In this document: positions 1 through 64,000 of the stretch, piece after piece | How positions within the stretch are numbered: position 1 is the first letter of the stretch | Layout of the letters: each line of letters starts with the position of its first letter | Origin: Gilvimarinus chinensis DSM 19667 | GTDB lineage: Bacteria > Pseudomonadota > Gammaproteobacteria > Pseudomonadales > Cellvibrionaceae | Assembly (NCBI RefSeq): GCF_000377745.1 | Contig: NZ_KB898707.1 | Location: 244,482 to 308,481, forward strand | DNA length: 64,000 nucleotides | Direction of reading: 5' to 3' | Position numbers and translations under genes: made by a program | Notes under the pieces: generated by a model | What the model was told of the DNA's origin: nothing | Databases searched by the model: none | Seen by the model: only the letters and a program-made list of their open reading frames with translations

Positions 1-918
1 CAGATCATGGTCACCGGCTGTATTGAATCCGAAGAGCGTAAGTTCAGCCGGCAAGATGGTGCCCTCCTGAAGGAGGCCATATTGGCTGCGGCCGTCGAGT
101 GTCGGAAATCCGGCCGCGAGTATCTATTGACTGAGGACGTTATTCGGGCTCTGGATGCCACCAAAGAGAATCGGCAGGAAAAGCGCGGTCGCATCGAGGA
201 GATGGTCGACTCCATGAAGCTTTTCACCGATGGGTTCGCGGGTGAGCTGTTTAACCGTAAAGGTGATGAGCTTCCTGACGCTGACTATATCCGTATTGAT
301 CTCGGCATCCTCGCCAGCGGCAATGACACCAAAGACAAGCTCTCCGTCGCTTACATCTCCATTATGAATCAAATCATCGCCAGGGCAAAACGCACCAAAG
401 ACGACGGTCGCGACACCATCGCTCTGACCGATGAGGCCCATGTAATCACGACCGAACGCTTACTAGCAAAATACCTGGTAACCCTGGCAAAGCTCTTGGG
501 TCGGCGCGCCGGCGTTTGGCTCTGGATGGCCACCCAGAACATGGAAGATTTTCCCGACGAAGCGGAAAAGATTCTATCCATGTTTGAGTGGTGGTTAGTG
601 CTTTTTGTGAATGCCAAAGAGCTCAAGGAAATCGAGAAATTCAAAACCTTCACATCCGATGAGCGCGACATGCTGCTCAACACTAAAAAAGTTCAGAAAA
701 AGTACACGGAGGGTGTTGTTCTTGGCGACACCATGAAAGGTCTATTTCGCAATGTGCCGCCCGCGCCGTGCCTGCTGCTCGCTGGCACTGAAAAAGAAGA
801 GAAGCGAGAGCGCCGGCTTGTCATGGATGAGTTTGGCTGCACTGAGGTGGAAGCGGCGTTCAAGCTAGCTGACAAGCTTCGTGAAGCCAGAAGGCAATCC
901 GTATTAGAGCATCGATAA
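1..918 (+). CDS. Conjugative transfer ATPase, VirB4/TraC-like (TIGR03744 type), C-terminal part
   Basis: C-terminal part of the cytoplasmic ATPase that powers mating-pair formation in ICEs. The frame is open from base 1, so the start and the Walker A region lie outside the window. Visible are a Walker B-like stretch (TIALTDEAHVI, about 140 codons in) and the following LWMATQNMEDFPDEAEKILS segment, which is typical of VirB4-family ATPases checking for stalled subunits. The C-terminus is charged. It is the first of a + strand transfer block and is followed after 25 bp by a small ORF. The family assignment rests on these motifs plus the PFGI-1-like gene order downstream. Confidence 0.85.
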   Translation, partial: QIMVTGCIESEERKFSRQDGALLKEAILAAAVECRKSGREYLLTEDVIRALDATKENRQEKRGRIEEMVDSMKLFTDGFAGELFNRKGDELPDADYIRIDLGILASGNDTKDKLSVAYISIMNQIIARAKRTKDDGRDTIALTDEAHVITTERLLAKYLVTLAKLLGRRAGVWLWMATQNMEDFPDEAEKILSMFEWWLVLFVNAKELKEIEKFKTFTSDERDMLLNTKKVQKKYTEGVVLGDTMKGLFRNVPPAPCLLLAGTEKEEKRERRLVMDEFGCTEVEAAFKLADKLREARRQSVLEHR

Positions 919-943
919 AGCTACGTATTTTTGGGGCAGATTA

Positions 944-1141
944 ATGGCAATTACCGTTGCATTCAAAGAAACCGAACTTGGCATGCGTCCGTGTCATCCG
1001 AGCAATATTTGTCGAGGCGATATTTTTTATCTTGTCGAAGATGGAATAAAGAGGCCGCTTCGAAAGGCAACAGGCAATGCTCAAGAGGTGCCGGGTACCT
1101 ATCGAGCAAAATGGGACATTCCGAGCATTGAAGCAAAATAA
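944..1141 (+). CDS. Small hypothetical protein in transfer operon
   Basis: A 65-residue ORF, not recognised. It fills the space between the VirB4-like gene and the next gene. GGGGCAG lies just upstream of its ATG, and its stop is followed at once by the AAGGAGG ribosome site of the next gene. No signal peptide or membrane segment is visible. An alternative overlapping ORF (931-1131) is less convincing because its start has no ribosome site. Confidence 0.5.
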   Translation: MAITVAFKETELGMRPCHPSNICRGDIFYLVEDGIKRPLRKATGNAQEVPGTYRAKWDIPSIEAK

Positions 1142-1152
1142 GGAGGTTTGCT

Positions 1153-1533
1153 GTGGGGCAAACAATAGACGAAACATTCATCAGCTGGCTTCAAGGTGCG
1201 GTCGCCAACGACACCGTTGTGATCGGCGCACATGATAGTCCTGTTCATCTCGATAAGGGCGGATTATTTTTAGAGTCTCCTGCCGTATTCAAGATGTATA
1301 TGCCCAACCGTTGGCTCGATGCACAACACGAGTTTTTATCCTTAGGGTTACATACTCGATGCCCGGTTGAAAAAGGGAATTTCCACGGTCGACACCTCAA
1401 CGCCACTAAACATGGAACTCTTTCTGTTCGTGTTCATAAAGTAGGTGTTGTTATCCCGTTCCACAACCTTGAAAAGGTCCTTCCCAATTTACCCGCACAC
1501 CTGGTGCGTAACGAGGTACCTCAATGGGCGTAA
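1153..1533 (+). CDS. TraI C-terminal-like domain protein (TraI_2_C/DUF1528-like)
   Basis: A 126-residue protein with a GTG start 7-8 bases after a strong AAGGAGG. The order of FISWLQ, a VH...KGGLFLESPAVFKMY stretch and a later LGLHTR segment resembles the C-terminal domain found at the end of ICE TraI/MobH relaxases. Here it stands alone, with no HD-nuclease half in front. It may be an accessory copy or a detached relaxase domain. The last 10 bp overlap the next gene, so the two are probably translated together. The assignment is by motif only. Confidence 0.5.
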   Translation: MGQTIDETFISWLQGAVANDTVVIGAHDSPVHLDKGGLFLESPAVFKMYMPNRWLDAQHEFLSLGLHTRCPVEKGNFHGRHLNATKHGTLSVRVHKVGVVIPFHNLEKVLPNLPAHLVRNEVPQWA

Positions 1534-1949
1534 CGATCAGCAGAGTCGCGATAATGGCTGTTCTTACTCTGACCAGCTGCAGTGCGATTGCGCAAAAGAA
1601 TGTCTCTGTCGAAGTTTTCTACCGTAGCACTATGCACTCCGAGCCTCAAAGCCGTGTACCAGGCGCCGACATTACGCTCTGGAACCTCGATAAGCCGAAG
1701 CTGATTAAGCGCCAGAAACCCTCCATCACGGGCACTGAACGTGTGGTGCGTGAAAAAGTCAGCGACTGGCTCGCCAGTGCCGAGGGTAAAGCTCACCTGG
1801 CCGCCGCTCGTGAATCTTATCGAGGCTTTGGCCAAGCCATGCGATATCGAATTAAAAAGGTACCGGCGATTGTCCTGGACGGTCGGCAGGTCGTCTATGG
1901 CACGACAAACGTCCGTAAAGCGCTTTTGATTTACCGGGGGAAGCAATGA
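1524..1949 (+). CDS. ICE protein, TIGR03757 family (PFL_4709-like)
   Basis: A 141-residue exported protein of the transfer apparatus. The N-terminus has a hydrophobic signal segment (VAIMAVLTLTSCSAIAQ). The mature part has the VEVFYRSTMHSEP, LWNLDK and VPAIVLDGRQVVYGTTNVRKAL segments typical of TIGR03757. The last segment resembles the thioredoxin-like fold of TrbC-type pilus proteins. It overlaps the preceding gene by 10 bp and precedes the TIGR03756 gene, the usual order in PFGI-1-class elements. Probably periplasmic; the exact role is not established. Confidence 0.85.
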   Translation: MGVTISRVAIMAVLTLTSCSAIAQKNVSVEVFYRSTMHSEPQSRVPGADITLWNLDKPKLIKRQKPSITGTERVVREKVSDWLASAEGKAHLAAARESYRGFGQAMRYRIKKVPAIVLDGRQVVYGTTNVRKALLIYRGKQ

Positions 1950-1982
1950 CCGATTCACTTTTAGAAGAGGCGAACGTAAGGG

Positions 1983-3023
1983 GTGCTGGCCATGTGTAAG
2001 TACTTGGTTGCAACATTGATTATGCTGTCGGTGAATGCATCTCGCGCTGACTCCATTGATACGGAAATGCTTTTACAAGCCTCCGTAGACTGTTTCGATT
2101 GTATAGACTGGAAGCCCGTTGGAGTCTGTATTTGGATGACGTGCACCCCTTGGGGTTGCGATTTTGATTACTCAATACGTTTTAAAAATTTTGTCCCAGA
2201 TTTTGTAGTAACTAGCTACAGCAACGAAGAAACACCGTTCGAGGAAATGCAATCTGTCGTTGACTCATCCAATGAAATGTTTGGGTTCGCAGCGGGATTT
2301 GCCACAACACAGAGTAAGCACGTCGATCACCTCCGATTCAAAAAAACCGAGGTGTGGGGCAATCCTGGAGTGGCCATCTTTGAGCAAATGCATGATGCGT
2401 TCGACGGCATGTTCTGTAAATCAGGAATTACTACTTACAAACCGTACTACATCTGGACGGCCGATTACATCGGCTGGCATATGAACATCCCCGATATGTT
2501 CAACCCCAAGAGCTACACCGGTGCTCATGATATGGGTACCACCACGGTTAAATTTGGCAACGTATACCCTCGATGCGGTTGGTCTATCCACCCGGAGGAT
2601 CCCAAAGCGGCCGCATTGTCGGCTCAGCGGGCGGGCTACATTGTCACCAACCCCAATGACAACACGCGAGTGCGGCTGGAGCCAGAAACCGACTGTGGCG
2701 ATAAGTGCTGGCCGGCAGAAGAAATTATAGAAAACGATATGACCACTCATAAGTGGCAAATGCTGGTACCCAAGTACCAGACCAAGGGTGAAATTTTCGG
2801 TACCAGGTCAGGTTGGTCAAACTTTAAATACGACACTGATGAGCAGTACGCCTGGCTATTGTGGCGTCCGTATTCATGCTGTTCACGCGAGGGGGCGGTA
2901 TTGATCTTCAGTATTGACCTCACCGAAGGTGAAGCCAGTTCGTTTGACGATGAAGACTTTGACGATCTAATGGAAACCGATGGGGCCGATTTTGGTAGCT
3001 CGGGTAGTGGGAGCATGATGTGA
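1983..3023 (+). CDS. ICE protein, TIGR03756 family (TraU-like, PFL_4710-like)
   Basis: A cysteine-rich exported protein of up to 346 residues with a signal peptide (CKYLVATLIMLSVNASRADS). It has the VDCFDCIDWKPVGVCIWMTCTPWGC motif region (split cysteine pairs) of TraU/TIGR03756 proteins, which work in the periplasm during pilus or mating-pair assembly. The C-terminus is rich in Asp, Gly and Ser. The start is either GTG 1983 or ATG 1992; the ATG leaves a more compact signal peptide. The 3' end overlaps the next gene by GTGA. Confidence 0.87.
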   Translation: MLAMCKYLVATLIMLSVNASRADSIDTEMLLQASVDCFDCIDWKPVGVCIWMTCTPWGCDFDYSIRFKNFVPDFVVTSYSNEETPFEEMQSVVDSSNEMFGFAAGFATTQSKHVDHLRFKKTEVWGNPGVAIFEQMHDAFDGMFCKSGITTYKPYYIWTADYIGWHMNIPDMFNPKSYTGAHDMGTTTVKFGNVYPRCGWSIHPEDPKAAALSAQRAGYIVTNPNDNTRVRLEPETDCGDKCWPAEEIIENDMTTHKWQMLVPKYQTKGEIFGTRSGWSNFKYDTDEQYAWLLWRPYSCCSREGAVLIFSIDLTEGEASSFDDEDFDDLMETDGADFGSSGSGSMM

Positions 3024-3310
3024 TCAGTGCATCCGTCGAGTTACAAACCGGTTTGGAGGTGGCCCCCAGGGGTACGGTCACCGGGATAGCTCCCGGCAGG
3101 CTATGGATCCGCACCGATCAAGTGCGGTTTAACGGTCCCAGTACTTTAACGACCGCGCTGGGGCGCGGCCGCTCAACACAGTCCTCCTATTCAGAATGTG
3201 TTGAGAAGGGTACCAGCAGTGATCCGTACCTTCCTGGCAACCCGCTGGTGCAATACCAGGAAGGGGGCCACCTCCGCTTTTATACCGACCCCGAGGGGCT
3301 TATGCAATGA
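3020..3310 (+). CDS. Hypothetical transfer-operon protein
   Basis: A 96-residue protein, not recognised. It starts at a GTG overlapping the previous stop by 4 bp and ends in an ATGA overlap with the next gene, so it is embedded in a translationally coupled operon. The sequence is polar, with GTVTGIAPGRLWIRTDQVRF suggesting a small beta fold. No signal peptide is visible. Confidence 0.65.
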   Translation: MISASVELQTGLEVAPRGTVTGIAPGRLWIRTDQVRFNGPSTLTTALGRGRSTQSSYSECVEKGTSSDPYLPGNPLVQYQEGGHLRFYTDPEGLMQ

Positions 3311-3573
3311 ATAAGGCGGCCATTGAAGCGTACCTAAGGCTCGGTATGCGCCACGGTGTGCCTTTGCAGCACACACTGACGCTGATCTGTCATGCCCGCC
3401 GAGACCGGCTTAGCGAGCTTACCAAGCGATGTGGGGTGCATAGAAACACGCTGTATAAGGCGCTCGCTGGTGAAACCAAGCCCAGTAAATACCTAGTTCA
3501 GACCTTAAGCCAGGAACTAGAGGGTATAAACCCGTGGCACTACGCTCCAGGAGGTACAGATGAAAACCAATAA
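3307..3573 (+). CDS. Small HTH-type DNA-binding protein
   Basis: An 88-residue protein. The segment DRLSELTKRCGVHRNTLYKALAGETKPS is a helix-turn-helix resembling phage Cro or transposase-type HTH domains. It overlaps the preceding gene by ATGA, and its 3' end overlaps the TIGR03755 gene. A regulator inside the transfer operon is unusual but the coupling supports it as real. Target unknown. Confidence 0.65.
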   Translation: MNKAAIEAYLRLGMRHGVPLQHTLTLICHARRDRLSELTKRCGVHRNTLYKALAGETKPSKYLVQTLSQELEGINPWHYAPGGTDENQ

Positions 3574-4912
3574 ATTACTTTCCGCACTGATTCTTACAAT
3601 GGCAGGCGTTAACGTTCTACCTGGTGTAGCGGCGGATATCGATCTCGCCAATGTTGAGATACGGCCGATCGATAATTCTGCTCTGTACTACAACATCGGT
3701 GGTGGTGAGCCTTATCTGTTTGCCTATGACCAACGGTATCACCTGAGTCTGGGTGTCGGCATGAGGTGGAGCACGGGCAACGTATGTGCCGGTTTTGATC
3801 CTGAAGCATCTATCAAAAACACACTGCGAGATGCCGAACGGAGCTTGTATGGCTACGTGGATGATGTGATCTCCAGCATTCCAACACTGGTCGCAAGTTG
3901 GGGGATTTCGCGATTGCAGGAAGCCAATCCAGGTATTTACGATCTGATCACGAAAGGCCTGGTCGACGCGAAGGAAGAATACAATCTGAGTGTTAAATCC
4001 TGTGAGGCGATGGTCAACGATGTCTCAAATGGCGAAAACCCGGTCGACGGTTGGGTCTCTATCGGTACTCGCGACAGCTGGAATGAGCAGTCCTCACAAC
4101 CGGATGCCGGCGCCGCCGAAAAAGAAGTTGAGCGCACGGCCGGCAATGAAGGGATCCAAGGGCCAGACGGTATTCAGCTCGGTGGACGCTGGCAAGAGCC
4201 TATTCGTACCGTCGGTGATGTGGTTGGAGCGGGTTACAACCACTTAAACCCAGGCTCGACCGACCCACGAATCGAAAAGTTATGGTCCCACCGTGATGAT
4301 GCGGTCGATTGGGTGACCAGCGTTGTGGGTGAGAAAGAAGTCAAAGTCTGCAAAAGCTGCTCTCCTAAGCTTAAAACGCAAATTGGTCAAGGCCTCCGAA
4401 CAAAGATCAAAGAGGAACGTGAAGAGATTGCTCCCGAGCTAGGCACACTGGTAGGCATGTCCAGCCAGCCCACAAAAGATGAGCTCGATGAGATCAGTGC
4501 ACCTGGCATGGGTATTATGGTTACTGAGGATCTGATTCGAGCATTACGCGAAGAGGAAAATACAGCCGAGCGATCCATATTAGGGGCACGCCTGGCCACT
4601 GAATTGGCCCTGGCTAGAACCGTGGAAAAAGCACTGGTGGCTATGGATCTGATCAAGGCTGGCCGGCAGGAGCCAAATGTCGCTGCCAATGCCGAATACC
4701 AAAAAGAAGCCGATAAGGTTCTCTCGCGCCTTCAGGCTGAAATCGACGGCATTCTTTATGAGAAAAATGTTAAGCAACAGGTCTTTGCCAAAACAGCTCA
4801 GGTTCTTATGGAGCGACGTTCAATTCGCATGCAATCGGGCGATGCCGGAGCAGCTGTAGGCTTTCCCAACTCGCCTGACATTCAGCCGTTCAGCGGTGGG
4901 GTAAGAAACTAA
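3560..4912 (+). CDS. ICE protein, TIGR03755 family (PFL_4711-like, TraH-like)
   Basis: A 450-residue exported protein. It has a signal peptide (LLSALILTMAGVNVLPGVAA), the early YYNIGGGEPY segment characteristic of TIGR03755, a Cys pair (VCKSCSP), and a long Glu/Lys/Arg-rich helical C-terminal half (about residues 270-420). Family members are predicted to act in mating-pair formation in the periplasm. The ATG at 3560 follows GGAGGTACAG. It is one of the coupled transfer genes; the stop shares its last base with the next ATG. Confidence 0.87.
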   Translation: MKTNKLLSALILTMAGVNVLPGVAADIDLANVEIRPIDNSALYYNIGGGEPYLFAYDQRYHLSLGVGMRWSTGNVCAGFDPEASIKNTLRDAERSLYGYVDDVISSIPTLVASWGISRLQEANPGIYDLITKGLVDAKEEYNLSVKSCEAMVNDVSNGENPVDGWVSIGTRDSWNEQSSQPDAGAAEKEVERTAGNEGIQGPDGIQLGGRWQEPIRTVGDVVGAGYNHLNPGSTDPRIEKLWSHRDDAVDWVTSVVGEKEVKVCKSCSPKLKTQIGQGLRTKIKEEREEIAPELGTLVGMSSQPTKDELDEISAPGMGIMVTEDLIRALREEENTAERSILGARLATELALARTVEKALVAMDLIKAGRQEPNVAANAEYQKEADKVLSRLQAEIDGILYEKNVKQQVFAKTAQVLMERRSIRMQSGDAGAAVGFPNSPDIQPFSGGVRN

Positions 4913-5280
4913 TGTCTGCATCCACTGGTCGCTGGAAAAAACGTCTGGTTTATTCGGCTTCTACTGTAGCCATCTTGGGGATTCTCGTCGCTCTCGGTTT
5001 CTGGATGATCCAATCACCAGAGCGCGCTCAATCATTGGGCACCTTCGCTGAGGCATCTTTTTGGTGGCTTACAGTATCTCGGTGGCTTGCCTATACCCTG
5101 CTGATTATTAGTTGGCCGAGAATAAGCCTTTGGCTCGCAAAGTCATTTGTAGAAAGAGAAGATCATCACCAAGTCTTTGACTATGCCATGCGGTGGCGAT
5201 GGCCATTACTGCGTGTGCTCGTTGTCTATGAGCTGCTTTTTCCGTTTAACATAATTGGTTCACTGGGGAGCTTGGCATGA
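4912..5280 (+). CDS. Inner-membrane protein of the transfer operon
   Basis: A 122-residue protein with about three membrane segments (around residues 15-33, 50-70 and 95-120). It lies between the TIGR03755 and TraG-N genes, where PFGI-1-class ICEs carry a small membrane protein (PFL_4712 position). Its ATG overlaps the preceding stop (TAATG) and its stop overlaps the next ATG (ATGA). Probably part of the membrane mating complex; no catalytic motif is seen. Confidence 0.75.
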   Translation: MSASTGRWKKRLVYSASTVAILGILVALGFWMIQSPERAQSLGTFAEASFWWLTVSRWLAYTLLIISWPRISLWLAKSFVEREDHHQVFDYAMRWRWPLLRVLVVYELLFPFNIIGSLGSLA

Positions 5281-6911
5281 TCGTCAATGACGCTTTTGAG
5301 CTCTACACCACCGTCATGGGTTGGCATATCAATAATGGTTTGTTCACGTTAATGATGGGCACCGGGATCATCCTGATCCCATTTGCCTTCATCATCGGTG
5401 GCAATATCATCGATGCGAGAAACAACCGAGACAAAGACGATATCGGTGTATCGTTTTTCAATAGAACAGAAATGCAACTCTATGTGGCATTTTTTGTTTT
5501 ATTGCTTTGCGTCAACCCAATGATCAATCTTTCTGTCAGCAATGTGAGAGCCATGGACACCACCTGTTCACCCGGTGAAGGGGGATCGACACCAGACGTG
5601 GAACAGAACGATTACGGTAACACAGGCACCACCTATGACCAGGTGCAAGAACTCGATTTAGGCGGCGATACAATCAAAATACCGGTACTGTGGTACGTAT
5701 GGGATTATGTAGCATCATCGCTGTCCTTGAGCGCGAAGTCCGCTCTTCCTTGCCAGACCGATATTCGAAGAATCTCTACGGCCGCAACCACATCCCGCAT
5801 TGAAAATCCTGACCTTGCCGATGAGTTCGGTATGTTTATGCGAGATTGCTGGCGCCCCAGTTTCAATCGCTACCTACGAGAGAAGCCAGGATTAGCGACC
5901 CATGGTATGGGTACGACAACGCCAGACGATGTGAAATGGGCTGGCAGTCAGATTTTCCTAGCGGGTCAGCCGTACTATCGTCATTTTAGGGCGGAAGAAG
6001 GCTTATCCAGTTTTCCCTATGTCGCCTCAAGAGACGAAGCTAAAGCCACTAATGCAATCTTGTCTGACGGTAAGGGTTTCCCGTTCTGTGATGAATGGTG
6101 GGAAAGCCCCTATAACGGGCTTCGCGATCGTCTGGTGAGGCATTTCAAAGTCGAGCATTCAGATCTTGCCGAGTTCTGGCCTGAATACGTTCAGTCGCAG
6201 ATTGACAATGGTGTAACCCCACGACCTACCTATGACGACATGTTGCTTCAGACCATCCTTATGAGTGATCACGATACAGTGCGTATGCAGCAATCGAATC
6301 GCTACCCTCGCGATGAATCATGGGGCGATGTAGCCTCAGACGCTGCCCAGCGTGGCGTAGCCGTTGTTGCCGATGCATCCTCTCTCGGCGATCGCAGCAA
6401 AGCGCTTATGACTCAAACAGCCGCGCCGATGCTGCGAGCCATTTTACTAATGGTCATTACTTTCTTAATTCCAATTTTATTGACTGCCAGTGGTTACAGT
6501 GTCGGGGCTGTTGTGACACTGATGCTGATTAAATTTTCAGTGTATTTCTGGGCCTTCTTATTCGCAGTGGCTGCCTGGATTGATAACTACTTATTGTCTG
6601 CCTGGAGTGGCGTAGTCGGTGGTGATTTAAGTCGCTGGATTCTTGTTTCTTCAAACGGTGGAAAAATGGATATGGCGGTATCAGCGCTTAATTTTATTAC
6701 GCGATGGATGCACATCTTACTCCCAATAATATTTACATCGCTGATGGGAGCGGTGGGCGCTAAAGCTGGAGATGCTAGTTCATCTTTAGCTGGTGTTGGA
6801 GCGAATAATGCCGGTAATGCTGCTTCGCGGGCGCCTGCTGATGCCAAAGTTATCGCAAATGCTGGAGTGGGTGTTGGAAAGTCGATTGGAGGAAAACTAA
6901 CGAAAAACTAA
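5277..6911 (+). CDS. TraG N-terminal domain conjugal transfer protein
   Basis: A 544-residue membrane protein resembling the TraG-N family (mating-pair stabilisation). Hydrophobic helices occur near residues 20-42 and 60-80, with further helices at about 380-490. The middle is a large hydrophilic, probably periplasmic, domain with conserved-looking FGMFMRDCWRPSFNRYL and GFPFCDEWWE segments. The tail is Gly/Ala-rich. It is the last gene of the + strand transfer block and converges with the DUF3742-like gene. Confidence 0.85.
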   Translation: MIVNDAFELYTTVMGWHINNGLFTLMMGTGIILIPFAFIIGGNIIDARNNRDKDDIGVSFFNRTEMQLYVAFFVLLLCVNPMINLSVSNVRAMDTTCSPGEGGSTPDVEQNDYGNTGTTYDQVQELDLGGDTIKIPVLWYVWDYVASSLSLSAKSALPCQTDIRRISTAATTSRIENPDLADEFGMFMRDCWRPSFNRYLREKPGLATHGMGTTTPDDVKWAGSQIFLAGQPYYRHFRAEEGLSSFPYVASRDEAKATNAILSDGKGFPFCDEWWESPYNGLRDRLVRHFKVEHSDLAEFWPEYVQSQIDNGVTPRPTYDDMLLQTILMSDHDTVRMQQSNRYPRDESWGDVASDAAQRGVAVVADASSLGDRSKALMTQTAAPMLRAILLMVITFLIPILLTASGYSVGAVVTLMLIKFSVYFWAFLFAVAAWIDNYLLSAWSGVVGGDLSRWILVSSNGGKMDMAVSALNFITRWMHILLPIIFTSLMGAVGAKAGDASSSLAGVGANNAGNAASRAPADAKVIANAGVGVGKSIGGKLTKN

Positions 6912-6953
6912 CTAGTGAATAATCTGACCAAAAGTAAAAACCGACCAGTTAGT

Positions 6954-7214
6954 TCATTGATAATAATCGTTCCAACGCTGAGGGTTGTGTCCAGGCTCAA
7001 ATGGTGCCGGACCAGGGTCGCTAGAATGGTAATCGGAAGTTTCCTCTTTCGCACTTGGCAGAGCGGAGCCAATAGCGAGTAGAGAAGTTATGGCTAGATA
7101 CAAAACCCGAACCAATGAGCCAAATACGAACCACAGCGCTTTACCCGCCCAGCGAACAGCGGTCGCGGCTTTCCGTGCGAAATCTCGATCTGTGGCAGTG
7201 TCTGTGGCTTGCAT
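6954..7214 (-). CDS. Small membrane protein, DUF3742-like
   Basis: An 86-residue protein with one or two hydrophobic helices (around residues 25-52) and a proline-rich tail ending NPQRWNDYYQ. It is convergent with traG. In many PFGI-1-class ICEs a DUF3742 gene occupies this place and orientation, which is the main reason for the name. A ribosome site (GGAGGATTTACCC on the minus strand) precedes the ATG. Confidence 0.6.
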   Translation of the reverse strand: MQATDTATDRDFARKAATAVRWAGKALWFVFGSLVRVLYLAITSLLAIGSALPSAKEETSDYHSSDPGPAPFEPGHNPQRWNDYYQ

Positions 7215-7363
7215 GGGTAAATCCTCCTGATTGCCCTAACAGTTTAGCCGGTGGTCAATCCGTGTTCAACCACTGCTGTTGCAGTCTCAGTGAAATTGGC
7301 GTTTGAAAGAAAAGGTCGCAAGTAAAATCAATGAGTTACGTAATTTACACTAAGTTGACCTGC

Positions 7364-7876
7364 TTATATTTGCTCCAGAGTTTTCATTGGAACAAACAGT
7401 CGCATGGGATCGTCGGTAAATGACTCGAAGAGACCAAAGTGCTGATAGAAGCCTAAAGCGTCTTCGTCCAGGACATCCAAGATTAATCCGTACGCTGGCA
7501 ACCCGGCTTTGCTCAGCGCCACGGCTTTGCGTAGCGCGTAAACAAGCGTTTTGCTGCCGAGTCCGCACCCTTTATAGCGGTCATCAACAGCCAATCGAGC
7601 CATTAACACCACGGGGATCGGATATTGCGGCAGACTCTGTTTAATCGGGATTTTCTCTCTAACAACACTGTTGGTAGCCAGGGTGAAATAGGCCGCTATG
7701 GGGGATTTTCCAGAAGCGGCCACTTCTGGCAACACATAAGTGCGGCTCAATCCAAGCTTTCCATGCTTTTCAGAGAAGCGGGACAGGAAGGTGTTCATAT
7801 CCGGTTTGCCGCAGTCGAACCCCTTGAGGTCGTGCAATGCCTTACTGGCCGGGACAAAATCCTTGGCAAGAGGCAA
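7364..7876 (-). CDS. GNAT-family acetyltransferase toxin (TacT-like)
   Basis: A 170-residue protein with the GNAT core: LMARLAVDDRYKGCGLGSKTLVYAL forms the acetyl-CoA binding loop, and YQHFGLFESF is the usual C-terminal motif. Relatives in TacT/AtaT-type systems acetylate aminoacyl-tRNA and stop translation. It starts with TTG one base after the stop of the upstream DUF1778 gene, so the two form a coupled toxin-antitoxin operon, likely a maintenance device for the ICE. Confidence 0.9.
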   Translation of the reverse strand: MPLAKDFVPASKALHDLKGFDCGKPDMNTFLSRFSEKHGKLGLSRTYVLPEVAASGKSPIAAYFTLATNSVVREKIPIKQSLPQYPIPVVLMARLAVDDRYKGCGLGSKTLVYALRKAVALSKAGLPAYGLILDVLDEDALGFYQHFGLFESFTDDPMRLFVPMKTLEQI

Positions 7877-8146
7877 TTAAAATCCCTCTCTGTCCAGCTT
7901 TTCAGCAGCTTCGATGATTTTCTTGCTCGGCGCTTTAGCGTCTTCACATGCTTGAACAAAACGATCAAACCGCTCGTTCGTCAGCTGGATTTCACTTTGG
8001 GACTTCAGGCGTTCAATAGCGTCGTTGCGGACCAGGTTAGCAAGGTAGTCCGTCAGGCTATAGCCGCTGGCCAATGCAGCTCGCTCCGCCAAAACCTTAA
8101 GTTCGGCGGGGAAGCGGGCCTCTATTCGTTCTGTCTTTGTTGCCAT
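7877..8146 (-). CDS. DUF1778 antitoxin (TacA-like)
   Basis: An 89-residue protein. The N-terminal half (KTERIEARFPAELKVLAERAALASG) is a ribbon-helix-helix DNA-binding domain of the DUF1778 family, and the C-terminal half is the toxin-binding tail. It is the first gene of the pair and has a ribosome site (GGAGGTTTCTT). It should neutralise the GNAT toxin and repress its own promoter, probably through the palindrome at 8179-8195. Confidence 0.9.
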   Translation of the reverse strand: MATKTERIEARFPAELKVLAERAALASGYSLTDYLANLVRNDAIERLKSQSEIQLTNERFDRFVQACEDAKAPSKKIIEAAEKLDREGF

Positions 8147-8178
8147 AAGAAACCTCCACGATTTGCCACACTATATCA

Positions 8179-8195
8179 TACGGCAGATTGCCGTA
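8179..8195. promoter_or_regulatory. Palindromic operator candidate for the DUF1778/GNAT operon
   Basis: TACGGCA-GAT-TGCCGTA is a perfect 7-bp inverted repeat with a 3-bp spacer. It lies between the divergent antitoxin and topoisomerase genes, 33 bp upstream of the antitoxin start. Ribbon-helix-helix antitoxins of this type bind such sites for autoregulation. It could also affect the topoisomerase promoter. Confidence 0.6.
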
Positions 8196-8229
8196 CAAAA
8201 ATCAATTTTACCTATGCGAGGAAGCACCA

Positions 8230-10188
8230 ATGAATCTCGTTATCGTCGAGTCACCCGGTAAAGTCAAAAAGATCAGTCAGATTCTTGGTTCAGGCTGGGA
8301 AGTCCAGGCCAGTGTTGGTCATGTTCGGGACCTTCCCGAGAAGGAAATGGGCGTAGAAGCACCAGAATACCGGCCAAAGTACGTGCCCACGACCAGGGGT
8401 AAAGATGTTCTGGCCAAACTCAGAAAGGCCGTACAGCGCGCCGATGAGGTGTATCTGGCAACGGATATGGATAGGGAAGGGGAGGCCATTGCCTGGCATC
8501 TGCAGCAGGCTCTCAAACTCAAGGAGCCCAAGCGGATTGTCTTCTCAGAGATTACGGCAAAAGCCATCAAAGCAGCGATCAGTAAGCCTGGAAAGATCAA
8601 TTACCGTCGTGTAGCTGCCCAGGAGGGCCGTCGCGTCCTGGATAGGCTCGTGGGTTACCGGGTATCACCCAAGCTCGGAGATGTGACCAAACAGCGAGGC
8701 CTCTCCGCAGGCAGAGTGCAGTCACCGGCCGTGCGCATCGTTGCTGATCGTGAACGAGCCATTCAAGCCTTTGTCACCACAGATCACTATGGTGCACGGT
8801 GGAATCTCGGTGGCTGGTTTGCTGACTGGGACGCCAAGCCGTTCCTCCTGGAGGGGCAGGAATACCTGCTTGACCGCTCCCTGGCCGAATGGGTGGCAAA
8901 TGTCACGGAGGCGTCTGTAATCGCTTGTGAGGAGACTCAGGAGTCCAAGGCACCTCCAGCACCGTTCATCACCTCTACGCTGCAGCAAGCGGCCTCCAGC
9001 CGCCTCAAGATGAAGCCGAAGGCCACAATGGCCGCCGCTCAGAAGCTCTACGAACAAGGCCACATCACCTACATGCGAACTGACACACCCAATTTATCAG
9101 AGGAGGCGTTCGCACAGATCCAGGATTACGGCCGAGCGAATGGGTTGCCCGTCGTCGATCGTCAACGCACTTGGAAAGCCAAAGGTGACGCCCAGGAGGC
9201 GCACGAAGCCGTCCGGCCGACTCACATTGACCTGGTCGAAGCTGGCGAGACCTCGGATCAGCAACAGCTGTATAAGCTGATCTGGCAGCGTACCTTGGCC
9301 TCGCAGCTGCAGGCAGCCAAATACGCGGTGCGCACGGTCAAACTCCGTGCCGGCGAGCAGCTGCAGGGTAAGCCCGTCGAATGTGTGACCAAAGGCCGTA
9401 CCGAGCTCAATCCGGGCTGGAAGACGGTCTATGCCGACGATGCGCCGGCGTCTAAACAAGACCCTGAGGAAGCGGCCAATCCGGTACCCAAGCTGCAGGA
9501 GGGCCAGCTGGTCAACATTGCTGAGGGCAAAGTCCTGGATAAGCGTACCAAGCCACCTTCGCGCTTCACCGAGGCACAGCTGATCAAAGAGCTGGAGAAG
9601 CAAGGTATTGGCCGACCATCGACCTACGCCGCGATCATGGAGAACATCATGTCCCGCGGATATGTCACTTATGACTCGGCCGGCAAGTACCTTGTACCGA
9701 CCGATACTGGGTACCTGGTGGTCGACTGCCTGGTCGCCAGTCGTTTCAGTTTTATCGAGCTGGATTTCACAAAGTCCATTGAGGCCCAGCTGGACGAGGT
9801 CGCGGAAGGTCGCGCCGGCTACAAGGGTGTGATCGCGACTCTGGATAATCGATTGACCGCCGAGCTCACCAATATGGATACGGTCAAAGTCGAGGTGCCG
9901 GCCGGAATGAATCACCCGTGCCCGGAGTGCGGGGAGCAGCTGACTCGCCGCCCGGGTAAATCCAGCAAGAAAGCCTGGTGGGGTTGCTCTGGCTACCCTG
10001 AGTGCAAAGTGACTCTGCCAGACAAGAATGGTAAGCCAGGCAAACCTAAAGAACGGGAAGTGTCTGAAACACCTTGCCCGAAATGCGGGAAGGAGCTGGT
10101 TCGCCGGAAGAAAGGCGGCAAGTCCGGCTATGACTTTTGGGGTTGTAGTGGATTTCCGAAATGTGATGGGAGGATAAATAATGAGTGA
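8230..10188 (+). CDS. Type IA DNA topoisomerase of the ICE
   Basis: A 652-residue enzyme that relaxes or decatenates DNA by single-strand passage. It has an N-terminal TOPRIM domain (LVIVESPGK...; ATDMDREGEAIAWHL), an active-site tyrosine in HITYMRTDTPNLS, a GIGRPSTYAAIM motif, and two C-terminal four-cysteine zinc fingers (CPECGEQL...CSGYPEC and CPKCGKEL...CSGFPKC). ATG 8230 is chosen over an upstream in-frame ATG (8188) because GAGGAAG lies just ahead and the protein then begins at the TOPRIM domain. PFGI-1-class ICEs commonly carry such a gene for maintenance. Confidence 0.95.
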   Translation: MNLVIVESPGKVKKISQILGSGWEVQASVGHVRDLPEKEMGVEAPEYRPKYVPTTRGKDVLAKLRKAVQRADEVYLATDMDREGEAIAWHLQQALKLKEPKRIVFSEITAKAIKAAISKPGKINYRRVAAQEGRRVLDRLVGYRVSPKLGDVTKQRGLSAGRVQSPAVRIVADRERAIQAFVTTDHYGARWNLGGWFADWDAKPFLLEGQEYLLDRSLAEWVANVTEASVIACEETQESKAPPAPFITSTLQQAASSRLKMKPKATMAAAQKLYEQGHITYMRTDTPNLSEEAFAQIQDYGRANGLPVVDRQRTWKAKGDAQEAHEAVRPTHIDLVEAGETSDQQQLYKLIWQRTLASQLQAAKYAVRTVKLRAGEQLQGKPVECVTKGRTELNPGWKTVYADDAPASKQDPEEAANPVPKLQEGQLVNIAEGKVLDKRTKPPSRFTEAQLIKELEKQGIGRPSTYAAIMENIMSRGYVTYDSAGKYLVPTDTGYLVVDCLVASRFSFIELDFTKSIEAQLDEVAEGRAGYKGVIATLDNRLTAELTNMDTVKVEVPAGMNHPCPECGEQLTRRPGKSSKKAWWGCSGYPECKVTLPDKNGKPGKPKEREVSETPCPKCGKELVRRKKGGKSGYDFWGCSGFPKCDGRINNE

Positions 10189-10519
10189 TAGGGCTAAACA
10201 CTGCAGGGCGAGCTGCAGCGTGACGTCTTGCCCATTCGCCTATACGGATGAAAGCGAAATGATACAGAATTATGGGTGCATACCGACGCCCTTTGAGATT
10301 CTAGCCATGCGTGTAACTCATGGAAAGACATGGGCATGTCATTCAGAGCCGACAAAGCCCTGCCTTGGAGTACTAAAGGAGCTCAACAGCCTTGGTGTAC
10401 TTAACAAAATTATTGATACAAAGCTGATTACAGAGCTAGATTCATGGCATCACTTTACTTCTGGAACAGATGAAATACTCGAAGCATGGCTAAAAACTTC
10501 AGACAATACAGTCAGATAA
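10181..10519 (+). CDS. Conserved cysteine-rich hypothetical protein
   Basis: A 112-residue protein overlapping the topoisomerase stop by 8 bp, so probably translated with it. It contains CRASCSVTSCPFAYTDESE, a YGCIPTPFEI segment and WACHSEPTKPC, so several Cys/His could bind metal. Similar small proteins with a YGCLPTP-type motif are widespread, but their function is not known. Confidence 0.65.
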   Translation: MSDRAKHCRASCSVTSCPFAYTDESEMIQNYGCIPTPFEILAMRVTHGKTWACHSEPTKPCLGVLKELNSLGVLNKIIDTKLITELDSWHHFTSGTDEILEAWLKTSDNTVR

Positions 10520-10524
10520 GTAAT

Positions 10525-10736
10525 TGTGGAGAAATTCCGGCACCAAGAGAAAATAGCTACTTCAATTCTAATGTGGAGAAATTCCGGTAGTCCGGGTTGT
10601 CCTAGAATTAACATGCTAAAGTGCACGTATTCTCTAGCCTCCAGGTCGATGGTCACGCATACTGAGGACGCTATTATGGAGAAATTCCGGTACCAGCCCA
10701 GCACAAAAGCACCGGTTTAATGTGGAGAGATTCCGG
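10525..10736 (+). repeat. Four direct copies of TGTGGAGAAATTCCGG
   Basis: Near-identical 16-mers start at 10525, 10572, 10675 (first bases TATGG) and 10721 (one A-to-G change). All point the same way, in two pairs 47 and 46 bp apart. The intervening sequence is not repeated. The region lies just after the topoisomerase operon and holds no long ORF. Possible explanations are protein-binding iterons or relics of insertion-sequence ends with internal repeats, as in the IS21 family. Confidence 0.8.
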
Positions 10737-10802
10737 TATTGCCATCGCGCGCAATCTGGATCTTATTATATTGATCACACAATCAATCTAGAGCTGTAGA
10801 CC

Positions 10803-10955
10803 ATGCCAAACCAACCTAAGCCCCTCCCTGCGAAGAAACACAACGGCGACAAACATACCTCAAGCCAAAGCGCTGCAGAGGCAATAGCCGAGGCAATAAG
10901 AAATCCAACGGCCGAAGATCTAAAGCGGTTTCGGGCTTACATTAAAAACCACTGA
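10803..10955 (+). CDS. Small hypothetical protein
   Basis: A 50-codon ORF encoding a basic, polar peptide (begins MPNQPKPLPAKKHNGDK, ends RFRAYIKNH) with an Ala/Glu-rich helical centre. No family is recognised and the ribosome site is weak. The amino-acid composition looks natural for a small DNA-associated protein, but this is only a candidate gene. Confidence 0.35.
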   Translation: MPNQPKPLPAKKHNGDKHTSSQSAAEAIAEAIRNPTAEDLKRFRAYIKNH

Positions 10956-10974
10956 CCGGATATTTCATCCACTG

Positions 10975-11625
10975 TCAGCGGCAAATTGACTCGCAAGGTA
11001 CTCCATCCCCGTCGCCATCGATGGGCAAACCGCACTTAGCCAAGTAAAACTTAGCCTCACTACATGACGCCATCTCGCTACAGGTCCGCTTCTGCCCACA
11101 ACGGCCATCTATTGGCGCGTTGTTGGTATTCGATCTGGCTTGCCCTGAGCGCCTATCTGCCCGCCATTCCCATGGCGCCTGGACCTGATCAGACTGAAGG
11201 GCCCACAGGCCACGCATTGAGGCTTTCGCTTCACTCTCTAGCTCGATTAGACGTTGGTCTGTGAGATATTTTAGATACGCCCAAGCGTAACCCTCAGCGA
11301 CCATTTCACGGTTTATATTTCTGCCAGCGAGCATGACCACACCGATAGTGCGACCGTACCGGTCTTTCTCTTTCGATAACACCAACACATCCCGGCCGGC
11401 AATCTTCTTGGTCAGAGCCTTCTTAGAAGCCCCGCCAAATGGTTGGCTTTTTTCAGGGGCATCGATACCGTCCAATCGTATTTTGGTTTGAGTATTGTTT
11501 TCGGAAAGCACTTTTATCGTGTCGCCGTCTGTCACGGACACAACTCGGCCATGAATATTCTGCGCGAGTGCGGCGGGAATCGAAAGTATAAGTACGACGA
11601 ATACAGTTGCGTTGACTCGCAGCAT
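10975..11625 (-). CDS. Secreted thermonuclease (SNase-like) with Excalibur-type C-terminus
   Basis: A 216-residue protein. The N-terminal signal peptide (VFVVLILSIPAALAQ) is followed by a staphylococcal-nuclease domain: VTDGDTIKVL, KIRLDGIDAPEKSQPFG and DRYGRTIGVV, holding the usual Arg-Glu-Arg catalytic set. The C-terminus has a Cys-rich calcium-binding Excalibur-like motif (GDGDGVPCESIC). It probably acts in the periplasm or outside the cell and may degrade DNA during conjugation or for nutrition. It stands alone on the minus strand. Confidence 0.85.
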   Translation of the reverse strand: MLRVNATVFVVLILSIPAALAQNIHGRVVSVTDGDTIKVLSENNTQTKIRLDGIDAPEKSQPFGGASKKALTKKIAGRDVLVLSKEKDRYGRTIGVVMLAGRNINREMVAEGYAWAYLKYLTDQRLIELESEAKASMRGLWALQSDQVQAPWEWRADRRSGQARSNTNNAPIDGRCGQKRTCSEMASCSEAKFYLAKCGLPIDGDGDGVPCESICR

Positions 11626-11779
11626 AGTTGAGGCCAGCAGAATTATTCCAAAAAAATCGTTCGTCTAAATTTTCGTATCGGACGGGTGGCGAGTTTTGAC
11701 CATTCTAGACCTAAAGAGGAATTGGTGATGCACGACCTGTGTTCCGCGCCAACGGTAAATGCCCTAGCTTATTGGAAGT

Positions 11780-13183
11780 TTACAATTCATCTTTAGGCAT
11801 TGATATCATAAAGCGCGTTGTTTCATTCTCCGAAGAGACATTTATCACACCTCCATGGCTCTCTATAATCGTCTTAACGATGGCTAAGCCCAACCCTGAC
11901 CCTTCTCCTTGATGTTGCCTTGAGGGATCAACCCGATAAAATCGGTCAAAAAGTTTTGGTAGATGTTCAGCAGCAATACTCTGCCCTGAGTTCTCAATGA
12001 TCAAATGAGCTTTTTGGCCTAGCCGTTCAACGATCACATTGATTGTCCCATTTTCCGGTGTATAACGCAGAGCATTAGATAAAAGGTTAGATATCGCTCG
12101 GCGCAGCATTGAACGGTCGGCTTTTACGTGAACATGGTCACCTCTCGCCGCGAGCTTAATATTTTTCTCTTCTGATAATGCCTCGAAAAACTCGAAGATG
12201 ACCTCGACTTCCTGTCTTAAATCCAACTTCTCCAAATTAGGTTTAAGCAAGCCATTCTCGCTTTGCGCCAACCAAAGCATATCATTAACCATTTTGGTTA
12301 ACCTTTCATGCTCTTCCAGGTTTGAGTAGAGTAACTCGCGATACTCCTCTAACGTTCTTGCTTTGCCCAAAGCGACTTGAGTTTGTGTCGTCAAGTTCGT
12401 AAGTGGTGTGCGCAGCTCATGAGCGATATCAGCTGAAAAGTGAGACAAGCGAGTAAAGCTGTCCTCGAGGTGACTAATCATTTGGTTAAAGGACTCAACC
12501 AACGGCTGCAACTCTTTTGGAACAGTGCTTTCGTTTAATCGAATATCCAGCTGATTGGCCTGCACGGAACGAATGGATTCACTTAAAGATCGTAGAGGAG
12601 CATGTCCTTGGTGAACTCCATACCAGGCTGCAAGCAATGTAATCACACCAGCCATTGACATTATCAACCATAAGTTTCGGCTAAAGTGCTCGAGAAAATA
12701 CATATGGAAGTCCATATTAATGGCCGCAGCGATGAGGTAATCCTGTCCGTCAATATTTACCTCTGTCATTGCTCCCCGATATATTTTTTCATCGATATTC
12801 CAACTGACGAGATTGTTTGCCTTGATAACCTTAACCGGATTATTGAAAGCAGCTCTGGAGGGAAATACGGCTTCATCTGAACGATAAACCAGTGCATACG
12901 ATTCATCCCAAACCTGATAATACACACCGTGGTGACCCGACACGGCATGTGGTAACGTGTCAACGGCGTATCGACCAGAAAGAACAGCTTTTTCTAGTGC
13001 CTTTTCAACAGCACGACTTATAACAACCAGCTCGTCAGCATCTTGTTCGGCAAAATGTTGTTCAACCGACTCTTGAACGAGGTGGCCGATCGTAATAAGG
13101 TTTAGACTGATCGCAAGCGCAACAAACAGCATCACCCTATTATTCAGTGAAAAAGGTCGCGCCAATTTGAAACCAATAGTCAC
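11780..13183 (-). CDS. copS: Heavy-metal sensor histidine kinase (CusS/CopS-like)
   Basis: A 467-residue inner-membrane kinase sensing periplasmic copper. It has two membrane helices (about residues 15-35 and 170-190) flanking a periplasmic sensor, a HAMP region, an H-box (FSADIAHELRTPLTN), an N-box (NLLSNALRYTPENG) and a G-box (GEGSGLGLAIVKTI). It starts with GTG immediately after the regulator's stop, so the two are one operon. The divergent copAB genes are the likely targets. Confidence 0.92.
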   Translation of the reverse strand: MTIGFKLARPFSLNNRVMLFVALAISLNLITIGHLVQESVEQHFAEQDADELVVISRAVEKALEKAVLSGRYAVDTLPHAVSGHHGVYYQVWDESYALVYRSDEAVFPSRAAFNNPVKVIKANNLVSWNIDEKIYRGAMTEVNIDGQDYLIAAAINMDFHMYFLEHFSRNLWLIMSMAGVITLLAAWYGVHQGHAPLRSLSESIRSVQANQLDIRLNESTVPKELQPLVESFNQMISHLEDSFTRLSHFSADIAHELRTPLTNLTTQTQVALGKARTLEEYRELLYSNLEEHERLTKMVNDMLWLAQSENGLLKPNLEKLDLRQEVEVIFEFFEALSEEKNIKLAARGDHVHVKADRSMLRRAISNLLSNALRYTPENGTINVIVERLGQKAHLIIENSGQSIAAEHLPKLFDRFYRVDPSRQHQGEGSGLGLAIVKTIIESHGGVINVSSENETTRFMISMPKDEL

Positions 13184-13864
13184 CTACTCATTCTCCACAT
13201 CGAGTTTGTAACCCATGCCACGAACGGTATGAATTAATTTTGGCTCAAAACCTTCATCAATCTTTCTTCTCAAGCGACGAATAGCGACATCAATGACATT
13301 GGTATCGGAGTCAAAATTCATGTCCCATACTTGGGATGCGATCAATGAACGTGGAAGAACCTCTCCCTGACGCCGAACAAGCAATTCCAGCAAGCAAAAC
13401 TCTTTATGACTGAGACTTATTTTTCGGTCTCCACGAAGAGCTCGACGTTTTATAAGATCCAATCTCAAGTCCGCCACTTTCATTTCATCAGCAAGTATAG
13501 GCGCTGAACTTCTTCGCAACAGGGTTCGAACCCGAGCTAACAACTCGGCAAACGCAAACGGTTTGACCAGGTAATCATCGGCACCTAGCTCCAGCCCTTT
13601 CACTCGATCTTCAACGCTGTCGCGCGCGGTGAGAAACAGTACCGGTGTTTTGCTTCCCGACTCTCGAATCGACTCGATAATGCGCCATCCTCCTACATCG
13701 GGCAGCATCACATCGAGAATCAAAAGATCAAAATCTTCTGTCATCGCTAGATGGTGGCCATCAAGGCCGTTTCGTGCCAGTGTCACCATAAACCCGGCCT
13801 CGCTCAGGCCTTGCTGCAAATAGTCACCAGTTTTCACTTCGTCTTCAACCACTAAAAGCCGCAC
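13184..13864 (-). CDS. copR: OmpR-family copper response regulator (CusR/CopR-like)
   Basis: A 226-residue regulator. The receiver domain has [11 protein letters not shown], phospho-acceptor Asp in [10 protein letters not shown], and Lys in [17 protein letters not shown]. The C-terminal winged helix has [25 protein letters not shown] and the terminal VRGMGYKL motif. The start is taken as GTG 13864, with AGAGGG 7 bases upstream, because a longer upstream extension would precede the normal beginning of the fold. Confidence 0.92.
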
Positions 13865-13941
13865 GCTCTGGCCCTCTTGTATGCAATTTCGTCTTAGTGG
13901 AACATTAGTCCCACTAACCCGCCAGAGAAATGACACAAAGA

Positions 13942-13957
13942 TTACAACTTTGTCATC
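13942..13957. promoter_or_regulatory. CusR/CopR-type operator
   Basis: ATTACAACTTTGTCAT lies between the divergent copR and copA genes. It matches the copper-regulator box pattern ATGACAAnnTTGTCAT at all but one position. Its place about 90 bp before copA fits activation of copA and of the regulator's own gene by phosphorylated CopR. Confidence 0.65.
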
Positions 13958-14047
13958 TTCAGGTCATGTCCCTGACAGTCTTCGGATTGTAACCTTCCAG
14001 TCACCCTCTAAAATCGAAATTTTGGATTATATATTTTTGGAAACGAC

Positions 14048-15901
14048 ATGAATCGCTTCTCTAGCTCTATTCCCAGCCCAATGAGTCGCCGACGCTTTGT
14101 TCAAGGCATCGCTGTTGGCGGTGTACTGGCAATGACACCTTCCGCCCTTTTGGCGCGAGAAACGACAAACTCGACCTCAGGTGCGGCTCCCGAACTCACT
14201 GGTACCAATATTCACCTGGAAATAGGCCAAACTCCGGTGAATTTTACTGGTGTAACCCGCATGGCTACGACCATTAACGGGTCGATTCCCGCCCCGACTC
14301 TGCGTTTTCGTGAAGGTGATGAGGTTACGATAAGAGTTACAAATCGGCTAAGTGTCCCGACTTCAATCCACTGGCACGGTATTTTATTACCGTTCGAAAT
14401 GGACGGTGTTCCTGGCATCAGCTTCAAGGGCATTTCTCCAGGGGAGACGTTTGTTTATCGCTTTAAGCTTCGTCAAAGCGGAACCTATTGGTATCACAGC
14501 CATTCCGGCTTTCAAGAAATGACTGGTATGTACGGCGCGCTCATCATCGAACCTCGCTCGGGGGAAAGACACAAAACTGATCGGGACCTTGTAGTTCAGC
14601 TCTCTGACTGGACCGATGAAGATCCGATGCATGTGTTCAGTAAGCTCAAAGTCCAAGGGGACGTCTACAATTTTAACCAACCAACTTTTATTGATTTCAC
14701 TCGAGATGTGTCAGATAAGGGGTTGAAGGCGGCACTAAGCAAGCGCCAGATGTGGAACCAAATGCGAATGAATCCCACAGACTTGGCGGATTTATCTGCA
14801 GCTACTCTCACATACCTCATGAATGGCACGACTCCCTCGGGCAATTGGACAGGCATATTTAAAAAAGGAGAGCGCCTACGCTTGAGGTTTATTAATGCTG
14901 CCAGCAACTCATTCTACGATGTTCGCATTCCCGGATTAAAACTGACAGTAATACAAGCCGATGGTCAAGACGTTGAGCCAGTCTCAATTGACGAATTTCG
15001 CTTTGGCCCTGGTGAGACTTACGATGTATTAGTAAGCCCCGATGAAGAGTGCTACACGATTTTCGCGCAGAGTATGGATCGTACTGGTTATGCTAGGGGC
15101 ACCCTGGCTGCGCAACAAGGTTTGTCAGCACCCGTACCCGCACTGGACCCCGTTGAATGGTTAGCGATGCAAGACATGATGGGTGCAATGAGCCATGAAG
15201 GAGTGAGGCACGATATGCCTATGGCCGGAATGGATCATAGCAATATGGCAATGGATAAGATGGACCACTCAAACATGCACGGCGGTATGGCCATGGATCA
15301 TAGCATGCACGGCATGCAAGACCGTGACAATGATCCGTTAGCAAAACCGTCTACCAGCGTCAATCATGCGCGAACTGAATATGGTCCTTCTGTTGATGCG
15401 CGGGTGGATACACCACGCACTAATCTCGACGATCCGGGGGTGGGGTTACGCAACCTTGTAGAGAAAGGCCTGCGCCCTCACGGGCACAAGGTGCTCACCC
15501 TGGCTGACTTAACATCCACCGACGGCGTCTTCGATGACTCTCGTATACCCGAGAAGGAGCTTGAGCTGCACCTCACCGGAAACATGGAGCGCTACACCTG
15601 GTCCTTTGATGGGCTCGAGTTCGGCCAAAGTACGCCAGTATCCCTTAAGCACGGACAACGTGTTCGAATCATATTACAAAACGACACTATGATGACTCAT
15701 CCTATGCATTTACATGGGATGTGGAGCGAGTTGGAGACTGAACAGGGCGAGCTACGCGTCAGACGCCACACGATTCCTGTGCAGCCTGCTCAGCGCATCA
15801 GCTTTCTCACTACACCTCACGATCTAGGGCGCTGGGCTTGGCACTGTCACCTTTTATTCCATATGGATGCGGGCATGTTCCGTGAAGTGGTGGTGTCATG
15901 A
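14048..15901 (+). CDS. copA: Copper-resistance multicopper oxidase CopA
   Basis: A 617-residue periplasmic oxidase that binds Cu and oxidises Cu(I). It has a twin-arginine signal (MSRRRFVQGIAVGG) and multicopper sites HWHGILLPFEMDG, YWYHSHSGFQ, HPMHLHGMW and WHCHLLFHMDAGM. A Met/His-rich insert (about residues 390-425, repeated MDHSNM units) stores copper. It overlaps copB by 4 bp. The cop box at 13942 lies upstream. Confidence 0.96.
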   Translation: MNRFSSSIPSPMSRRRFVQGIAVGGVLAMTPSALLARETTNSTSGAAPELTGTNIHLEIGQTPVNFTGVTRMATTINGSIPAPTLRFREGDEVTIRVTNRLSVPTSIHWHGILLPFEMDGVPGISFKGISPGETFVYRFKLRQSGTYWYHSHSGFQEMTGMYGALIIEPRSGERHKTDRDLVVQLSDWTDEDPMHVFSKLKVQGDVYNFNQPTFIDFTRDVSDKGLKAALSKRQMWNQMRMNPTDLADLSAATLTYLMNGTTPSGNWTGIFKKGERLRLRFINAASNSFYDVRIPGLKLTVIQADGQDVEPVSIDEFRFGPGETYDVLVSPDEECYTIFAQSMDRTGYARGTLAAQQGLSAPVPALDPVEWLAMQDMMGAMSHEGVRHDMPMAGMDHSNMAMDKMDHSNMHGGMAMDHSMHGMQDRDNDPLAKPSTSVNHARTEYGPSVDARVDTPRTNLDDPGVGLRNLVEKGLRPHGHKVLTLADLTSTDGVFDDSRIPEKELELHLTGNMERYTWSFDGLEFGQSTPVSLKHGQRVRIILQNDTMMTHPMHLHGMWSELETEQGELRVRRHTIPVQPAQRISFLTTPHDLGRWAWHCHLLFHMDAGMFREVVVS

Positions 15902-16767
15902 GTATGAACTATTTCACCAGGCTAACCCATATTTCTCTAGTTTTGGCTTCGGTGCTAGCGAGCGGGGCTTATGCAGAAATGGATCACAGCAACCATGATT
16001 CGGGAGCGCACGAGATGGGTCAAGCGCAAGGTGGCAAAGCTCCTGATAATGCACGTGATCCACATGCCTATTCAGATGGTTTCACATTGACTGAGGGGCC
16101 TTATGCGTTACCTGGGCCCAGACAATTAAGGCTGGCCGATGAACATCGCTTTTGGGCAATCATCGGTGATCGCCTGGAGTACCAGGAAAAATCCGAAAGT
16201 ACTGTTTTCGATTTGCAAGCGTGGTATGGAACCACCTACAACCGCTTCGTTGTGAAAACAGAAGGAGACAGTGTTGATGGTGCTCTTGAGGAGAGTTCCA
16301 CCGATGTCTTTTGGAGCCGTGCCTTTAATGCGTATTTTGATGCTCAGCTAGGCGCACGGGTTGATACCTATGACGAAGGTGAAAATCGTCAATGGCTCGC
16401 GCTGGGTTTTCAAGGGCTCGCTCCTTATTGGTTTGAACTTGATGTCACCGCATATCTCGGTGACGACGGGCGATCAGCCTTGTCTGCCGAAGCTGAATAC
16501 GAACTCTTGTTCACTCAACGACTGATACTGCAGCCCAGAATAGAGATAAATCTACTTGGCAAAGATGACCCTGAAAACGGACTTGGATCAGGTTTAACAA
16601 ATTTGTCGGCAGGTTTGCGCCTCCGTTACGAATTTAGCCGTCAATTTGCGCCTTATATCGGCGTGGAGTGGTCGAGAGCTTTTGATGACACAGCCGATTA
16701 CCTGCTAGCGGCCGGAGAAGATAAATCCAGCTCGCAATTAGTGGCTGGCCTGAAGTTTTGGTTTTGA
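15898..16767 (+). CDS. copB: Copper-resistance outer-membrane protein CopB
   Basis: A 289-residue protein with a signal peptide and a short MDHSNHDSGAHEMG metal-binding stretch after it. A beta-barrel follows, with the GDRLEYQEKS and FELDVTAYLGDDGRSALSAEAEYELLFTQRLILQPR motifs typical of the CopB family, and a C-terminal Phe (LKFWF) as in outer-membrane barrels. Translationally coupled to copA; it works with CopA in periplasmic copper handling. Confidence 0.95.
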   Translation: MSMNYFTRLTHISLVLASVLASGAYAEMDHSNHDSGAHEMGQAQGGKAPDNARDPHAYSDGFTLTEGPYALPGPRQLRLADEHRFWAIIGDRLEYQEKSESTVFDLQAWYGTTYNRFVVKTEGDSVDGALEESSTDVFWSRAFNAYFDAQLGARVDTYDEGENRQWLALGFQGLAPYWFELDVTAYLGDDGRSALSAEAEYELLFTQRLILQPRIEINLLGKDDPENGLGSGLTNLSAGLRLRYEFSRQFAPYIGVEWSRAFDDTADYLLAAGEDKSSSQLVAGLKFWF

Positions 16768-16823
16768 ATCAGCCAAAGAAATCATGCATTGAAATACTTT
16801 TGCATTAAAAAGGCGTATAAGTT

Positions 16824-17321
16824 ATGCGTAAAATTTTGCTATTTATAACGAGTCTTATGTTTGCCGCATGCACTGAACACTCTGCGGATGACGCTTCACA
16901 GTCGATGCCATCAACTGAAGAAGACTTGGCATCTCCGATTGCTCTGACTGTTTACAAAACACCAACTTGCGGATGTTGTGGCCTTTGGGTTGATCATATG
17001 AAAAATGCAGGATTTTCAACAACAGTTTATGATCAAGAAAATTTAAACCCTATAAAATATAAACATAAAATTATGCCGGCTAATCAATCCTGTCATACAG
17101 GCATTATAGAAGGCTATGTGTTTGAGGGGCACATTCCTGCAACTGTCGTAAAAAGATTTTTAAAAGAAAAACCAGAAAACACCATTGGTTTGACTGTTCC
17201 GGGAATGCCATTAGGCAGCCCCGGAATGGAAGTAAACGGTCAATTTCATGAATACGATGTCCTTCTGATGAAAGAAGATGGAAGCACAAGCGTTTATGCG
17301 CACATCGACAGACCTGAATAA
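16824..17321 (+). CDS. DUF411 periplasmic metal-binding protein
   Basis: A 165-residue protein with a lipoprotein-like signal (LLFITSLMFAACTE). The DUF411 core contains VYKTPTCGCCGLWVDHM, a thioredoxin-like Cys-x-Cys-Cys copper site, plus QSCHTG and GLTVPGMPLGSPGME. Members are small copper or silver binding proteins common in copper islands. It sits 56 bp after copB. Confidence 0.9.
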   Translation: MRKILLFITSLMFAACTEHSADDASQSMPSTEEDLASPIALTVYKTPTCGCCGLWVDHMKNAGFSTTVYDQENLNPIKYKHKIMPANQSCHTGIIEGYVFEGHIPATVVKRFLKEKPENTIGLTVPGMPLGSPGMEVNGQFHEYDVLLMKEDGSTSVYAHIDRPE

Positions 17322-17379
17322 AACAAAGAGATCTAATTTTTGCTTTACCTGTCATCCACTTTTTTGGAGAAACTATATT

Positions 17380-17664
17380 ATGAATATGACTACATCGATA
17401 TTACTGTCAACTCTTCTTACAACGACCTTGGCTGCTCAAGCCCATGATCCCAAGGAGCACAAGAAAGATGCTGAAAACCCGGATTGTTCCGAAATGAAAA
17501 ATATGGATCACAGCAAAATGGATATGGACGACCCGGTCATGAAAGCCATGATGAAAAAGTGCAAGAAAGATATGCACCATGATAATGAAAACAACGAGTC
17601 CGATTCAGATCATGCGCACGACGATAATCAAAACAAGGACGAGCACGCAGAACATAAACATTAA
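17380..17664 (+). CDS. Small periplasmic His/Met/Asp-rich copper-binding protein
   Basis: A 94-residue exported protein (signal MNMTTSILLSTLLTTTLAAQA). The mature part is almost entirely His, Asp, Lys, Met and Glu, including MKNMDHSKMDMDDPVMKAMMKKCKK and a His/Asp tail, as in small copper or cation sponges. ATG 17380 is chosen because GGAGA lies 10 bases upstream and the signal peptide then starts correctly. Confidence 0.7.
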   Translation: MNMTTSILLSTLLTTTLAAQAHDPKEHKKDAENPDCSEMKNMDHSKMDMDDPVMKAMMKKCKKDMHHDNENNESDSDHAHDDNQNKDEHAEHKH

Positions 17665-17677
17665 TTGAGAGGGTGCC

Positions 17678-18262
17678 ATGCTATCGATCTCAGCGTTCTT
17701 TAAAAGTTTATTAATCATTGTGATTGCAGCCTTCCTGGCGGGAGGGCTGTTTATTTATTCAGGACTTTATCCGATTGGAGCCGATACCCAGCACCACCCA
17801 ATTACCTATTGGTTATTAGAAACGCTGCGTGAAAAATCCATCGCCCGCGCTGCAAAGGGAATTAAAATCCCAACAGACCTGGAATCCGCTGACCGGCTAT
17901 TGGCTGGTGGAGCCGATTACAATGACATGTGCACAGGATGTCACTTGAAGCCGGGTAGAACAGATAGTGATTTTACCATTGGCCTGTATCCCTCACCTCG
18001 AAACCTGAGCAGCTCAGCTGACGGGAGTATCCATAGCCAAATCGCAGAGCCGACCAGTAATGAGGCTATTCGACGACAGTTTTGGATTATAAAACATGGC
18101 ATTAAAGCGTCCGGCATGCCTGCGTGGGGACCAACACACAATGAAGAACGCATTTGGAATATGGTGGCGTTCCTGCAGAAACTTCCGAGCTTATCTAAAT
18201 CAGAATATCAAATATTGACGGCAAGAGGAGATGTAAACGATACACACGGAACATCACATTAG
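17678..18262 (+). CDS. Membrane-anchored c-type cytochrome
   Basis: A 194-residue protein with one N-terminal membrane anchor (residues 8-30) and a single haem-binding CTGCH motif in DYNDMCTGCHLKPG. A C-terminal methionine in GIKASGMPAWGP is the likely sixth ligand. It resembles class I cytochromes found in copper-resistance clusters. It may pass electrons during Cu(I) oxidation; this is inferred from context. Confidence 0.85.
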   Translation: MLSISAFFKSLLIIVIAAFLAGGLFIYSGLYPIGADTQHHPITYWLLETLREKSIARAAKGIKIPTDLESADRLLAGGADYNDMCTGCHLKPGRTDSDFTIGLYPSPRNLSSSADGSIHSQIAEPTSNEAIRRQFWIIKHGIKASGMPAWGPTHNEERIWNMVAFLQKLPSLSKSEYQILTARGDVNDTHGTSH

Positions 18263-18435
18263 CGCACCCGAAGTAAATTACTTTAGAAAGCCTTATTTAT
18301 CTAACTAATTGTATTTTTTACAAGACCGCCATGAGGTTTTCGGGATTTACTCTCGCCACCTTATCATTTCAACGAGTATATTCGGCATTTGTTTTGCTTA
18401 ATTGACTGTCAAATTCAAATAGCTAGGAGGCAATT

Positions 18436-19167
18436 TTGAGCAAGATCGCTACTCTCTACAGAATGCATACAGATGAGCATATATGCCCTTTCGGTCTGAA
18501 ATCACGCGACCTACTTAAGCGGAAGGGCTATGAAATTGAGGATCATCTTCTTACTTCAAGGGAAGAAACAGAGTCCTTTAAAAGGGAGAATAATGTCAAG
18601 ACAACACCGCAAACATTTATTGATGGAGAGCGAATTGGCGGCTATGATGATCTCAAAGAGTTTTTTGGCAAGACGGTAGAATCCGCCGAAGAGACAACAT
18701 ATAAACCGGTCGTAGCCATTTTCGCCATGACATTTTTGATGGCTTCTGCCCTGGCTTGGCGTCAACTCCAGAGCTTCGAAGTTATTTTTATTGTTGAGAC
18801 TTTCATAGCTTTGAGCATGTGCGCCCTGGCTATCCAAAAGCTTCGTGATCTAAGCGCTTTCTCCCTACAGTTTATCACCTACGATTTATTGGCGATGAGG
18901 TTTGTTCCTTATGCCTATATCTATGCGGTTTTTGAGGCTTTTTCAGGTATAGGAATGCTGAGCGGAACAGCCCCTTGGCTTTTTGCACCACCTGCATTAT
19001 TTATCGGTACTATTGGCGCGATTTCTGTATTTAAAGCCGTTTATATCGACAAGCGAGAGTTAAAGTGTGCCTGCGTGGGCGGCAACAGTAACGTTCCATT
19101 AGGATTCATATCATTAACAGAAAATTTAATGATGATCGCAATGGGGACTTGGATGTTACTCAAGTAG
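18436..19167 (+). CDS. Glutaredoxin-like domain fused to MauE/DoxX-type membrane domain
   Basis: A 243-residue protein. Residues 1-80 form a glutaredoxin fold (YRMHTDEHICPFGLKSRDLL with a single Cys, then KTTPQTFIDGERIGGYDDLKEFF). The rest has four membrane helices of the MauE type with CACVGG near the end. It starts with TTG after AGGAGG. MauE-like proteins help disulfide or metal-centre maturation; here it probably supports the periplasmic copper proteins. Confidence 0.8.
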   Translation: MSKIATLYRMHTDEHICPFGLKSRDLLKRKGYEIEDHLLTSREETESFKRENNVKTTPQTFIDGERIGGYDDLKEFFGKTVESAEETTYKPVVAIFAMTFLMASALAWRQLQSFEVIFIVETFIALSMCALAIQKLRDLSAFSLQFITYDLLAMRFVPYAYIYAVFEAFSGIGMLSGTAPWLFAPPALFIGTIGAISVFKAVYIDKRELKCACVGGNSNVPLGFISLTENLMMIAMGTWMLLK

Positions 19168-19211
19168 TAACTCAACAACACAAGCCAATCATTTCAACCT
19201 TGGAGGATGCC

Positions 19212-19724
19212 ATGTCGAATTACGTTAGATTTGGACTGATGATTGCCACTTCAGTCGTGGTTATGTTTTGTTTAAAGTACCTAAGCACCTACGAAGTTAA
19301 CCATGTGTTTTACAGTGAAACAAGAACATACATGGCCCTAATGATGGGGGCGGCGATGACGGTAATCATGCTTAGCTTCATGCTGTCCATGTATAAAAAG
19401 CAGAGAGTCAATGCTGGAATTTACTTAGGTAGCGTTGTGGTATTTATAGCTGCCTTATTTCTTCTCCGCTCTCAAACGACAGTACAAGACTCCTCGTACA
19501 TGCGATCAATGATCCCACATCATTCCATTGCCATATTAACAAGTGAGCGTTCTGAAATTACAGATGTTCGTGTGCGAGAGCTGGCTGATGGAATTATAAA
19601 AGCCCAACGCAAAGAAATTAAAGAAATGGAGTGGCTTCTTGACGACATCTCAAAAAATGGTAAAGCAACAACTGAATTACAGGCGCGAGATCGGCCGATT
19701 CCAAACTTTGAAGGTAAACTTTAA
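19212..19724 (+). CDS. DUF305 membrane-anchored protein
   Basis: A 170-residue protein with three hydrophobic helices followed by a DUF305 segment: SSYMRSMIPHHSIAILTSER and ADGIIKAQRKEIKEMEWLLDDI. The PHH motif is the family hallmark, and DUF305 proteins are frequent in copper islands. The start is ATG 19212, preceded by TTGGAGGATGCC; the longer upstream ORF overlaps the previous gene. Confidence 0.85.
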   Translation: MSNYVRFGLMIATSVVVMFCLKYLSTYEVNHVFYSETRTYMALMMGAAMTVIMLSFMLSMYKKQRVNAGIYLGSVVVFIAALFLLRSQTTVQDSSYMRSMIPHHSIAILTSERSEITDVRVRELADGIIKAQRKEIKEMEWLLDDISKNGKATTELQARDRPIPNFEGKL

Positions 19725-19742
19725 ATTCTGTATATCTTTTTA

Positions 19743-19776
19743 CCTCATCAATGGCGTTTAAGCGTCATTGGTGGGG
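19743..19776 (+). terminator. Stem-loop after the copper operon
   Basis: Arms 19743-19756 and 19763-19776 can form 14 RNA pairs (three are G-U) around a 6-base loop, just after the DUF305 stop. No clear T-run follows, so termination is uncertain. Confidence 0.35.
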
Positions 19777-19813
19777 AACAGATTATCAAAATCACACGAT
19801 ACACTTAATTAGC

Positions 19814-20338
19814 TCATAATTTATTAGTAGCAGCCCTATCGGGCCAGATCTTGTTCCTAGCATTATTAATCTCTCGATCGACCTCACAAGTCCGTAAAGG
19901 CTGTGAGGCACCTTTCAGACCGCTAAGGAGCTGCTTAGCGTCCGCCTCAGGGTTAAGCCATTGATGGAGCTGATCGTCATCTAAGCCCAGCGGCATCCTG
20001 TGATGAATGTGCTTGAAATCATCGGAGGCCGGCTGGGTGATGATCGAGCACGACCATACCTGGTCTTGCCAGCAATCCCAGATAGCGGCGAGTTTCAGGA
20101 CGTCGTCGGTGGTGATGTAATACGGCTGCTTGCCATCCGATCGGGTTTCCCACTCCACAAAACCAGCAGCCAACACTGCACCCCTACGGTGCCGTACCGC
20201 CCCCCTGAAGGCCCGGCTGCTCAGTACGGTCTCAATTTTCGCATTGAACATGCTAAATGCCTGATTAGGCGGGTCTGGCGACCAGTGCGGGTGCAGCCAC
20301 CATCGCATTGGTCCTAGAGTATAACCTTGCTCAGCCCT
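19814..20338 (-). pseudogene. SOS-response-associated peptidase (SRAP/YedK/HMCES-like), 5' truncated
   Basis: About 175 codons match an SRAP protein, which shields abasic sites in single-stranded DNA: MRWWLHPHWSP, NAKIETVLSSRAFRGAVRHRRGAVLAAGFVEWE, QPYYI and HHRMPLGL. The first part of the family, including the catalytic Cys2 in the MCGR start, is missing. The frame instead runs into the KfrA-like remnant. It is therefore presumed non-functional. Confidence 0.8.
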
Positions 20339-20366
20339 GCAATCGCTTATTGGCCTTTTCGAGGGG

Positions 20367-20717
20367 CTAGGCTTCGATTCGAGTTCCTGTGTTGTCTTGC
20401 GCGGAGTGGTCAGAGAGTTCATTGAGCTGGTTCTCATAGTGGCTTTTGTCCTCATCAATAATGCGCTGGGCCTCTTCTTGTAAATGTGATATCAGGCGTG
20501 CAACGAGCTCCTTGATGGGCGGGCTTAACAGTGTCTCATCCCCCATCCGGGTGGACGCTTCTTCCTCCAGTTCTTTGAAGTGGCGATAAATGGTCTATTT
20601 GGAGCCGATGTTACCGAGTTCAATATGTACAGCGTCAGTGGAGGGATTTTCTCCCCTGGCTAGAACAATCTCACGGGCCTTCGCCACCAATGCTTTGTTA
20701 ATACCGCCACGGGCCAT
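20367..20717 (-). pseudogene. KfrA-like DNA-binding protein remnant with internal stop
   Basis: From ATG 20717 (preceded by GGAGGAAAACCCG) the frame reads MARGGINKALVAKAREIV and continues as a KfrA N-terminal DNA-binding domain. Codon 41 is TAG (20595-20597) inside the expected SKTTIYRHFKEL-type helix. The same frame then continues for 75 more family-like codons to a TAG at 20367-20369. KfrA proteins are plasmid DNA-binding coiled-coil regulators. The early stop and short tail mark it as broken. Confidence 0.7.
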
Positions 20718-20719
20718 CG

Positions 20720-21150
20720 GGTTTTCCTCCTGTCTATTTCGTACTGTAATACGTATTATTTAGGTCGTGTCCGAGGCTTGGTATGGGGTAAATCTGACAG
20801 AGAATAATAGTGGTTTATCTGATGCTGGAACGTTGTTTGCTCAAGCCGACGCCAAAATCTGTACAGGTACAGATCTTTCCAGGCCAAGCAAGTCATGAAG
20901 AGGTTGCTGCAAACCGCTAACCGAGTGAGTCTCTCCCTGATCTCAAATCCCATGACCTTCAAGGTGATGTATGGCTCTACTCCACACGACACAGAAAGAT
21001 GACCTCGACTTCGAATGCCTCTCCGCTCTACAAGAAAACCATCGACTACGGCCTGCTGAAGGCGGCTAACTGACCGTGACAGCCAAAAGCGCGGCTACGT
21101 AAAAGGGAAAGGAGTTGTATTTCCTGAACGCTTGCTAGTAAACTCAACCG
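20720..21150. other. Gene-free stretch between remnants and the czc module
   Basis: About 430 bp with no convincing gene on either strand. It contains a perfect 8-bp palindrome ATCTGTAC-AG-GTACAGAT at 20857-20874, which could be an operator. The 8-base spacing between CTG and CAG does not fit the standard LexA box. The remainder looks like decayed sequence between rearranged modules. Confidence 0.5.
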
Positions 21151-21151
21151 T

Positions 21152-21490
21152 ATGAAAAAACGCTCTCTGATCCTGTTTTTAATGCTGCTAGCTGTCGCGA
21201 ACCTCGTATTCGCAGCGGACTGGCATGAGCGAGTAACAGGAGATGAGTCCGCGTTGGAATATTTGGCCAATGCTGAGGGTAAACTCGGCACCGATCGCGG
21301 CAATCACTCTCACCCTCCAGGGGGGAGCTGCGTTCACAGCCATAGCTGCCATGCCCATTCCCATCTGTTTTTTGTTGAAACCAGTGGATATGGGCCCGAT
21401 TTACCCTCCGCACCTCGTTGGCGAGCTGAAGACCTGCCTTTACCTCCACAGCACTTTTTGGCACCTGATGTGCCCCCCCCCATTGCCTAA
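21152..21490 (+). CDS. Small exported His-rich protein, CzcI-like
   Basis: A 112-residue protein with a signal peptide (LILFLMLLAVANLVFAADW). A His/Cys cluster (NHSHPPGGSCVHSHSCHAHSHLF) is followed by a Pro-rich tail. Proteins of this size and composition often precede czcCBA and are called CzcI, a proposed periplasmic metal sensor. It lies 96 bp before czcC in the same direction. Confidence 0.65.
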   Translation: MKKRSLILFLMLLAVANLVFAADWHERVTGDESALEYLANAEGKLGTDRGNHSHPPGGSCVHSHSCHAHSHLFFVETSGYGPDLPSAPRWRAEDLPLPPQHFLAPDVPPPIA

Positions 21491-21586
21491 TTTCATGCAC
21501 TAGAGATCCTCTGTCGGTTTTTGCTCGGCACCTTGCCCTATGCAGAACGGCACATTTCTATCACTGAAAATTCAGGCAGGTAATGC

Positions 21587-22951
21587 ATGTTTATTTCTTT
21601 ATTAACTCTCTCTTCTCAGAGGAGAGGGATACTAGCGGTCTGGGCTTTGCTATTGGTCATGACTGCCACGCCCGCTGTGGCGGAGCCGATGCCTCTTTCA
21701 TTAAACGAAGCATTGGCCTACACATTGGAGCGCCATCCCGAGCTGGCGCAGTTTTCCTACCGTCGGCGCGCCGCAGAGGCCCGGGAGCTCCAGGCAGGTT
21801 TGATCCCCAACCCGGAACTGGCCGTTGAAGTGGAAAACATCGGCGGCAGCGGCCGCTTTGCCGGTACGGACTCGGCCGAAGCCTCGCTGGTGCTGAGCCA
21901 ACTGATCGAATTGGGCGGTAAGCGCGGACAGCGCGAGGAGGTCGCCCGCTACCGTACCGATCTGGTGGACAGCGAATACCAGCAAGTCCGCTGGCAAGTG
22001 CTCGCGGAAACCGTACGCCGCTTTCTCGGGATAGCCGAAGCCCAAGAACAGATCCAACTGGCTTCACTGTCGCTAGAATTAGCAAAAGAAAGCAGGGAGA
22101 CTATCCGTAAGCGTACGCAAGCGGGAACAGCCAGTGACGCTTCTCTTCAACGCTCGGCCATTTTGGTCACACGTGCGGAGCTCGCCGTAGACTCTGCCCA
22201 TCAACAACTGGCGTCTGCGCGGGTGGCGTTGGCTGCTCAATGGGGCGAGAGCGAACCGAATTTTGAGCAGGTTCACGCCGATTTGTACCAACTTGTGGAG
22301 CTGCCTGATTTTAATCAGATCCGTCGCCAGCTAGAAAATGCGCCGCAACTATCTCGCTATATCACCGAAAAACGCCTACGCGAGGCGGAATTGCAGTTGG
22401 CACAAACTCGGGGTCGGCAAGACCTTCGAATCGGTGTGGGCGTCAAGCAAATGCAAGAAACCGACGATCACGCTTTTACTCTGAGCCTGTCCATGCCTAT
22501 TGGAGTCAATGACCGTAACCAGGGAGAGGTCCGGGCTCGACGTGCAGAATACGAGCAACTGGCACTGGAAGAGAAAACCACACGGGTACATCTTATGGCT
22601 CGAATTCAACGGCTTTATCAGGAGCTGGAGGTATTTCGCAGCACCGCAATTCGCTTGCGGGGCGAAGCTTTACCTTCTGCTCGCGCCGCTTTTGAGAGTA
22701 TTCGCAGAGGCTACCAAGAGGGTTTGTATAGTTACCTTGAGCTAGTCGATGCGGGACGGGAACGTCTGGCGGTAGAGAGTGATGCACTTAAAGCAGCTGT
22801 AAATTTTCACCAGACACTGGTGACTCTCGAACAGCTCACTGGCACGGGCCTAACCGGGCAATGGAGTCTGACTCCCAATTCAATCGATGGGGCCACCGAA
22901 CCCTATGAACCCCAACCCCGTTACATTAAAGAACAAACAGGTGAATCATGA
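21587..22951 (+). CDS. czcC: Outer-membrane efflux channel CzcC
   Basis: A 454-residue TolC-like outer-membrane factor with a signal peptide (VWALLLVMTATPAVAEP). It has two repeated coiled-coil halves (TLERHPELAQFSYRRRAAEARELQAGLIPNPEL and the later ARAAFESIRRGYQEGLYSYLELVDAGRERLAVE). It forms the exit duct of the CzcCBA cation efflux pump. It overlaps czcB by 4 bp (ATGA). Confidence 0.93.
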   Translation: MFISLLTLSSQRRGILAVWALLLVMTATPAVAEPMPLSLNEALAYTLERHPELAQFSYRRRAAEARELQAGLIPNPELAVEVENIGGSGRFAGTDSAEASLVLSQLIELGGKRGQREEVARYRTDLVDSEYQQVRWQVLAETVRRFLGIAEAQEQIQLASLSLELAKESRETIRKRTQAGTASDASLQRSAILVTRAELAVDSAHQQLASARVALAAQWGESEPNFEQVHADLYQLVELPDFNQIRRQLENAPQLSRYITEKRLREAELQLAQTRGRQDLRIGVGVKQMQETDDHAFTLSLSMPIGVNDRNQGEVRARRAEYEQLALEEKTTRVHLMARIQRLYQELEVFRSTAIRLRGEALPSARAAFESIRRGYQEGLYSYLELVDAGRERLAVESDALKAAVNFHQTLVTLEQLTGTGLTGQWSLTPNSIDGATEPYEPQPRYIKEQTGES

Positions 22952-24045
22952 AGTCGTTAGCATTTTTCTGGATTTTTGTGATGAGTATGGCGCTGCCTTT
23001 GTCTGGAGTCAGCATCAGAGTACAGGCTCAAGAAGCCGAACACAGCGATCACGAGCATGAGCAGACGCAAAAAGAGAAAACCCATAACGACGATCATAGT
23101 GAGCATGAGGACCACGAAGAAGGTCATGATGATCACCAAGACCACGGAGAGGACGAGGGAGCCCATGATGAAGCTGGCGAGGAAGCCCACGAGGAGCATG
23201 ATGAACATGGAGGACATGAAGAGCAAGGCGCCTCGATAGATCCCCAAACGCTAAGGGCGCTTGGCGCAGAAGTGAGTATCGCGAGTCCCGGAAGAGTGAG
23301 TCAAACCGTGTCTTTACCGGGTGAGGTCCGCCTGAATAAAGAGGCGGTGGCTCAGATCACCCCTCGCTACTCTGCGCAGATTGTCGATGTTAGCGCCCGA
23401 ATCGGCGATTCTGTCGCCGCAGGAGATACGCTGGCCATTGGTGAAAGCTCTCAGACCCTACAACGTTTCTCGCTCAAGTCCCTAATTCGCGGCACTGTCA
23501 TTGATCGTTCCGTAACGCTAGGTGAACATATCCAGCCTAGTGACGCAGCGTTCGTAGTCGCGGACCTTTCGACGCTCTGGGTCGATATTGCACTCTATCC
23601 ACGACAGATTGGGCTCGTAAAAAAGGGCCAACCGGTGCGCATTTCCACGACGTTCGGCCCCGAGCCTGTCAACACCCAGATCGACTATCTCGATCCCATT
23701 GTCAGCGAACAGCTGAGGAGCGGCCTGGCTCGAATTTATCTAGATAATGCCGCAGGCCAATGGAGACCCGGCATGTTCATTGAGGCGGAGGTGACTCTGA
23801 CCGAGACGGAAGCCGAAGTGGTGGTGCCTCAGACGGCGGTAATCAAGTATCAGGGCCGTCAGGTAGTGTTTGTAAAAGAGGGTGACAGTTGGCGCCCCAG
23901 GCCTGTCGTCCTAGGGGCAAGAGATCGAGATCAGGTGGTTATCCGGTCGGGCGTCTCCCCAGGTGAACAGTACGTCGCGAAAGGTGGCTTCACGCTGAAA
24001 GCGGATTTGCTCAAGAGCGAATTCGAATCGGGCCACAACCACTAG
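22948..24045 (+). CDS. czcB: Periplasmic adaptor CzcB with long metal-binding N-terminus
   Basis: A 365-residue membrane-fusion protein. After the signal peptide comes a stretch of about 65 residues of nearly pure His, Asp and Glu (residues ~30-95). Lipoyl and barrel-sandwich domains follow (LPGEVRLNKEAVAQITPRYSAQIVDV), and a C-terminal VVPQTAVIKYQGRQVVFV region. It links CzcA to CzcC. The acidic-His segment likely binds Zn, Cd or Co. Confidence 0.92.
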   Translation: MKSLAFFWIFVMSMALPLSGVSIRVQAQEAEHSDHEHEQTQKEKTHNDDHSEHEDHEEGHDDHQDHGEDEGAHDEAGEEAHEEHDEHGGHEEQGASIDPQTLRALGAEVSIASPGRVSQTVSLPGEVRLNKEAVAQITPRYSAQIVDVSARIGDSVAAGDTLAIGESSQTLQRFSLKSLIRGTVIDRSVTLGEHIQPSDAAFVVADLSTLWVDIALYPRQIGLVKKGQPVRISTTFGPEPVNTQIDYLDPIVSEQLRSGLARIYLDNAAGQWRPGMFIEAEVTLTETEAEVVVPQTAVIKYQGRQVVFVKEGDSWRPRPVVLGARDRDQVVIRSGVSPGEQYVAKGGFTLKADLLKSEFESGHNH

Positions 24046-24060
24046 TACTCGGAGGTTTTT

Positions 24061-27000
24061 ATGCAGGCGATAATTAGAGCGGCGTTGCAAAACCGGCTGC
24101 TGGTGGTAGTGATTGCACTGGCTTGTGTGATTGGCGGTTATGCCGCTTATCGTAGTTTACCGGTAGACGCTTACCCGGACATTTCCCCCTCATTGGTGCA
24201 GGTATTTGTTGAGACTGAAGGTCTCGCGCCGGAGGAAGTAGAAAAATATGTGACCTACCCTCTTGAAAGCTCCATGAATGGTTTACCGAAGCTAGACCAC
24301 GTCAGGTCAGTATCCAATTTTGGTCTATCGGTGGTAAACATCTATTTCGAAGATGGAACCGACATTTATTTCGCCCGACAATTGGTTAGCGAACGATTGC
24401 AACAGGCCAGAGAGGCCATTCCGGATGGATTTGGTGAACCGGTTATGGGGCCGATCACCACCGGCCTGGGACAGATTCTGTTTTATGTTCTGGAGGACAC
24501 CAGTGGCGAGTACAGCCGCACCGATATGCGAGAGATTCAGGACTGGATCGTCAAGTTCAACCTGCAGACGGTCAAAGGCGTCACCGAAGTACTGTCCATT
24601 GGCGGCAACGTCAAGCAGTTTCAGGTGCGCATTGATCCCAAGGCGCTGTTGCGCTATGACATCTCCTTGCCACAGGTCAAACGTCGGATCGAGGCGAACA
24701 ATGCCAATGCGGGAGCCCAGTTTATCATCCAGAATGACGAGCAATACATCGTTCGCTCTGTCGGCCTCGCAGAAAACCTGGATGACTTGCGTAACATTGT
24801 GGTCAAAAGTGTTGATGGAGTGCCGGTCTACCTGCACCAACTCGGCGAGCTAACTATTGGCGGTGAAATTCGTCGAGGGTTGACCACTAAGGATGGTAAA
24901 GGCGAAGCCGTGGTAGGTATGGTGCTCAAGCTAATTGGTGCCAACACCTCTAACGTGATCAGTGCCGTGAAGGAAGAGCTGACAACCATCAATGCTAATT
25001 TGCCGGAAGGTATTCAAGTCAGTCCCTATTATGACCAGGCGCAATTGGTCGAGGCTGCCGTCTCTACTGTGACCAATGCGTTACTCCAGGGTATTGTCTT
25101 AGTCGCAATCATATTACTCGTCTTTATGGGTGGGTGGCGCCCCAGTCTGGTGGTAGCCCTATCCATTCCGTTTTCGGTGTGCTTGGCATTGATTGCCATG
25201 AAATGGTTTGGGATTTCCGCAAACCTGATGTCTCTGGGCGGCCTAGCTATTGCCATTGGCATGATGGTAGACGGCGCTGTAGTCGTGGTAGAGAACATCG
25301 ACCGACTTTTGCGTGAATCGTCCTCGGATGAGTCACGCATGCACATTGTGGCGAGGGCCAGCCAGGCGGTAGCAAGACCAATACTCTTTGCCATAAGTAT
25401 CATCATAGTGGTGTTCTTGCCGTTGTTCAGCTTGCAGGGTGTTGAAGGTGCCACTTTCCGGCCACTGGCATACACGGTATCTCTAGCCATGATGGGCTCG
25501 TTGATCTTTGCATTGGTAGTGGCACCGGTGATTGCTTCGCTAATCATGCGCCGCCCAAAATCAACTCAGACTTCGGATGAGCCCGGTGGCCTTATTGGCT
25601 TGATCGCCCGGGGTTACCGACCACTCGTTCAGGGCGTTATTCGCAACCGCTGGATTGGTGTGACCATTGCAGTGGTGGTTCTGACAATCGGGGGCGTTAT
25701 CGGTCCACGCCTCGGCTCGGAGTTTGTACCGCGATTCAACGAAGGAGACCTATTGATCCGAGCTACTATGGCGCCCTCTATCTCGCTTGATAAAGCCAAG
25801 CAATCGATGACGCTGTTTGAACGTCAACTATTGGAGCGCTTTCCCGAAGTAACTCAGGTAGTAACCCGCATCGGTCGCGGTGAAGTCGGGGCACATGCTG
25901 ACCCAGTCAATAGTGCGGAAATCTTTGTCGGACTTAAACCCAAGGAGCAATGGAAGACGGCGAAGACACTGGACGGCCTATACTCTGCAATGAGTGCCGA
26001 GTTCGAAGATTTTCCTGGCACCAAGTTCAACTTTACACAGCCGATTGCAGCCGCTGTTGATGAACTGCTAACAGGCACGAAAGCCGAGCTGGCCGCTAAG
26101 CTATTTGGCGATGATCTGGAGGTTCTGGATCGTAAAGCCACGGAGATTGCCGAGGTCATGCGCCGAGTCTCTGGTGGAGAAGATGTCCAGAAAGACCAAG
26201 TGGGTGGTACGCCTCAAGTCCAAGTTCAGTTGGACCGGAAGGCTATAGCCCGCTATAACTTGAATGTGTCGGACGTGCAGGAAACCATCAGGGTTGGTGT
26301 AGGTGGCGAGAGCGCCGGTCAGGTATTCGAAGGTATTCGTCGCTTCGATATCTATGTGCGGCTGGCAGAGTCGTCAAGAGATAAAACCGAGGTTATTCGG
26401 GACCTAAAGGTTCGCAATGAACTGGGGCAGCAGATTCCTCTCAGTGAACTCGCCAGCGTGGAAGAAGTGGTTGGTCCACGACAGGTTACCCGGGAAAATA
26501 ATCAGAGATTTATCACCATTCAGGCCAACGTCCGCGACCGTGATATCGGCTCCTATGTGGCCGAGGCGGACCAGACGATTACCGAGCAGGTGGAGCTTCC
26601 ACCGGGCTACTTCCTGAAATGGGGCGGCCAATTTGAACTTCAGCAGCAGGCCAACAAACGCCTGATGGTGGTAGTTCCGATTACCTTGGCGCTGGTGTTT
26701 CTGATGCTATACGCAAACTTCGGTTCTTTGCGTAATGCTCTGCTGATCATGCTCAACATTCCCCTAGCTCTGGTCGGGGGTATTGTGTCACTGTGGTTGG
26801 CGGGGTTGAGTTTGTCAGTGCCGGCCTCTGTAGGCTTTATCGCCCTATTCGGCATAGCGCTTGAAAACGGTCTGGTACTGGTCAGTTACTTAAACGAGTT
26901 GGTGCGTGATGGCGTGCCCATGGCAAAGGCCTGTGTCCAGGGCGCAATGGCGCGCTTGCGCCCGGTCGTTATGACGGCCGTCACTACCGGCCTGGGGCTC

Positions 27001-27165
27001 GCGCCATTGCTGTTTGCCACAGGGACGGGCAGCGAAGTTCAGCGTCCCTTAGCGGCTGTGGTTATCGGCGGGCTGTTTACCGCCACCATTCTCACGTTGG
27101 TGATTCTGCCAGCTCTCTACCCTTGGTTCGCCGATCGCTCCAACGGCGACAACTCAACGTCTTGA
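24061..27165 (+). CDS. czcA: Heavy-metal RND efflux pump CzcA
   Basis: A 1034-residue inner-membrane RND transporter with the usual twelve membrane helices in two halves. Helix 4 carries SLGGLAIAIGMMVDGAVVVVEN, the HME-RND proton-relay motif; the DGAVVVVEN form resembles divalent-cation pumps (Zn/Co/Cd) more than the Cu/Ag pump CusA. GGQFELQQQANKRLM precedes the second membrane block. Substrate specificity is inferred from the motif and neighbours. Confidence 0.94.
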   Translation: MQAIIRAALQNRLLVVVIALACVIGGYAAYRSLPVDAYPDISPSLVQVFVETEGLAPEEVEKYVTYPLESSMNGLPKLDHVRSVSNFGLSVVNIYFEDGTDIYFARQLVSERLQQAREAIPDGFGEPVMGPITTGLGQILFYVLEDTSGEYSRTDMREIQDWIVKFNLQTVKGVTEVLSIGGNVKQFQVRIDPKALLRYDISLPQVKRRIEANNANAGAQFIIQNDEQYIVRSVGLAENLDDLRNIVVKSVDGVPVYLHQLGELTIGGEIRRGLTTKDGKGEAVVGMVLKLIGANTSNVISAVKEELTTINANLPEGIQVSPYYDQAQLVEAAVSTVTNALLQGIVLVAIILLVFMGGWRPSLVVALSIPFSVCLALIAMKWFGISANLMSLGGLAIAIGMMVDGAVVVVENIDRLLRESSSDESRMHIVARASQAVARPILFAISIIIVVFLPLFSLQGVEGATFRPLAYTVSLAMMGSLIFALVVAPVIASLIMRRPKSTQTSDEPGGLIGLIARGYRPLVQGVIRNRWIGVTIAVVVLTIGGVIGPRLGSEFVPRFNEGDLLIRATMAPSISLDKAKQSMTLFERQLLERFPEVTQVVTRIGRGEVGAHADPVNSAEIFVGLKPKEQWKTAKTLDGLYSAMSAEFEDFPGTKFNFTQPIAAAVDELLTGTKAELAAKLFGDDLEVLDRKATEIAEVMRRVSGGEDVQKDQVGGTPQVQVQLDRKAIARYNLNVSDVQETIRVGVGGESAGQVFEGIRRFDIYVRLAESSRDKTEVIRDLKVRNELGQQIPLSELASVEEVVGPRQVTRENNQRFITIQANVRDRDIGSYVAEADQTITEQVELPPGYFLKWGGQFELQQQANKRLMVVVPITLALVFLMLYANFGSLRNALLIMLNIPLALVGGIVSLWLAGLSLSVPASVGFIALFGIALENGLVLVSYLNELVRDGVPMAKACVQGAMARLRPVVMTAVTTGLGLAPLLFATGTGSEVQRPLAAVVIGGLFTATILTLVILPALYPWFADRSNGDNSTS

Positions 27166-27174
27166 GGTGACACC

Positions 27175-27516
27175 ATGCAAGAGATAAAAGCTTACATCAA
27201 AACGCGTAAACTGGAATCGGTCACTCTGGCGCTGCATCGCCTGGATGGCATTACCGGGATGAGCGTCTCCGAAGTCCGGGGTTTCGGTCGCAGCAAGGCG
27301 CAAAGCAGCGCCACGCACCCGATTGCGGGTGCGTCGGAGTTCTCCGAGCACGTGAAGGTGGAGATCGTGTGTCAGGCCCACCTTGCCGATGCCGTAGTGG
27401 AGCTGCTGAAAACCGAAGCCCATACTGGACTTAGAGGGGACGGCCGTATCTTTGTGAGCGATATCAGGCGCGCAATTCGCATTCAAGATGGTATCGAAGA
27501 CACCAACGTCGTCTAA
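27175..27516 (+). CDS. P-II-like protein of the czc operon
   Basis: A 113-residue protein of P-II fold: MQEIKAYIKTRKLESVTLALHRL, SEVRGFGR (T-loop start) and GDGRIFVSDIRRAIRIQDG are GlnB-like. The T-loop lacks the uridylylation tyrosine context of GlnB. It starts 9 bp after czcA, so it is in the operon. P-II homologues next to metal RND pumps are known and probably sense a ligand linked to metal stress. Confidence 0.85.
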   Translation: MQEIKAYIKTRKLESVTLALHRLDGITGMSVSEVRGFGRSKAQSSATHPIAGASEFSEHVKVEIVCQAHLADAVVELLKTEAHTGLRGDGRIFVSDIRRAIRIQDGIEDTNVV

Positions 27517-27525
27517 ACGTTGAGT

Positions 27526-27553
27526 AGCAGGGGTGCTAATTAGCACCCCTGCT
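27526..27553. terminator. Perfect 14-bp palindrome between PII and czcD
   Basis: AGCAGGGGTGCTAA is followed directly by its reverse complement. RNA would form a strong hairpin 9 bases after the P-II stop. No long T-run follows, so it may be a partial terminator or an mRNA end-stabiliser before czcD. Confidence 0.5.
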
Positions 27554-27591
27554 GCTCTTCACAAATTGTTTACTCTGAGAGGGGTCATCCC

Positions 27592-28560
27592 GTGGGACAT
27601 GAACATAACCATAGTGCCAGTGATATGGGCGACAAACGTTTGGTCGCGGCCATTGGTGTTAATGCATTACTCACGCTCGCACAAGTTGTTGGCGGAATAC
27701 TTTCAGGTAGTTTGTCGCTCATCGCTGATGCGCTCCATAATCTGAGCGATGCCGCGTCGTTGGCGATCGCGCTCATAGCACGAAAAATTGGTCGAAAACC
27801 ACCCGATGCGTTCAAAACCTTCGGCTATCAACGCAGTGAAACCATAGCTGCCTTGATCAATCTGGTCACTCTGGTAATCGTGGGTTTGTATCTTGTCTAC
27901 GAGGCGATAGGACGACTATTTGTTCCGCAGCCCGTCGAAGGCTGGACTATAGTTGTGGTGGCAGGTATCGCTCTAATTGTAGATCTTGCCACGGCCATAC
28001 TCACCTACACGATGTCAAAAAGCAGCATGAACATAAAGGCCGCGTTCTTGCACAATGTGTCGGATGCGATGGCGTCCGTCGGTGTTGTTATAGCGGGGAC
28101 CTTGATACTCCTGTACGGCTGGTACTGGACGGACACTGTGCTGACGTTGATGATCGCTGGGTACGTGCTGTGGCAAGGTTTCAGTATGCTACCGAAAACC
28201 ATTCACTTACTGATGGAAGGCACACCAAACGGAGTCTCCATTGATGAGGTGATCAGCGCCATGGAACAATTGGACGATGTTGTGGGTGTCCATCATGTAC
28301 ATGTCTGGGAACTGGCTGAACACACAATCGCACTGGAAGCACATGTTGTCGTAAAGAAGGCTAATCTGCCCGATCTTGAACGGGTGAAGACCAATTTAAA
28401 GCGCGTGCTTCATGACCAATTTGACGTCAGCCACTCAACACTTGAAATTGAGCAGGAAGGCAGTGGCTGTGTCGACACGCAGACCAACAGAAAGCACGGC
28501 AGTGCGCAAGCATGCCCTGCGGATGCTTCCACTAACCCGACCGCGCCAACACAAAGGTGA
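27592..28560 (+). CDS. czcD: Cation diffusion facilitator CzcD
   Basis: A 322-residue inner-membrane zinc/cobalt/cadmium-proton antiporter with six helices. A short N-terminal His stretch (GHEHNHS) is followed by the metal site LIADALHNLSDAASLAIALIA in helix 2, HNVSDAMASVGV in helix 5, and a cytoplasmic domain with VVGVHHVHVWELAEHTIALEAHVVV. It starts with GTG. The tail (after about residue 285) is Cys/Thr-rich and unusual. The stop overlaps the umuC remnant. Confidence 0.93.
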   Translation: MGHEHNHSASDMGDKRLVAAIGVNALLTLAQVVGGILSGSLSLIADALHNLSDAASLAIALIARKIGRKPPDAFKTFGYQRSETIAALINLVTLVIVGLYLVYEAIGRLFVPQPVEGWTIVVVAGIALIVDLATAILTYTMSKSSMNIKAAFLHNVSDAMASVGVVIAGTLILLYGWYWTDTVLTLMIAGYVLWQGFSMLPKTIHLLMEGTPNGVSIDEVISAMEQLDDVVGVHHVHVWELAEHTIALEAHVVVKKANLPDLERVKTNLKRVLHDQFDVSHSTLEIEQEGSGCVDTQTNRKHGSAQACPADASTNPTAPTQR

Positions 28561-29297
28561 ACAATACGAGTCCACAGACACTTGCCAGAATCGATCCACT
28601 AGTATTTCTTTCTCGAAAACAAGCCAGAGTGGATGATATCTGGGGTGGCGGTCGGCAGGGGTTTGACCAACATGATCGTCAGCACTTCAGCGTCTGCCTG
28701 GAGCGCACGATCGAGGAGCTGAACGGAATTTCCTGTCTCCCCCTGGAGGATGCGCCGCCGGCTAAACGCGAAATCTACTGTACGCGATCCTTTGGCGAGA
28801 AGGCGAGTTCGATAGAGCCCATCCTGCAGGTGACATCACTCTATGCTAGGCGTGCCTGCGAAAAGCTCCGAAAGCAAAAACACCTGATGCGTGAGATCTT
28901 GGTGTTCCTGCAAACCTCGCCCTTTGCGGAAAAGCGCTACTCCAAGTCTGTGACGGTGAAATTGCCTTACCCGACCGACAACACACGCCTGATAACACGT
29001 GCCGCCAAGCAAGCAATTCAATCTCTTTACAAAGAGGGGTATCAAACCCTTAAATCAGGTGTTGGGCTGGTCGACCTCATCGATCCGGCATATGGTCAGG
29101 GAGACTTATTTCAGGTAACGCAGCCACTCCGATCGACCAAAATCATGGCGACACTGGATGCCGTGAATAAGCGGTTTGGAAGCGGAACCGCTTTCTCGGC
29201 CGCCGAGGGCTTAAAGAAAAAATGGGCGATGAGGCAGTCTTACGCATCGCCACGATACATGACCTCTTGGTCTCAAATTCCAAGAGCGATATGTTAA
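28557..29297 (+). pseudogene. umuC: umuC remnant (DNA polymerase V subunit, C-terminal part)
   Basis: About 246 codons resemble the C-terminal half of UmuC: VDDIWGGGRQ, then FSVCLERTIEELNGISCLPLEDAPPAKREIYCTRSFGE, YARRACEKLRKQ, SPFAEKRYS and a C-terminal WAMRQSYASPRYMTSW. The N-terminal palm domain with catalytic acids is gone. The join between DDIWGGGRQ and HFSVCLERT seems to skip around 40 residues of the thumb region. It starts within 4 bp of the czcD stop, so the czc module was probably inserted into or recombined with a umuDC operon. Confidence 0.85.
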
Positions 29298-29331
29298 TAA
29301 TTTTTATTTCTTACGACAGAGGATGATGCTT

Positions 29332-30003
29332 ATGACTAAAGGTAACGATTTCTTTTTTGGCGAATACTCCACCTTAGACGGTATTCCATCTTTCAGTCTT
29401 ATAACGTTATGTAAGCTAGCTGGACGTGTGCCATCACGTTTTTTCACTGATTGTCTTAATAGGTTTTTACTGGAAAACAACAATGCTCTTTTAGCCCAAG
29501 ACGGAAGCACCGAATCTTCTATTTCTGAGCTCGTAGGAAAATTGGATAGCGACGGTATTGGCAGCGTTCACATATACGAAAGACTTGATGGTAATCAATG
29601 TGTCAAAGGTGAGCTGGGTTGTGATTTAATCTTGGCTAATGGAGTGTTGAGCATCCACGGGTTTTGGACTACTAACTCAGAACAGCACGCAAGCATTGCC
29701 GTTAATAACTTATTAGTTCCTTTGTACCTCAAAGGATTATCCAATCGTATTCACCTACGCCAAGATGAAAATATGTTAGTACCTCTGACCACGGGTACGT
29801 CAAAGATCCATCGAAATGAAATTCTCAATATTTTCCGGTTACTAGAGTATGGCGATGGAGTCTATCGAGGGTCCGAGAAAAATCGACAAAAGTTGGATGA
29901 ACACGCAAGGCAATTGGATATTTGTCGTCTAATTTCTGAAAAGAACCTTTCCTGGGTAGAATCTCAAAATTTATACCGCAAAGAAGTCGGTATGTATTTA
30001 TAG
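29332..30003 (+). CDS. Hypothetical protein
   Basis: A 223-residue soluble protein, not recognised. The start ATG 29332 is preceded by AGAGG about 9 bases upstream. Composition is AT-rich relative to the czc genes. Visible segments include FFFGEYSTLDGIPSFSLITLCKLAG near the start, IHGFWTTNSEQHASIAVNNLLVPLY in the middle and a charged C-terminal helix. No membrane segment is evident. It stands alone and ends before a terminator shared with the minus-strand block. Confidence 0.7.
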   Translation: MTKGNDFFFGEYSTLDGIPSFSLITLCKLAGRVPSRFFTDCLNRFLLENNNALLAQDGSTESSISELVGKLDSDGIGSVHIYERLDGNQCVKGELGCDLILANGVLSIHGFWTTNSEQHASIAVNNLLVPLYLKGLSNRIHLRQDENMLVPLTTGTSKIHRNEILNIFRLLEYGDGVYRGSEKNRQKLDEHARQLDICRLISEKNLSWVESQNLYRKEVGMYL

Positions 30004-30030
30004 ATACTTAAAGCCTACTGTTAATTGAAT

Positions 30031-30050
30031 GGCCGTCCTAATGGACGGCC
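30031..30050. terminator. Bidirectional terminator candidate
   Basis: GGCCGTCC-TAAT-GGACGGCC forms an 8-bp GC-rich hairpin between convergent genes ending at 30003 (+) and 30062 (-). GTGGTTTTG follows on the + side and an A/T-rich stretch on the other. Confidence 0.65.
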
Positions 30051-30061
30051 AGTGGTTTTGG

Positions 30062-30523
30062 CTAAGCTGCAACCGGGGCCGGAAGACGCCGAACCTTCCG
30101 CCAGCTGCGTTTTACGCTGGTGAGAACTGACCGAGTAGCCTCCATAAAGCCCACTGGGCTCATGATGACATGATCCAAGGCCTCGATGCCGGCGACATTC
30201 AATGCCTCTACCAGCTCGTACTGATCCTGGAGCGGATCACCCACCTGGCTGTTTTCCAAATCAAGCATGGTGACGATCACCACTTTCTCGATACCCAGCT
30301 GAATTGCCTTGCGCAAAATATCGCGCTGAGCCGTAGCAGTTTCCATCTGCATCTCATCAGGATAAGCATCAAAAAAGCATGGCTGCAGGTTGTCATCCAG
30401 GTATAGACAGAACAGCATACGCTCTCTTGTCTTTATCGAGTGAGCCTTAACATACGCAATGGCTTTTTTGGGTGAGTCGATCACGCGACGCTTATCAATT
30501 TTCTTGTAACGATCGTAAGACAT
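30062..30523 (-). CDS. RadC-like JAB-domain protein with altered metal motif
   Basis: A 153-residue protein resembling RadC proteins of mobile elements (LFCLYLDDNLQPCFFDAYPDE, ILRKAIQLG, LVEALNVAGIEALDHVIMSPVGFMEATR). At the place where RadC normally has HNHPSGD, the zinc-binding JAMM motif, it reads DLENSQVGDP, so the two His ligands appear to be lost. It may keep only a structural or DNA-binding role. Its stop lies 12 bp from the terminator hairpin. Confidence 0.7.
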   Translation of the reverse strand: MSYDRYKKIDKRRVIDSPKKAIAYVKAHSIKTRERMLFCLYLDDNLQPCFFDAYPDEMQMETATAQRDILRKAIQLGIEKVVIVTMLDLENSQVGDPLQDQYELVEALNVAGIEALDHVIMSPVGFMEATRSVLTSVKRSWRKVRRLPAPVAA

Positions 30524-30594
30524 ATAAGTACTCCTAAATGTAAAAGATAGAGCCCTCGATGAGGGCTCAGGATTTGAATAAAACGATGATGAAA

Positions 30595-31026
30595 TCAGTC
30601 AATGGCTTGCCAGATGCTGCCGGCTTCTTTGTGATCGGACATGTAGTCATATAACCGAGCATAATGATCCGCCAGATCTGCATCCTGGAACTTCTCAGCA
30701 ATGAAACAGTACGCATACAGAGTCACGGCCACGCCAAAAGCATCAGCACTGAGTGATCCCCGGAAGCCATTACCGAAGGGTATGGTTACCTCGAATTCAC
30801 CATCGCAATGAGGGGCCATGTAAAAGCCCCCGTTGGATAAGCGATAGAACTGCCAGTACCCGGAGACTCCCTGGTAGGTCTTCGAAATAGTGCGAGCCAC
30901 ATCAAACACCATCAGCTCGAACTCCAGATAACACGATGGAAAGAACGACGGTAAGGTGTCGACTCGTTCCTCAGTGGGCACGGCCTCGGCCGTTACCGGT
31001 TGTACTTCAGCTGCGTTGGATTGCAT
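30595..31026 (-). CDS. Antirestriction protein, ArdB/KlcA family
   Basis: A 143-residue cytoplasmic protein inhibiting type I restriction enzymes in the recipient. The signature is YWQFYRLSNGGFYMAPHCDGEFEVTIPFGNGFRGSLSADAFGVAVTLYAY near the middle. ATG 31026 is chosen over longer versions because AGGAGG lies 8 bases upstream. Its leader (31033-31080) contains a strong GC hairpin of the kind seen before several neighbouring genes. Confidence 0.88.
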   Translation of the reverse strand: MQSNAAEVQPVTAEAVPTEERVDTLPSFFPSCYLEFELMVFDVARTISKTYQGVSGYWQFYRLSNGGFYMAPHCDGEFEVTIPFGNGFRGSLSADAFGVAVTLYAYCFIAEKFQDADLADHYARLYDYMSDHKEAGSIWQAID

Positions 31027-31058
31027 AAAGCCTCCTAAGATAGGGAGACTTCCCCCCT

Positions 31059-31077
31059 CTGGGGGAATGTCCCCCAG
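31059..31077 (-). promoter_or_regulatory. Leader hairpin of ardB-like gene
   Basis: CTGGGGG-AATGT-CCCCCAG, a perfect 7-bp stem with a 5-base loop in the 5' leader. Similar leaders occur at 31996-32022, 32965-32981 and 34974-34989, each between a promoter region and the ribosome site of a small minus-strand gene. Confidence 0.55.
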
Positions 31078-31119
31078 TTGGGTTGTAGGCGTAACGCCCA
31101 AGATATGCCTCGGTTTCCC

Positions 31120-31177
31120 GTGCGGTTTTTCAGGCAAACGAACCGCTATCAAGGTGCAACTAAAGGCAGTTGCCACC
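31120..31177. repeat. Double-hairpin repeat, copy B
   Basis: About 50 of 59 aligned positions match copy A at 33352-33410. The shared parts are GTGCGGT, TTTCAGGCA, AACCGC, TCAAGGTGCAACTAA and AGTTGCCACC. Each copy can form two hairpins (GCGGT with ACCGC, and GGTGCAACT with AGTTGCCACC). Each lies upstream of the leader of the next minus-strand gene. Confidence 0.75.
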
Positions 31178-31244
31178 GTGATTCACATCCTAAATACACC
31201 TGGTGATGCACTTAGGGTGTGCCCCTCATCGAGGGGCGTAAAAG

Positions 31245-31961
31245 TTAGACGGCAGTGCGCAAAGTTGCGTCCTGCGTTCCAACCGAATTGGCTGCCGTAT
31301 TTTTGCGGCCGCGAAGCTTCAGATCCCAAAAACCTAAATGGTGGGCTGGTGTATGCATTACCTGGTACACCTTCCCGCTAAGCGTGTTGCCGACAACCAC
31401 CTCCGCTGGAATATGCAATAGCGACAGCTGGATGAAACACATCCTGGCCGCCACTGGGTCAATATCCCAACAAGAGGCCCAAAGCTGGGTTTGCGGGTTG
31501 AATCCGGCCTCCATGAATGCCTCACTAAAGGCGATGGCCATACCTCCAGCGCCAGCGGCCGGCTCAGAGACGGTAATGAAATCTTGTCCTTCAGGAAGAG
31601 CGATATCATCACCGGCCGTTACCTTGGCCATCATCCGGCTAACCTCGTAGGGCGTGAAAAACTGCCCGATGTGATCAGAGCCCAGTTCAAGCGACATGTA
31701 GGTTGCCCCCAGGTAGTCACCGACTTGCTTTTCCAGCCCCATGACCACCTCAGCAAAGAGATGTGAGATAGCCTCAAGGTCAGATTTTTGGTACTTGCCC
31801 GCCACCTGCAGATACTCATCCTCAATGGCCTGATCGAAACGAACCGCATTTTGTAGCGTGCATGCGGATAGGATCACAAAGTCGCGGAAGACTTCGTATC
31901 GGTGCTGGTGTGGTGCAATGGTCTTGAACAAACGAACGAAGTTCGAGGTATTAAACGACAT
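31245..31961 (-). CDS. Orphan N-6 adenine DNA methylase-like protein
   Basis: A 238-residue protein resembling the catalytic part of type I M-subunit methylases: IGQFFTPYEVSRMMAKV, then VSEPAAGAGGMAIAFSEAF (AdoMet-binding motif I), CWDIDPVAARMCFIQLSLL and VVVGNTLSGKVY. The last segment lies where an NPPY catalytic motif would be expected, and no clear (N/D)PP(Y/F) is visible, so activity is uncertain. No restriction subunit is near. In this setting it probably protects incoming DNA. Confidence 0.8.
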   Translation of the reverse strand: MSFNTSNFVRLFKTIAPHQHRYEVFRDFVILSACTLQNAVRFDQAIEDEYLQVAGKYQKSDLEAISHLFAEVVMGLEKQVGDYLGATYMSLELGSDHIGQFFTPYEVSRMMAKVTAGDDIALPEGQDFITVSEPAAGAGGMAIAFSEAFMEAGFNPQTQLWASCWDIDPVAARMCFIQLSLLHIPAEVVVGNTLSGKVYQVMHTPAHHLGFWDLKLRGRKNTAANSVGTQDATLRTAV

Positions 31962-31995
31962 GATTCCTCCAGGAAATGACCCCTGAGGGAATCCA

Positions 31996-32022
31996 CCTCT
32001 GCAGGGGGATTCCCTGCAGAGG
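31996..32022 (-). promoter_or_regulatory. Leader hairpin of the methylase-to-ArdC interval
   Basis: CCTCTGCAGGG-GGATT-CCCTGCAGAGG is a perfect 11-bp stem with a 5-base loop, upstream of the methylase ATG and downstream of the ArdC stop. It could be a terminator for ardC or a leader element for the methylase gene. Confidence 0.6.
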
Positions 32023-32033
32023 AAGTGGTGAGT

Positions 32034-32933
32034 TTATGCTGCAACGCGCTTTGAGTTGGCAGATTGCAGAATGAGTTGGAAGGCTTTGTTTGCAGCCGCA
32101 GAGGCCTTAAACAAAAAGGTCTTATCTTCTTTGAGCTTGCCGAGCCAATGCTTCAGGTAGCAGGCGTGTTGAGTATGCTGTCCCTGAATGTTGAACTGTG
32201 CGCACAAGAACGCTGCGCCCAGCTCTGCGATTAGCTCTTCATACGCATAGCTCTCATCCTCCATGGAAAAGTTGAACGTTGTCTTATCGAAGCGATCCAG
32301 CCGAGAACGATGACCTGTTGAGTGAATGCACTCATGTGCAAAGGTCGCTGCATGATCACCAGCAGAGTGAAACCCCGTCGGCAATCGAATGAGGTCTTTG
32401 CTCGGTGAGTAGGCTGCGACATTTCCTTGCTGACTCACGTCGATCGATTCATTCGAACAATACCGCTGAAGTTGCTCGATACACAGTGTCGCCTCTTCGA
32501 CAACTTCTGAGTAACCGTCCGCCTTACCTGGAAGTAAATGATCAAGCCCGTCTACCTGTTCAAGGTTGAATACCGAAAAGGTACGACGACAAGGGATTAT
32601 TTTTGATTCCTCGTCGCCATCTTCGGACTCAATCTCGATGGGTTTAAAGAAAATACATCGAACCGATTTTTCTCCTTTTTTAACCTGGCCGCCTAAGGCT
32701 TGCGCCTGTTTGTAGGTGACCCAGCCATTACTGGAAAAACCTCGATCCAGTGCTTCATACCAAAGAATCAGAATGTTAATGCCGTTATAGTTCGCCTTGG
32801 TAGAGACGTTATAGGGCATCATGCCATCTTGTGAAATATCCCATGGTCGACGCCAGGGTGGAAGTTCACCACCTTCAATCAGCTCAATGATTTTGTTGGT
32901 GACTACGTCTTGAATGTCAGTTTGGTTGCTCAT
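32034..32933 (-). CDS. ArdC-like antirestriction protein
   Basis: A 299-residue protein. The N-terminal DUF1738 domain (DVVTNKIIELIEGGELPPWRRPWD, YNVSTKANYNGINILILW) is the ArdC single-stranded DNA binding region. The C-terminal part has the metalloprotease-like HECIHSTGHRSRLDR motif. ArdC is known to protect transferred DNA from restriction early after entry. Strong GGAGGTTACC ribosome site. Confidence 0.93.
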   Translation of the reverse strand: MSNQTDIQDVVTNKIIELIEGGELPPWRRPWDISQDGMMPYNVSTKANYNGINILILWYEALDRGFSSNGWVTYKQAQALGGQVKKGEKSVRCIFFKPIEIESEDGDEESKIIPCRRTFSVFNLEQVDGLDHLLPGKADGYSEVVEEATLCIEQLQRYCSNESIDVSQQGNVAAYSPSKDLIRLPTGFHSAGDHAATFAHECIHSTGHRSRLDRFDKTTFNFSMEDESYAYEELIAELGAAFLCAQFNIQGQHTQHACYLKHWLGKLKEDKTFLFKASAAANKAFQLILQSANSKRVAA

Positions 32934-32964
32934 GGTAACCTCCGAAATTTGGAGGGACCTCCCC

Positions 32965-32981
32965 TGAGGGAATGTCCCTCA
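32965..32981 (-). promoter_or_regulatory. Leader hairpin of ardC-like gene
   Basis: TGAGGG-AATGT-CCCTCA, with the same AATGT loop as the ardB leader at 31059-31077. It lies 32-48 bases upstream of the ArdC start. Confidence 0.55.
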
Positions 32982-33010
32982 AGGGTGAGCTAAGTGCGAG
33001 AATTGATGAC

Positions 33011-33253
33011 CTAAGAGTTAACGACTATTTGAACTGTGGCCATTAAACTGTTTTTTGAAATTACTTTGACGTTGGCAGGCAGCTTAGAAATATTCATGGC
33101 TTTAGGCACACGCCAATCATTAAGCTTTCGCATTGCCATCTTGAATTGCAAGTCATTCGCGAAATTGTTGCCTTTCAGCACATGGTGACTGTGCCAGTCA
33201 GGGCGAGAAAAATCCCCATTTTGAAGAACTTTCGTTTTGAATTGCAGAATCAT
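33011..33253 (-). CDS. Hypothetical protein
   Basis: An 80-residue protein, not recognised. It is mildly basic, with a MATVQIVVNS end suggesting a beta strand. GGAGATACACC precedes the ATG. It belongs to the minus-strand block of small genes flanking ArdC. Confidence 0.6.
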   Translation of the reverse strand: MILQFKTKVLQNGDFSRPDWHSHHVLKGNNFANDLQFKMAMRKLNDWRVPKAMNISKLPANVKVISKNSLMATVQIVVNS

Positions 33254-33351
33254 GGTGTATCTCCGTTTGTTCGGAACACACCATCCTCAGGATGACATAT
33301 CCCGAGCGGGTGATTGAAAATCTATTTGAAAGGAAGATGCCCCGTCTAAGG

Positions 33352-33410
33352 GTGCGGTATTTCAGGCATCACAACCGCATTTCAAGGTGCAACTAAGGGT
33401 AGTTGCCACC
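33352..33410. repeat. Double-hairpin repeat, copy A
   Basis: Partner of the copy at 31120-31177. It overlaps the last codons of the 83-residue gene and extends into the space before the 80-residue gene, so it could act as terminator, promoter or both. Confidence 0.75.
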
Positions 33411-33644
33411 AGGAACTAACGCGCGAGGAATATTATATTTTTCGCGCAGATCCTTAAAATCTGGTGAATTCAAATACTGTAGCTGTAGCCGGCGCTCGGT
33501 TGGCGTGAGCTCTGCCGGCGGTGCCTTGCACAGCCCTAAAAAAGTCCAGTGGATGGGCGTTTCTCTCGACTTTCCCCGCAGAGCCAGGTCTAAGTTAACA
33601 CTGGCCAGAAACGCTTCACTGTGAGGCACAGAATCAAAGTCCAT
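33393..33644 (-). CDS. Hypothetical protein, paralogue of its neighbour
   Basis: An 83-residue protein sharing the pattern FLGLCKAPPAELTPTERRLQLQYLNSPDFKDLREKYNI with the upstream gene (VELYQADPADLTPLERQTQVEYKNSAVWAELRTKHGL). This points to tandem duplication of a small helical domain of unknown function. Its ATG overlaps the upstream stop (TAATG), so the two are coupled. Confidence 0.65.
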   Translation of the reverse strand: MDFDSVPHSEAFLASVNLDLALRGKSRETPIHWTFLGLCKAPPAELTPTERRLQLQYLNSPDFKDLREKYNIPRALVPGGNYP

Positions 33645-33874
33645 TACTGCAATCCATGTTTGGTTCTAAGCTCAGCCCACACGGCTGAATTTTTATACTC
33701 AACCTGGGTTTGACGCTCCAGGGGTGTTAAGTCGGCCGGGTCCGCTTGGTACAGCTCCACAAACGTCCACGTCCTTACTTGCTCAGGTTTAAGGCTGCCT
33801 CGATCAATCATCCCTTGGATGACGTTTCCGAGATGATCGTTTGGAATACTCAAACTGTCCTGATCAATGCTCAT
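33644..33874 (-). CDS. Hypothetical protein, first of a paralogous pair
   Basis: A 76-residue acidic protein with the same C-terminal helical pattern as the downstream gene. GGAGGTCACC lies just before its ATG. Role unknown; the position suggests accessory function in the ICE leading region. Confidence 0.65.
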   Translation of the reverse strand: MSIDQDSLSIPNDHLGNVIQGMIDRGSLKPEQVRTWTFVELYQADPADLTPLERQTQVEYKNSAVWAELRTKHGLQ

Positions 33875-34008
33875 TGGTGACCTCCATTCTATCGGTAGGG
33901 TCAGTATAGAATCGCCTGAAGTACTCTACAAGCCTGAGGCTACAGCCTCATATTGAGTTGCTACCTGATTCTGCTAGACTTAAATTTCACGCATGAAACC
34001 GGGCCAAA

Positions 34009-34251
34009 ATGATGCTTACTGTCGCAACCACCGAAGTAAAACCAGATGGCACTGTATATCTCGACAAACGAGAGCAGAAGGCTTTAAAAGACTTGGCCGG
34101 CCTCGATCGTAAGCGGTTCTTGAGCCACGACCAATATCAACAGAGCGTGGAGATCAGCAAACAACAATTCTCCGGTGATTCGGCCGCCGAAGCGCTGCTA
34201 CGGCATCTCATCGACATCAACCTTAAAAAGGGCGGCGGTGCGAACGAATAG
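34009..34251 (+). CDS. Small hypothetical protein
   Basis: An 80-residue + strand ORF among minus-strand genes. It is rich in Lys, Glu and Asp with a helical look (REQKALKDLAGLDRKRFLSHDQYQQSVEIS). Upstream lie a TTGAGT and a TAGACTTAAAT that could be promoter boxes. ATG 34009 or 34012; the ribosome site is weak. No family recognised. Confidence 0.5.
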   Translation: MMLTVATTEVKPDGTVYLDKREQKALKDLAGLDRKRFLSHDQYQQSVEISKQQFSGDSAAEALLRHLIDINLKKGGGANE

Positions 34252-34269
34252 CTCCACACCGCACTCTGA

Positions 34270-34497
34270 CTACGCCCTGGTTTCCAATACTCTAGCCGCA
34301 GAAAATCCAATCTTATCCCCGGCATAGTACTGCTCATCCGACGATGGGGGCATAATGCCCGCCTGAAAGACCACTCTCCAGCACCGGTAGGTCCGGTACC
34401 ACATGTTGCGAGTGTGGGTTTCACGATCTTTTGGCCTGGAAGCCACTGTCATCGCGTGGCGGTGACGGGACGCCAGGCTGATACGTTCCTTAGACAT
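34270..34497 (-). CDS. Small hypothetical protein
   Basis: A 75-residue Arg-rich protein. ATG 34497 has AGGAG a few bases upstream. Several His/Arg clusters (SLASRHRHAMTVASRPKDRETHTR) suggest nucleic-acid binding, but no fold is recognised. Confidence 0.5.
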   Translation of the reverse strand: MSKERISLASRHRHAMTVASRPKDRETHTRNMWYRTYRCWRVVFQAGIMPPSSDEQYYAGDKIGFSAARVLETRA

Positions 34498-34533
34498 AAA
34501 CACTCCTAACGGGATGTGGAGGTCAGAGAAGCC

Positions 34534-34719
34534 CTAAGGCTTCGTCTGAACCTCTACGGTCTTGATGGCTGTCACATAGACCTCAGAGAGCTCATCGCGC
34601 ATCTCTGGATTGGCGTTGAGCCAGTCCAGGATTTGCTGTGCATACTCTGGATCTTGTGCCAGTTCTTTGACTTTCTTCTTGCAGTCAATGAGGTATCGAA
34701 GATCCAACAAATTAACCAT
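34534..34719 (-). CDS. Small hypothetical protein
   Basis: A 61-residue helical acidic protein (RYLIDCKKKVKELAQDPEYAQQILDWLNANPEM). Its ATG overlaps the end of the upstream gene by 8 bp, so the two are coupled. Unknown function. Confidence 0.6.
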   Translation of the reverse strand: MVNLLDLRYLIDCKKKVKELAQDPEYAQQILDWLNANPEMRDELSEVYVTAIKTVEVQTKP

Positions 34720-34939
34720 TGGCCACCTCCTGAAATTGATCAGTGAGATTGGCCAAACAGTAAACTGATGGGTCAGACTCAAGCCCCGATAAGAGCTCGT
34801 CATACTCCAGTAGTGAAAGCTCACCAAAGGTCGACGTGCCACCTGTGCGGGTGTCAGAAACCTTTATGTGATACTCACCGTCAATGTGAGATTCGGCGAC
34901 TCGAAAGAAGCCAATGTTGAAACGTGGGGAAGTTGCCAT
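34712..34939 (-). CDS. Small hypothetical protein
   Basis: A 75-residue protein starting at ATG 34939 with CCAGGAG upstream. Beta-strand-like (NIGFFRVAESHIDGEYHIKVSDTRTGGTSTFGE). The leader has a TGGGGA...TCCCCA hairpin (34974-34989) like those before the antirestriction genes. Confidence 0.6.
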   Translation of the reverse strand: MATSPRFNIGFFRVAESHIDGEYHIKVSDTRTGGTSTFGELSLLEYDELLSGLESDPSVYCLANLTDQFQEVANG

Positions 34940-34973
34940 GGGAATGCTCCTGGTTAAGACAGGGAACACCCCA

Positions 34974-34989
34974 TGGGGAGTATTCCCCA
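34974..34989 (-). promoter_or_regulatory. Leader hairpin
   Basis: TGGGGA-GTAT-TCCCCA, 35-50 bases upstream of the 75-residue gene. One of the repeated leader hairpins in this block. Confidence 0.5.
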
Positions 34990-35039
34990 GTGGGCGGACA
35001 GTTTGAAAAAAGGATCGTATTGCTGCTATCACAGGCAGT

Positions 35040-35655
35040 GCCTGCTCAGATCCACGAACAGCTAAAAGGGTCGGCGTTTAGGCTCGCCGGCAGCACAATC
35101 AGACCACGTAAAAACCCTGACTCAAGGTCCTTAAGTGGTCCGCCTGATGACGGACCCTTTGGATATCAGCGCACAATATTGTGCTATGGCCCGCGCCTGT
35201 ACGTGTCGCGGTACGTTGACCTGGCAAACTGGCATGGCCTCTGTGATAAAAACACCAGGTGTTGCCCGGTATGCTCATCACAAAGGCCTTGCCAGAAGCG
35301 ATTTTAGGCCGAGGCCACGGGTGTGACCTCGGTTGACATTGGAAGGGACGATTCTCACATCGTCGAGTTTAACCAGTCAGTCAGGACGGTTGGAGGGTAC
35401 CTGCTGACTGTCAACCGGAAAGGCCTGGCTGTGGGGCAGAACAGAGCCTTGTTCAGTATTTCACCGGTACGACTGAATCAAACCGCATAAGCGGCTAAGG
35501 TCCACTAAATCCGTAGTGGGACGGGAGAACTGGATTACTGAAACCGTGGTGATCACACGTCTTGAGTAATACAGCGACTCTTGCCCGAAGGCGCAGCATG
35601 TTACCAAAATCAGCTCACCAGCGGAACCTGGTGGAATAAGGGGCATGCCGGCACC
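35040..35655. other. Hairpin-rich non-coding region
   Basis: About 615 bp without a convincing gene. It contains several inverted repeats: GCACAATATTGTGC at 35170-35183, CCGAGGCC...GACCTCGG near 35310, CAGTCAG...CTGACTG near 35375-35410, and GGCACCGCCGGC near 35650. A transfer origin, single-strand promoters or a regulatory RNA are possible, but nothing here proves one. Confidence 0.5.
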
Positions 35656-35660
35656 GCCGG

Positions 35661-35906
35661 CTATGCCGCCTCCTTGGGAGCGTGGATCGCGCTACCTGAT
35701 TCAATATCGAATAGCGTAGCGATGACCTCGGATGACCGGACCGTCATATCGAACTCACTGAATACCTGGATACCCCTGACTGAACGCACGACAAACCGCG
35801 CTAAGCCGCCAGAGGCGTACTGGGTAATGCATTCCCCAACGGCTCGTTGGTAGTTGGGGTAAACGGTGGACTGAGAGTTACCAATGGATGCTGTTGCTGT
35901 GCTCAT
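35661..35906 (-). CDS. Hypothetical protein
   Basis: An 81-residue protein with AGGAGCACAGT before its ATG. The central part (GECITQYASGGLARFVVRSVRGIQVFSEFDMTVRS) looks like a small beta fold. Not recognised. It is the next minus-strand gene downstream of the DUF3577 gene. Confidence 0.6.
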   Translation of the reverse strand: MSTATASIGNSQSTVYPNYQRAVGECITQYASGGLARFVVRSVRGIQVFSEFDMTVRSSEVIATLFDIESGSAIHAPKEAA

Positions 35907-36117
35907 ACTGTGCTCCTATGCTTCGTTACGCCCAACGGGCTCCCTAAAAGGCTCAGAAAGCCTTCTAGGGAACCCGCTAAGCGGAATTCCACATGAGCGC
36001 TAAATCGCCCAGAGGGGCAAATCAGCGCGTCAGAGCACTGTAGAAGATCCAGGCAACCCGGACTGACAGCGATGCTGCCAGCCAGGTGCCTTTGGCCACT
36101 TGGATGGGAATGGACTT

Positions 36118-36879
36118 TCAAGCCGCGGGACGAACCCACGCTTGTTGATCACGATCCCAGCGGTAGCCCTGGCTCTTCAGTTCAGCTTTACGAGCAGCAA
36201 AATCAGGCTGATTTTTATCCAGCCTTACTACATCGCCCTGTGCAGGAGCAGCTTGGTTCTCCGGAGCTTGACGGCTCTGAGGAGCGACCCAAGCGCCCTG
36301 ATCGCGGTTCCAAGAGTAGCCTGCTGCTTTCAATTCAGCTTTACGCTGCTTGAAATCAGGTGCCTCTGGATCCAGCGTCACAGAATCCGGTAAGTTGGCA
36401 TTTGCCGCGGCCGGATTGGCTTGCTGCTGTTGTGGCTGATAAGAACCGCCAGCGGTTGCTTGAGCACCAGCATCATTGAATTGCTCCAGGTTCACTTGTT
36501 GGCCGTCCACCTTCAAATATTTGATGGACAGTAGACGAGCACTGGTGAACACCCGAACCTCCTGGCCTTGGCCGGGAGAACTGGCTGTGAATCGAAGATC
36601 GCCGGCTTTAAGGACGGCATTGACCTTCTTGTCACGGTCAGCGATTTCGGATTGGAACTTCTCAATGATCTTTTTAGCGGTTTTGCCAGTGACCTTCAGG
36701 TCGACAAATACCGGCTGAGCGTCTTCAGCCTTTCCTTGTAGGAAGGTGGCGCGGACCTGCAGGAACGCCTCAAATGACTGCCCCTGCTTGGGGGTAACCA
36801 TCCGTGCATCGTACAGGTTGGCAAAGCCTTCCAGGTGAAGATTGAAGTAACGTTGATCGTTTGATGGGTTGTAAGACAT
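36118..36879 (-). CDS. DUF3577/STY4534-family ICE protein with C-terminal repeats
   Basis: A 253-residue protein. The N-terminal 140 residues (YFNLHLEGFANLYDARMVTPKQGQSFEAFLQVRATFLQG) match the DUF3577 family common in PFGI-1/SPI-7-type ICEs and annotated as replication-associated. The C-terminus carries two copies of an AELKxxGYxWxRDQxAWV motif separated by a Pro/Gln linker; such motifs occur in single-strand DNA or plasmid proteins. ATG 36879 is chosen because AGGAGAGATATC precedes it and the fold begins there. Confidence 0.85.
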   Translation of the reverse strand: MSYNPSNDQRYFNLHLEGFANLYDARMVTPKQGQSFEAFLQVRATFLQGKAEDAQPVFVDLKVTGKTAKKIIEKFQSEIADRDKKVNAVLKAGDLRFTASSPGQGQEVRVFTSARLLSIKYLKVDGQQVNLEQFNDAGAQATAGGSYQPQQQQANPAAANANLPDSVTLDPEAPDFKQRKAELKAAGYSWNRDQGAWVAPQSRQAPENQAAPAQGDVVRLDKNQPDFAARKAELKSQGYRWDRDQQAWVRPAA

Positions 36880-37062
36880 GATATCTCTCCTGATTTTAGG
36901 AACAAAAAAGGGGAGACACCTGTCCCCAACGGGAAGATGCTCCCCATTGGGTTGGTACAACTGATTAGGCCCGAAGGCTAGATATGAACGCCGGGATGAA
37001 CCCTGAGCTTGCTGCCGCGTCACGAAAGCTCTAACAAAGGTACCACTGGTAGCAGTAGCCAC

Positions 37063-37545
37063 TATGCAATTTTGATTCTAGCAAAGTTTAGACGCTTGTA
37101 AACCCCACCTTCAAATCGAATAGTGGCCAATTTGAAGCCCGGCTCGTCGCGCCCCCCCCCCCTCGGCGAAGGAGCAGGTTTCACAAACATCTCAACACTT
37201 TACTGTTTGTGTAGACAGCCATAGTGGCTCTGTCGATAAATTCAAGGGTTGGGTCCTATGAGTAACAAACTCATTAGTCTTTGTTATCCCATGGTCTTCA
37301 CTCTAACCCATTGAAATATAAGTACATTTTATAGCCTAGTGAGTGCATAGAAGACCTCGTTGAGGTCTAGTTAACCCCAATGGCTTCCTTTTCACAATGA
37401 CAAAAGCTCGAAAAGGATGCGCTAACCTATTGAGCTTGATATGATTTTTTGAAAATAAACGGGAAAAAGAGGTGAATTTCTGTGTTGTGTAATCGAAATT
37501 CCGTCTAATACACTGTTAAAGCACCAAATCAGAATGGAGTAATAA
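37063..37545. other. Intergenic region before the cassette array
   Basis: About 480 bp with no gene seen. It holds an 11-base C run (37152-37162), an inverted repeat CACAAAC...GTTTGTG near 37175-37205, and two similar CTAACCyATTGA segments (near 37305 and 37425). A GTTAAAG near 37516 could be the old 5' cassette joint. No integron integrase or clear attI is visible. Confidence 0.45.
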
Positions 37546-38673
37546 ATGGGGAAAGGCAAAATTGGACGAAACGACCCCTGTTGGTGTGGATCAGGAAAAA
37601 AATACAAGAAATGTCACAGGGATAGAGAGAGCGAAAAGCCCGTAGAGCCATGGGAAGCAGCCAGATCAATGCGGGATAAATTTTCTAGCAGGGTATGCTC
37701 GGCGCCAAAAAACCTTCATAAAGAGTGTGCCAAAAAGATCGTTAAAGCCCATACGGTACCCAAAAGCTCTAGCCTAAAAGCTATAGCTGTAGATGGCCAT
37801 GTTCTAGGGGGCAAGTTAGGCTTTGAAAGCCTTCAGAAACATAATGGAAAGATTCGGCCTGAAAAAATAGGTATCAACAATGCTTCTACATTTACTGGCT
37901 TCTGCCAAAAACACGATGATCAACTGTTTTCTTGCTTAGAAAAAGAGGCATTCACAAAAACAGAGGAACAGTGCTTTAAGTTGGCTTTTCGCTCTTTTGC
38001 TAGAGAGTATTACACGAAATCGGCCTTAGTAAATATGTATGAAGTATATGCAGGCATGGATAAAGGAAAGCCTGCATATAGACAGGCCGAAATACAGGAA
38101 CAAGCATTTTTTACAAATGTCGGAGCAGAAGCGGGACTAAGAGATAACATCTATCATAAAGAGAGGTTTGATAAAGGTCTTGAGGATAATGACTATAGCG
38201 ATATAAGGGCTGTTGTTATCGAGTATGCCAGTCCATTTCCTGTTCAGGTAAGCGGATCAGTAAATCCAGATTTCAGCTTTGATAACATTAAACTTCAAGA
38301 TTTATCAGATCTTGAGGTAATTCCTGACTTACTATCATTTACATCATTTTATGATGGAAATAAGAGTTACATTGTTCTCTCATGGTTGCAGCATTGCCAT
38401 ATTACCTGCACAGCCTTGGTAAAGTCGCTTATGTCTAAATCAAAAGAAGATATATCAACTTACTTAGTGCAATACATATTCAGTAACTTTGAAAATTATT
38501 TCCTTTCACCAAAGTGGTGGGATGAGATTTGCAGTGATGACAAAGAAAGTATTGTTGAAATATCCCATGATAATGTCAGTATGTTCGTAGAGCCTAATGG
38601 AAATAGTATATCTAGAAAAATATTAAATGCTGTGTTGCCGGAGCCAGAAAATATTGAATATATTAATTGGTAA
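37546..38673 (+). CDS. SEC-C motif protein with HNH-like zinc cluster (cassette gene)
   Basis: A 375-residue protein. Residues 5-26 are a SEC-C zinc motif (GRNDPCWCGSGKKYKKCH). A second cluster follows (KECAKKIVKAHTVPKSSSL, then TFTGFCQKHDDQLFSCLEKEAF), which resembles a treble-clef/HNH-type fold. The remaining 250 residues are not recognised. Low GC and + strand orientation differ from the ICE genes around it. It is the first gene of the cassette array and is followed by attC-1. A role in defence is inferred from context only. Confidence 0.75.
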   Translation: MGKGKIGRNDPCWCGSGKKYKKCHRDRESEKPVEPWEAARSMRDKFSSRVCSAPKNLHKECAKKIVKAHTVPKSSSLKAIAVDGHVLGGKLGFESLQKHNGKIRPEKIGINNASTFTGFCQKHDDQLFSCLEKEAFTKTEEQCFKLAFRSFAREYYTKSALVNMYEVYAGMDKGKPAYRQAEIQEQAFFTNVGAEAGLRDNIYHKERFDKGLEDNDYSDIRAVVIEYASPFPVQVSGSVNPDFSFDNIKLQDLSDLEVIPDLLSFTSFYDGNKSYIVLSWLQHCHITCTALVKSLMSKSKEDISTYLVQYIFSNFENYFLSPKWWDEICSDDKESIVEISHDNVSMFVEPNGNSISRKILNAVLPEPENIEYINW

Positions 38674-38684
38674 AGATGGGCAAA

Positions 38685-38751
38685 GCTTTAACAAGGCCAG
38701 TCAGAGGGACTTCCGCACTGCGTGCTCCAGCCCCTGCTGGCAGCGTTAGCA
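38685..38751 (+). repeat. attC-1 integron recombination site
   Basis: Left arm GCTTTAAC, spacer AAG, then GCCAG-T-CAG. The right arm is CTGCTGGC followed by AGCGTTAGC. GCCAGCAG pairs exactly apart from one extra T on the left, the extrahelical base expected in attC. The R boxes pair with a two-T bulge. It lies 12 bp after the SEC-C gene and 32 bp before the next gene. Confidence 0.8.
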
Positions 38752-38782
38752 AATAGAAATACATCGAACAGGAATAGTCTTT

Positions 38783-40204
38783 TTGAAGCAGGTTGATATT
38801 GAAAACCAATTACGAGAAGTTGTCAGCAGACTGATAACTGAAGTTGATCTCGCAACAAAGCAGGGAAGGCTTGATGTTAACCTGATTTCTGAAGACGCCT
38901 GGATACCTATCCTGAAGGAGGTTTACCAGTGCCCGAATCTTGTAAATCTGAATAGAAAACACAAGAACTTTCCCGGCATTGATTTGGGAGATGAGCAGGA
39001 CAGGGTTTCCTTCCAAGTAACCTCGTCCACAGACATTGAGAAGGTCAAATCGACCTTGGAGCAGTTTAAAAAACGCAATTACAAGAATGCCTTTGACGAG
39101 CTCTATATATTCACGCTGCGTTCTAAGCAGAAAAGCTACTCTCAGGATGCGATTGATAACGTCATTTGTGATGAAATACGCTTTGATGCAAAGGAGCACA
39201 TCATTGATGCTGGCGATATTTTGGCTCAAATAACCGGGTTACGATTGCCAGCACAAGAGAGAATGTTGCAGGAGTTTCGCGCAATACTAGGAGATGTGGA
39301 AGCATCGGTCAAAGAGTTAAACGCGCCCAAGAATGCTCCGTATATCTTAGTTTCAAATCTCATTGAGGTTACACCTCCAAAGGAATTGTATGTGGCCGAA
39401 TTGTGCATCAACGAAGAGAGCACAATTGCAGCGGCCAAGCGCGATTTAAACTACAACGGGAGACGCCCTAACAAGCATCTATTGGTGAAACTGGCTTTAC
39501 AGCTCGCTGGGTTAGATTGTCATGGCTGGGCGATATTTGAGAATCGCATTTTCACGTTCTATGACATGGAGCGTGAGTCGGCTTTCAGATCCATAGTAGA
39601 CATTGGAAGTATCGAAGAGCTCACGACGGAAGATATATCACAACATGAACTCGTTGAGTATCAGAATCTATTCAAGTATCTGATGAAGGATACACTCCGG
39701 GATCAGCTTCATGCGTTCAATGTCAATTGGAGCAAGCAACAAAATCAATTTTACTTTTTGCCTGATGAAAAAGATTCTGATCAGAGAAGGGAAAAATGGG
39801 TTGGTAAAAAGCTCTCACGAAGAAGGGTTTTTGAGAAGAAATGCCAGACGAAAGACCCTGCAAAAGTAGCGTTCTTCAAGCACTTGGCGTTTGACATATC
39901 ATTTATTGATGTTGACTCACAGTGGTATGCCACTGTTACCCCTAGCTGGTACTACACATGGAATCTGTACAAACGCAATCGGTTCCATGATGATCTTCTC
40001 TCAAAACAAAAGCGTCTTGAACATAACAATTCCGTCAGGGATCAAGTTAGATTCATCGGGTATTTCCTTGCTAATAGTCGTAACGATTACGATATGATCA
40101 CATTTGGCGAGTTGGTCGAATTCCAATGTTTATCCAACATATCACTCGAAGAAAACGACGAGCTGGAAGAAGTGTTGGAAGAGGAGGAAGCCAATGCAAA
40201 TTAA
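38783..40204 (+). CDS. SMEK-like/APAZ-like effector partner of a short Argonaute
   Basis: A 473-residue protein. Residues ~5-155 match the SMEK domain pattern: LDVNLISEDAWIPILKEVYQCPNLVNLN, then PGIDLGDEQDRVSFQVTSS with D67 and Q78-V-T as in restriction-endonuclease-like folds (the usual Lys is Thr80). Residues ~185-450 resemble the APAZ domain of proteins paired with short Argonautes: LRDQLHAFNVNWSKQQNQFYF, FFKHLAFDISFIDVDSQWYATVTPSWYYTWN and SKQKRLEHNNSVRDQVRFIGYFL. TTG start with AGGAAT upstream. It overlaps the Argonaute gene by 11 bp. It probably acts as the guide-loading partner and the toxic effector. Confidence 0.8.
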   Translation: MKQVDIENQLREVVSRLITEVDLATKQGRLDVNLISEDAWIPILKEVYQCPNLVNLNRKHKNFPGIDLGDEQDRVSFQVTSSTDIEKVKSTLEQFKKRNYKNAFDELYIFTLRSKQKSYSQDAIDNVICDEIRFDAKEHIIDAGDILAQITGLRLPAQERMLQEFRAILGDVEASVKELNAPKNAPYILVSNLIEVTPPKELYVAELCINEESTIAAAKRDLNYNGRRPNKHLLVKLALQLAGLDCHGWAIFENRIFTFYDMERESAFRSIVDIGSIEELTTEDISQHELVEYQNLFKYLMKDTLRDQLHAFNVNWSKQQNQFYFLPDEKDSDQRREKWVGKKLSRRRVFEKKCQTKDPAKVAFFKHLAFDISFIDVDSQWYATVTPSWYYTWNLYKRNRFHDDLLSKQKRLEHNNSVRDQVRFIGYFLANSRNDYDMITFGELVEFQCLSNISLEENDELEEVLEEEEANAN

Positions 40205-41636
40205 GATCCTTGAAGAGCCGAAGCTAGAGTTTTCCAATGGAACTCACATCTGCCCAAAGGCAGGTATTGAAACACTTGGCGTATATGACAAAAACGATGA
40301 ATTCCGGCAAAGCGAGTTGAGACTGGGAATCGTTGGACGCGGGGAAGGTGTCGATCTGTTAGATCTCTGGATAGCAAAATGCCAAGAAGGAATAGAGGGG
40401 AAGGAGTCAAAATATTCCAATCTGTTCAGAGGGTTTGGGGGATTCACACAGCATCACGGTTTCTATGCAAAATTCCTGTATGGACCGACTCTAACCAGAA
40501 CAATCCAGAAGTCAGAGTTAAACAAAACGCTAAAAATTCAATCCAGGGAAGAGCGAGTCAAGGTATGTGTTGACCTTTACTTCGATCAAATCCGGTTTCT
40601 TGCCGAGCATCGGCCTGTGGATGTCATTATTTGCGTTATCCCAAATGATATGTTCGATGCGCTGACCAAGGAGAAGGGAAAGGATGAAGATCCAGAAAAC
40701 AATGCAGGCGACTCGAACGATGACAAATCCAAGAACTCATTAGAGCATAACTTCCGCCGACTACTGAAAGCGAAGACTATGCATTTGGGTAAGCCGCTAC
40801 AGCTTGTTTTAGAGAAGTCATTGTCCATTGATACCGGTAATAAGGGACAACAGGATGATGCGACGAGAGCGTGGAATTTTTGTACAGCTCTTTACTACAA
40901 GGGGAACAAGACAATCCCGTGGCGATTGGTGGAGGAAACACATAAGCCTAAGACTTGCTATGTCGGAATTGGATTTTATAAAAGTCGTGACAATGAGACC
41001 GTATCAACCAGTTTGGCGCAGGTCTTTGATGAGTTTGGACATGGCGTAATTCTCAGGGGGTCTCCTGTTCAATTGGATAAAAGAGACCGCCGACCGTACA
41101 TGAATGAAGAGCAAGCGTTCAAGTTGTTAATTAACGCTTTAAATGAGTATGACCACGCTTTGATGCAAATGCCTGCACGGATTGTGATTCACAAGTCCAG
41201 CAACTTCCGGGAAGAAGAAATACGGGGTTTTACGAGGTCAATAGAAAGCAAGGGTATACGAATGAAAGACTTCGTAACCATTATGGAGTCCAAAGTCCGT
41301 CTCTACAGCTACGAACAGTATCCCCCTGTGAGGGGAACATTGCTATCACTGTCGGAAAGCAAGGCCATTCTCTATACAAAAGGTGCGGTCAATTTTTACA
41401 AGACCTATCCGGGGATGTATGTTCCGTCTCCACTGGAAATTAGAGCTTTTGAACACGACTCTTCGTTGGAGGATTTATGTGAAGAAGTACTCGGGCTGAC
41501 CAAGATGAACTGGAACAACACGCAATTTGACGGACGGTATCCGATCACACTGGAATGCTCGCGGAAAGTTGGGGAGATCATGAAGTATGTTGAGGCGAAT
41601 GAGAAACCTCAGGTCAGCTATAGCTTTTATATGTAG
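40194..41636 (+). CDS. Short prokaryotic Argonaute (MID-PIWI), predicted catalytically inactive
   Basis: A 480-residue protein, typical short-pAgo length, lacking N and PAZ domains. It has an opening LEFSNGTHICPKAGIETLGVYD, a MID region with FRRLLKAKTMHLGKPLQLVLEK, and a PIWI part: TCYVGIGFYKSRD, ARIVIHKSSNFREEEIRGF, YPPVRGT, YKTYPGMYVPSPLEIR, LTKMNWNNTQFDGRYPIT and a C-terminal SYSFYM. At catalytic positions it has G260 (normally Asp in the GID motif) and Ser after HK (normally Asp), so slicing is unlikely. ATG 40194 follows GAGGAGGAAG. It should bind a guide and sense invader nucleic acid. Confidence 0.93.
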   Translation: MQIKILEEPKLEFSNGTHICPKAGIETLGVYDKNDEFRQSELRLGIVGRGEGVDLLDLWIAKCQEGIEGKESKYSNLFRGFGGFTQHHGFYAKFLYGPTLTRTIQKSELNKTLKIQSREERVKVCVDLYFDQIRFLAEHRPVDVIICVIPNDMFDALTKEKGKDEDPENNAGDSNDDKSKNSLEHNFRRLLKAKTMHLGKPLQLVLEKSLSIDTGNKGQQDDATRAWNFCTALYYKGNKTIPWRLVEETHKPKTCYVGIGFYKSRDNETVSTSLAQVFDEFGHGVILRGSPVQLDKRDRRPYMNEEQAFKLLINALNEYDHALMQMPARIVIHKSSNFREEEIRGFTRSIESKGIRMKDFVTIMESKVRLYSYEQYPPVRGTLLSLSESKAILYTKGAVNFYKTYPGMYVPSPLEIRAFEHDSSLEDLCEEVLGLTKMNWNNTQFDGRYPITLECSRKVGEIMKYVEANEKPQVSYSFYM

Positions 41637-41658
41637 TATTTTTCTTACACCTGGCCTC

Positions 41659-41705
41659 GCTAACAAAGCATTGCAGCGGACAAGCCGCTGAATGCGGCGT
41701 TAGCC
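41659..41705 (+). repeat. attC-2 integron recombination site
   Basis: A textbook short attC. GCTAAC, spacer AAA, GCATT-G-CAGCGG, loop ACAAG, CCGCTGAATGC, spacer GGC, GTTAGC. Both boxes pair perfectly; the single extra G on the left arm is the extrahelical base. It lies 22 bp after the Argonaute gene. Confidence 0.92.
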
Positions 41706-41721
41706 AATATAGAGGGAAAGT

Positions 41722-42339
41722 ATGTCTCACAGCATGATGCAAAAGGTGAACAGTTTTGCTCTCAGAGCTTTTCGAGACACCGCTGACAGAGACTACATCC
41801 ATGCGCGTATGGCTTACCGCGCCGACCTGTTCCCACAGTTTCACTGGTCGGCGCTCCATGCTCTTGAAAAATACGCAAAATGCATAGCGATTCATGTCCG
41901 TGTTCCGAAGCCCAGGAACCCTATAAAGCATGAGATGGAAAGAAGCTTAGACCTTATCTCTAAAAAACTAGATATTGCCCTGACAGAGCAAACTAAGAAA
42001 TTCATAAAAAGGCTTGAAGAGTTTGGAGCAAGATTTCGATACCTAGAGGTATCTTGGTTTATTAAAGATTGCGAGCTCGCGATGTTGGATCGAGCAGTGT
42101 GGGAATTACGCCGTTTCTGTAATGCTGGACTTTATGAATATTCCGGAAATCAATTTGTTTGCATATCTCAAGATAAATACGAACAAATAAAGGCCATCGA
42201 TAAGCCGAACAAAAAAATACTCTCATCCCTGGTGGGTTTCTTGAGAAAACATTGGATAAAAAAGGTTCAAGAGCTAGGCCTGATCTGGTCTGGTGCAATC
42301 TTTACTACTCAACATCAAACCGGAAAAGAGTCTATATGA
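41722..42339 (+). CDS. HEPN-like protein (cassette gene)
   Basis: A 205-residue helical protein. FRDTADRDYIHARMAYRADLFPQFHWSALHALEKYAKCIAIHV has the look of a HEPN domain, and RNPIKH (residues 65-70) fits the HEPN ribonuclease motif RxxxxH with Asn in second place. The C-terminal third is basic. Strong AGAGGGAAAG ribosome site. It ends in an ATGA overlap with a 39-codon ORF. A toxin or abortive RNase role is plausible but unproven. Confidence 0.65.
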   Translation: MSHSMMQKVNSFALRAFRDTADRDYIHARMAYRADLFPQFHWSALHALEKYAKCIAIHVRVPKPRNPIKHEMERSLDLISKKLDIALTEQTKKFIKRLEEFGARFRYLEVSWFIKDCELAMLDRAVWELRRFCNAGLYEYSGNQFVCISQDKYEQIKAIDKPNKKILSSLVGFLRKHWIKKVQELGLIWSGAIFTTQHQTGKESI

Positions 42340-42455
42340 AAAGCTCCGTCATGGCTGAGAATTCGCCATTTTTTCTATACCCTGAAATAATTGATGAAGT
42401 GTCGAAATACACCATTGTCCCACGAGAAATACGCAATGCCTACAAGAAAGGCTAA
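42336..42455 (+). CDS. Tiny coupled protein ending inside attC-3
   Basis: A 39-residue ORF (MKSSVMAENSPFFLYPEIIDEV...) whose ATG overlaps the HEPN-like stop by 4 bp. Its TAA lies in the GGCTAAC box of attC-3, a usual feature of cassette genes. It could be an antitoxin partner, but no family is recognised. Confidence 0.5.
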   Translation: MKSSVMAENSPFFLYPEIIDEVSKYTIVPREIRNAYKKG

Positions 42456-42533
42456 CAATGCCAGTCGCAGCGACGGTTTTTACATTGCGGCTACGCCTCC
42501 ATTTCAAAACCGCGAGTGCTGGCGGCGGTAGGC
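42450..42533 (+). repeat. attC-3 integron site, somewhat diverged
   Basis: Left GGCTAAC, AAT, GCCAG-T-CGC; right GTGCTGGC, GGC, GGTAGGC. The L boxes pair with an extra T, and an inner stem CGGTTTT/AAAACCG is perfect. The right core GGTAGGC differs from the GTTRRRY consensus at one base, so recombination may be weak. Confidence 0.7.
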
Positions 42534-42555
42534 TAATAAACTAAGGAGAAAAAGT

Positions 42556-42822
42556 ATGAGCGTCCACTGTGTTTCATATGATCTAAATAAGCCGGGGCAA
42601 GATTACACTGCACTGTACGAAGAATTAAAAAAGTCCCCGGGTTATTGGCATTATTTAGACTCAACATGGTTAATATCAACAAGCGAGACGGCGACTGAGC
42701 TATTCCAGAGAATAAAGCCGCATATTGACAATAACGATACTGTCCTCGTTATTAAAGTTACAAATGAGTACAGTGGTTGGTTGCCTGAAAAAGCATGGGG
42801 CTGGCTTAAGGAACATTTGTAA
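42556..42822 (+). CDS. Cas2-like/SinR-family small protein (cassette gene)
   Basis: An 88-residue protein: MSVHCVSYDLNKPGQDYTALYEELKKSPGYWHYLDSTWLI, then a DNNDTVLVIKV strand. This is the ferredoxin-like fold of Cas2/VapD relatives often called SinR and common as stand-alone genes on mobile elements. No cas1 or CRISPR repeat is nearby. Ribosome site AAGGAG. Confidence 0.8.
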   Translation: MSVHCVSYDLNKPGQDYTALYEELKKSPGYWHYLDSTWLISTSETATELFQRIKPHIDNNDTVLVIKVTNEYSGWLPEKAWGWLKEHL

Positions 42823-42827
42823 GACTA

Positions 42828-42914
42828 GCCTAACAAGTACAGGCACGGCGACGGCATTTCCGTCGCGGCTTGGCCTTCATTACTTGGAATAGCACAGCCC
42901 AATATGCGTTGGGC
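42828..42914 (+). repeat. attC-4 integron site, 3' end uncertain
   Basis: Left box GCCTAAC starts 6 bp after the Cas2-like stop. CAAGTA pairs with TACTTG (42881-42886), and an inner hairpin GCGACGG-CATTT-CCGTCGC is perfect. The expected right core just after TACTTG is missing; a GTTGGGC box occurs later at 42908. A separate palindrome CACAGCCCAA...TTGGGCTGTG spans 42893-42918. The site may be a truncated or hybrid attC. Confidence 0.6.
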
Positions 42915-42937
42915 TGTGGCCATATAACAAGGGGGCG

Positions 42938-44356
42938 TCACTGAAGGTCTATGGATGACCAGCACAACTCAGAGAGCTCGCTGCTTGGGGTGTTCCATTT
43001 TGTGTACGTTTGGTTATGGTAAACAGTAACCAGGTTCCCATCGCGTCGATACTCACAAAGGTAGTGACCGTTAAGCTCAACCACCGACATGCTTGGTTCA
43101 TCGATAGCGAACTGTGAGGCGGAGCCGACAAATGCAATTTTTGAAATTTCTTCGTTTTCCATTGTGTCAGTGAAAAACTTGGATAATGACGCGGTGCCGA
43201 CTGGCATATAGTCCGAAACGCGAGTTTCGAAGGTAAGCGTACAATCATTTTGAACCAGTGGGAGCTCGTCGTATAAATAGATGATACCGTCATGAATTAT
43301 ATCATTATGATAGGGATCTCTATGGCAGCCATCGGCTGAATACAATATTGATCCTGATGGCTTTTCAAGCTGGATGTTCATTGACTCAATAGACTCCCTA
43401 AGAACGACATGAGGGATCGTGGTGAAAACAGGATTTTCCCTGCCATTCTCATCTACGATCTGAAGAAAAACTGGTTCGTTATTTGAAGTTTCAATCGTCA
43501 GAATTGGATTATCGCTGTCAGGCAGAGATACAACGTCAATCGTACAATCACCTGTCGCCGTAAACTTATATGATCCCTCAGAAACGGTGCCATCGCAGCC
43601 CGTAACCTTTGTTGTGAAACCATAGCCTGACTCGATATCGAAAATCACTTGATCGCCGCTGTTTACTGTAGCGGTCGATGGCTCTATACGAGCGCCAGCC
43701 GTTGCTGAAGTAGTAATGATGACCTGCTCAGCGCTGGTGGGCGTGGATTCTGCCGTGATCTTGCAATTCTCAGTCGCCGACTCAATGACATAGGTGTCTT
43801 CATTAAGCAAGCCGTTACAGCCAGTAATATTCAAATCATAGCCTGGTTCGCGACTTACAAATAAATACGCACTCTCACCACTAGGAACAGATAGGTCCAT
43901 AGGGGAAATTGTTGTTCCATAGCCTTCCAGGTCGACAGATATGAGATGCGGTGTCTCACTAGCGAGAGAATATGTAGCAGTAACCGTGCAATCGCCGGGT
44001 ACGTTATGAACGGTTTCATATTGGCTTACTAAAGGAGCGCCGGGATTCATCGAGCGAACACCACCGCAACCTTCAATATCGGTTAGCTCAAAACGTTCAT
44101 CCACTAAACCGTTAAGGGTGAATTCCATAGGAAATCCACGATAGGCAGGTATCGTTTGCTCCATGATAGAGTCACCAACAATCTCAATTATGGTCATGTC
44201 TCTATCACTTTCACTAATACTAATTGGGCGATCCTCAATATTGCCTCTCTGGTCGCCAGTAGATCCACCAGTATCCCCTCCAGAGGAGCCAGAGCCGGAT
44301 CCACATCCAGCCAGGGTGATTGCAGAAATTGCTAGAAGAGCTTTTGAAATTTTCAT
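42938..44356 (-). CDS. Lipoprotein with cysteine-containing beta repeats
   Basis: A 472-residue lipoprotein (signal LLAISAITLAGC, lipobox LAGC). It has a Gly/Ser linker and at least three repeats of the form GY...GC.G.L....Y......C.I, resembling Ig-like or InlB-B-like surface repeats with two Cys each. ATG 44356 is chosen since AAAGGA precedes it by 8 bases. It lies 138 bp downstream of the PilV-like gene on the same strand and may be a surface factor linked to the pilus. Confidence 0.7.
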   Translation of the reverse strand: MKISKALLAISAITLAGCGSGSGSSGGDTGGSTGDQRGNIEDRPISISESDRDMTIIEIVGDSIMEQTIPAYRGFPMEFTLNGLVDERFELTDIEGCGGVRSMNPGAPLVSQYETVHNVPGDCTVTATYSLASETPHLISVDLEGYGTTISPMDLSVPSGESAYLFVSREPGYDLNITGCNGLLNEDTYVIESATENCKITAESTPTSAEQVIITTSATAGARIEPSTATVNSGDQVIFDIESGYGFTTKVTGCDGTVSEGSYKFTATGDCTIDVVSLPDSDNPILTIETSNNEPVFLQIVDENGRENPVFTTIPHVVLRESIESMNIQLEKPSGSILYSADGCHRDPYHNDIIHDGIIYLYDELPLVQNDCTLTFETRVSDYMPVGTASLSKFFTDTMENEEISKIAFVGSASQFAIDEPSMSVVELNGHYLCEYRRDGNLVTVYHNQTYTKWNTPSSELSELCWSSIDLQ

Positions 44357-44493
44357 CGAATACATCCTTTCTTGTATGACTTTCCTATAGTTTGGGGGTT
44401 GCAAAATATCTGTCAATCTGATATACAGTCTCATACGATTTATCGAATAATTTCTTTTAAATCGAGTCCTCCCCGCGCAGAAGCGTACACAAT

Positions 44494-45636
44494 CTAAGTC
44501 GAATACCCAACCACATGGACAATAAAACCATCTTCACATGGGTGATCGTGTGAGGTGTTTGAAGTCAGTCGAATTCGACCATTGGTAACATTGGCAAGTG
44601 TCATCCCAAACGCACTATCTGAATGGCCACTATCACCAGCGTGTTTTACAGAGAGCAGTAAACTGCCCGCTGCATGAATGGTAAATGTCGAGCCGTGTGA
44701 ACCGGCGAGTTCACAGCGTGCTGACACTAATGCAACCCGAGCGTCCCTAAGGTAATCACCGCCATAGTTACTATTTAGGCTTCCAGATTGATACCCTCGG
44801 CGCTGAACAAGTATTGTAGGGTTAATCGCGACCAACCTGCTTTCCTCTTTCTCTACCCAGGCGCCCATATAGCAAACCAGTAGCGATTTACGGCCAGCCT
44901 CATTAATTGCGATATTTCCTGAGTTCGCATTACAAAAACTTCCTTCACGAGCCACTTGCAAAAGGTTAAGTGCTCCGGTTTCTGTGTGATCCGCTACCAC
45001 ATTGTTGGCATCTACTCTGTTCGCCTCCATGTTGTGGATTATGGATAGGTCAGAAGGATCAAGCACCTTGGTAATGTCATCCCTGTCTGTGAGCATCGTC
45101 ATTTCAATATTGCGCAAATTCACGGCATCCTGGTCACCACCAGCAAAGGTTCCAGTTAGCTCCCGTGAGCCGTCACGGTGGTAGTACTTATCATCAAGTG
45201 CTGCATAGGAAACTTCGTGCCCTGGAATCGGAATCACAGTGGCCACATTGGCTACACCAATTCGACGCGCGTAGGGAAGTCTTGCTAATAATCTGTTCGC
45301 ATAGACGCTTTGCGCCGCACTGAACTGAACTTCAAAATCATCTCCAACATGGTTGAAGGTATAGCTGCCACCCAGTGGAGCCGCCGCCATGCTGGAGCTT
45401 AGATATCCACCAGATACTAAAGCGCCAACATTGTTTGGCCAGGCTTGAGTGTCCAGACGATGACGCCTGGCGGCGGTCAGCACGTCATGCACCTGACTAG
45501 CCGCATTATTCACAATGCGCTCAGCCCATTCTTCTTCGACTTTCGGAATCGCGAACAACGCAATCAAACCAAGGACTGCCAACGCAGCGGTCAGCTCAAT
45601 CATGGTAAAGCCTTTAGACCTGAAAACCTTAATCAT
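44494..45636 (-). CDS. pilV: PilV-like minor pilin/tip adhesin of the conjugative type IV pilus
   Basis: A 380-residue prepilin. The N-terminus has a type IV cleavage and methylation site (KGFTMIELTAALAVLGLIALFAIPKVEEE). A long C-terminal domain ends in a hydrophobic strand (HPCEDGFIVHVVGYS). PilV proteins cap the thin conjugation pilus and recognise recipients. No shufflon recombination sites are visible. ATG 45636 overlaps the upstream stop (ATGA). Confidence 0.85.
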   Translation of the reverse strand: MIKVFRSKGFTMIELTAALAVLGLIALFAIPKVEEEWAERIVNNAASQVHDVLTAARRHRLDTQAWPNNVGALVSGGYLSSSMAAAPLGGSYTFNHVGDDFEVQFSAAQSVYANRLLARLPYARRIGVANVATVIPIPGHEVSYAALDDKYYHRDGSRELTGTFAGGDQDAVNLRNIEMTMLTDRDDITKVLDPSDLSIIHNMEANRVDANNVVADHTETGALNLLQVAREGSFCNANSGNIAINEAGRKSLLVCYMGAWVEKEESRLVAINPTILVQRRGYQSGSLNSNYGGDYLRDARVALVSARCELAGSHGSTFTIHAAGSLLLSVKHAGDSGHSDSAFGMTLANVTNGRIRLTSNTSHDHPCEDGFIVHVVGYST

Positions 45637-46121
45637 TGGCACACTCCTGGTTCGTACATGTGTTTAAGCTGCATGTTGTAGACATTTTCTTGGGCGGTTA
45701 GAACCGTCGGCGCAGACTCCCAAATCACTTCGCTGCCGCTATATCGCGTTCCACCCACAGTAGCGTAAAGTCTGGATGCGGACACTCCGGAAACACGGGC
45801 TTTAACCATCAACGTTTGGTCAATTTCAACGGTAAGATCAGACCCGAATGGATTATCAGCGAAAGATGATTGATCAAGCAGACCAAGACCGACCAAATGA
45901 CTGATCGACGGTGTCGGACTGAACGATGCACTACTGCAATGCATGTCGTAGTACCCGTTGAGAGCGCTCATGACAAGCACGGCATTTCTTTCAAGTAGTC
46001 TATAGTTGGCATCGCGATAATAGCTTTCAGCCGCCCTGATCCCTCCAATAGCCACAAGAGATAGAACCGCGAGAACGGTCACTATCTCAAGTAAGGTAAA
46101 ACCTTGCTGACGTGGATTCAC
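45633..46121 (-). CDS. Additional type IV pilin-like protein
   Basis: A 162-residue prepilin-like protein with GFTLLEIVTVLAVLSLVAIGGIRAAESYYRD near the start and a Ser/Val-rich globular part with one Cys pair. It starts with GTG (46121), AGAGGA upstream, 2 bp after the pilS stop. It occupies the pilT/pilU position of the R64-type order. Confidence 0.78.
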   Translation of the reverse strand: MNPRQQGFTLLEIVTVLAVLSLVAIGGIRAAESYYRDANYRLLERNAVLVMSALNGYYDMHCSSASFSPTPSISHLVGLGLLDQSSFADNPFGSDLTVEIDQTLMVKARVSGVSASRLYATVGGTRYSGSEVIWESAPTVLTAQENVYNMQLKHMYEPGVCQ

Positions 46122-46123
46122 GA

Positions 46124-46570
46124 TTATCCTCTGAACGTCGTCGTCAGTGTTCCACCGGAACACGCTGCAGTCGTTGAGGATGGTGCGATCGCGTTTTCGA
46201 CACGCGAACAGAAATTAGCCTCTAATCCTGTTGCTGTGATAGTGACTGTCGACCCACTGGCACTGACGGTGTAGTCACCGCCCTGAGGGTTGGCGCCGGT
46301 ACAACTGGTAAACGGCATGCTGGCGTACTTCTGAGAAACGATGGTGTTACAGCTAACACCGGAGTAGCTGCTGCGGATTCCGCGCATCTTTTTGGCACCG
46401 GCAACAAGCATGGATATATCGCTGATGAGCGATTCTTCTTGCTTGCTTTCGTACATGCTGTTCACTTTGGGAACCGCGTAGAGAAGGACTAGCGCTAGTA
46501 CGGCCAAGCCGACAATTATTTCTACTGCAGTTATGCCCGCCTGGCGTTTGGGTAAGAATGGTTTGTTCAT
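46124..46570 (-). CDS. pilS: Major pilin PilS of the conjugative type IV pilus
   Basis: A 148-residue pilin. The N-terminus (RQAGITAVEIIVGLAVLALVLLYAVPKVNSMYESKQEE) is the type IVB signature with the cleaved Gly before Ile. The globular part has four Cys (SCNTIV, TSCTG, NFCSR, ACSGG), allowing two disulfides. It requires a prepilin peptidase, which is not in view here and may be chromosomal. Confidence 0.92.
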   Translation of the reverse strand: MNKPFLPKRQAGITAVEIIVGLAVLALVLLYAVPKVNSMYESKQEESLISDISMLVAGAKKMRGIRSSYSGVSCNTIVSQKYASMPFTSCTGANPQGGDYTVSASGSTVTITATGLEANFCSRVENAIAPSSTTAACSGGTLTTTFRG

Positions 46571-46572
46571 GG

Positions 46573-47676
46573 TTAGACTCCAATTTGCATATGGTCTTTA
46601 GGGTTAAACCCTACGAGTACGGATACGATCATGATGACGTTATAAAAAGCCCATCCCCCAATGAGAAGAGCTACAAGATAAGCAGCGTAGGTGGAACGTT
46701 TCGATATGGATTTTCCGACTACATCTGCGGCCTTGTTCATTGCAGCGATCAGCTGGTCGTCATCGGCACTGGCGTAAAGATGCAGCGTCGCAATTTGCGA
46801 GTCATCCAACAAACCAGTATCCATTGCGTCCACTTCGCTTATGGCACCTTCACCCAAATTAAATTGAGATAGAGTGGCGTGATACCTTTGATAGTTATTT
46901 CCAGAATCTTTCAGGATGTTAAAAATTCGCGAGGCAGGCATACCGAACTCTTTGAGGAGCGCGAAGGTAGAAATAAACTTGCTCGCAATCGAAAGCCGGT
47001 ACCCAGAAAAAATTGCTATTTGATCGATTCTGCGTCTGAAGCTGGAGATACTGTTCGCCATATACCAGCGGTATCCAATGATTAGCCCGATTCCGATCAG
47101 TGCCACCAACCACAACCAATGAACATAAAACTTGATGAGAGAGGTCATGCTGTCGAGTGTTGGATCCGATTTACCGTGAATCATCAACTTAAGACTTTCA
47201 ATCACAGGCCCAACGGGGTAAATCATAATAGCGATCGTCGCAATCAAGATAATCGCGGGATAGATGGCAAGCTTGATGATTTTAGCTCGTCCCTGTGATG
47301 ACACTTCCAGTGACTCAGCAATGCGCTCTAAGGCGCGTACAAACACATCTGAACCCGCTTCTTCAGTCGCCTTAAGTGCAGACAATGAAACCGGGTCAAT
47401 CCACCCCTCCATAGCCGATGCAATACCACCACCTTCTTCGAGCGACGCGAGAATCAATGTGGCGACCTCCTTCTGAACGGTCGAGCCGTGTTTGAGTATG
47501 TGCTCACAGATTTCAATCGGTTGCTTCCCCACTGACATGGGACCAGCAAATGCGCGAAGAAAATCAGCCTGTTTCGCACGGCTAAACCGAAAAGACCGCT
47601 TTAAACCTTGTAATGAATCGTTGAACGAGTCGCTTAATGAGTTCAGGTTTCCGAACTCAGTAAAGTAATTATCCAT
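46573..47676 (-). CDS. pilR: Pilus inner-membrane platform protein PilR
   Basis: A 367-residue GspF/PilC-type membrane protein with two GspF-like halves (QADFLRAFAGPMSVG, then ISSFRRRIDQIAIFSGYRLSIASKFISTFALL) and about four membrane helices. It assembles pilin into the filament. ATG 47676 is preferred: it overlaps pilQ by 8 bp with GGAGG upstream, while longer versions start inside pilQ. Confidence 0.9.
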   Translation of the reverse strand: MDNYFTEFGNLNSLSDSFNDSLQGLKRSFRFSRAKQADFLRAFAGPMSVGKQPIEICEHILKHGSTVQKEVATLILASLEEGGGIASAMEGWIDPVSLSALKATEEAGSDVFVRALERIAESLEVSSQGRAKIIKLAIYPAIILIATIAIMIYPVGPVIESLKLMIHGKSDPTLDSMTSLIKFYVHWLWLVALIGIGLIIGYRWYMANSISSFRRRIDQIAIFSGYRLSIASKFISTFALLKEFGMPASRIFNILKDSGNNYQRYHATLSQFNLGEGAISEVDAMDTGLLDDSQIATLHLYASADDDQLIAAMNKAADVVGKSISKRSTYAAYLVALLIGGWAFYNVIMIVSVLVGFNPKDHMQIGV

Positions 47677-49429
47677 GTTCAACGACCTCCAACGGCTTGT
47701 TGGTAATCGCTGCCTGACGTGACTCAATTTCAGCGATTCTTCGTGACTCAATATCTCGATCAAACTGCGCGTAATCAAAGCTGTCCGCATTGATCCCGTA
47801 AGGTGATTCCAGTGACTTCTCAACGATGATGGGACACAGTCGCCCCGAGAGGATCTTATCGGCGGCATTGTCTTCCATAGACTTCCAGCCGGTTGACTTC
47901 AGGTAATCCAACCAGCCATTCAGATCGCCATTGCGGATGTATCCGCGGCCTAGTTTGTCCAGGAAAATGATTTCGGCAATCGGGACGCGACCGCTAATCC
48001 CATGGCCATCACAATGCTGGCAATTATTCTCACCAACCGCTTTGGTTCGGATACGTTTCAGAGCTCCTGGATTGTTCTCGGCTGCCACTTTCTTAAAGTG
48101 ATCCCAGACACGGCGATGATTATCCGTAGCCCTGGGGTTATCCACGACATTCTCCAAGCATTGACTGCACGCAGGACAGAGCTCGGGTACCAGACGCTGG
48201 GCGATGATGGCCCGAATTAACCCTGGGGAGGCAAGCCGACTCGGCTGGGCGCCAAGGTCCACCATTCGCTCAATGGCCACTACGGCGCTGTTGGCGTGGA
48301 GTGTAGATAACACCAAGTGGCCGGTATTCGCCTGCTGAAACGCGCTGGACTGTACTTCATGATCACGGATCTCACCGTAGACAATGACATCCGGGTCTTG
48401 ACGCATCGTCGATTTTGAATAGCTTGCCCAGGAGGTCTCAGGGCGCTTTTCATTGACCTGTGTTTGGCAAACACCGGGGATTCGGTTCTCTACCGGATCC
48501 TCGTAGGTGATGATCTTCCGGGTACCGTCCTTAGCAAGGATGGTCACCCCGGCCGACAGCGCTGTTGACTTGCCCGAACCGGTAGGGCCAACGTAAAGCA
48601 CAATGCCGTGAGGGAAGGCAAAGGCTTTCTCCTGCAGCGCCACCTGGCCCGAGCTGTAGCCTAGCTCCACGAATGTTGGGTTCTTACCTTCGCCATCGGC
48701 CGACAGTAACCGTAGAACTATGCTGATACCCTTGGGATCATCCATGGGCTGGTGGGCGTAACGGATCTTCACTTTACGCAGGCGGCCACCCACGCTGATC
48801 TCTACCGTGACACTGGCGTCCACCGGAATGTTGACGTCAAAGGGCTTTGGTGACGTACCCCCGGTGCGGTAGGACTCGAAGTTCACAATCAGAGCCCCTA
48901 ATTTGCGGCCCTGTTCTGCGGTTAGGCGAAAGCTGGTACCCGTCTGCTCTACCAGCTTTCCCAGCACCCTGAACTTGACGATCGAGCGTCCCAGGATCTC
49001 ATCGGTCTCAATGTGCACATCGGAAGATCCGGCCTGGTAGGCCGACTGAACCAGAATATCCAGGAGTCGCTGGATAGCGGAACGCTCAACGTTGTTTAAC
49101 TCACTTTGAGTAGGTTCTTCGGCGGCGCCTTGAGGTACGGCATTATTCGATCGCAACATCGAGACGATTTGTTGCTCCGCGGGACGAATAGTGACGTCCA
49201 GACCGTGGGAGGTCTTTAAAAAATCCTTGGCTCTCCTGGCCGTCTGTAAGCCTTTGTGGGTTATGTCTGCTGTCAATAGCTCATCGGTATCCAGGAGCAC
49301 ACAAGATTGCATGTCAGCCAAATAGGAACGTAAGCGTTCGTCCTGGACCGGTGTGCCGGCGATGTCTCGCATGTCCAGAACTGGGCTGGTGCCACACATA
49401 TCCGCAATGCTCTGCATATCTGATGTCAT
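47669..49429 (-). CDS. pilQ: Pilus assembly ATPase PilQ (GspE/VirB11-like)
   Basis: A 586-residue ATPase. It has Walker A GPTGSGKST, an Asp box and Walker B region (DPDVIVYGEIRD), a His box (TGHLVLSTLHANSA) and a C-terminal zinc-type cluster (CPACSQC...CQHC). It drives extension of the conjugative type IV pilus. Confidence 0.93.
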   Translation of the reverse strand: MTSDMQSIADMCGTSPVLDMRDIAGTPVQDERLRSYLADMQSCVLLDTDELLTADITHKGLQTARRAKDFLKTSHGLDVTIRPAEQQIVSMLRSNNAVPQGAAEEPTQSELNNVERSAIQRLLDILVQSAYQAGSSDVHIETDEILGRSIVKFRVLGKLVEQTGTSFRLTAEQGRKLGALIVNFESYRTGGTSPKPFDVNIPVDASVTVEISVGGRLRKVKIRYAHQPMDDPKGISIVLRLLSADGEGKNPTFVELGYSSGQVALQEKAFAFPHGIVLYVGPTGSGKSTALSAGVTILAKDGTRKIITYEDPVENRIPGVCQTQVNEKRPETSWASYSKSTMRQDPDVIVYGEIRDHEVQSSAFQQANTGHLVLSTLHANSAVVAIERMVDLGAQPSRLASPGLIRAIIAQRLVPELCPACSQCLENVVDNPRATDNHRRVWDHFKKVAAENNPGALKRIRTKAVGENNCQHCDGHGISGRVPIAEIIFLDKLGRGYIRNGDLNGWLDYLKSTGWKSMEDNAADKILSGRLCPIIVEKSLESPYGINADSFDYAQFDRDIESRRIAEIESRQAAITNKPLEVVEHG

Positions 49430-49445
49430 AAGGCGCTCTCGATGG

Positions 49446-50105
49446 TTACTTAGTATTCGACTTCATAGGCTTTACTGTCGGGTGGGAACGTCCGACCAAC
49501 TTGGAATAGGCGATGGACTTGTCCACTCCGCCGTCGGTGTAGGTCAACCGTTGGCCAGAACGATCAATGTTTTTGATCGTAATGCCAGCATAGGTCTGAC
49601 CTTCAGAGACAACGGTCGAGACACCATTGATCGAGGTGATCGCCCGGCCATCGGGGAGAAAAGTATTGATGGCCACCTGTGAAGGCACGTGCTCAGATTT
49701 GCTTGCCGCTGTATCAATTGTTGTGGGCTGTTGTGGGTTGTACATTGTGTTATGACTAGATAGGCTTTCGCCCTCTTTACGGCGATTCGCCAGCTCAGCC
49801 TTGGCCTTATCGACATCGACTTCCGCTATGTCTGCGTTTTTTTTATGCTCAGCGATCTTGGCGTCGTAACCGGCAACCAGCAGCTGATGTTCTTTGGTTA
49901 TCAACGTTTCAGCATTGCTCGGAAGTCGGATAACCGGGTCTACGGATTGGTCTTTGTACTCTTGGACGGGCACCAAGACCGGATCGGGCACTTTGACGAC
50001 TTCTTTGTCAGCCACGTTGTCCGAGTCGCCAGAGAGCTCTGAGTAACCGATGGCCGCACCAGCCACCACCAATATGCCAATAAGGACCTTCTCTGAAGTT
50101 TTCAT
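49446..50105 (-). CDS. pilP: Pilus biogenesis protein PilP
   Basis: A 219-residue inner-membrane protein with one N-terminal helix (VLIGILVVAGAAIGYSEL), a coiled segment and a C-terminal beta domain (GRAITSINGVSTVVSEGQTYAGITIKNIDRSGQRLTYTDGG). It bridges inner membrane and secretin in the pilus machine. The pilO start-stop gap is 3 bp. Confidence 0.85.
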   Translation of the reverse strand: MKTSEKVLIGILVVAGAAIGYSELSGDSDNVADKEVVKVPDPVLVPVQEYKDQSVDPVIRLPSNAETLITKEHQLLVAGYDAKIAEHKKNADIAEVDVDKAKAELANRRKEGESLSSHNTMYNPQQPTTIDTAASKSEHVPSQVAINTFLPDGRAITSINGVSTVVSEGQTYAGITIKNIDRSGQRLTYTDGGVDKSIAYSKLVGRSHPTVKPMKSNTK

Positions 50106-50108
50106 AAT

Positions 50109-51329
50109 TTAATTAGCACCCACGATTTTTAAATTTGCTTCAATGTTGTATGCAACGCCGGCGCGATCCACTGTCAGTGAATCGATAAACACAGGCAGAT
50201 GACGAGTGGCCTTAGCCAGCTGCAGTAAGGTGTGAGAGCCCGCGCCGGATTTCTTGACTAGGACATGGCGTGAACTCCAGTGATTGCCTGGAACGGCGGT
50301 GTCAAAGTCGACACTGTCCACCACCTTGCTCGAGAACAGGTTAAATCGAACTTCTCGCTCCGACTCAGAGACGGGCGTGATCAGGTAAGGCCTTGAATTG
50401 TCTTCCAATTGAAGCGCGATATTAGCTACCGCGTTCTCCTTCGCCAGATCAACGGTAAAGTCTCTGCCGATCTGAGTTAACCGATTTTCGAGATCACTGA
50501 TATAAGCGGAAAGTGTGGGAGAGAATTCACAACTGAGATGGCTTCCACTCAAAGAACAACTGCGCAAGTTCCAGCCTGCGATAAACTGGATGCCCTCAGT
50601 AATGGACCAAACGTCATTTAAGACGGCGGTCGCAGAGGGAGTTTGAAACTGTTGTCGGTAGTCAGCAAAGTTATCAACCACCTCCTGCTCTTTTTCGTTA
50701 CCACCCAGCGTAACGAACAACACACTACCAATAGCAACGATGGCTATCAGGCCTGCCACAAGCAGGGGCTTGTTCCCGGCACTCGTATGTTTCTTTAGGG
50801 CCTCTTCCAGCGGCATTAACGTTGCGCCGGAGAATGACGACAGTTTATTGATCAGTGGGGATTCGCTGATAACCGCATTCGAGCGTTCATCGATGTCAAA
50901 CTGCGTAAAACCCTTAAGATCCTCAGGCAACTCTCCGTATAGATATACCTTGTACTGATCCAGATCCCTAACAATGCTGTTCCAGAAGAGCTTGTCGGAT
51001 TCACCTCGCTTTACGTGTTTTTCGTCAACATCCGATCCATGACCAACGACCACCAGGTGTGAGCCATCGTCTACCTGGTTAATCCACACAAAGTTATTGT
51101 CGTCGATATTGCTTCTGACCAGATCACCCAGTGCTACACCTTGTTCGGTGCTGAATACCAGGTTCCAATAGCCCTGACGCTCATACATGGACGCATAGGG
51201 ATAGGTACTTTCATAAACTTGCTTAAACTGCTGTACCTTGCTCTGAATCTTGGAGGGCTGTTGAGCGGCTGGAATACGCTCACGTTGAGCGCCAACCACA
51301 TAACGGGTATTACCGATGATGATTCCCAT
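50109..51329 (-). CDS. pilO: Pilus assembly protein PilO
   Basis: A 406-residue protein of the type 4b PilO2 family. A cytoplasmic N-terminal part (GYWNLVFSTEQGVALGDLVRSNIDDNNFVWINQVDDG) is followed by one membrane helix (residues ~190-215, PLLVAGLIAIVAIGSVLFVTL) and a periplasmic domain. It aligns the assembly platform with the secretin. Confidence 0.85.
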   Translation of the reverse strand: MGIIIGNTRYVVGAQRERIPAAQQPSKIQSKVQQFKQVYESTYPYASMYERQGYWNLVFSTEQGVALGDLVRSNIDDNNFVWINQVDDGSHLVVVGHGSDVDEKHVKRGESDKLFWNSIVRDLDQYKVYLYGELPEDLKGFTQFDIDERSNAVISESPLINKLSSFSGATLMPLEEALKKHTSAGNKPLLVAGLIAIVAIGSVLFVTLGGNEKEQEVVDNFADYRQQFQTPSATAVLNDVWSITEGIQFIAGWNLRSCSLSGSHLSCEFSPTLSAYISDLENRLTQIGRDFTVDLAKENAVANIALQLEDNSRPYLITPVSESEREVRFNLFSSKVVDSVDFDTAVPGNHWSSRHVLVKKSGAGSHTLLQLAKATRHLPVFIDSLTVDRAGVAYNIEANLKIVGAN

Positions 51330-51336
51330 GACGACC

Positions 51337-52851
51337 TCAGATATTCCGAATGATTCGGGGCGTCACCAGCAAGTAGATATCGGTCACCCGGTGTCTGGCT
51401 CCGGCTGATGTGGAAGCCCAGCCAGTACGTATAGGGGAATCCTGCTTGCTCATGTTTTCTTCACGGCGCACAGCGGCCGCTACCACTGTGGTGCCATCGC
51501 TTACTACTTGCTGGATGTTGAAACGATTACGTTTCATTCGAGGCAGTTGGATGAAGTCAGTTTCAGTACCGATGGTCTCGGTGGGCTGCAGCTCGGACCC
51601 ACTGTTACTTAGTACAACCGACACTCGGTTTTCATCAAAGACTTTGGCCATCGAATAGAGTGTGTAACCACCCTGGAGAATTCCTGGTATAAGTTCTGTC
51701 GTACTACCAACATCTGTCGTATTCGTAGTGCGAGACGCGGCCAGATAACCCTCGATATCGGCAAGCTCGACTTCGGCAACACTACCGCTGCGTGTCATGA
51801 CTCGCTGTTCGGTCACAAACGACACTTGACCTTGCTGCTCAAGCGCTTTTACCAGAACATCAATAGAGCTGGATCCGGTTTGACGGCTACCGGAAAAGGC
51901 AATCGGCGCATCATTGGTGAAAACACCAAAGGGGGATTCGCCAAAAAAGTTAAGCTGACTGCTGGCGGTGTTTTTCACGGCCGTCCAATCCAAACCAACC
52001 TCGGCATTGTTTTCCGTGGTCACCTGTAGGACTTTAATTTCTAGTACAACCTGAGTGGAAAGCTCTTGAATTAACGGTTCCATATAGGAGCGAACGGTGC
52101 GCATTAAATCAGGTGTGGTTTTTACTAAAATGGTCGACGATGACTCGGAGGGAATCACCACACCGTAATCGCCTACAATGCTTTCGACCGTAGTCTTAGC
52201 ATCAGTGAATGGATTTAACCCTTCTGCTTGAGTGTTGCTGAATTGATCGCGGTCAACATCAAAAGCCGACGAATCAATCGGCGTCATTTCACTCGATCCA
52301 CCGTTATTGGCGTTATCGTCGCGGGGCTTTTTTTTCCCCACCATGTAGCTGTAGTTGCCGCCAGGGATTGGTAAGGTGAATGTCTCGGTTTCGTAGGCAC
52401 TCCAATGTAAAGAGGTGTCGCTGGCCTCATAGGAGTAGTTGGACAGCGAAGCAATCTTGTCCAGGGCACCACGTACACTGCCACGATGGGTCATAGACAA
52501 CCGGAAGGATGGATCGACGCTGTAATCGAGTTGAGCCACGATGCCGGTTTCGGTTAAAACTAGATCCAATACCTGGTCAATCGGTAAACCTGCCACATCA
52601 ACGTCATACGCTAAGGGCTGGGTTACCCAAGCTGGACCTTCGGGCTCTTTGATTGGCGTTAGATTGGCGGCCGGACGCTGTACATAGATCGCCGCATCCT
52701 GGCTGGTATCGGTAGCGGCTGCGGAAATCTTGTCTTCGGCCGACTCCAGGCCTTGTTTACTGTCATTGAATGATCCCATCACGCCACAGCCCGAAACGCT
52801 GCAGGCGGCAAGCATCACCAAAGTTCGCTGAATGTATTGTCTGAATTGCAT
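51337..52851 (-). CDS. pilN: Pilus secretin lipoprotein PilN
   Basis: A 504-residue outer-membrane secretin. Lipoprotein signal with VSGC lipobox; N domains (DVDVAGLPIDQVLDLVLTETGIVAQLDYS, PSESSSTILVKTTPDLM); secretin core (VVLEIKVLQVTTENNAEVGLDW, RVSVVLSNSGSEL, IYLLVTPRII). It forms the outer-membrane pore for the pilus. Confidence 0.93.
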   Translation of the reverse strand: MQFRQYIQRTLVMLAACSVSGCGVMGSFNDSKQGLESAEDKISAAATDTSQDAAIYVQRPAANLTPIKEPEGPAWVTQPLAYDVDVAGLPIDQVLDLVLTETGIVAQLDYSVDPSFRLSMTHRGSVRGALDKIASLSNYSYEASDTSLHWSAYETETFTLPIPGGNYSYMVGKKKPRDDNANNGGSSEMTPIDSSAFDVDRDQFSNTQAEGLNPFTDAKTTVESIVGDYGVVIPSESSSTILVKTTPDLMRTVRSYMEPLIQELSTQVVLEIKVLQVTTENNAEVGLDWTAVKNTASSQLNFFGESPFGVFTNDAPIAFSGSRQTGSSSIDVLVKALEQQGQVSFVTEQRVMTRSGSVAEVELADIEGYLAASRTTNTTDVGSTTELIPGILQGGYTLYSMAKVFDENRVSVVLSNSGSELQPTETIGTETDFIQLPRMKRNRFNIQQVVSDGTTVVAAAVRREENMSKQDSPIRTGWASTSAGARHRVTDIYLLVTPRIIRNI

Positions 52852-52859
52852 GTCTGCCC

Positions 52860-54119
52860 CTATTGAATCGGATTGCGATGTACGAAATACGCCGTGGTCG
52901 TACTCGGGTTAAGTCGCGCCTGAATGGGATACTCAGTTAAAAGCTCACTGAAGGCCTGACGGGGATCATCGCGTGAGATTGCGATTGGGAAGGAGGACGT
53001 AATGGGGTAGTCCTGGGCCTGCCAGCCATCCTTGAAAGGCATCTCCCAGCCAAATTCAGATAGCAGCCGCTTAGCATTGCTCTGCACGCTACCGGGCTTC
53101 ACATCAAATACCACGGTGTTGAATGCATTCAGTGCTGAGTTGTCGGTAATGATCAGTGATCGATCATCTTGGCCTGATACGATGAAACCACTCAACACAT
53201 CATTGAGCGCTATCGATTCGGTGCTCATCAGATCCTCTGATACTTCGATATCGTCTCCAATATTCAGCCGGTTGATATCAAAGGATTTATCTCGAACACT
53301 GTAGACCACACCATCCAAGTCAAACTTGGACTGGAGTTTCATGATCGCCGAAACCAGACTCTCGCCCTCGACCAGGGTTAGTCGGGGTGTGGATTTGACA
53401 GCTGTAGCAGGCAGCTCATGTGAGGCCCCCGTAGACGTCTCTATGAATTTTCCCGTGGGGACTTCTGCTGTTACCGAGCGGGGTGATACAGAATGTTGGG
53501 AAGGCTCCCCAGTATTGCTGTGGATGGCCACATTGGATTGCATGCTCGTAGTCGAGCCACCAATCGCGGTATTCGGCTCGAACTGTCCGGCAGCCATTCC
53601 CGTCGATCCCATCACTTCTGTTGGCGCTTTCCGGGTATAGGCCAGTCCGTCCACCTCATCGACCAGAATGTCCAGCAAGGCACTTGAAGGTGCAACGGCA
53701 TCATTCAGGGTGAACGTGACTGTGCGGGATAAGTCAGAACCTTTCACTGTCCAGGAGCTTCCCGCGACCACTTGGAGAATTTCAATCAAAGGGAGAGGAC
53801 CTAGCTCACGATGCGCTGCAGGCAGTGGCTGGTTTAGTAGGATTGAATCGAGATAGATACCCCGATGCGTTTGATCGGCATTGCGCCGAACGCGATAGCC
53901 CGTACCGTCAAGAACCTCATCGACTGCCTCACCGATCGTAATAACATCAGTCGCAAAGGCGGCGGCCACGGCCGTGTAGAGTGGGTTAACCGAGCTTTGA
54001 GTCGGCTCCATCACAGCCAGTGTATATCGGTCGGTCTTGATTGCTATCGGGTCTTGACCCGCCCAGCTGGCCGTTACGGAAAATGTCAGTGCTATCAGTA
54101 ATAAATATCTCATAATCAT
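52860..54119 (-). CDS. pilL: Pilus protein PilL (TcpQ-like domains)
   Basis: A 419-residue exported protein (signal LLLIALTFSVTASWAGQ). It has an N-terminal region with DEVLDGTGYRVRRNADQTHRGIYLDSILLNQPLPAAHRELGPLPLIEILQVVAG and a C-terminal TcpQ-like repeat ending LLSEFGWEMPFKDGWQAQDYPI. PilL opens the pil operon of PFGI-1-type ICEs. Start ATG 54119 or ATG 54113. Confidence 0.87.
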   Translation of the reverse strand: MIMRYLLLIALTFSVTASWAGQDPIAIKTDRYTLAVMEPTQSSVNPLYTAVAAAFATDVITIGEAVDEVLDGTGYRVRRNADQTHRGIYLDSILLNQPLPAAHRELGPLPLIEILQVVAGSSWTVKGSDLSRTVTFTLNDAVAPSSALLDILVDEVDGLAYTRKAPTEVMGSTGMAAGQFEPNTAIGGSTTSMQSNVAIHSNTGEPSQHSVSPRSVTAEVPTGKFIETSTGASHELPATAVKSTPRLTLVEGESLVSAIMKLQSKFDLDGVVYSVRDKSFDINRLNIGDDIEVSEDLMSTESIALNDVLSGFIVSGQDDRSLIITDNSALNAFNTVVFDVKPGSVQSNAKRLLSEFGWEMPFKDGWQAQDYPITSSFPIAISRDDPRQAFSELLTEYPIQARLNPSTTTAYFVHRNPIQ

Positions 54120-54126
54120 CGCCGGT

Positions 54127-54372
54127 TTAATGTAGGGGCGTGTTCATCGCGCCCAGTTGCTCCAACCTGTACAACCCGATGTTTTTTCCAATTTCTATGT
54201 TCAGGTAGATACATGTGTTCGTTAGCTTTAGGGATCTCACAACCCCAATTCGATTGAACAGCTTTTCATCTGGGTCAATGATCTTCACGCTTTGATCCAG
54301 AGAACACTGCTGCAACTTCAATAGCTCACGTTCAAGTACCCGCAGTCTCTGCAGGAAAATAATCTTCTCCAT
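54127..54372 (-). CDS. Small hypothetical protein
   Basis: An 81-residue protein between ssb and pilL. ATG 54372 is chosen; upstream codons overlap ssb. It has an N-terminal coiled-coil stretch (FLQRLRVLERELLKLQQCSLDQSVKII) and a beta-like C-terminal part. Not recognised. Confidence 0.6.
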   Translation of the reverse strand: MEKIIFLQRLRVLERELLKLQQCSLDQSVKIIDPDEKLFNRIGVVRSLKLTNTCIYLNIEIGKNIGLYRLEQLGAMNTPLH

Positions 54373-54403
54373 CGCCTGCCCCCGCGATGTAGTGCATGGA
54401 AAA

Positions 54404-54829
54404 TTAGCCTTGTGATTGTTCCTCAGCTGGATAGCCTTGATTCGCTGGCCCGGCTTTGGGCTTGTATTGAATGGATTCAATGCCCATGGGCGCGAACGAG
54501 ATTGAGTCAGCGCGGACTTTTAAACGATAGATTTCTTGACCTGGCGTCGCTGGGTCATTGGATTGAAAGGACTCCATTCTCTGCTCGCCGATCACGACGA
54601 TACGAGCACCTACTTTCAACAGTTCAGCCACAGCCTTCGAGCGTTTTCCCCAGAACTCCACATCCACCCAGAAGCCGTTGTCTTTGCTCCATTCTCCCGA
54701 TTCATCACGCGCTTTCATGTCGGCACGAAATGAGACGTTCAAAACGGATTTTTCTTCGCCTTTAACCGGAACGGTTTTGTACTCAAATGATCCGACATTA
54801 CCCTCGTGGGCAAAAATGCTGAGCGCCAT
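54404..54829 (-). CDS. ssb: Single-stranded DNA-binding protein
   Basis: A 141-residue OB-fold protein: VGSFEYKTVPVKGEEKSVLNVSFRADMK, DNGFWVDVEFWGKRSKAVAELLKVGARIVVIGEQRMES, YRLKVRADSISFAPMG. This is the SSB type carried by PFGI-1-class ICEs, without the usual acidic DDDIPF tail. ATG 54829 follows GAGGATG. It protects transferred and replicating strands. Confidence 0.88.
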   Translation of the reverse strand: MALSIFAHEGNVGSFEYKTVPVKGEEKSVLNVSFRADMKARDESGEWSKDNGFWVDVEFWGKRSKAVAELLKVGARIVVIGEQRMESFQSNDPATPGQEIYRLKVRADSISFAPMGIESIQYKPKAGPANQGYPAEEQSQG

Positions 54830-54920
54830 GGGACATCCTCTCAATATAAATTTTTGGAGGATTGAGGATACTTAAAATTGTGAACGGGTTAGAGCTTTAA
54901 ACTGAACAAGAGGTGTGCAA

Positions 54921-54956
54921 ATTAGAAAGGAAAAAGAAACGGGGGCAAGCCCCCGT
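54921..54956 (-). terminator. Rho-independent terminator
   Basis: ACGGGGGC-AA-GCCCCCGT (54939-54956) is followed on the minus strand by TTTCTTTTTCC. It ends the transcript coming from the DUF3158-like gene at 55078 before ssb. Confidence 0.85.
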
Positions 54957-55077
54957 GAATAATTGCGCACTCGCTTAGTCGGTCGGACTGTAGGCAAGTG
55001 GTTTTAGTATAACCCTAGTGTAGGGGCAGACAACTATTAAATTGATCTCACTTCGTACAAATACATTTCTAAACGAT

Positions 55078-55650
55078 TCAGATTTCAAAGCCATCGACAG
55101 ATGATCGAACGAGAATTTCTTTACCACTCGAATAGGGGCTAACTTCACCAGCAATATTGTCTTTCCAGACTTGTGCGGCGACCAAAGATTTGAATATCGC
55201 TAGATACGAATCTATTTCGACACGCAGTCTCATGCCTACTGCATCGTAGGAATACATACTTTCAGCAAATCTTGGTGACTCGTCTTGAATGCAGCTCATC
55301 ATCGCGGCGACCTTTGCGCGATTATCAACACGCTCACGGACACCAGAGGTTAACCGAACAAACGAGTGAAGATTGAAACCAAATTCCTGTCCCTTGGCTA
55401 ACACCCTCCATCGTAGATCACCTATGCGCACCTCTGGCACATCGAAACGCTTCACATGACTACCAGCCCTTGGGCTGTAACACAGAGTGACATACTCACA
55501 CTCAGGGCCGTAGAAACGATGCCAGTCCTGCACAGCATTGCGAGCCGTCTGATCGGCTGCCTGTAGCTGCCGGACAATCTGATCTTTCCAGCGGTCAACG
55601 GAGTGACCGCCCTTATCCATTAAAAGGCCTTTTAAAGTAATGACCGCCAT
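55078..55650 (-). CDS. DUF3158-like ICE protein
   Basis: A 190-residue protein following the TIGR03761 gene, the usual position of DUF3158 in this ICE class. Motifs: GPECEYVTLCYSPRAGSHVKRFDVPEVRIGDLRWRVLAKGQEFGFNLHSFVRLTSGVRERVDNRAKVAAMM. Function unknown. The assignment rests on position, length and a general match. Confidence 0.65.
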   Translation of the reverse strand: MAVITLKGLLMDKGGHSVDRWKDQIVRQLQAADQTARNAVQDWHRFYGPECEYVTLCYSPRAGSHVKRFDVPEVRIGDLRWRVLAKGQEFGFNLHSFVRLTSGVRERVDNRAKVAAMMSCIQDESPRFAESMYSYDAVGMRLRVEIDSYLAIFKSLVAAQVWKDNIAGEVSPYSSGKEILVRSSVDGFEI

Positions 55651-55670
55651 ATGACCGATATTCCTCTCTG

Positions 55671-56522
55671 TCAGATATCCGATAGTGATTCTTGTCGGTC
55701 GTCCGCAGACTCACCGGTCTTGATTCGCGGCGCTAATTTTGCTCGACGCTCACCTTTACGAACATCCTCAGACAATGAGGGCATAGTCGGCTTGTGTGAC
55801 TCGTATACTTTCGCCGCACGTTGAGCCACTTTGTTGTTCGCGGCCAAATCATCACGCTTAACTGATGTATTCACCCAAAGACGACTCGCTTCAAACACTG
55901 ATCGAATCAATGATGAACACTTCACGATGCTGGCAGTCCAATCATCCTCAAACATGAGACCCATCTTCTTCGCGGTCATGGCAGATAACACCACTCGGTC
56001 AAACTGTGTCAGCAAGATAGCGGAACGGTAGGCCCAGGGCGAATAGAACTGAATATCCATCGTGGCCGGATCGACGCTATGGGTGTCCGGCATGTCGATA
56101 CCTTGAAGTTCAGTCTCCAGCATCTCCTCGATGTGTTTCATCTGCGCCCGGATAAAGGCAGTCGCATCCTCAAACTTTGTTTCAATCTCCAACAAAGCCT
56201 GATCCGCATAGGGATCATCATTCTCACTGGCGTGCCATATCTCCGCCACATTCTTGGCGAACCGTACCAGGCCAACGATTGGATAGATGTTCTTGTCTTT
56301 ATCACCACGACGCCCATAGAACAGGGCGTGTGCTTGCCGTGTTTCTAATGTGATCTTGCCACCGCCAGTCTCAAGCCTTCCAGGTCGCCCCTGAACTGAC
56401 GCAGGTTTGACAATGCTGTCGGCACCGTCTGGGTGCGACCGGTTCAGATTCCGTTTAGCCTCAGCACGCAGCTCCGCTTTCTCTTCCAAGTCCAGAATCG
56501 TTTCGTTTGTCTCATGTTCCAT
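55671..56522 (-). CDS. ICE protein, TIGR03761 family
   Basis: A 283-residue protein. GGGKITLETRQAHALFYGRRGDKDKNIYPIVGLVRFAKNVAEIWHASENDDPYADQALL is typical of TIGR03761 (PFL_4669-like), and SPWAYRSAILLTQFDRVVLSAMTA is the second conserved block. Ends with a basic tail. It is part of the replication/maintenance block; molecular function is not established. Confidence 0.88.
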   Translation of the reverse strand: MEHETNETILDLEEKAELRAEAKRNLNRSHPDGADSIVKPASVQGRPGRLETGGGKITLETRQAHALFYGRRGDKDKNIYPIVGLVRFAKNVAEIWHASENDDPYADQALLEIETKFEDATAFIRAQMKHIEEMLETELQGIDMPDTHSVDPATMDIQFYSPWAYRSAILLTQFDRVVLSAMTAKKMGLMFEDDWTASIVKCSSLIRSVFEASRLWVNTSVKRDDLAANNKVAQRAAKVYESHKPTMPSLSEDVRKGERRAKLAPRIKTGESADDRQESLSDI

Positions 56523-56558
56523 GATTGATCCCCCTAAGGTTGTAAACTTGTACCAGTC

Positions 56559-56795
56559 TCACCAACGAGACCCGCGCATTTTCTTTTGCATTTCTCGGTC
56601 ACTGATCATTTCTACAAAGTGACCTTCAATTTCGGATATCTCCAGTTGACCCTGTTCCAGACTCGTGGCTAACAGCATCAGCGATATTGCGCCACCGCGA
56701 ATGTATCCTTCGATGTATTCGCCATCAGCGGTCGATGCCATGGACGATAAGTCTACGGCGATGTCTCGCAGTGTTCTCGGGTTAAATTGTTCCAT
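56559..56795 (-). CDS. Hypothetical protein
   Basis: A 78-residue acidic helical protein (ATG 56795, GGAG upstream). A glycine-rich middle (EGYIRGGAISLMLLATSLEQGQLE) is followed by a basic end. Not recognised. Confidence 0.6.
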   Translation of the reverse strand: MEQFNPRTLRDIAVDLSSMASTADGEYIEGYIRGGAISLMLLATSLEQGQLEISEIEGHFVEMISDREMQKKMRGSRW

Positions 56796-56824
56796 TCTCA
56801 ATCTCCAACCGTATGGGTTTTTCT

Positions 56825-56847
56825 AATCCACTTGCCCCAAGTGGATT
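56825..56847. terminator. Palindromic hairpin
   Basis: AATCCACTT-GCCCC-AAGTGGATT, a perfect 9-bp stem with a 5-base loop downstream of the zinc-ribbon gene on the minus strand, next to the parS-like sequence. No T-run on the minus strand, so function is uncertain. Confidence 0.45.
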
Positions 56848-56850
56848 ATG

Positions 56851-56866
56851 TGTTTCACGTGGAATC
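56851..56866. promoter_or_regulatory. parS-like centromere sequence
   Basis: TGTTTCACGTGGAATC matches the bacterial parS palindrome TGTTTCACGTGGAACA at 14 of 16 positions, including the central CACGTG. It sits 2 bp from the end of the zinc-ribbon gene, within the ICE replication/partition block. It could recruit chromosomal or ICE ParB. Confidence 0.5.
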
Positions 56867-56867
56867 A

Positions 56868-57167
56868 TCAGCTTCCAGTTTCTTTGGATTTTTCAGGAAT
56901 TCGTATATTGCACTTCACGCACACATCAGGACCATGTTGGCCGTCGGGCCTCAGGGAATGATTGCATCGTTCTTCGCGTGCTTTCATGCGTGAGTCGTTG
57001 GTTGAAAACAAGTAGCGATAGTGCCTGCGATCTAGGCTGGTCACTTTTACGACGACCACCTTAACAGGAGGTTGGTTTTCACCGCCGTAGATTTCAGTCG
57101 TCAGCCCTGGAATGGGAATGTGACCTTCGCCTACGCCGCCATACCAAACAAATTCGACTCTAGCCAT
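56868..57167 (-). CDS. Small zinc-ribbon-like protein
   Basis: A 99-residue protein. Starts at ATG 57167 (GAGGTGGCC upstream), overlapping the preceding ORF by 8 bp. FVWYGGVGEGHIPIPGLTTEIYGGE is followed by CNHSLRPDGQHGPDVCVKC, a Cys/His cluster likely to bind zinc. Not assigned to a family. Confidence 0.6.
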   Translation of the reverse strand: MARVEFVWYGGVGEGHIPIPGLTTEIYGGENQPPVKVVVVKVTSLDRRHYRYLFSTNDSRMKAREERCNHSLRPDGQHGPDVCVKCNIRIPEKSKETGS

Positions 57168-57423
57168 TGGCCACCTCCAATCGAACTTTCGGAGTGATGT
57201 AAGTTTCAGCACTTTGGATGCTCACCGGACTCAGATTCAGAATGGGGTAACTTACCCCACTTTCGGCAGTCACCGGGATCAGCTTCGGGGTGTTGTAGGG
57301 TGCAACACTTGTCGCAGGCATCGGTCTCAGCTTCGGAGTGCGGTAAGTTACCGCACTTTGGATGTGCATCGGTCTCAGCTTCGGAGTGCGGTAAGTTACC
57401 GCACTTTGGATGTGCATCCTCAT
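57160..57423 (-). CDS. Repeat-encoded small protein between replication genes
   Basis: An 87-residue ORF whose ATG overlaps the replication-protein stop by 4 bp (ATGA) and whose end overlaps the next gene by 8 bp. This suggests real translation. The protein is five 16-residue units; two are identical (MHIQSAVTYRTPKLRP) and three are diverged (e.g. MPATSVAPYNTPKLIP). The repeats come from the 48-bp DNA repeat. The selected function may lie in the DNA or RNA rather than the peptide. Confidence 0.5.
   Translation of the reverse strand: MRMHIQSAVTYRTPKLRPMHIQSAVTYRTPKLRPMPATSVAPYNTPKLIPVTAESGVSYPILNLSPVSIQSAETYITPKVRLEVANG
57178..57417. repeat. Five exact-length 48-bp tandem palindromic repeats
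   Basis: Units begin at 57178, 57226, 57274, 57322 and 57370. The last two are identical. Each has a 19-base palindrome at its centre: GTGCGGTAAGTTACCGCAC (units 4 and 5), GTGTTGTAGGGTGCAACAC (3), ATGGGGTAACTTACCCCAC (2) and GTGATGTAAGTTTCAGCAC (1). Stem positions 4/16 are C-G, T-A or G-C and 5/15 are G-C or T-A, so pairing is kept while bases change. Confidence 0.95.
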
Positions 57424-58778
57424 ATCGCACCACCATGGCCAATCAAGAAATGCGGCTCACTATCCTCAATGGCTTCCTTCACCATCTGTCCCCACTCATC
57501 CAGCATCATGACGTTGTCCCGACGACGGTCTACCAAGGCTTTCGTGAAGCTAACGATGTTGCGGATGGGTTCAGTACCGGGATGCTTGACGTTGAAGATC
57601 ATACGGCCGAAGAGTTGGCACATCACGTCACGTCGAGCGTCCTCACCAAGACCCAGCAGTACACGGCCAATCACCGGGATGTTGGTTCGATAGACTTCCC
57701 AGAGGAACAGCATGGGTTGGGTGGTATCAGCGACCAGCCAGCCGAGATGAGAGGCGGTCAGGCACTCGGCCAAGGGTATATCCAGGTCAGCGTCGTGCCG
57801 CCGTGCTGGTTCAGTGGAGGGGTGAATTCCCTTACGCGCGCGCGTAGTAATATATTTATTAATATTAATACTACTACTACCAATACTACGGGGATAAAAA
57901 ATATTTTTTTCGGAGCCGTGTAAAGAATTTTCTTTCTCGGCCAAATTTTGATCAAGAGCCGTGTTAAGATTTTTAACATGGCTATTTTGATCCGCGTTAA
58001 AATTCTTATCATGGCTTTCCAAAGGCTCCTCTGAAGCCCGCATTACTTCGTTTAAAGCGATTTTCTCACCGGTATTCTCACCCTCAGCGTCAGCCAGAGC
58101 CGTGTTAAAATTTTTAACATGGCTATCGTACGCTTCACTCGTTGTGATCAAAGTGCTTTTCCCAAAAACGGCTTCTCTCAATCTGTCTTCCATGGACTCC
58201 AATTGAGTGGGGCTTCTTGGGGTCGACTCCAGCGCACTAATTTGAGCGAGAACCTGGCTGGCCAGGTTGCGATTGGCTTTACCCGCACTAGCACCACTTA
58301 CCTGAGCTTCTAGGAACTGTACATACCCAGAATCCAGCTCCAGTGTGTCTGCCAAACTCAACGGTTCCTCATGAAGCAAATACACATCGCCAACAAACCG
58401 CTGAAGCTCATCGCGAACAGTACGGCAGAAGGTCATCCATCGATTGATACGCAATGTTGCCCGAGAGTTCGCTACGGTAGGTGCTGAACACACCATGGCT
58501 GCACTCAACTCCTCACGAGAGGGTACATAGCCTGGCATCTGTGGGTTTGATATAAACGCCCTCAGAACCTGCCATAGGAGTTTATCCGCCGGCCTCAGCT
58601 GACCATCAAAGATTAAGTGATTGGGCACACTATGATGAAAGTTACCGGTAAAGATGACGCCCATGCTGGTACCGGAGCTGCCGGTGGGGTTGGCGCCACC
58701 GCTGTCCATGCGTCGCTGTTGAAGCAAACTTTGCTCGGCAAATGAAATCTGCTTGATGATAGGAGACAGGTCGGACAT
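57420..58778 (-). CDS. ICE replication protein, STY4528 family
   Basis: A 452-residue protein. HSVPNHLIFDGQLRPADKLLWQVLRAFISNPQMPGYVPSREELSAAMVCSAPTVANSRATLRINRWMTFCRTV is a replication-initiator-like winged helix. A central low-complexity region with repeated SHVKNFN/NTAL and EKNIFYPRS segments follows, then a conserved C-terminal domain. The ATG 58778 overlaps the DUF2857 stop (TGATG). Confidence 0.85.
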   Translation of the reverse strand: MSDLSPIIKQISFAEQSLLQQRRMDSGGANPTGSSGTSMGVIFTGNFHHSVPNHLIFDGQLRPADKLLWQVLRAFISNPQMPGYVPSREELSAAMVCSAPTVANSRATLRINRWMTFCRTVRDELQRFVGDVYLLHEEPLSLADTLELDSGYVQFLEAQVSGASAGKANRNLASQVLAQISALESTPRSPTQLESMEDRLREAVFGKSTLITTSEAYDSHVKNFNTALADAEGENTGEKIALNEVMRASEEPLESHDKNFNADQNSHVKNLNTALDQNLAEKENSLHGSEKNIFYPRSIGSSSININKYITTRARKGIHPSTEPARRHDADLDIPLAECLTASHLGWLVADTTQPMLFLWEVYRTNIPVIGRVLLGLGEDARRDVMCQLFGRMIFNVKHPGTEPIRNIVSFTKALVDRRRDNVMMLDEWGQMVKEAIEDSEPHFLIGHGGAI

Positions 58779-59338
58779 CAAATGCCCTCCATGATCGTGT
58801 TCCACAATCTGTCGATTCCTATGCCTGTCGACTCTGAAAGAGAGCACAACTTGCGTAATTCAGACAGGTTGGAGTTTTTCAACTGTTCCCATTGGCGAAG
58901 AGCATCCAGCTCTTCAGATTCTGTCAGTGACTCGATTCGTCCGCGCTCCTGTGGCGGCAGACCCAGAGCTTGCTTGCGCTGGTCATAGTCTCTTCGACTG
59001 ATACCCGTCAGCGCGTTCAGCATGGGTTGTCTTATCCCCAGTCGAATCGCTCGGTCAGTATCGGTCTCTTCGGAGTGCTCTATCTCCTGGTGATTCAGGA
59101 AATTACTGAGCGCCTTCCCGTTAAATGATACATCTACGAGGGGTGCCGGAAAGTCGGTCATACGATCCAACGCTCGTAGCGTGACAGATCGCAATAAGTC
59201 GTAGCAGGTCTCCTCAACGCCCATCTTTTTCAAGAGGGCGAAGTTGGAGGTTTGAGCAGCCGTAGCCGCGGTATACAGTGCCTCCCTGTTCAGAGAAGCC
59301 AACTGTTTCGAATTGATGGTTTTGTTGTCTCGCCCCAC
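58778..59338 (-). CDS. DUF2857/STY4527-like ICE protein
   Basis: A 186-residue protein. GTG 59338 is preferred because AAGGAGG lies 7 bases upstream; an ATG at 59368 has no ribosome site. ALTGISRRDYDQRKQALGLPPQERGRIESLTESEELDALRQWEQL resembles an HTH followed by an acidic helix. It sits between parB and the replication gene, as usual in PFGI-1-class elements. Confidence 0.78.
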   Translation of the reverse strand: MGRDNKTINSKQLASLNREALYTAATAAQTSNFALLKKMGVEETCYDLLRSVTLRALDRMTDFPAPLVDVSFNGKALSNFLNHQEIEHSEETDTDRAIRLGIRQPMLNALTGISRRDYDQRKQALGLPPQERGRIESLTESEELDALRQWEQLKNSNLSELRKLCSLSESTGIGIDRLWNTIMEGI

Positions 59339-59374
59339 AGCGATACCTCCTTGCGTGATCGTGCGCATCGTTGT

Positions 59375-61030
59375 TTACTTCGATTCTAAAAACAGGCTCG
59401 TGTAGTCGTCGGCACAATGTTGCCTAATGGCTGCTAACGCTTTGTCAAAAGCGAGTAACCCCTGCTGGCTCTTTTTATGCTGGGCGGATGCGCCCTCGTA
59501 ATCCGGCAAGGTTCTTAGCATGTTGGTGTGTATATAGGCTTGCTGGACGCCCACAATCTCGAATAGCCGCATAAACGGAAAGGGCAGCATGGCATTGATT
59601 GCTTCAACCACGTCGTCCTGACCTTTCTCGGCACAATCATGCGCAATACCGATGAACGGAATCATGAGCCCGTAAGCCCACAATTTCTGAATAGGCCTTA
59701 GCTCGGACAACATCGTCTCGAAACCACCAAACAAATCAGCCGCGATATGCCACCCGATACCAGGTGCGGTGTCGTATTCACCGTAGGTAGGCATTAAGAG
59801 GTGATCGATGTCGTGCACCTCAGCGACCATACAGCTGGCGAGATACGATTCTTGTAGAAGATCGTCCAGCGTCTTCGGCTGGAAATTTCCTTCCCGCCCC
59901 GCAATTGAAAGTTGATCGCTCCCGGCGGGAGTGTCATCTTGTGTAGAGCCTGGCGTTGCTCTGGCTGCTGTTACAGCTGGCGCTTCATTCTTGCTTGGTG
60001 TCGCAACTTGTTGCGTCGAGGCTCCAGGCGCGCTGCTAGGCTCTTGGATGGGGCGCTGTGACGGTGCCGAATTGCTGGCCTCAGGTGCAGCTGGAGCTGG
60101 TGAGCTCGAGGACTCTAGCTGAGCATTTGGATGATTAGGCTGAGGCGATTTAACACCTGAAGGCTTGCCGCCTTTCATGATGCTGAAAATCTCCGAACTG
60201 ACAGCACTGAAAGGCTCGTCCACAGCGTCTGAAAATTTGATGCTCATTAACTGAAAGAAACCATCAAAATCAAAAGAGACGTCATCAAACTCTTTCAGCG
60301 TGTTCTGCCAAAGAGAATCCAAATCCTCTTTAGGCTCTTCACCGTTTTCAATCAGTGAATCCCAGTAGGCTTTAAAAGCATTTTCATAAGAACGGATTTT
60401 CTTAACGGTTGGTACGCCAGCACCTGCCCACAATAGGTCCGGAACATGCTCATGAAGTGAGTCAACTGCGTATAAAAGAACAGATAGATTGCTTGAGTCG
60501 ATACCCCAACCTTTAGCTTTCATCCGGTCGGCAGCCTTACGCATGGATACCTTACCTTCTTTGTCTTCGATCAAAGCAATCCAACGCTTAGCGGCTAAGG
60601 CGCGCTCGATGAGCTTCATATCCCCGCGCAAATCGTTCTCTACCAAGTGTCCGGCTAACGACTCTTCATCGTCGACCCACGGCTTAAAAGTGACCTGGTG
60701 CCGAAAAAACTTTTCGTCGCCGGTCTCTTCCCAAAGCTCCTGCAGAGCTTGAAGACGTGTATTACCGCCGTCGGCAATTTGATACGGATCATCAACACTT
60801 TTACGAGTGACATTAAAACGATGATCGAGGCCTCTGGCCTTGATGGACGCCTTAATGTCATCGAACTTTGGGTTTACCGACTGACGCGGATTGAATTCAC
60901 TGGGTACCAGTTCATCCAAAGTGACCGTGATTTCCGTTGGAATTGCGGGGTCTTTACGTATCGCTTCGACAGTGCGTGACTGTCGTTTCAGCCGCTCAGA
61001 CAAATCTACAGGTTTGTTCTTAGAGGCCAT
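59375..61030 (-). CDS. parB: ICE ParB-family protein (TIGR03764-like)
   Basis: A 551-residue protein. N-terminal ParB/Spo0J nuclease-like domain: VTLDELVPSEFNPRQSVNPKFDDIKASIKARGLDHRFNVTR, DGGNTRLQALQELWEE and HLVENDLRGDMKLIERALAAKRWI, then an HTH region. A Pro/Ser/Ala-rich linker (~ residues 300-380) joins a C-terminal domain. It works with the adjacent ParA to keep the excised ICE in cells. Confidence 0.9.
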   Translation of the reverse strand: MASKNKPVDLSERLKRQSRTVEAIRKDPAIPTEITVTLDELVPSEFNPRQSVNPKFDDIKASIKARGLDHRFNVTRKSVDDPYQIADGGNTRLQALQELWEETGDEKFFRHQVTFKPWVDDEESLAGHLVENDLRGDMKLIERALAAKRWIALIEDKEGKVSMRKAADRMKAKGWGIDSSNLSVLLYAVDSLHEHVPDLLWAGAGVPTVKKIRSYENAFKAYWDSLIENGEEPKEDLDSLWQNTLKEFDDVSFDFDGFFQLMSIKFSDAVDEPFSAVSSEIFSIMKGGKPSGVKSPQPNHPNAQLESSSSPAPAAPEASNSAPSQRPIQEPSSAPGASTQQVATPSKNEAPAVTAARATPGSTQDDTPAGSDQLSIAGREGNFQPKTLDDLLQESYLASCMVAEVHDIDHLLMPTYGEYDTAPGIGWHIAADLFGGFETMLSELRPIQKLWAYGLMIPFIGIAHDCAEKGQDDVVEAINAMLPFPFMRLFEIVGVQQAYIHTNMLRTLPDYEGASAQHKKSQQGLLAFDKALAAIRQHCADDYTSLFLESK

Positions 61031-61033
61031 GAT

Positions 61034-61438
61034 TTAACCCTCTCCATTCTCAGTGTTTTCTATCCAGTCTCGGTCGTAGGCTTTAGCTTTCTTAAAAGCC
61101 GCCTCCAGCCTCTGCTGCTGATCCGGCGGCAAAAAGATCCCCAGGTGCTCATCGTCAATACGTCCTGGGTAGGTAAAGGTAATCTTCTGGCCTCGACAGC
61201 CAGCCTCTATCAGGTGGGAATCCTCAAAAACAGGCTCAATACTGTCGCGCATCAGCTCGTGTTCAGAGTTCAGGTTGTAAGCGTCATATTCACGCCCGCC
61301 ACACCAGAGTGTGCATGCTGCGGTCAGGCGTTCGCGTGCTTGGTCCTTGTTATTGGCTACAAAGAAGACATAACCGCTTTGGATGAAAATGTCAGAAGGC
61401 TCGCAACTACTGGTTTCAACTACCGCTCGATAAATCAT
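61034..61438 (-). CDS. Hypothetical protein between parA and parB
   Basis: A 134-residue acidic protein, not recognised. Its ATG is 2 bp after parA and its stop 3 bp before parB, so it is co-translated with both. Segments IYRAVVETSSCEPSDIFIQSGYVFFVANNKDQARERLTAACTLWCGG suggest an alpha/beta fold with two Cys. It may be an accessory partition factor. Confidence 0.7.
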   Translation of the reverse strand: MIYRAVVETSSCEPSDIFIQSGYVFFVANNKDQARERLTAACTLWCGGREYDAYNLNSEHELMRDSIEPVFEDSHLIEAGCRGQKITFTYPGRIDDEHLGIFLPPDQQQRLEAAFKKAKAYDRDWIENTENGEG

Positions 61439-61440
61439 GA

Positions 61441-62304
61441 CTAGGCCTCCGCTGCCGATAAGACGTCGTGGGGCTTACGGCCAGTCAATTTAGGCTGTAG
61501 CTCGTAAGCGAGCTCCAACATGGTCTCCTGCGCGCTTGGGGTCTTTCCCCGGCGCTTAGGTTCAAAGCGATGTGCCGGCTCAGAACGTCCGGCAGCTTTG
61601 TTGTAGGCGGCAATATCGGGAACAATGGTTTTAAGCACCCGGACCATGCCATCGCCAACTTCATCGAACTCCCTGCTAAGCCATTCAGCCATCTCGCGTG
61701 AGTCGTTGGTTCGCCCCATGCGGTTGATCAATGCGTTGCAGGTAGGGAGGGGGCGGCCAGCAATGGTGGTTTTCATACCTGGCGCCGGGAGCAGGGAACG
61801 CAGCATATTGACTGTGCCGGTCACAAACTCGGTCGAGTCCAAATAATTGGGTACAACAGGGCTGATTACCTCATCCGAGGCCAAAATTACGGCCTCCTGA
61901 AGCAGGCCTATGGCGCCCTGGGTATCAACAATGATGTAATCGTACTCGGTCGCCAGCTTCTGGAGTGCCATGTGGAAATACAGGACATGACTGCTGGACT
62001 CGCGAAGGAAGGGCAGGATCGGACCGCCTTTGTCGCCCTTGGAGTCATCGTTGACAATGATATCCAGATTTGGAAATCCGGTGTGGCTGATACAGCCCTC
62101 GGGGTCTGTCGTCGTAATTAATTGAGTCAGGCCTGAGTCGGCCGGGAAGGGGATATTGAAATACTTGCTCAAGTTTTGAGCGAAGTCAGTATCAATAAGA
62201 AGTGTGCGTTGCCCTAAATCTGCAAAGATTGCAGCTAGGTTCACTGAGATAGAAGTTTTACCGACTCCACCTTTGGTGGAAACTAAAGAATAGACTTTGG
62301 CCAT
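61441..62304 (-). CDS. parA: ParA/Soj partition ATPase of the ICE
   Basis: A 287-residue deviant Walker A ATPase: VYSLVSTKGGVGKTSISVNLAAIFADLGQRTLLIDTD and YIIVDTQGAIGLLQEAV. ATG 62304 follows TTGGAGGG. Soj next to the tRNA attachment site is a hallmark of PFGI-1/PAPI-1-class ICEs and is needed for stable maintenance after excision. Confidence 0.93.
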   Translation of the reverse strand: MAKVYSLVSTKGGVGKTSISVNLAAIFADLGQRTLLIDTDFAQNLSKYFNIPFPADSGLTQLITTTDPEGCISHTGFPNLDIIVNDDSKGDKGGPILPFLRESSSHVLYFHMALQKLATEYDYIIVDTQGAIGLLQEAVILASDEVISPVVPNYLDSTEFVTGTVNMLRSLLPAPGMKTTIAGRPLPTCNALINRMGRTNDSREMAEWLSREFDEVGDGMVRVLKTIVPDIAAYNKAAGRSEPAHRFEPKRRGKTPSAQETMLELAYELQPKLTGRKPHDVLSAAEA

Positions 62305-62383
62305 AGAGCCCTCCAACCGTTGATTTAACGCAACGATTAAGAACTCATGGTCCAAAGAAGTGGGCTTACTACCACTTAGAAAA

Positions 62384-62460
62384 TGGTAGCTAGGGGCGGA
62401 CTTGAACCGCCGACCCCAGCATTATGAGTGCTGTGCTCTAACCAGCTGAGCTACCTAGCC
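62384..62460 (-). tRNA. tRNA-Met (CAT), probable ICE attachment site
   Basis: A 77-base gene including encoded CCA (62384-62386). Anticodon stem-loop CAGCA-CTCATAA-TGCTG gives CAT; the D arm (AGCTCAGCTGGTTAGAGC) and T arm (GGCGG-TTCAAGT-CCGCC) are complete. It closely resembles elongator tRNA-Met. Position 1 is G and position 72 is T, a G-U pair in the acceptor stem. The 3' end faces the ICE and parA is about 80 bp away, so it is the likely integration site. Confidence 0.95.
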
Positions 62461-62547
62461 ACATGTCTTGAGGGCGCGTATTTTCACCACATGAGGGGTT
62501 AAAGTCAAGGGTGATTTTGAATTTTTTGTCTTCGCGCCCTGTTTTGC

Positions 62548-63639
62548 TTAAACGTTGAACCGGAAGTGGACGATGTCGCCGTCTTTGACGATGTAGTCTT
62601 TGCCTTCCAGGCGCCATTTGCCGGCGTCTTTGGCGCCTTGCTCGCCGCCGAGTTCAATAAAGTCTTCGTAGCTGACCACTTCGGCACGGATAAAGCCTTT
62701 TTCGAAGTCGGTGTGAATTTTACCGGCCGCTTGGGGGGCGGTGGCGCCTACGGGGATGGTCCAGGCGCGCACTTCTTTGACGCCGGCGGTAAAGTAGGTG
62801 TGTAAACCTAATAAATCGTAACCGCCGCGAATTACGCGGTTGAGGCCCGGCTCGTCCATACCGAGGGCTTCGAGAAATTCGGTTTTCTCTTCGTCGTCCA
62901 ACTCGCTGATTTCCGCTTCAATTTTGTTGCAGATAGGGACCACCACGGCGTTTTCTGCGGCGGCGATAGCGCGCACTTTATCCAGGTGTGGGTTGTCCTC
63001 AAAACCGTCTTCAGCGACGTTGGCAATGTACATGGTGGGCTTGAGGGTCATCAGGCTCAGCTCACGCAACTGCTTTCTTTCGTCGTCGGTTAAATCAAAC
63101 GAGCGCAGCGGTTTGGCTTCGTCCAGGTGCGGCTGAATTTTCTCCAGCAGTGCTTTCATGGCAATGGCGTGTTTGTCCTGGCCTTTGGCGGCTTTGGCAA
63201 AGCGCTGAATGGCTTTTTCCACGGTTTCCAGATCAGCCAGTGCCAGTTCGGTATTGATCACGTCAATGTCCGAAGCGGGGTTAATGGTGCCGTCAACATG
63301 AATCACGTTTTCGTCTTCAAAGCAGCGCACCACGTGGGCAATGGCATCGGTTTCGCGAATATTGGCGAGGAACTTGTTGCCCAGGCCTTCGCCCTTGGAG
63401 GCGCCAGCCACCAAGCCCGCGATGTCCACAAACTCCATGGTGGTGGCAATGACCTTCTCGGGTTTTACGATAGCGGCAATTTTGTCCTGACGGGGGTCGG
63501 GTACGGCAACTACACCAGCGTTAGGCTCAATGGTGCAAAAGGGGAAGTTTTCGGCGCCAATGCCCGCTTTGGTCAGCGCGTTAAACAGGGTGGATTTACC
63601 CACGTTGGGAAGTCCGACAATACCGCAATTAAAGCCCAT
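62548..63639 (-). CDS. ychF: Redox-regulated ATPase/GTPase YchF (Obg family)
   Basis: A 363-residue P-loop NTPase. [26 protein letters not shown] (G1), [38 protein letters not shown] (G3 region), NVAED and NKIEAE (NKxE-like), and a C-terminal TGS-like domain ending [14 protein letters not shown]. It is a chromosomal housekeeping gene flanking the ICE. Confidence 0.97.
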
Positions 63640-63767
63640 GAATCTATCTCTTTACCGAATGTGAAAATAGGCCGGGATTATACATGAATTAGTGGCGAAT
63701 TTATGGTCGATGGGAAGGCATAGGTTATAACGTTTGGTTGTGGGGGCTTACGGGAGAGAAGCAGCCC

Positions 63768-63807
63768 CCAGCCCCTATGCACGGTTAGAGGCGTCCATAG
63801 GGGCTGG
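63768..63807. terminator. Long inverted repeat downstream of the oxidase gene
   Basis: CCAGCCCCTATG and CATAGGGGCTGG, perfect 12-bp arms around a 16-base loop, 8 bp past the stop of the minus-strand gene at 63815. No T-run on either side; probably a transcription end or mRNA hairpin. Confidence 0.55.
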
Positions 63808-63814
63808 TATAGGC

Positions 63815-64000
63815 TTAGCCTTGGTAGGCTGCCAGTAACACCTGCAGTGGGTGGGGCAGGCGTTGATTCAATAGGCGTTTAACCTGACTGCGGCAGGAGT
63901 AGCCTGTGGCGGTGAGTTTGTCGATGTTGTCGGGGTCGGTTACGACGGATTCCCAGCTCAAGGAAAATATTTTCTTTGAGGTTTCGACATTGTTGCGTTC
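63815..64000 (-). CDS. FAD/Fe-S oxidase C-terminus (D-lactate dehydrogenase/YdiJ-like), partial
   Basis: The last 61 codons of a minus-strand gene that continues past the window. TGYSCRSQVKRLLNQRLPHPLQVLLAAYQ is typical of the C-terminal end of large FAD- and iron-sulfur-containing dehydrogenases related to D-lactate or 2-hydroxyglutarate oxidases. Chromosomal context. The rest cannot be seen. Confidence 0.65.
   Translation of the reverse strand, partial: ERNNVETSKKIFSLSWESVVTDPDNIDKLTATGYSCRSQVKRLLNQRLPHPLQVLLAAYQG

Follow-up and report, generated by a model that had tools for sequence, protein, structure and literature searches.

Immediately behind a gene of the STY4528 family, Gilvimarinus chinensis DSM 19667 carries a tandem array of palindromes whose two arms change together from unit to unit. 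What keeps these arms paired, whether a duplex DNA site, a hairpin or an encoded repetitive protein, and which protein the array serves are the questions raised by this locus. The stretch of DNA analyzed here, 64,000 nucleotides in all, is referred to as the window, and its features are collected in Table 1. A previous reading from the letters alone (the sequence-only reading) had described five 48-bp tandem units with one palindrome each; this description was confirmed by TRF, which gave a period of 48 at 57188-57418 (4.8 copies, 74% matches), and by pair counts in the unit palindromes, scored as 21 bases in the minus-strand reading. The stem pair switches that it had named (C-G/T-A/G-C and G-C/T-A) are present at both positions. 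Its account of the junctions also holds: ATGA joins the stop codon of the STY4528-family gene to the start of the 87-aa ORF through the array, and at its far end this ORF runs 8 bp into the next gene. An exact-pattern search of the organism's own genome returned the array as its sole match.

Table 1. Features at and around the palindrome array, by position in the window
Feature	Position	Strand	Remark
AcaB/PFL_4669-family gene, beyond the putative origin segment	55671..56522	-	TIGR03761 E 8e-51; PF08900
Small gene after the array	56868..57167	-	ATG at 57165-57167; ribosome-site-like GGAGGTGG just before it
ORF of 87 aa through the array, 16-residue repeat	57160..57423	-	probably by-product
Array of five 48-bp units, one odd-centred palindrome of ~21 bp per unit	57178..57417	-	
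Unit 5 palindrome	57193..57213	.	8/10 pairs, imperfect
Unit 4 palindrome	57241..57261	.	9/10 pairs
Unit 3 palindrome	57289..57309	.	7/10 pairs, imperfect
Unit 2 palindrome	57337..57357	.	10/10 pairs; identical copy of unit 1
Unit 1 palindrome	57385..57405	.	10/10 Watson-Crick pairs
STY4528-family gene, from likely ATG	57420..58778	-	NF040582 E 5e-38; proposed initiator
Linker-coding part of that gene (about residues 208-331)	57786..58157	-	holds in-gene DNA elements; coordinates derived from structure model
GC cluster beside TAGTAGTAG run	57835-57852		
TAGTAGTAG run in A+T-rich stretch	57861..57880	-	unwinding-element-like
Degenerate copies of the 23-bp palindrome	57959-57981; 57992-58014		9/11 and 7/11 pairs, respectively
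A+T-rich 23-bp palindrome	58100..58122	.	10/11 pairs

The genes around the array encode ParB (TIGR03764), a DUF2857 protein, and a member of the AcaB/PFL_4669 family (TIGR03761), and a nearby ParA matches NF041546 at an E value of 2e-17, under the cut-off of that model. On these family matches, the surroundings of the array are those of the predicted replication block of an ICE of the PFGI-1/SPI-7 type. The small gene after the array has its own ribosome-site-like GGAGGTGG and so may not require that the array be translated. A 25-bp palindrome, TAATCCACTTGGGGCAAGTGGATTA, lies between this gene and the next at 56824-56848; next to it is a weak parS-like site with 3 mismatches (56851-56866), which is also seen in L007 and L008. 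Such sites number 3 among the oriented STY4528 loci, all in Gilvimarinus; the site near the array was rejected as a candidate, as one with 3 mismatches occurs in 23 of 100 shuffles, which is chance level. Among the neighboring proteins, the DUF2857 protein (58778-59368) matched FlhD marginally (E 0.079); IncC transfer is controlled by FlhD-like regulators. A comparison of the AcaB-like protein with viral contigs found no relative, and PDB sequence searches with this protein and with the STY4528 alignment gave no usable result.

Palindromes behind STY4528 are not local to Gilvimarinus; as judged from the loci compared here, they are frequent in ICEs of the PFGI-1/SPI-7/pKLC102 type and often form arrays. 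STY4528-family loci were gathered from genome searches and 11 plasmid records. The 73 oriented loci were reduced to 61 by dropping 12 near-identical or truncated ones (L014, L020, L024, L032, L044, L058, L073, L074, L076, L079, L080, and L082); L047 gave no tblastn match, L037, L045, and L046 were not counted, and further genome searches in other orders and families added two new loci only (L051 and L052). The sequence-only reading had proposed an alignment of homologous ICEs, and in these the number of units varies and stem covariation recurs: at the position where the window has 5 units, G. gilvus and G414 have 2 each and G. polysaccharolyticus has 3. The 63.5 kb behind the 61 STY4528 genes hold 104 palindromes with nine perfect pairs, versus 0 in 36.6 kb pooled from the initial 600 bp of each of these genes, and the corresponding counts are 76 versus 13 for 8/9 pairs and 139 versus 106 for 7/9 pairs. 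A palindrome with at least 8/9 pairs lies within -20 to +400 of the STY4528 stop in 47/61 loci, compared to 10/61 for an equally long control interval taken from the start of the gene; 24 of the 61 loci have at least two in this interval, and in 35 the first palindrome begins no more than 60 bp from the stop. In 14/61 loci, ICEHin1056 included, no such palindrome was found at -20 to +400 of the stop. Neighboring units are mostly 33-58 bp apart (range 31 to 60), with no common helical phase when judged by eye. In two plasmids of P. aeruginosa, the arrays consist of 17 and 13 repeats of a 57-bp unit. For pKLC102, Klockgether in 2004 reportedly described 57-bp repeats. Several smaller variations were observed. 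The related elements L061-L065, L067, and L025 have no array but a single palindrome or a pair of them directly behind STY4528 (e.g., CTATACCAGTGGTATAG in L061), and downstream of STY4528 in L017, two kinds of palindrome alternate in one array at a spacing of 49-50 bp. A lone palindrome of the same class in L049, ~3.75 kb before the STY4528 stop in the dnaB gene region, is a possible outlying site.

Covariation of the arms was gauged in Gilvimarinus and, more broadly, within arrays. The Gilvimarinus set comprises 12 units (10 distinct) that were chosen by position and not by pairing. In this set, which comes from four loci that are close relatives and in which units within one array are not independent, the covariation score was 0.309 versus 0.118 for shuffled units, with 0/500 shuffles as high, and sliding the partners gave scores of 0.03-0.09. 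Counting G-U, 87% of cells were paired versus 74.8% after shuffling, and both sides had changed in 12 cells versus 5.1 in shuffles. Two cruder measures, pairs with any double change and pair types, showed no excess in these units (119/500 and 341/500 shuffles, respectively). Within arrays, six period-defined sets (five array registers and the Gilvimarinus set, picked among the arrays seen) had Watson-Crick pairs in 111 of 129 informative cells, where 2000 shuffles gave a mean of 70.2 and a maximum of 85; L054 had no informative column, and L050 alone showed no excess at one of three columns. With covariation holding in the relatives, the sequence-only reading is supported in that pairing is kept at the level of nucleic acid.

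Covarying stems are also what would be seen if the units acted as hairpins, of RNA or of single-strand DNA, with a role in priming or in the control of translation or mRNA stability. The array RNA does fold better than its shuffles (z of -3.36), as is expected of any array of palindromes. The mismatches point the other way: G-T and A-C number 17 and 15 in array members with at least 7/9 pairs, and 53 and 53 in a wider set that includes chance matches, so that G-U, which an RNA stem should tolerate, is not in excess. In addition, among palindromes chosen on positions 2-8 only, 98 of 112 have a complementary innermost pair (89 as A-S-T or G-S-C), a pair that a hairpin is unable to form, and a search of window positions 55000-59500 against Rfam at an E value of 0.5 gave no match. 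The absence of a G-T excess, together with the complementary innermost pair, argues against RNA hairpins and for two-fold symmetric sites in duplex DNA. The suggestion that RNA hairpins control the downstream gene is not supported on these grounds, and we regard hairpins in general as highly improbable, with single-strand DNA priming less well excluded than RNA.

Taken as duplex sites, the palindromes have odd centers in 112 cases versus even centers in 8 (an even center needs eight perfect pairs in this count, an odd one seven), and they conserve an outer GTG/CAC and an R-S-Y center. The cores between these letters differ within a single array, such that L060 has CGGGCCG beside CCACTGG and L011 has at least 5 kinds; a plain dimer site of fixed sequence therefore does not explain the arms. 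The near-identical repeats expected of an iteron origin are likewise not what is found, as the arms differ between units and the pairing is kept. Because the two halves of an ordinary dimer site vary independently, covariation within an array needs an extra assumption, which may be either selection or template switching. Under template switching, the sites would be ordinary ones conserved at their contact letters, with one arm copied onto the other or the spacer flipped and no selection for pairing. In the available portions of the reports, this process is described as a maker of compensatory changes (PMC8794818) and spacer inversion is recorded (PMC8604942), and within our arrays both orientations of the center occur (ACT/AGT and GCC/GGC). 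Mismatches beside long perfect arms nevertheless persist, at position 10 in 15/17 units of L048 and at position 9 in 6/7 units of L011. These persistent mismatches and the conserved ends and center indicate that symmetry has not simply spread outward, and we argue that template switching does not act freely in the arrays. It may hold together with the origin-site explanation; as the source of the pairing, we consider it possible, though not the outcome we would expect.

A different explanation is that the ORF through the array yields a real repetitive protein, in which case the DNA palindromes would follow from the protein or the sequence would be read twice. The coupled frame is open in 4/4 Gilvimarinus loci (5, 2, 2, and 3 units). 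In three Pseudomonas plasmids, an overlapping frame that starts in ATGA likewise covers the array from end to end (L048 to +1118, L060 to +890, and L050 to +869), and in L066 an open frame starts in TTGA and reaches +563; in all four, the palindrome center takes up the codon position that it has in Gilvimarinus. In L048, L060, and L050, these are unannotated frames of 290-370 codons, running from the STY4528 stop through arrays of 57-bp units. Recurrence of the coupled frame in Pseudomonas arrays speaks against a mere local accident. On the other hand, of the 32 non-Gilvimarinus loci with at least two palindromes, 9 have an open frame between the STY4528 stop and the final palindrome, and 23 have stops in all three frames over that span, which in some of the 23 ends at a far, perhaps chance, palindrome. 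This count took all 73 oriented loci, of which 35 have at least two palindromes, duplicates included. Among the loci with at least 8 units (L011, L022, L035, L048, L050, L054, L060, and L066), a frame is open in 5/8.

A period divisible by 3 means that units stay open together, which counts toward the ORF being a by-product. Several sequence comparisons bear on the same point. The Pseudomonas arrays also have a second frame that is nearly stop-free. When differences between units were sorted by phase, the coupled phase had the largest silent fraction in 2/7 arrays only (L048 and L050). Over the 18 codons of unit 1, L006 and L008 differ by 1 silent and 3 replacement changes, compared to 76 and 26 in the STY4528 gene. 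In this unit, an inner A-T pair has become C-G through one silent change and one that turns Tyr into Asp; on the two sequences, it is the pairing that is kept and not the amino acid. Used as a query against 369 genomes of the class, the 87-aa ORF found its own genome only, and it had no match in Pfam or NCBIfam. The sequence-only reading had allowed for either a by-product or a real protein, and had named broken stems with conservation of the protein alone as the pattern that would count against selected pairing. What the homologues display is covariation and many broken frames, but with three open frames in Pseudomonas. The by-product has thus gained from the frames broken in 23/32 loci, and the protein is kept alive by the coupled frame in Pseudomonas. 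A protein role for the array ORF is unlikely in our judgment, and we would be surprised to find a repetitive protein behind the palindromes.

If the array is a set of duplex sites, the protein that it serves as operator or centromere could be the AcaB-like, ParB, or DUF2857 protein and not STY4528. AcaB is a DNA-binding regulator, an AcaB-family gene follows the array, and the model of its product matches the AcaB crystal structure 6n8a (Foldseek E 7e-6). Eight of 78 plasmid records with AcaB-type genes were examined. Seven of these eight are without detectable STY4528, meaning that they fall outside the 33 records matching STY4528 at an E value of 0.01; most have DUF2857/STY4526 and some have ParB. 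No array was found within 1300 bp before AcaB in any of the seven. L100 has one palindrome of the A+T type in a ParB-like coding region, and elsewhere in these seven plasmids there are three perfect palindromes, one of which, in mobH of L102, is of the GTG...CAC type and tells against the argument from the missing arrays. The eighth plasmid, L104, has a diverged STY4528 (E 5e-4, 44 positions) with a palindrome ~33 bp behind it. In this eight-plasmid set, the array follows STY4528 and not AcaB. For this reason, a ParB/centromere or AcaB site is our second choice, which is also where the centromere-like sites proposed from the sequence now stand, given that AcaB-type plasmids, some with ParB, show no array without STY4528. 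We rate as unlikely the view that one of these three proteins, and not STY4528, is the reader.

The STY4528-family protein itself was modeled as a winged-helix N domain, a disordered, low-confidence linker, and a helical C domain. Among the folds listed, the closest neighbors of the N domain are replication proteins, with primosomal DnaB (Z 8.7, rmsd 2.6, 102 aligned) and RctB domain 1 (Z 7.0) first, then the plasmid Rep/initiator chains 4pql, 4pt7, 5kbj, and 4pta (Z 5.7-6.4), which we take to be RepA_N proteins, and DnaD (Z 5.4). RNA polymerase III (Z 5.8) and TFIIE (Z 5.3) rank between the replication proteins, and the likeness of the modeled N domain to replication proteins is moderate. Foldseek with the STY4528 model gave no match with an E value below 0.001. 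At the level of sequence families, Pfam HTH_36 matches 11/43 members (best 1e-10), the RepC C-terminal family (RP-C_C) marginally matches 3/43 (best E 0.048), and NF040974 matches 1/43 (E 0.075). The window's own STY4528-family protein matches no Pfam family.

The gene for this protein holds a second DNA element. In the window, it spans 57835-58122, inside the DNA for the predicted disordered linker, and the lowest GC content of the profiled stretch (0.396) is at 57875-58124. Across the family, TAGTAGT or TAGTACG lies mostly 418-562 bp before the STY4528 stop (range 367-799), usually with an A+T-rich stretch after it and often with GCGCGCG, and in many loci it is preceded by 23-bp A+T-rich palindromes of the type CCRN17YGG. 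This motif, which may resemble DnaA-trios, occurs at -900 to -300 from the stop in 42/60 genes and 1 time in 29 kb elsewhere in genes; L007 was also left out of the in-gene motif, serine, and DnaA-box counts (n = 60). Serine runs use AGT for 88/94 codons, compared to 442/2103 over all serines of STY4528 genes. The AGT bias and the placement of the TAG motif argue for a constraint on the DNA and not only on the protein. As for other marks of an origin, the GC-skew profile has no clear turn at the array, and the DnaA-box pattern TTWTNCAMA has no match in 2 kb of the window; at least one match is present in 24/60 STY4528 loci, where ~0.24 is expected per locus.

Three kinds of known or predicted origin were compared with the locus. 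The putative oriV of PFGI-1 (Pseudomonas Pf-5) lies before the PFL_4669 gene and has an A+T-rich half with 23-bp palindromes and a G+C-rich half of tandem repeats, each with an inverted repeat of ~21 bp; the same account, in its available portion, states that PFGI-1 encodes no Rep protein (PMC2647930). From the part of the ICEHin1056 paper at hand, this oriV prediction extends to pKLC102, SPI-7, and PAPI (PMC2258188). The window shares the position between STY4528-type and PFL_4669 genes (NF040582, TIGR03764, and TIGR03761), the tandem repeats with an inverted repeat of ~21 bp in each, and the A+T-rich half, which here has one good 23-bp palindrome (10/11) and two degenerate ones at a GC content of 0.396. 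It differs in its 48-bp unit, its five copies, and the location of the array inside an open frame. Covariation does not figure in the available text on PFGI-1, nor is the A+T-rich half placed there inside the STY4528-type gene (PMC2647930).

In the second case, that of RepABC plasmids, oriV lies inside repC; in p42d, silent changes in an A+T-rich region in mid-gene abolish replication, and the available account reports repC to be without iterons or repeats (PMC3155836). Both systems encode ParA, ParB, and a replication protein with a helix-turn-helix, all in the same orientation, and both have an A+T-rich DNA element within the replication gene (in the window, the STY4528 gene). Two palindrome families set the window apart from p42d, and its sequence similarity to RepC is marginal. 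Iteron origins of the RepA and RctB types, finally, share with the window tandem sites that adjoin the initiator gene and an A+T-rich stretch, and initiators of these types are among the N-domain fold neighbors. Iterons keep one sequence, whereas here the letters differ between the units of one array and the symmetry is kept. We found no description of covarying arms, of a TAG motif acting at the DNA level, or of STY4528 as a RepC-like initiator in the literature covered, which took in few subscription papers. By these comparisons, the array is probably a further member of the predicted putative oriV kind, and the covariation, the in-gene TAG motif, and the reading of STY4528 as an initiator appear to be new.

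Among the interpretations offered by the sequence-only reading, the one we retain as best is that of iteron-like sites, located at a replication origin, to which a dimeric protein would bind, with the palindromes as candidate sites. The comparative data place tandem, two-fold symmetric palindromes with covarying arms behind STY4528, and A+T-rich palindromes and a DNA-constrained TAGTAGTAG run within it. We lean toward a model in which the array makes up the downstream half of the oriV of a PFGI-1/SPI-7-type ICE and STY4528 is a RepC-like initiator with its origin in and behind its own gene. In this model, STY4528 would resemble the RepC protein of RepABC plasmids in its mode of action, with the origin lying inside the gene that encodes it. 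A dimer would bind the palindromes as duplex DNA, load on the array, and open the A+T-rich stretch for helicase and Ssb upon ICE excision or transfer. The sites would be read mainly by their GTG...CAC ends, R-S-Y center, and two-fold symmetry, leaving inner letters to drift in pairs; the arms would stay paired either because asymmetric sites are selected against or because template switching copies one arm onto the other. Counting against the oriV model are the 14/61 loci without a palindrome, the moderate Z values, the lack of a DnaA-box match in the window, and the partly degenerate in-gene palindromes of the window. The coupled ORF that recurs in Pseudomonas elements also counts against it, as a pure DNA site needs none. 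A wider proposition, in which one initiator reads the palindromes by symmetry and not by sequence, units with dissimilar arms work for one origin, asymmetric units are purged, and the STY4528 gene provides both initiator and origin for the whole ICE family, is put forward tentatively, and we consider it doubtful.

ICEs of the SPI-7/pKLC102/PFGI-1 type move metabolic, virulence, and resistance genes between bacteria. In the portions of the literature available here, their vegetative origin is treated as putative (PMC2647930 and PMC2258188). If the oriV model is true, an initiator would be named for an ICE family of which one member has been stated to be without a Rep protein. The covarying sites would also allow a natural check on the assumption that compensatory change is always a sign of selection for a hairpin. 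Together, the paired changes and the origin-like stretch in the neighboring gene make the proposed initiator protein directly testable.
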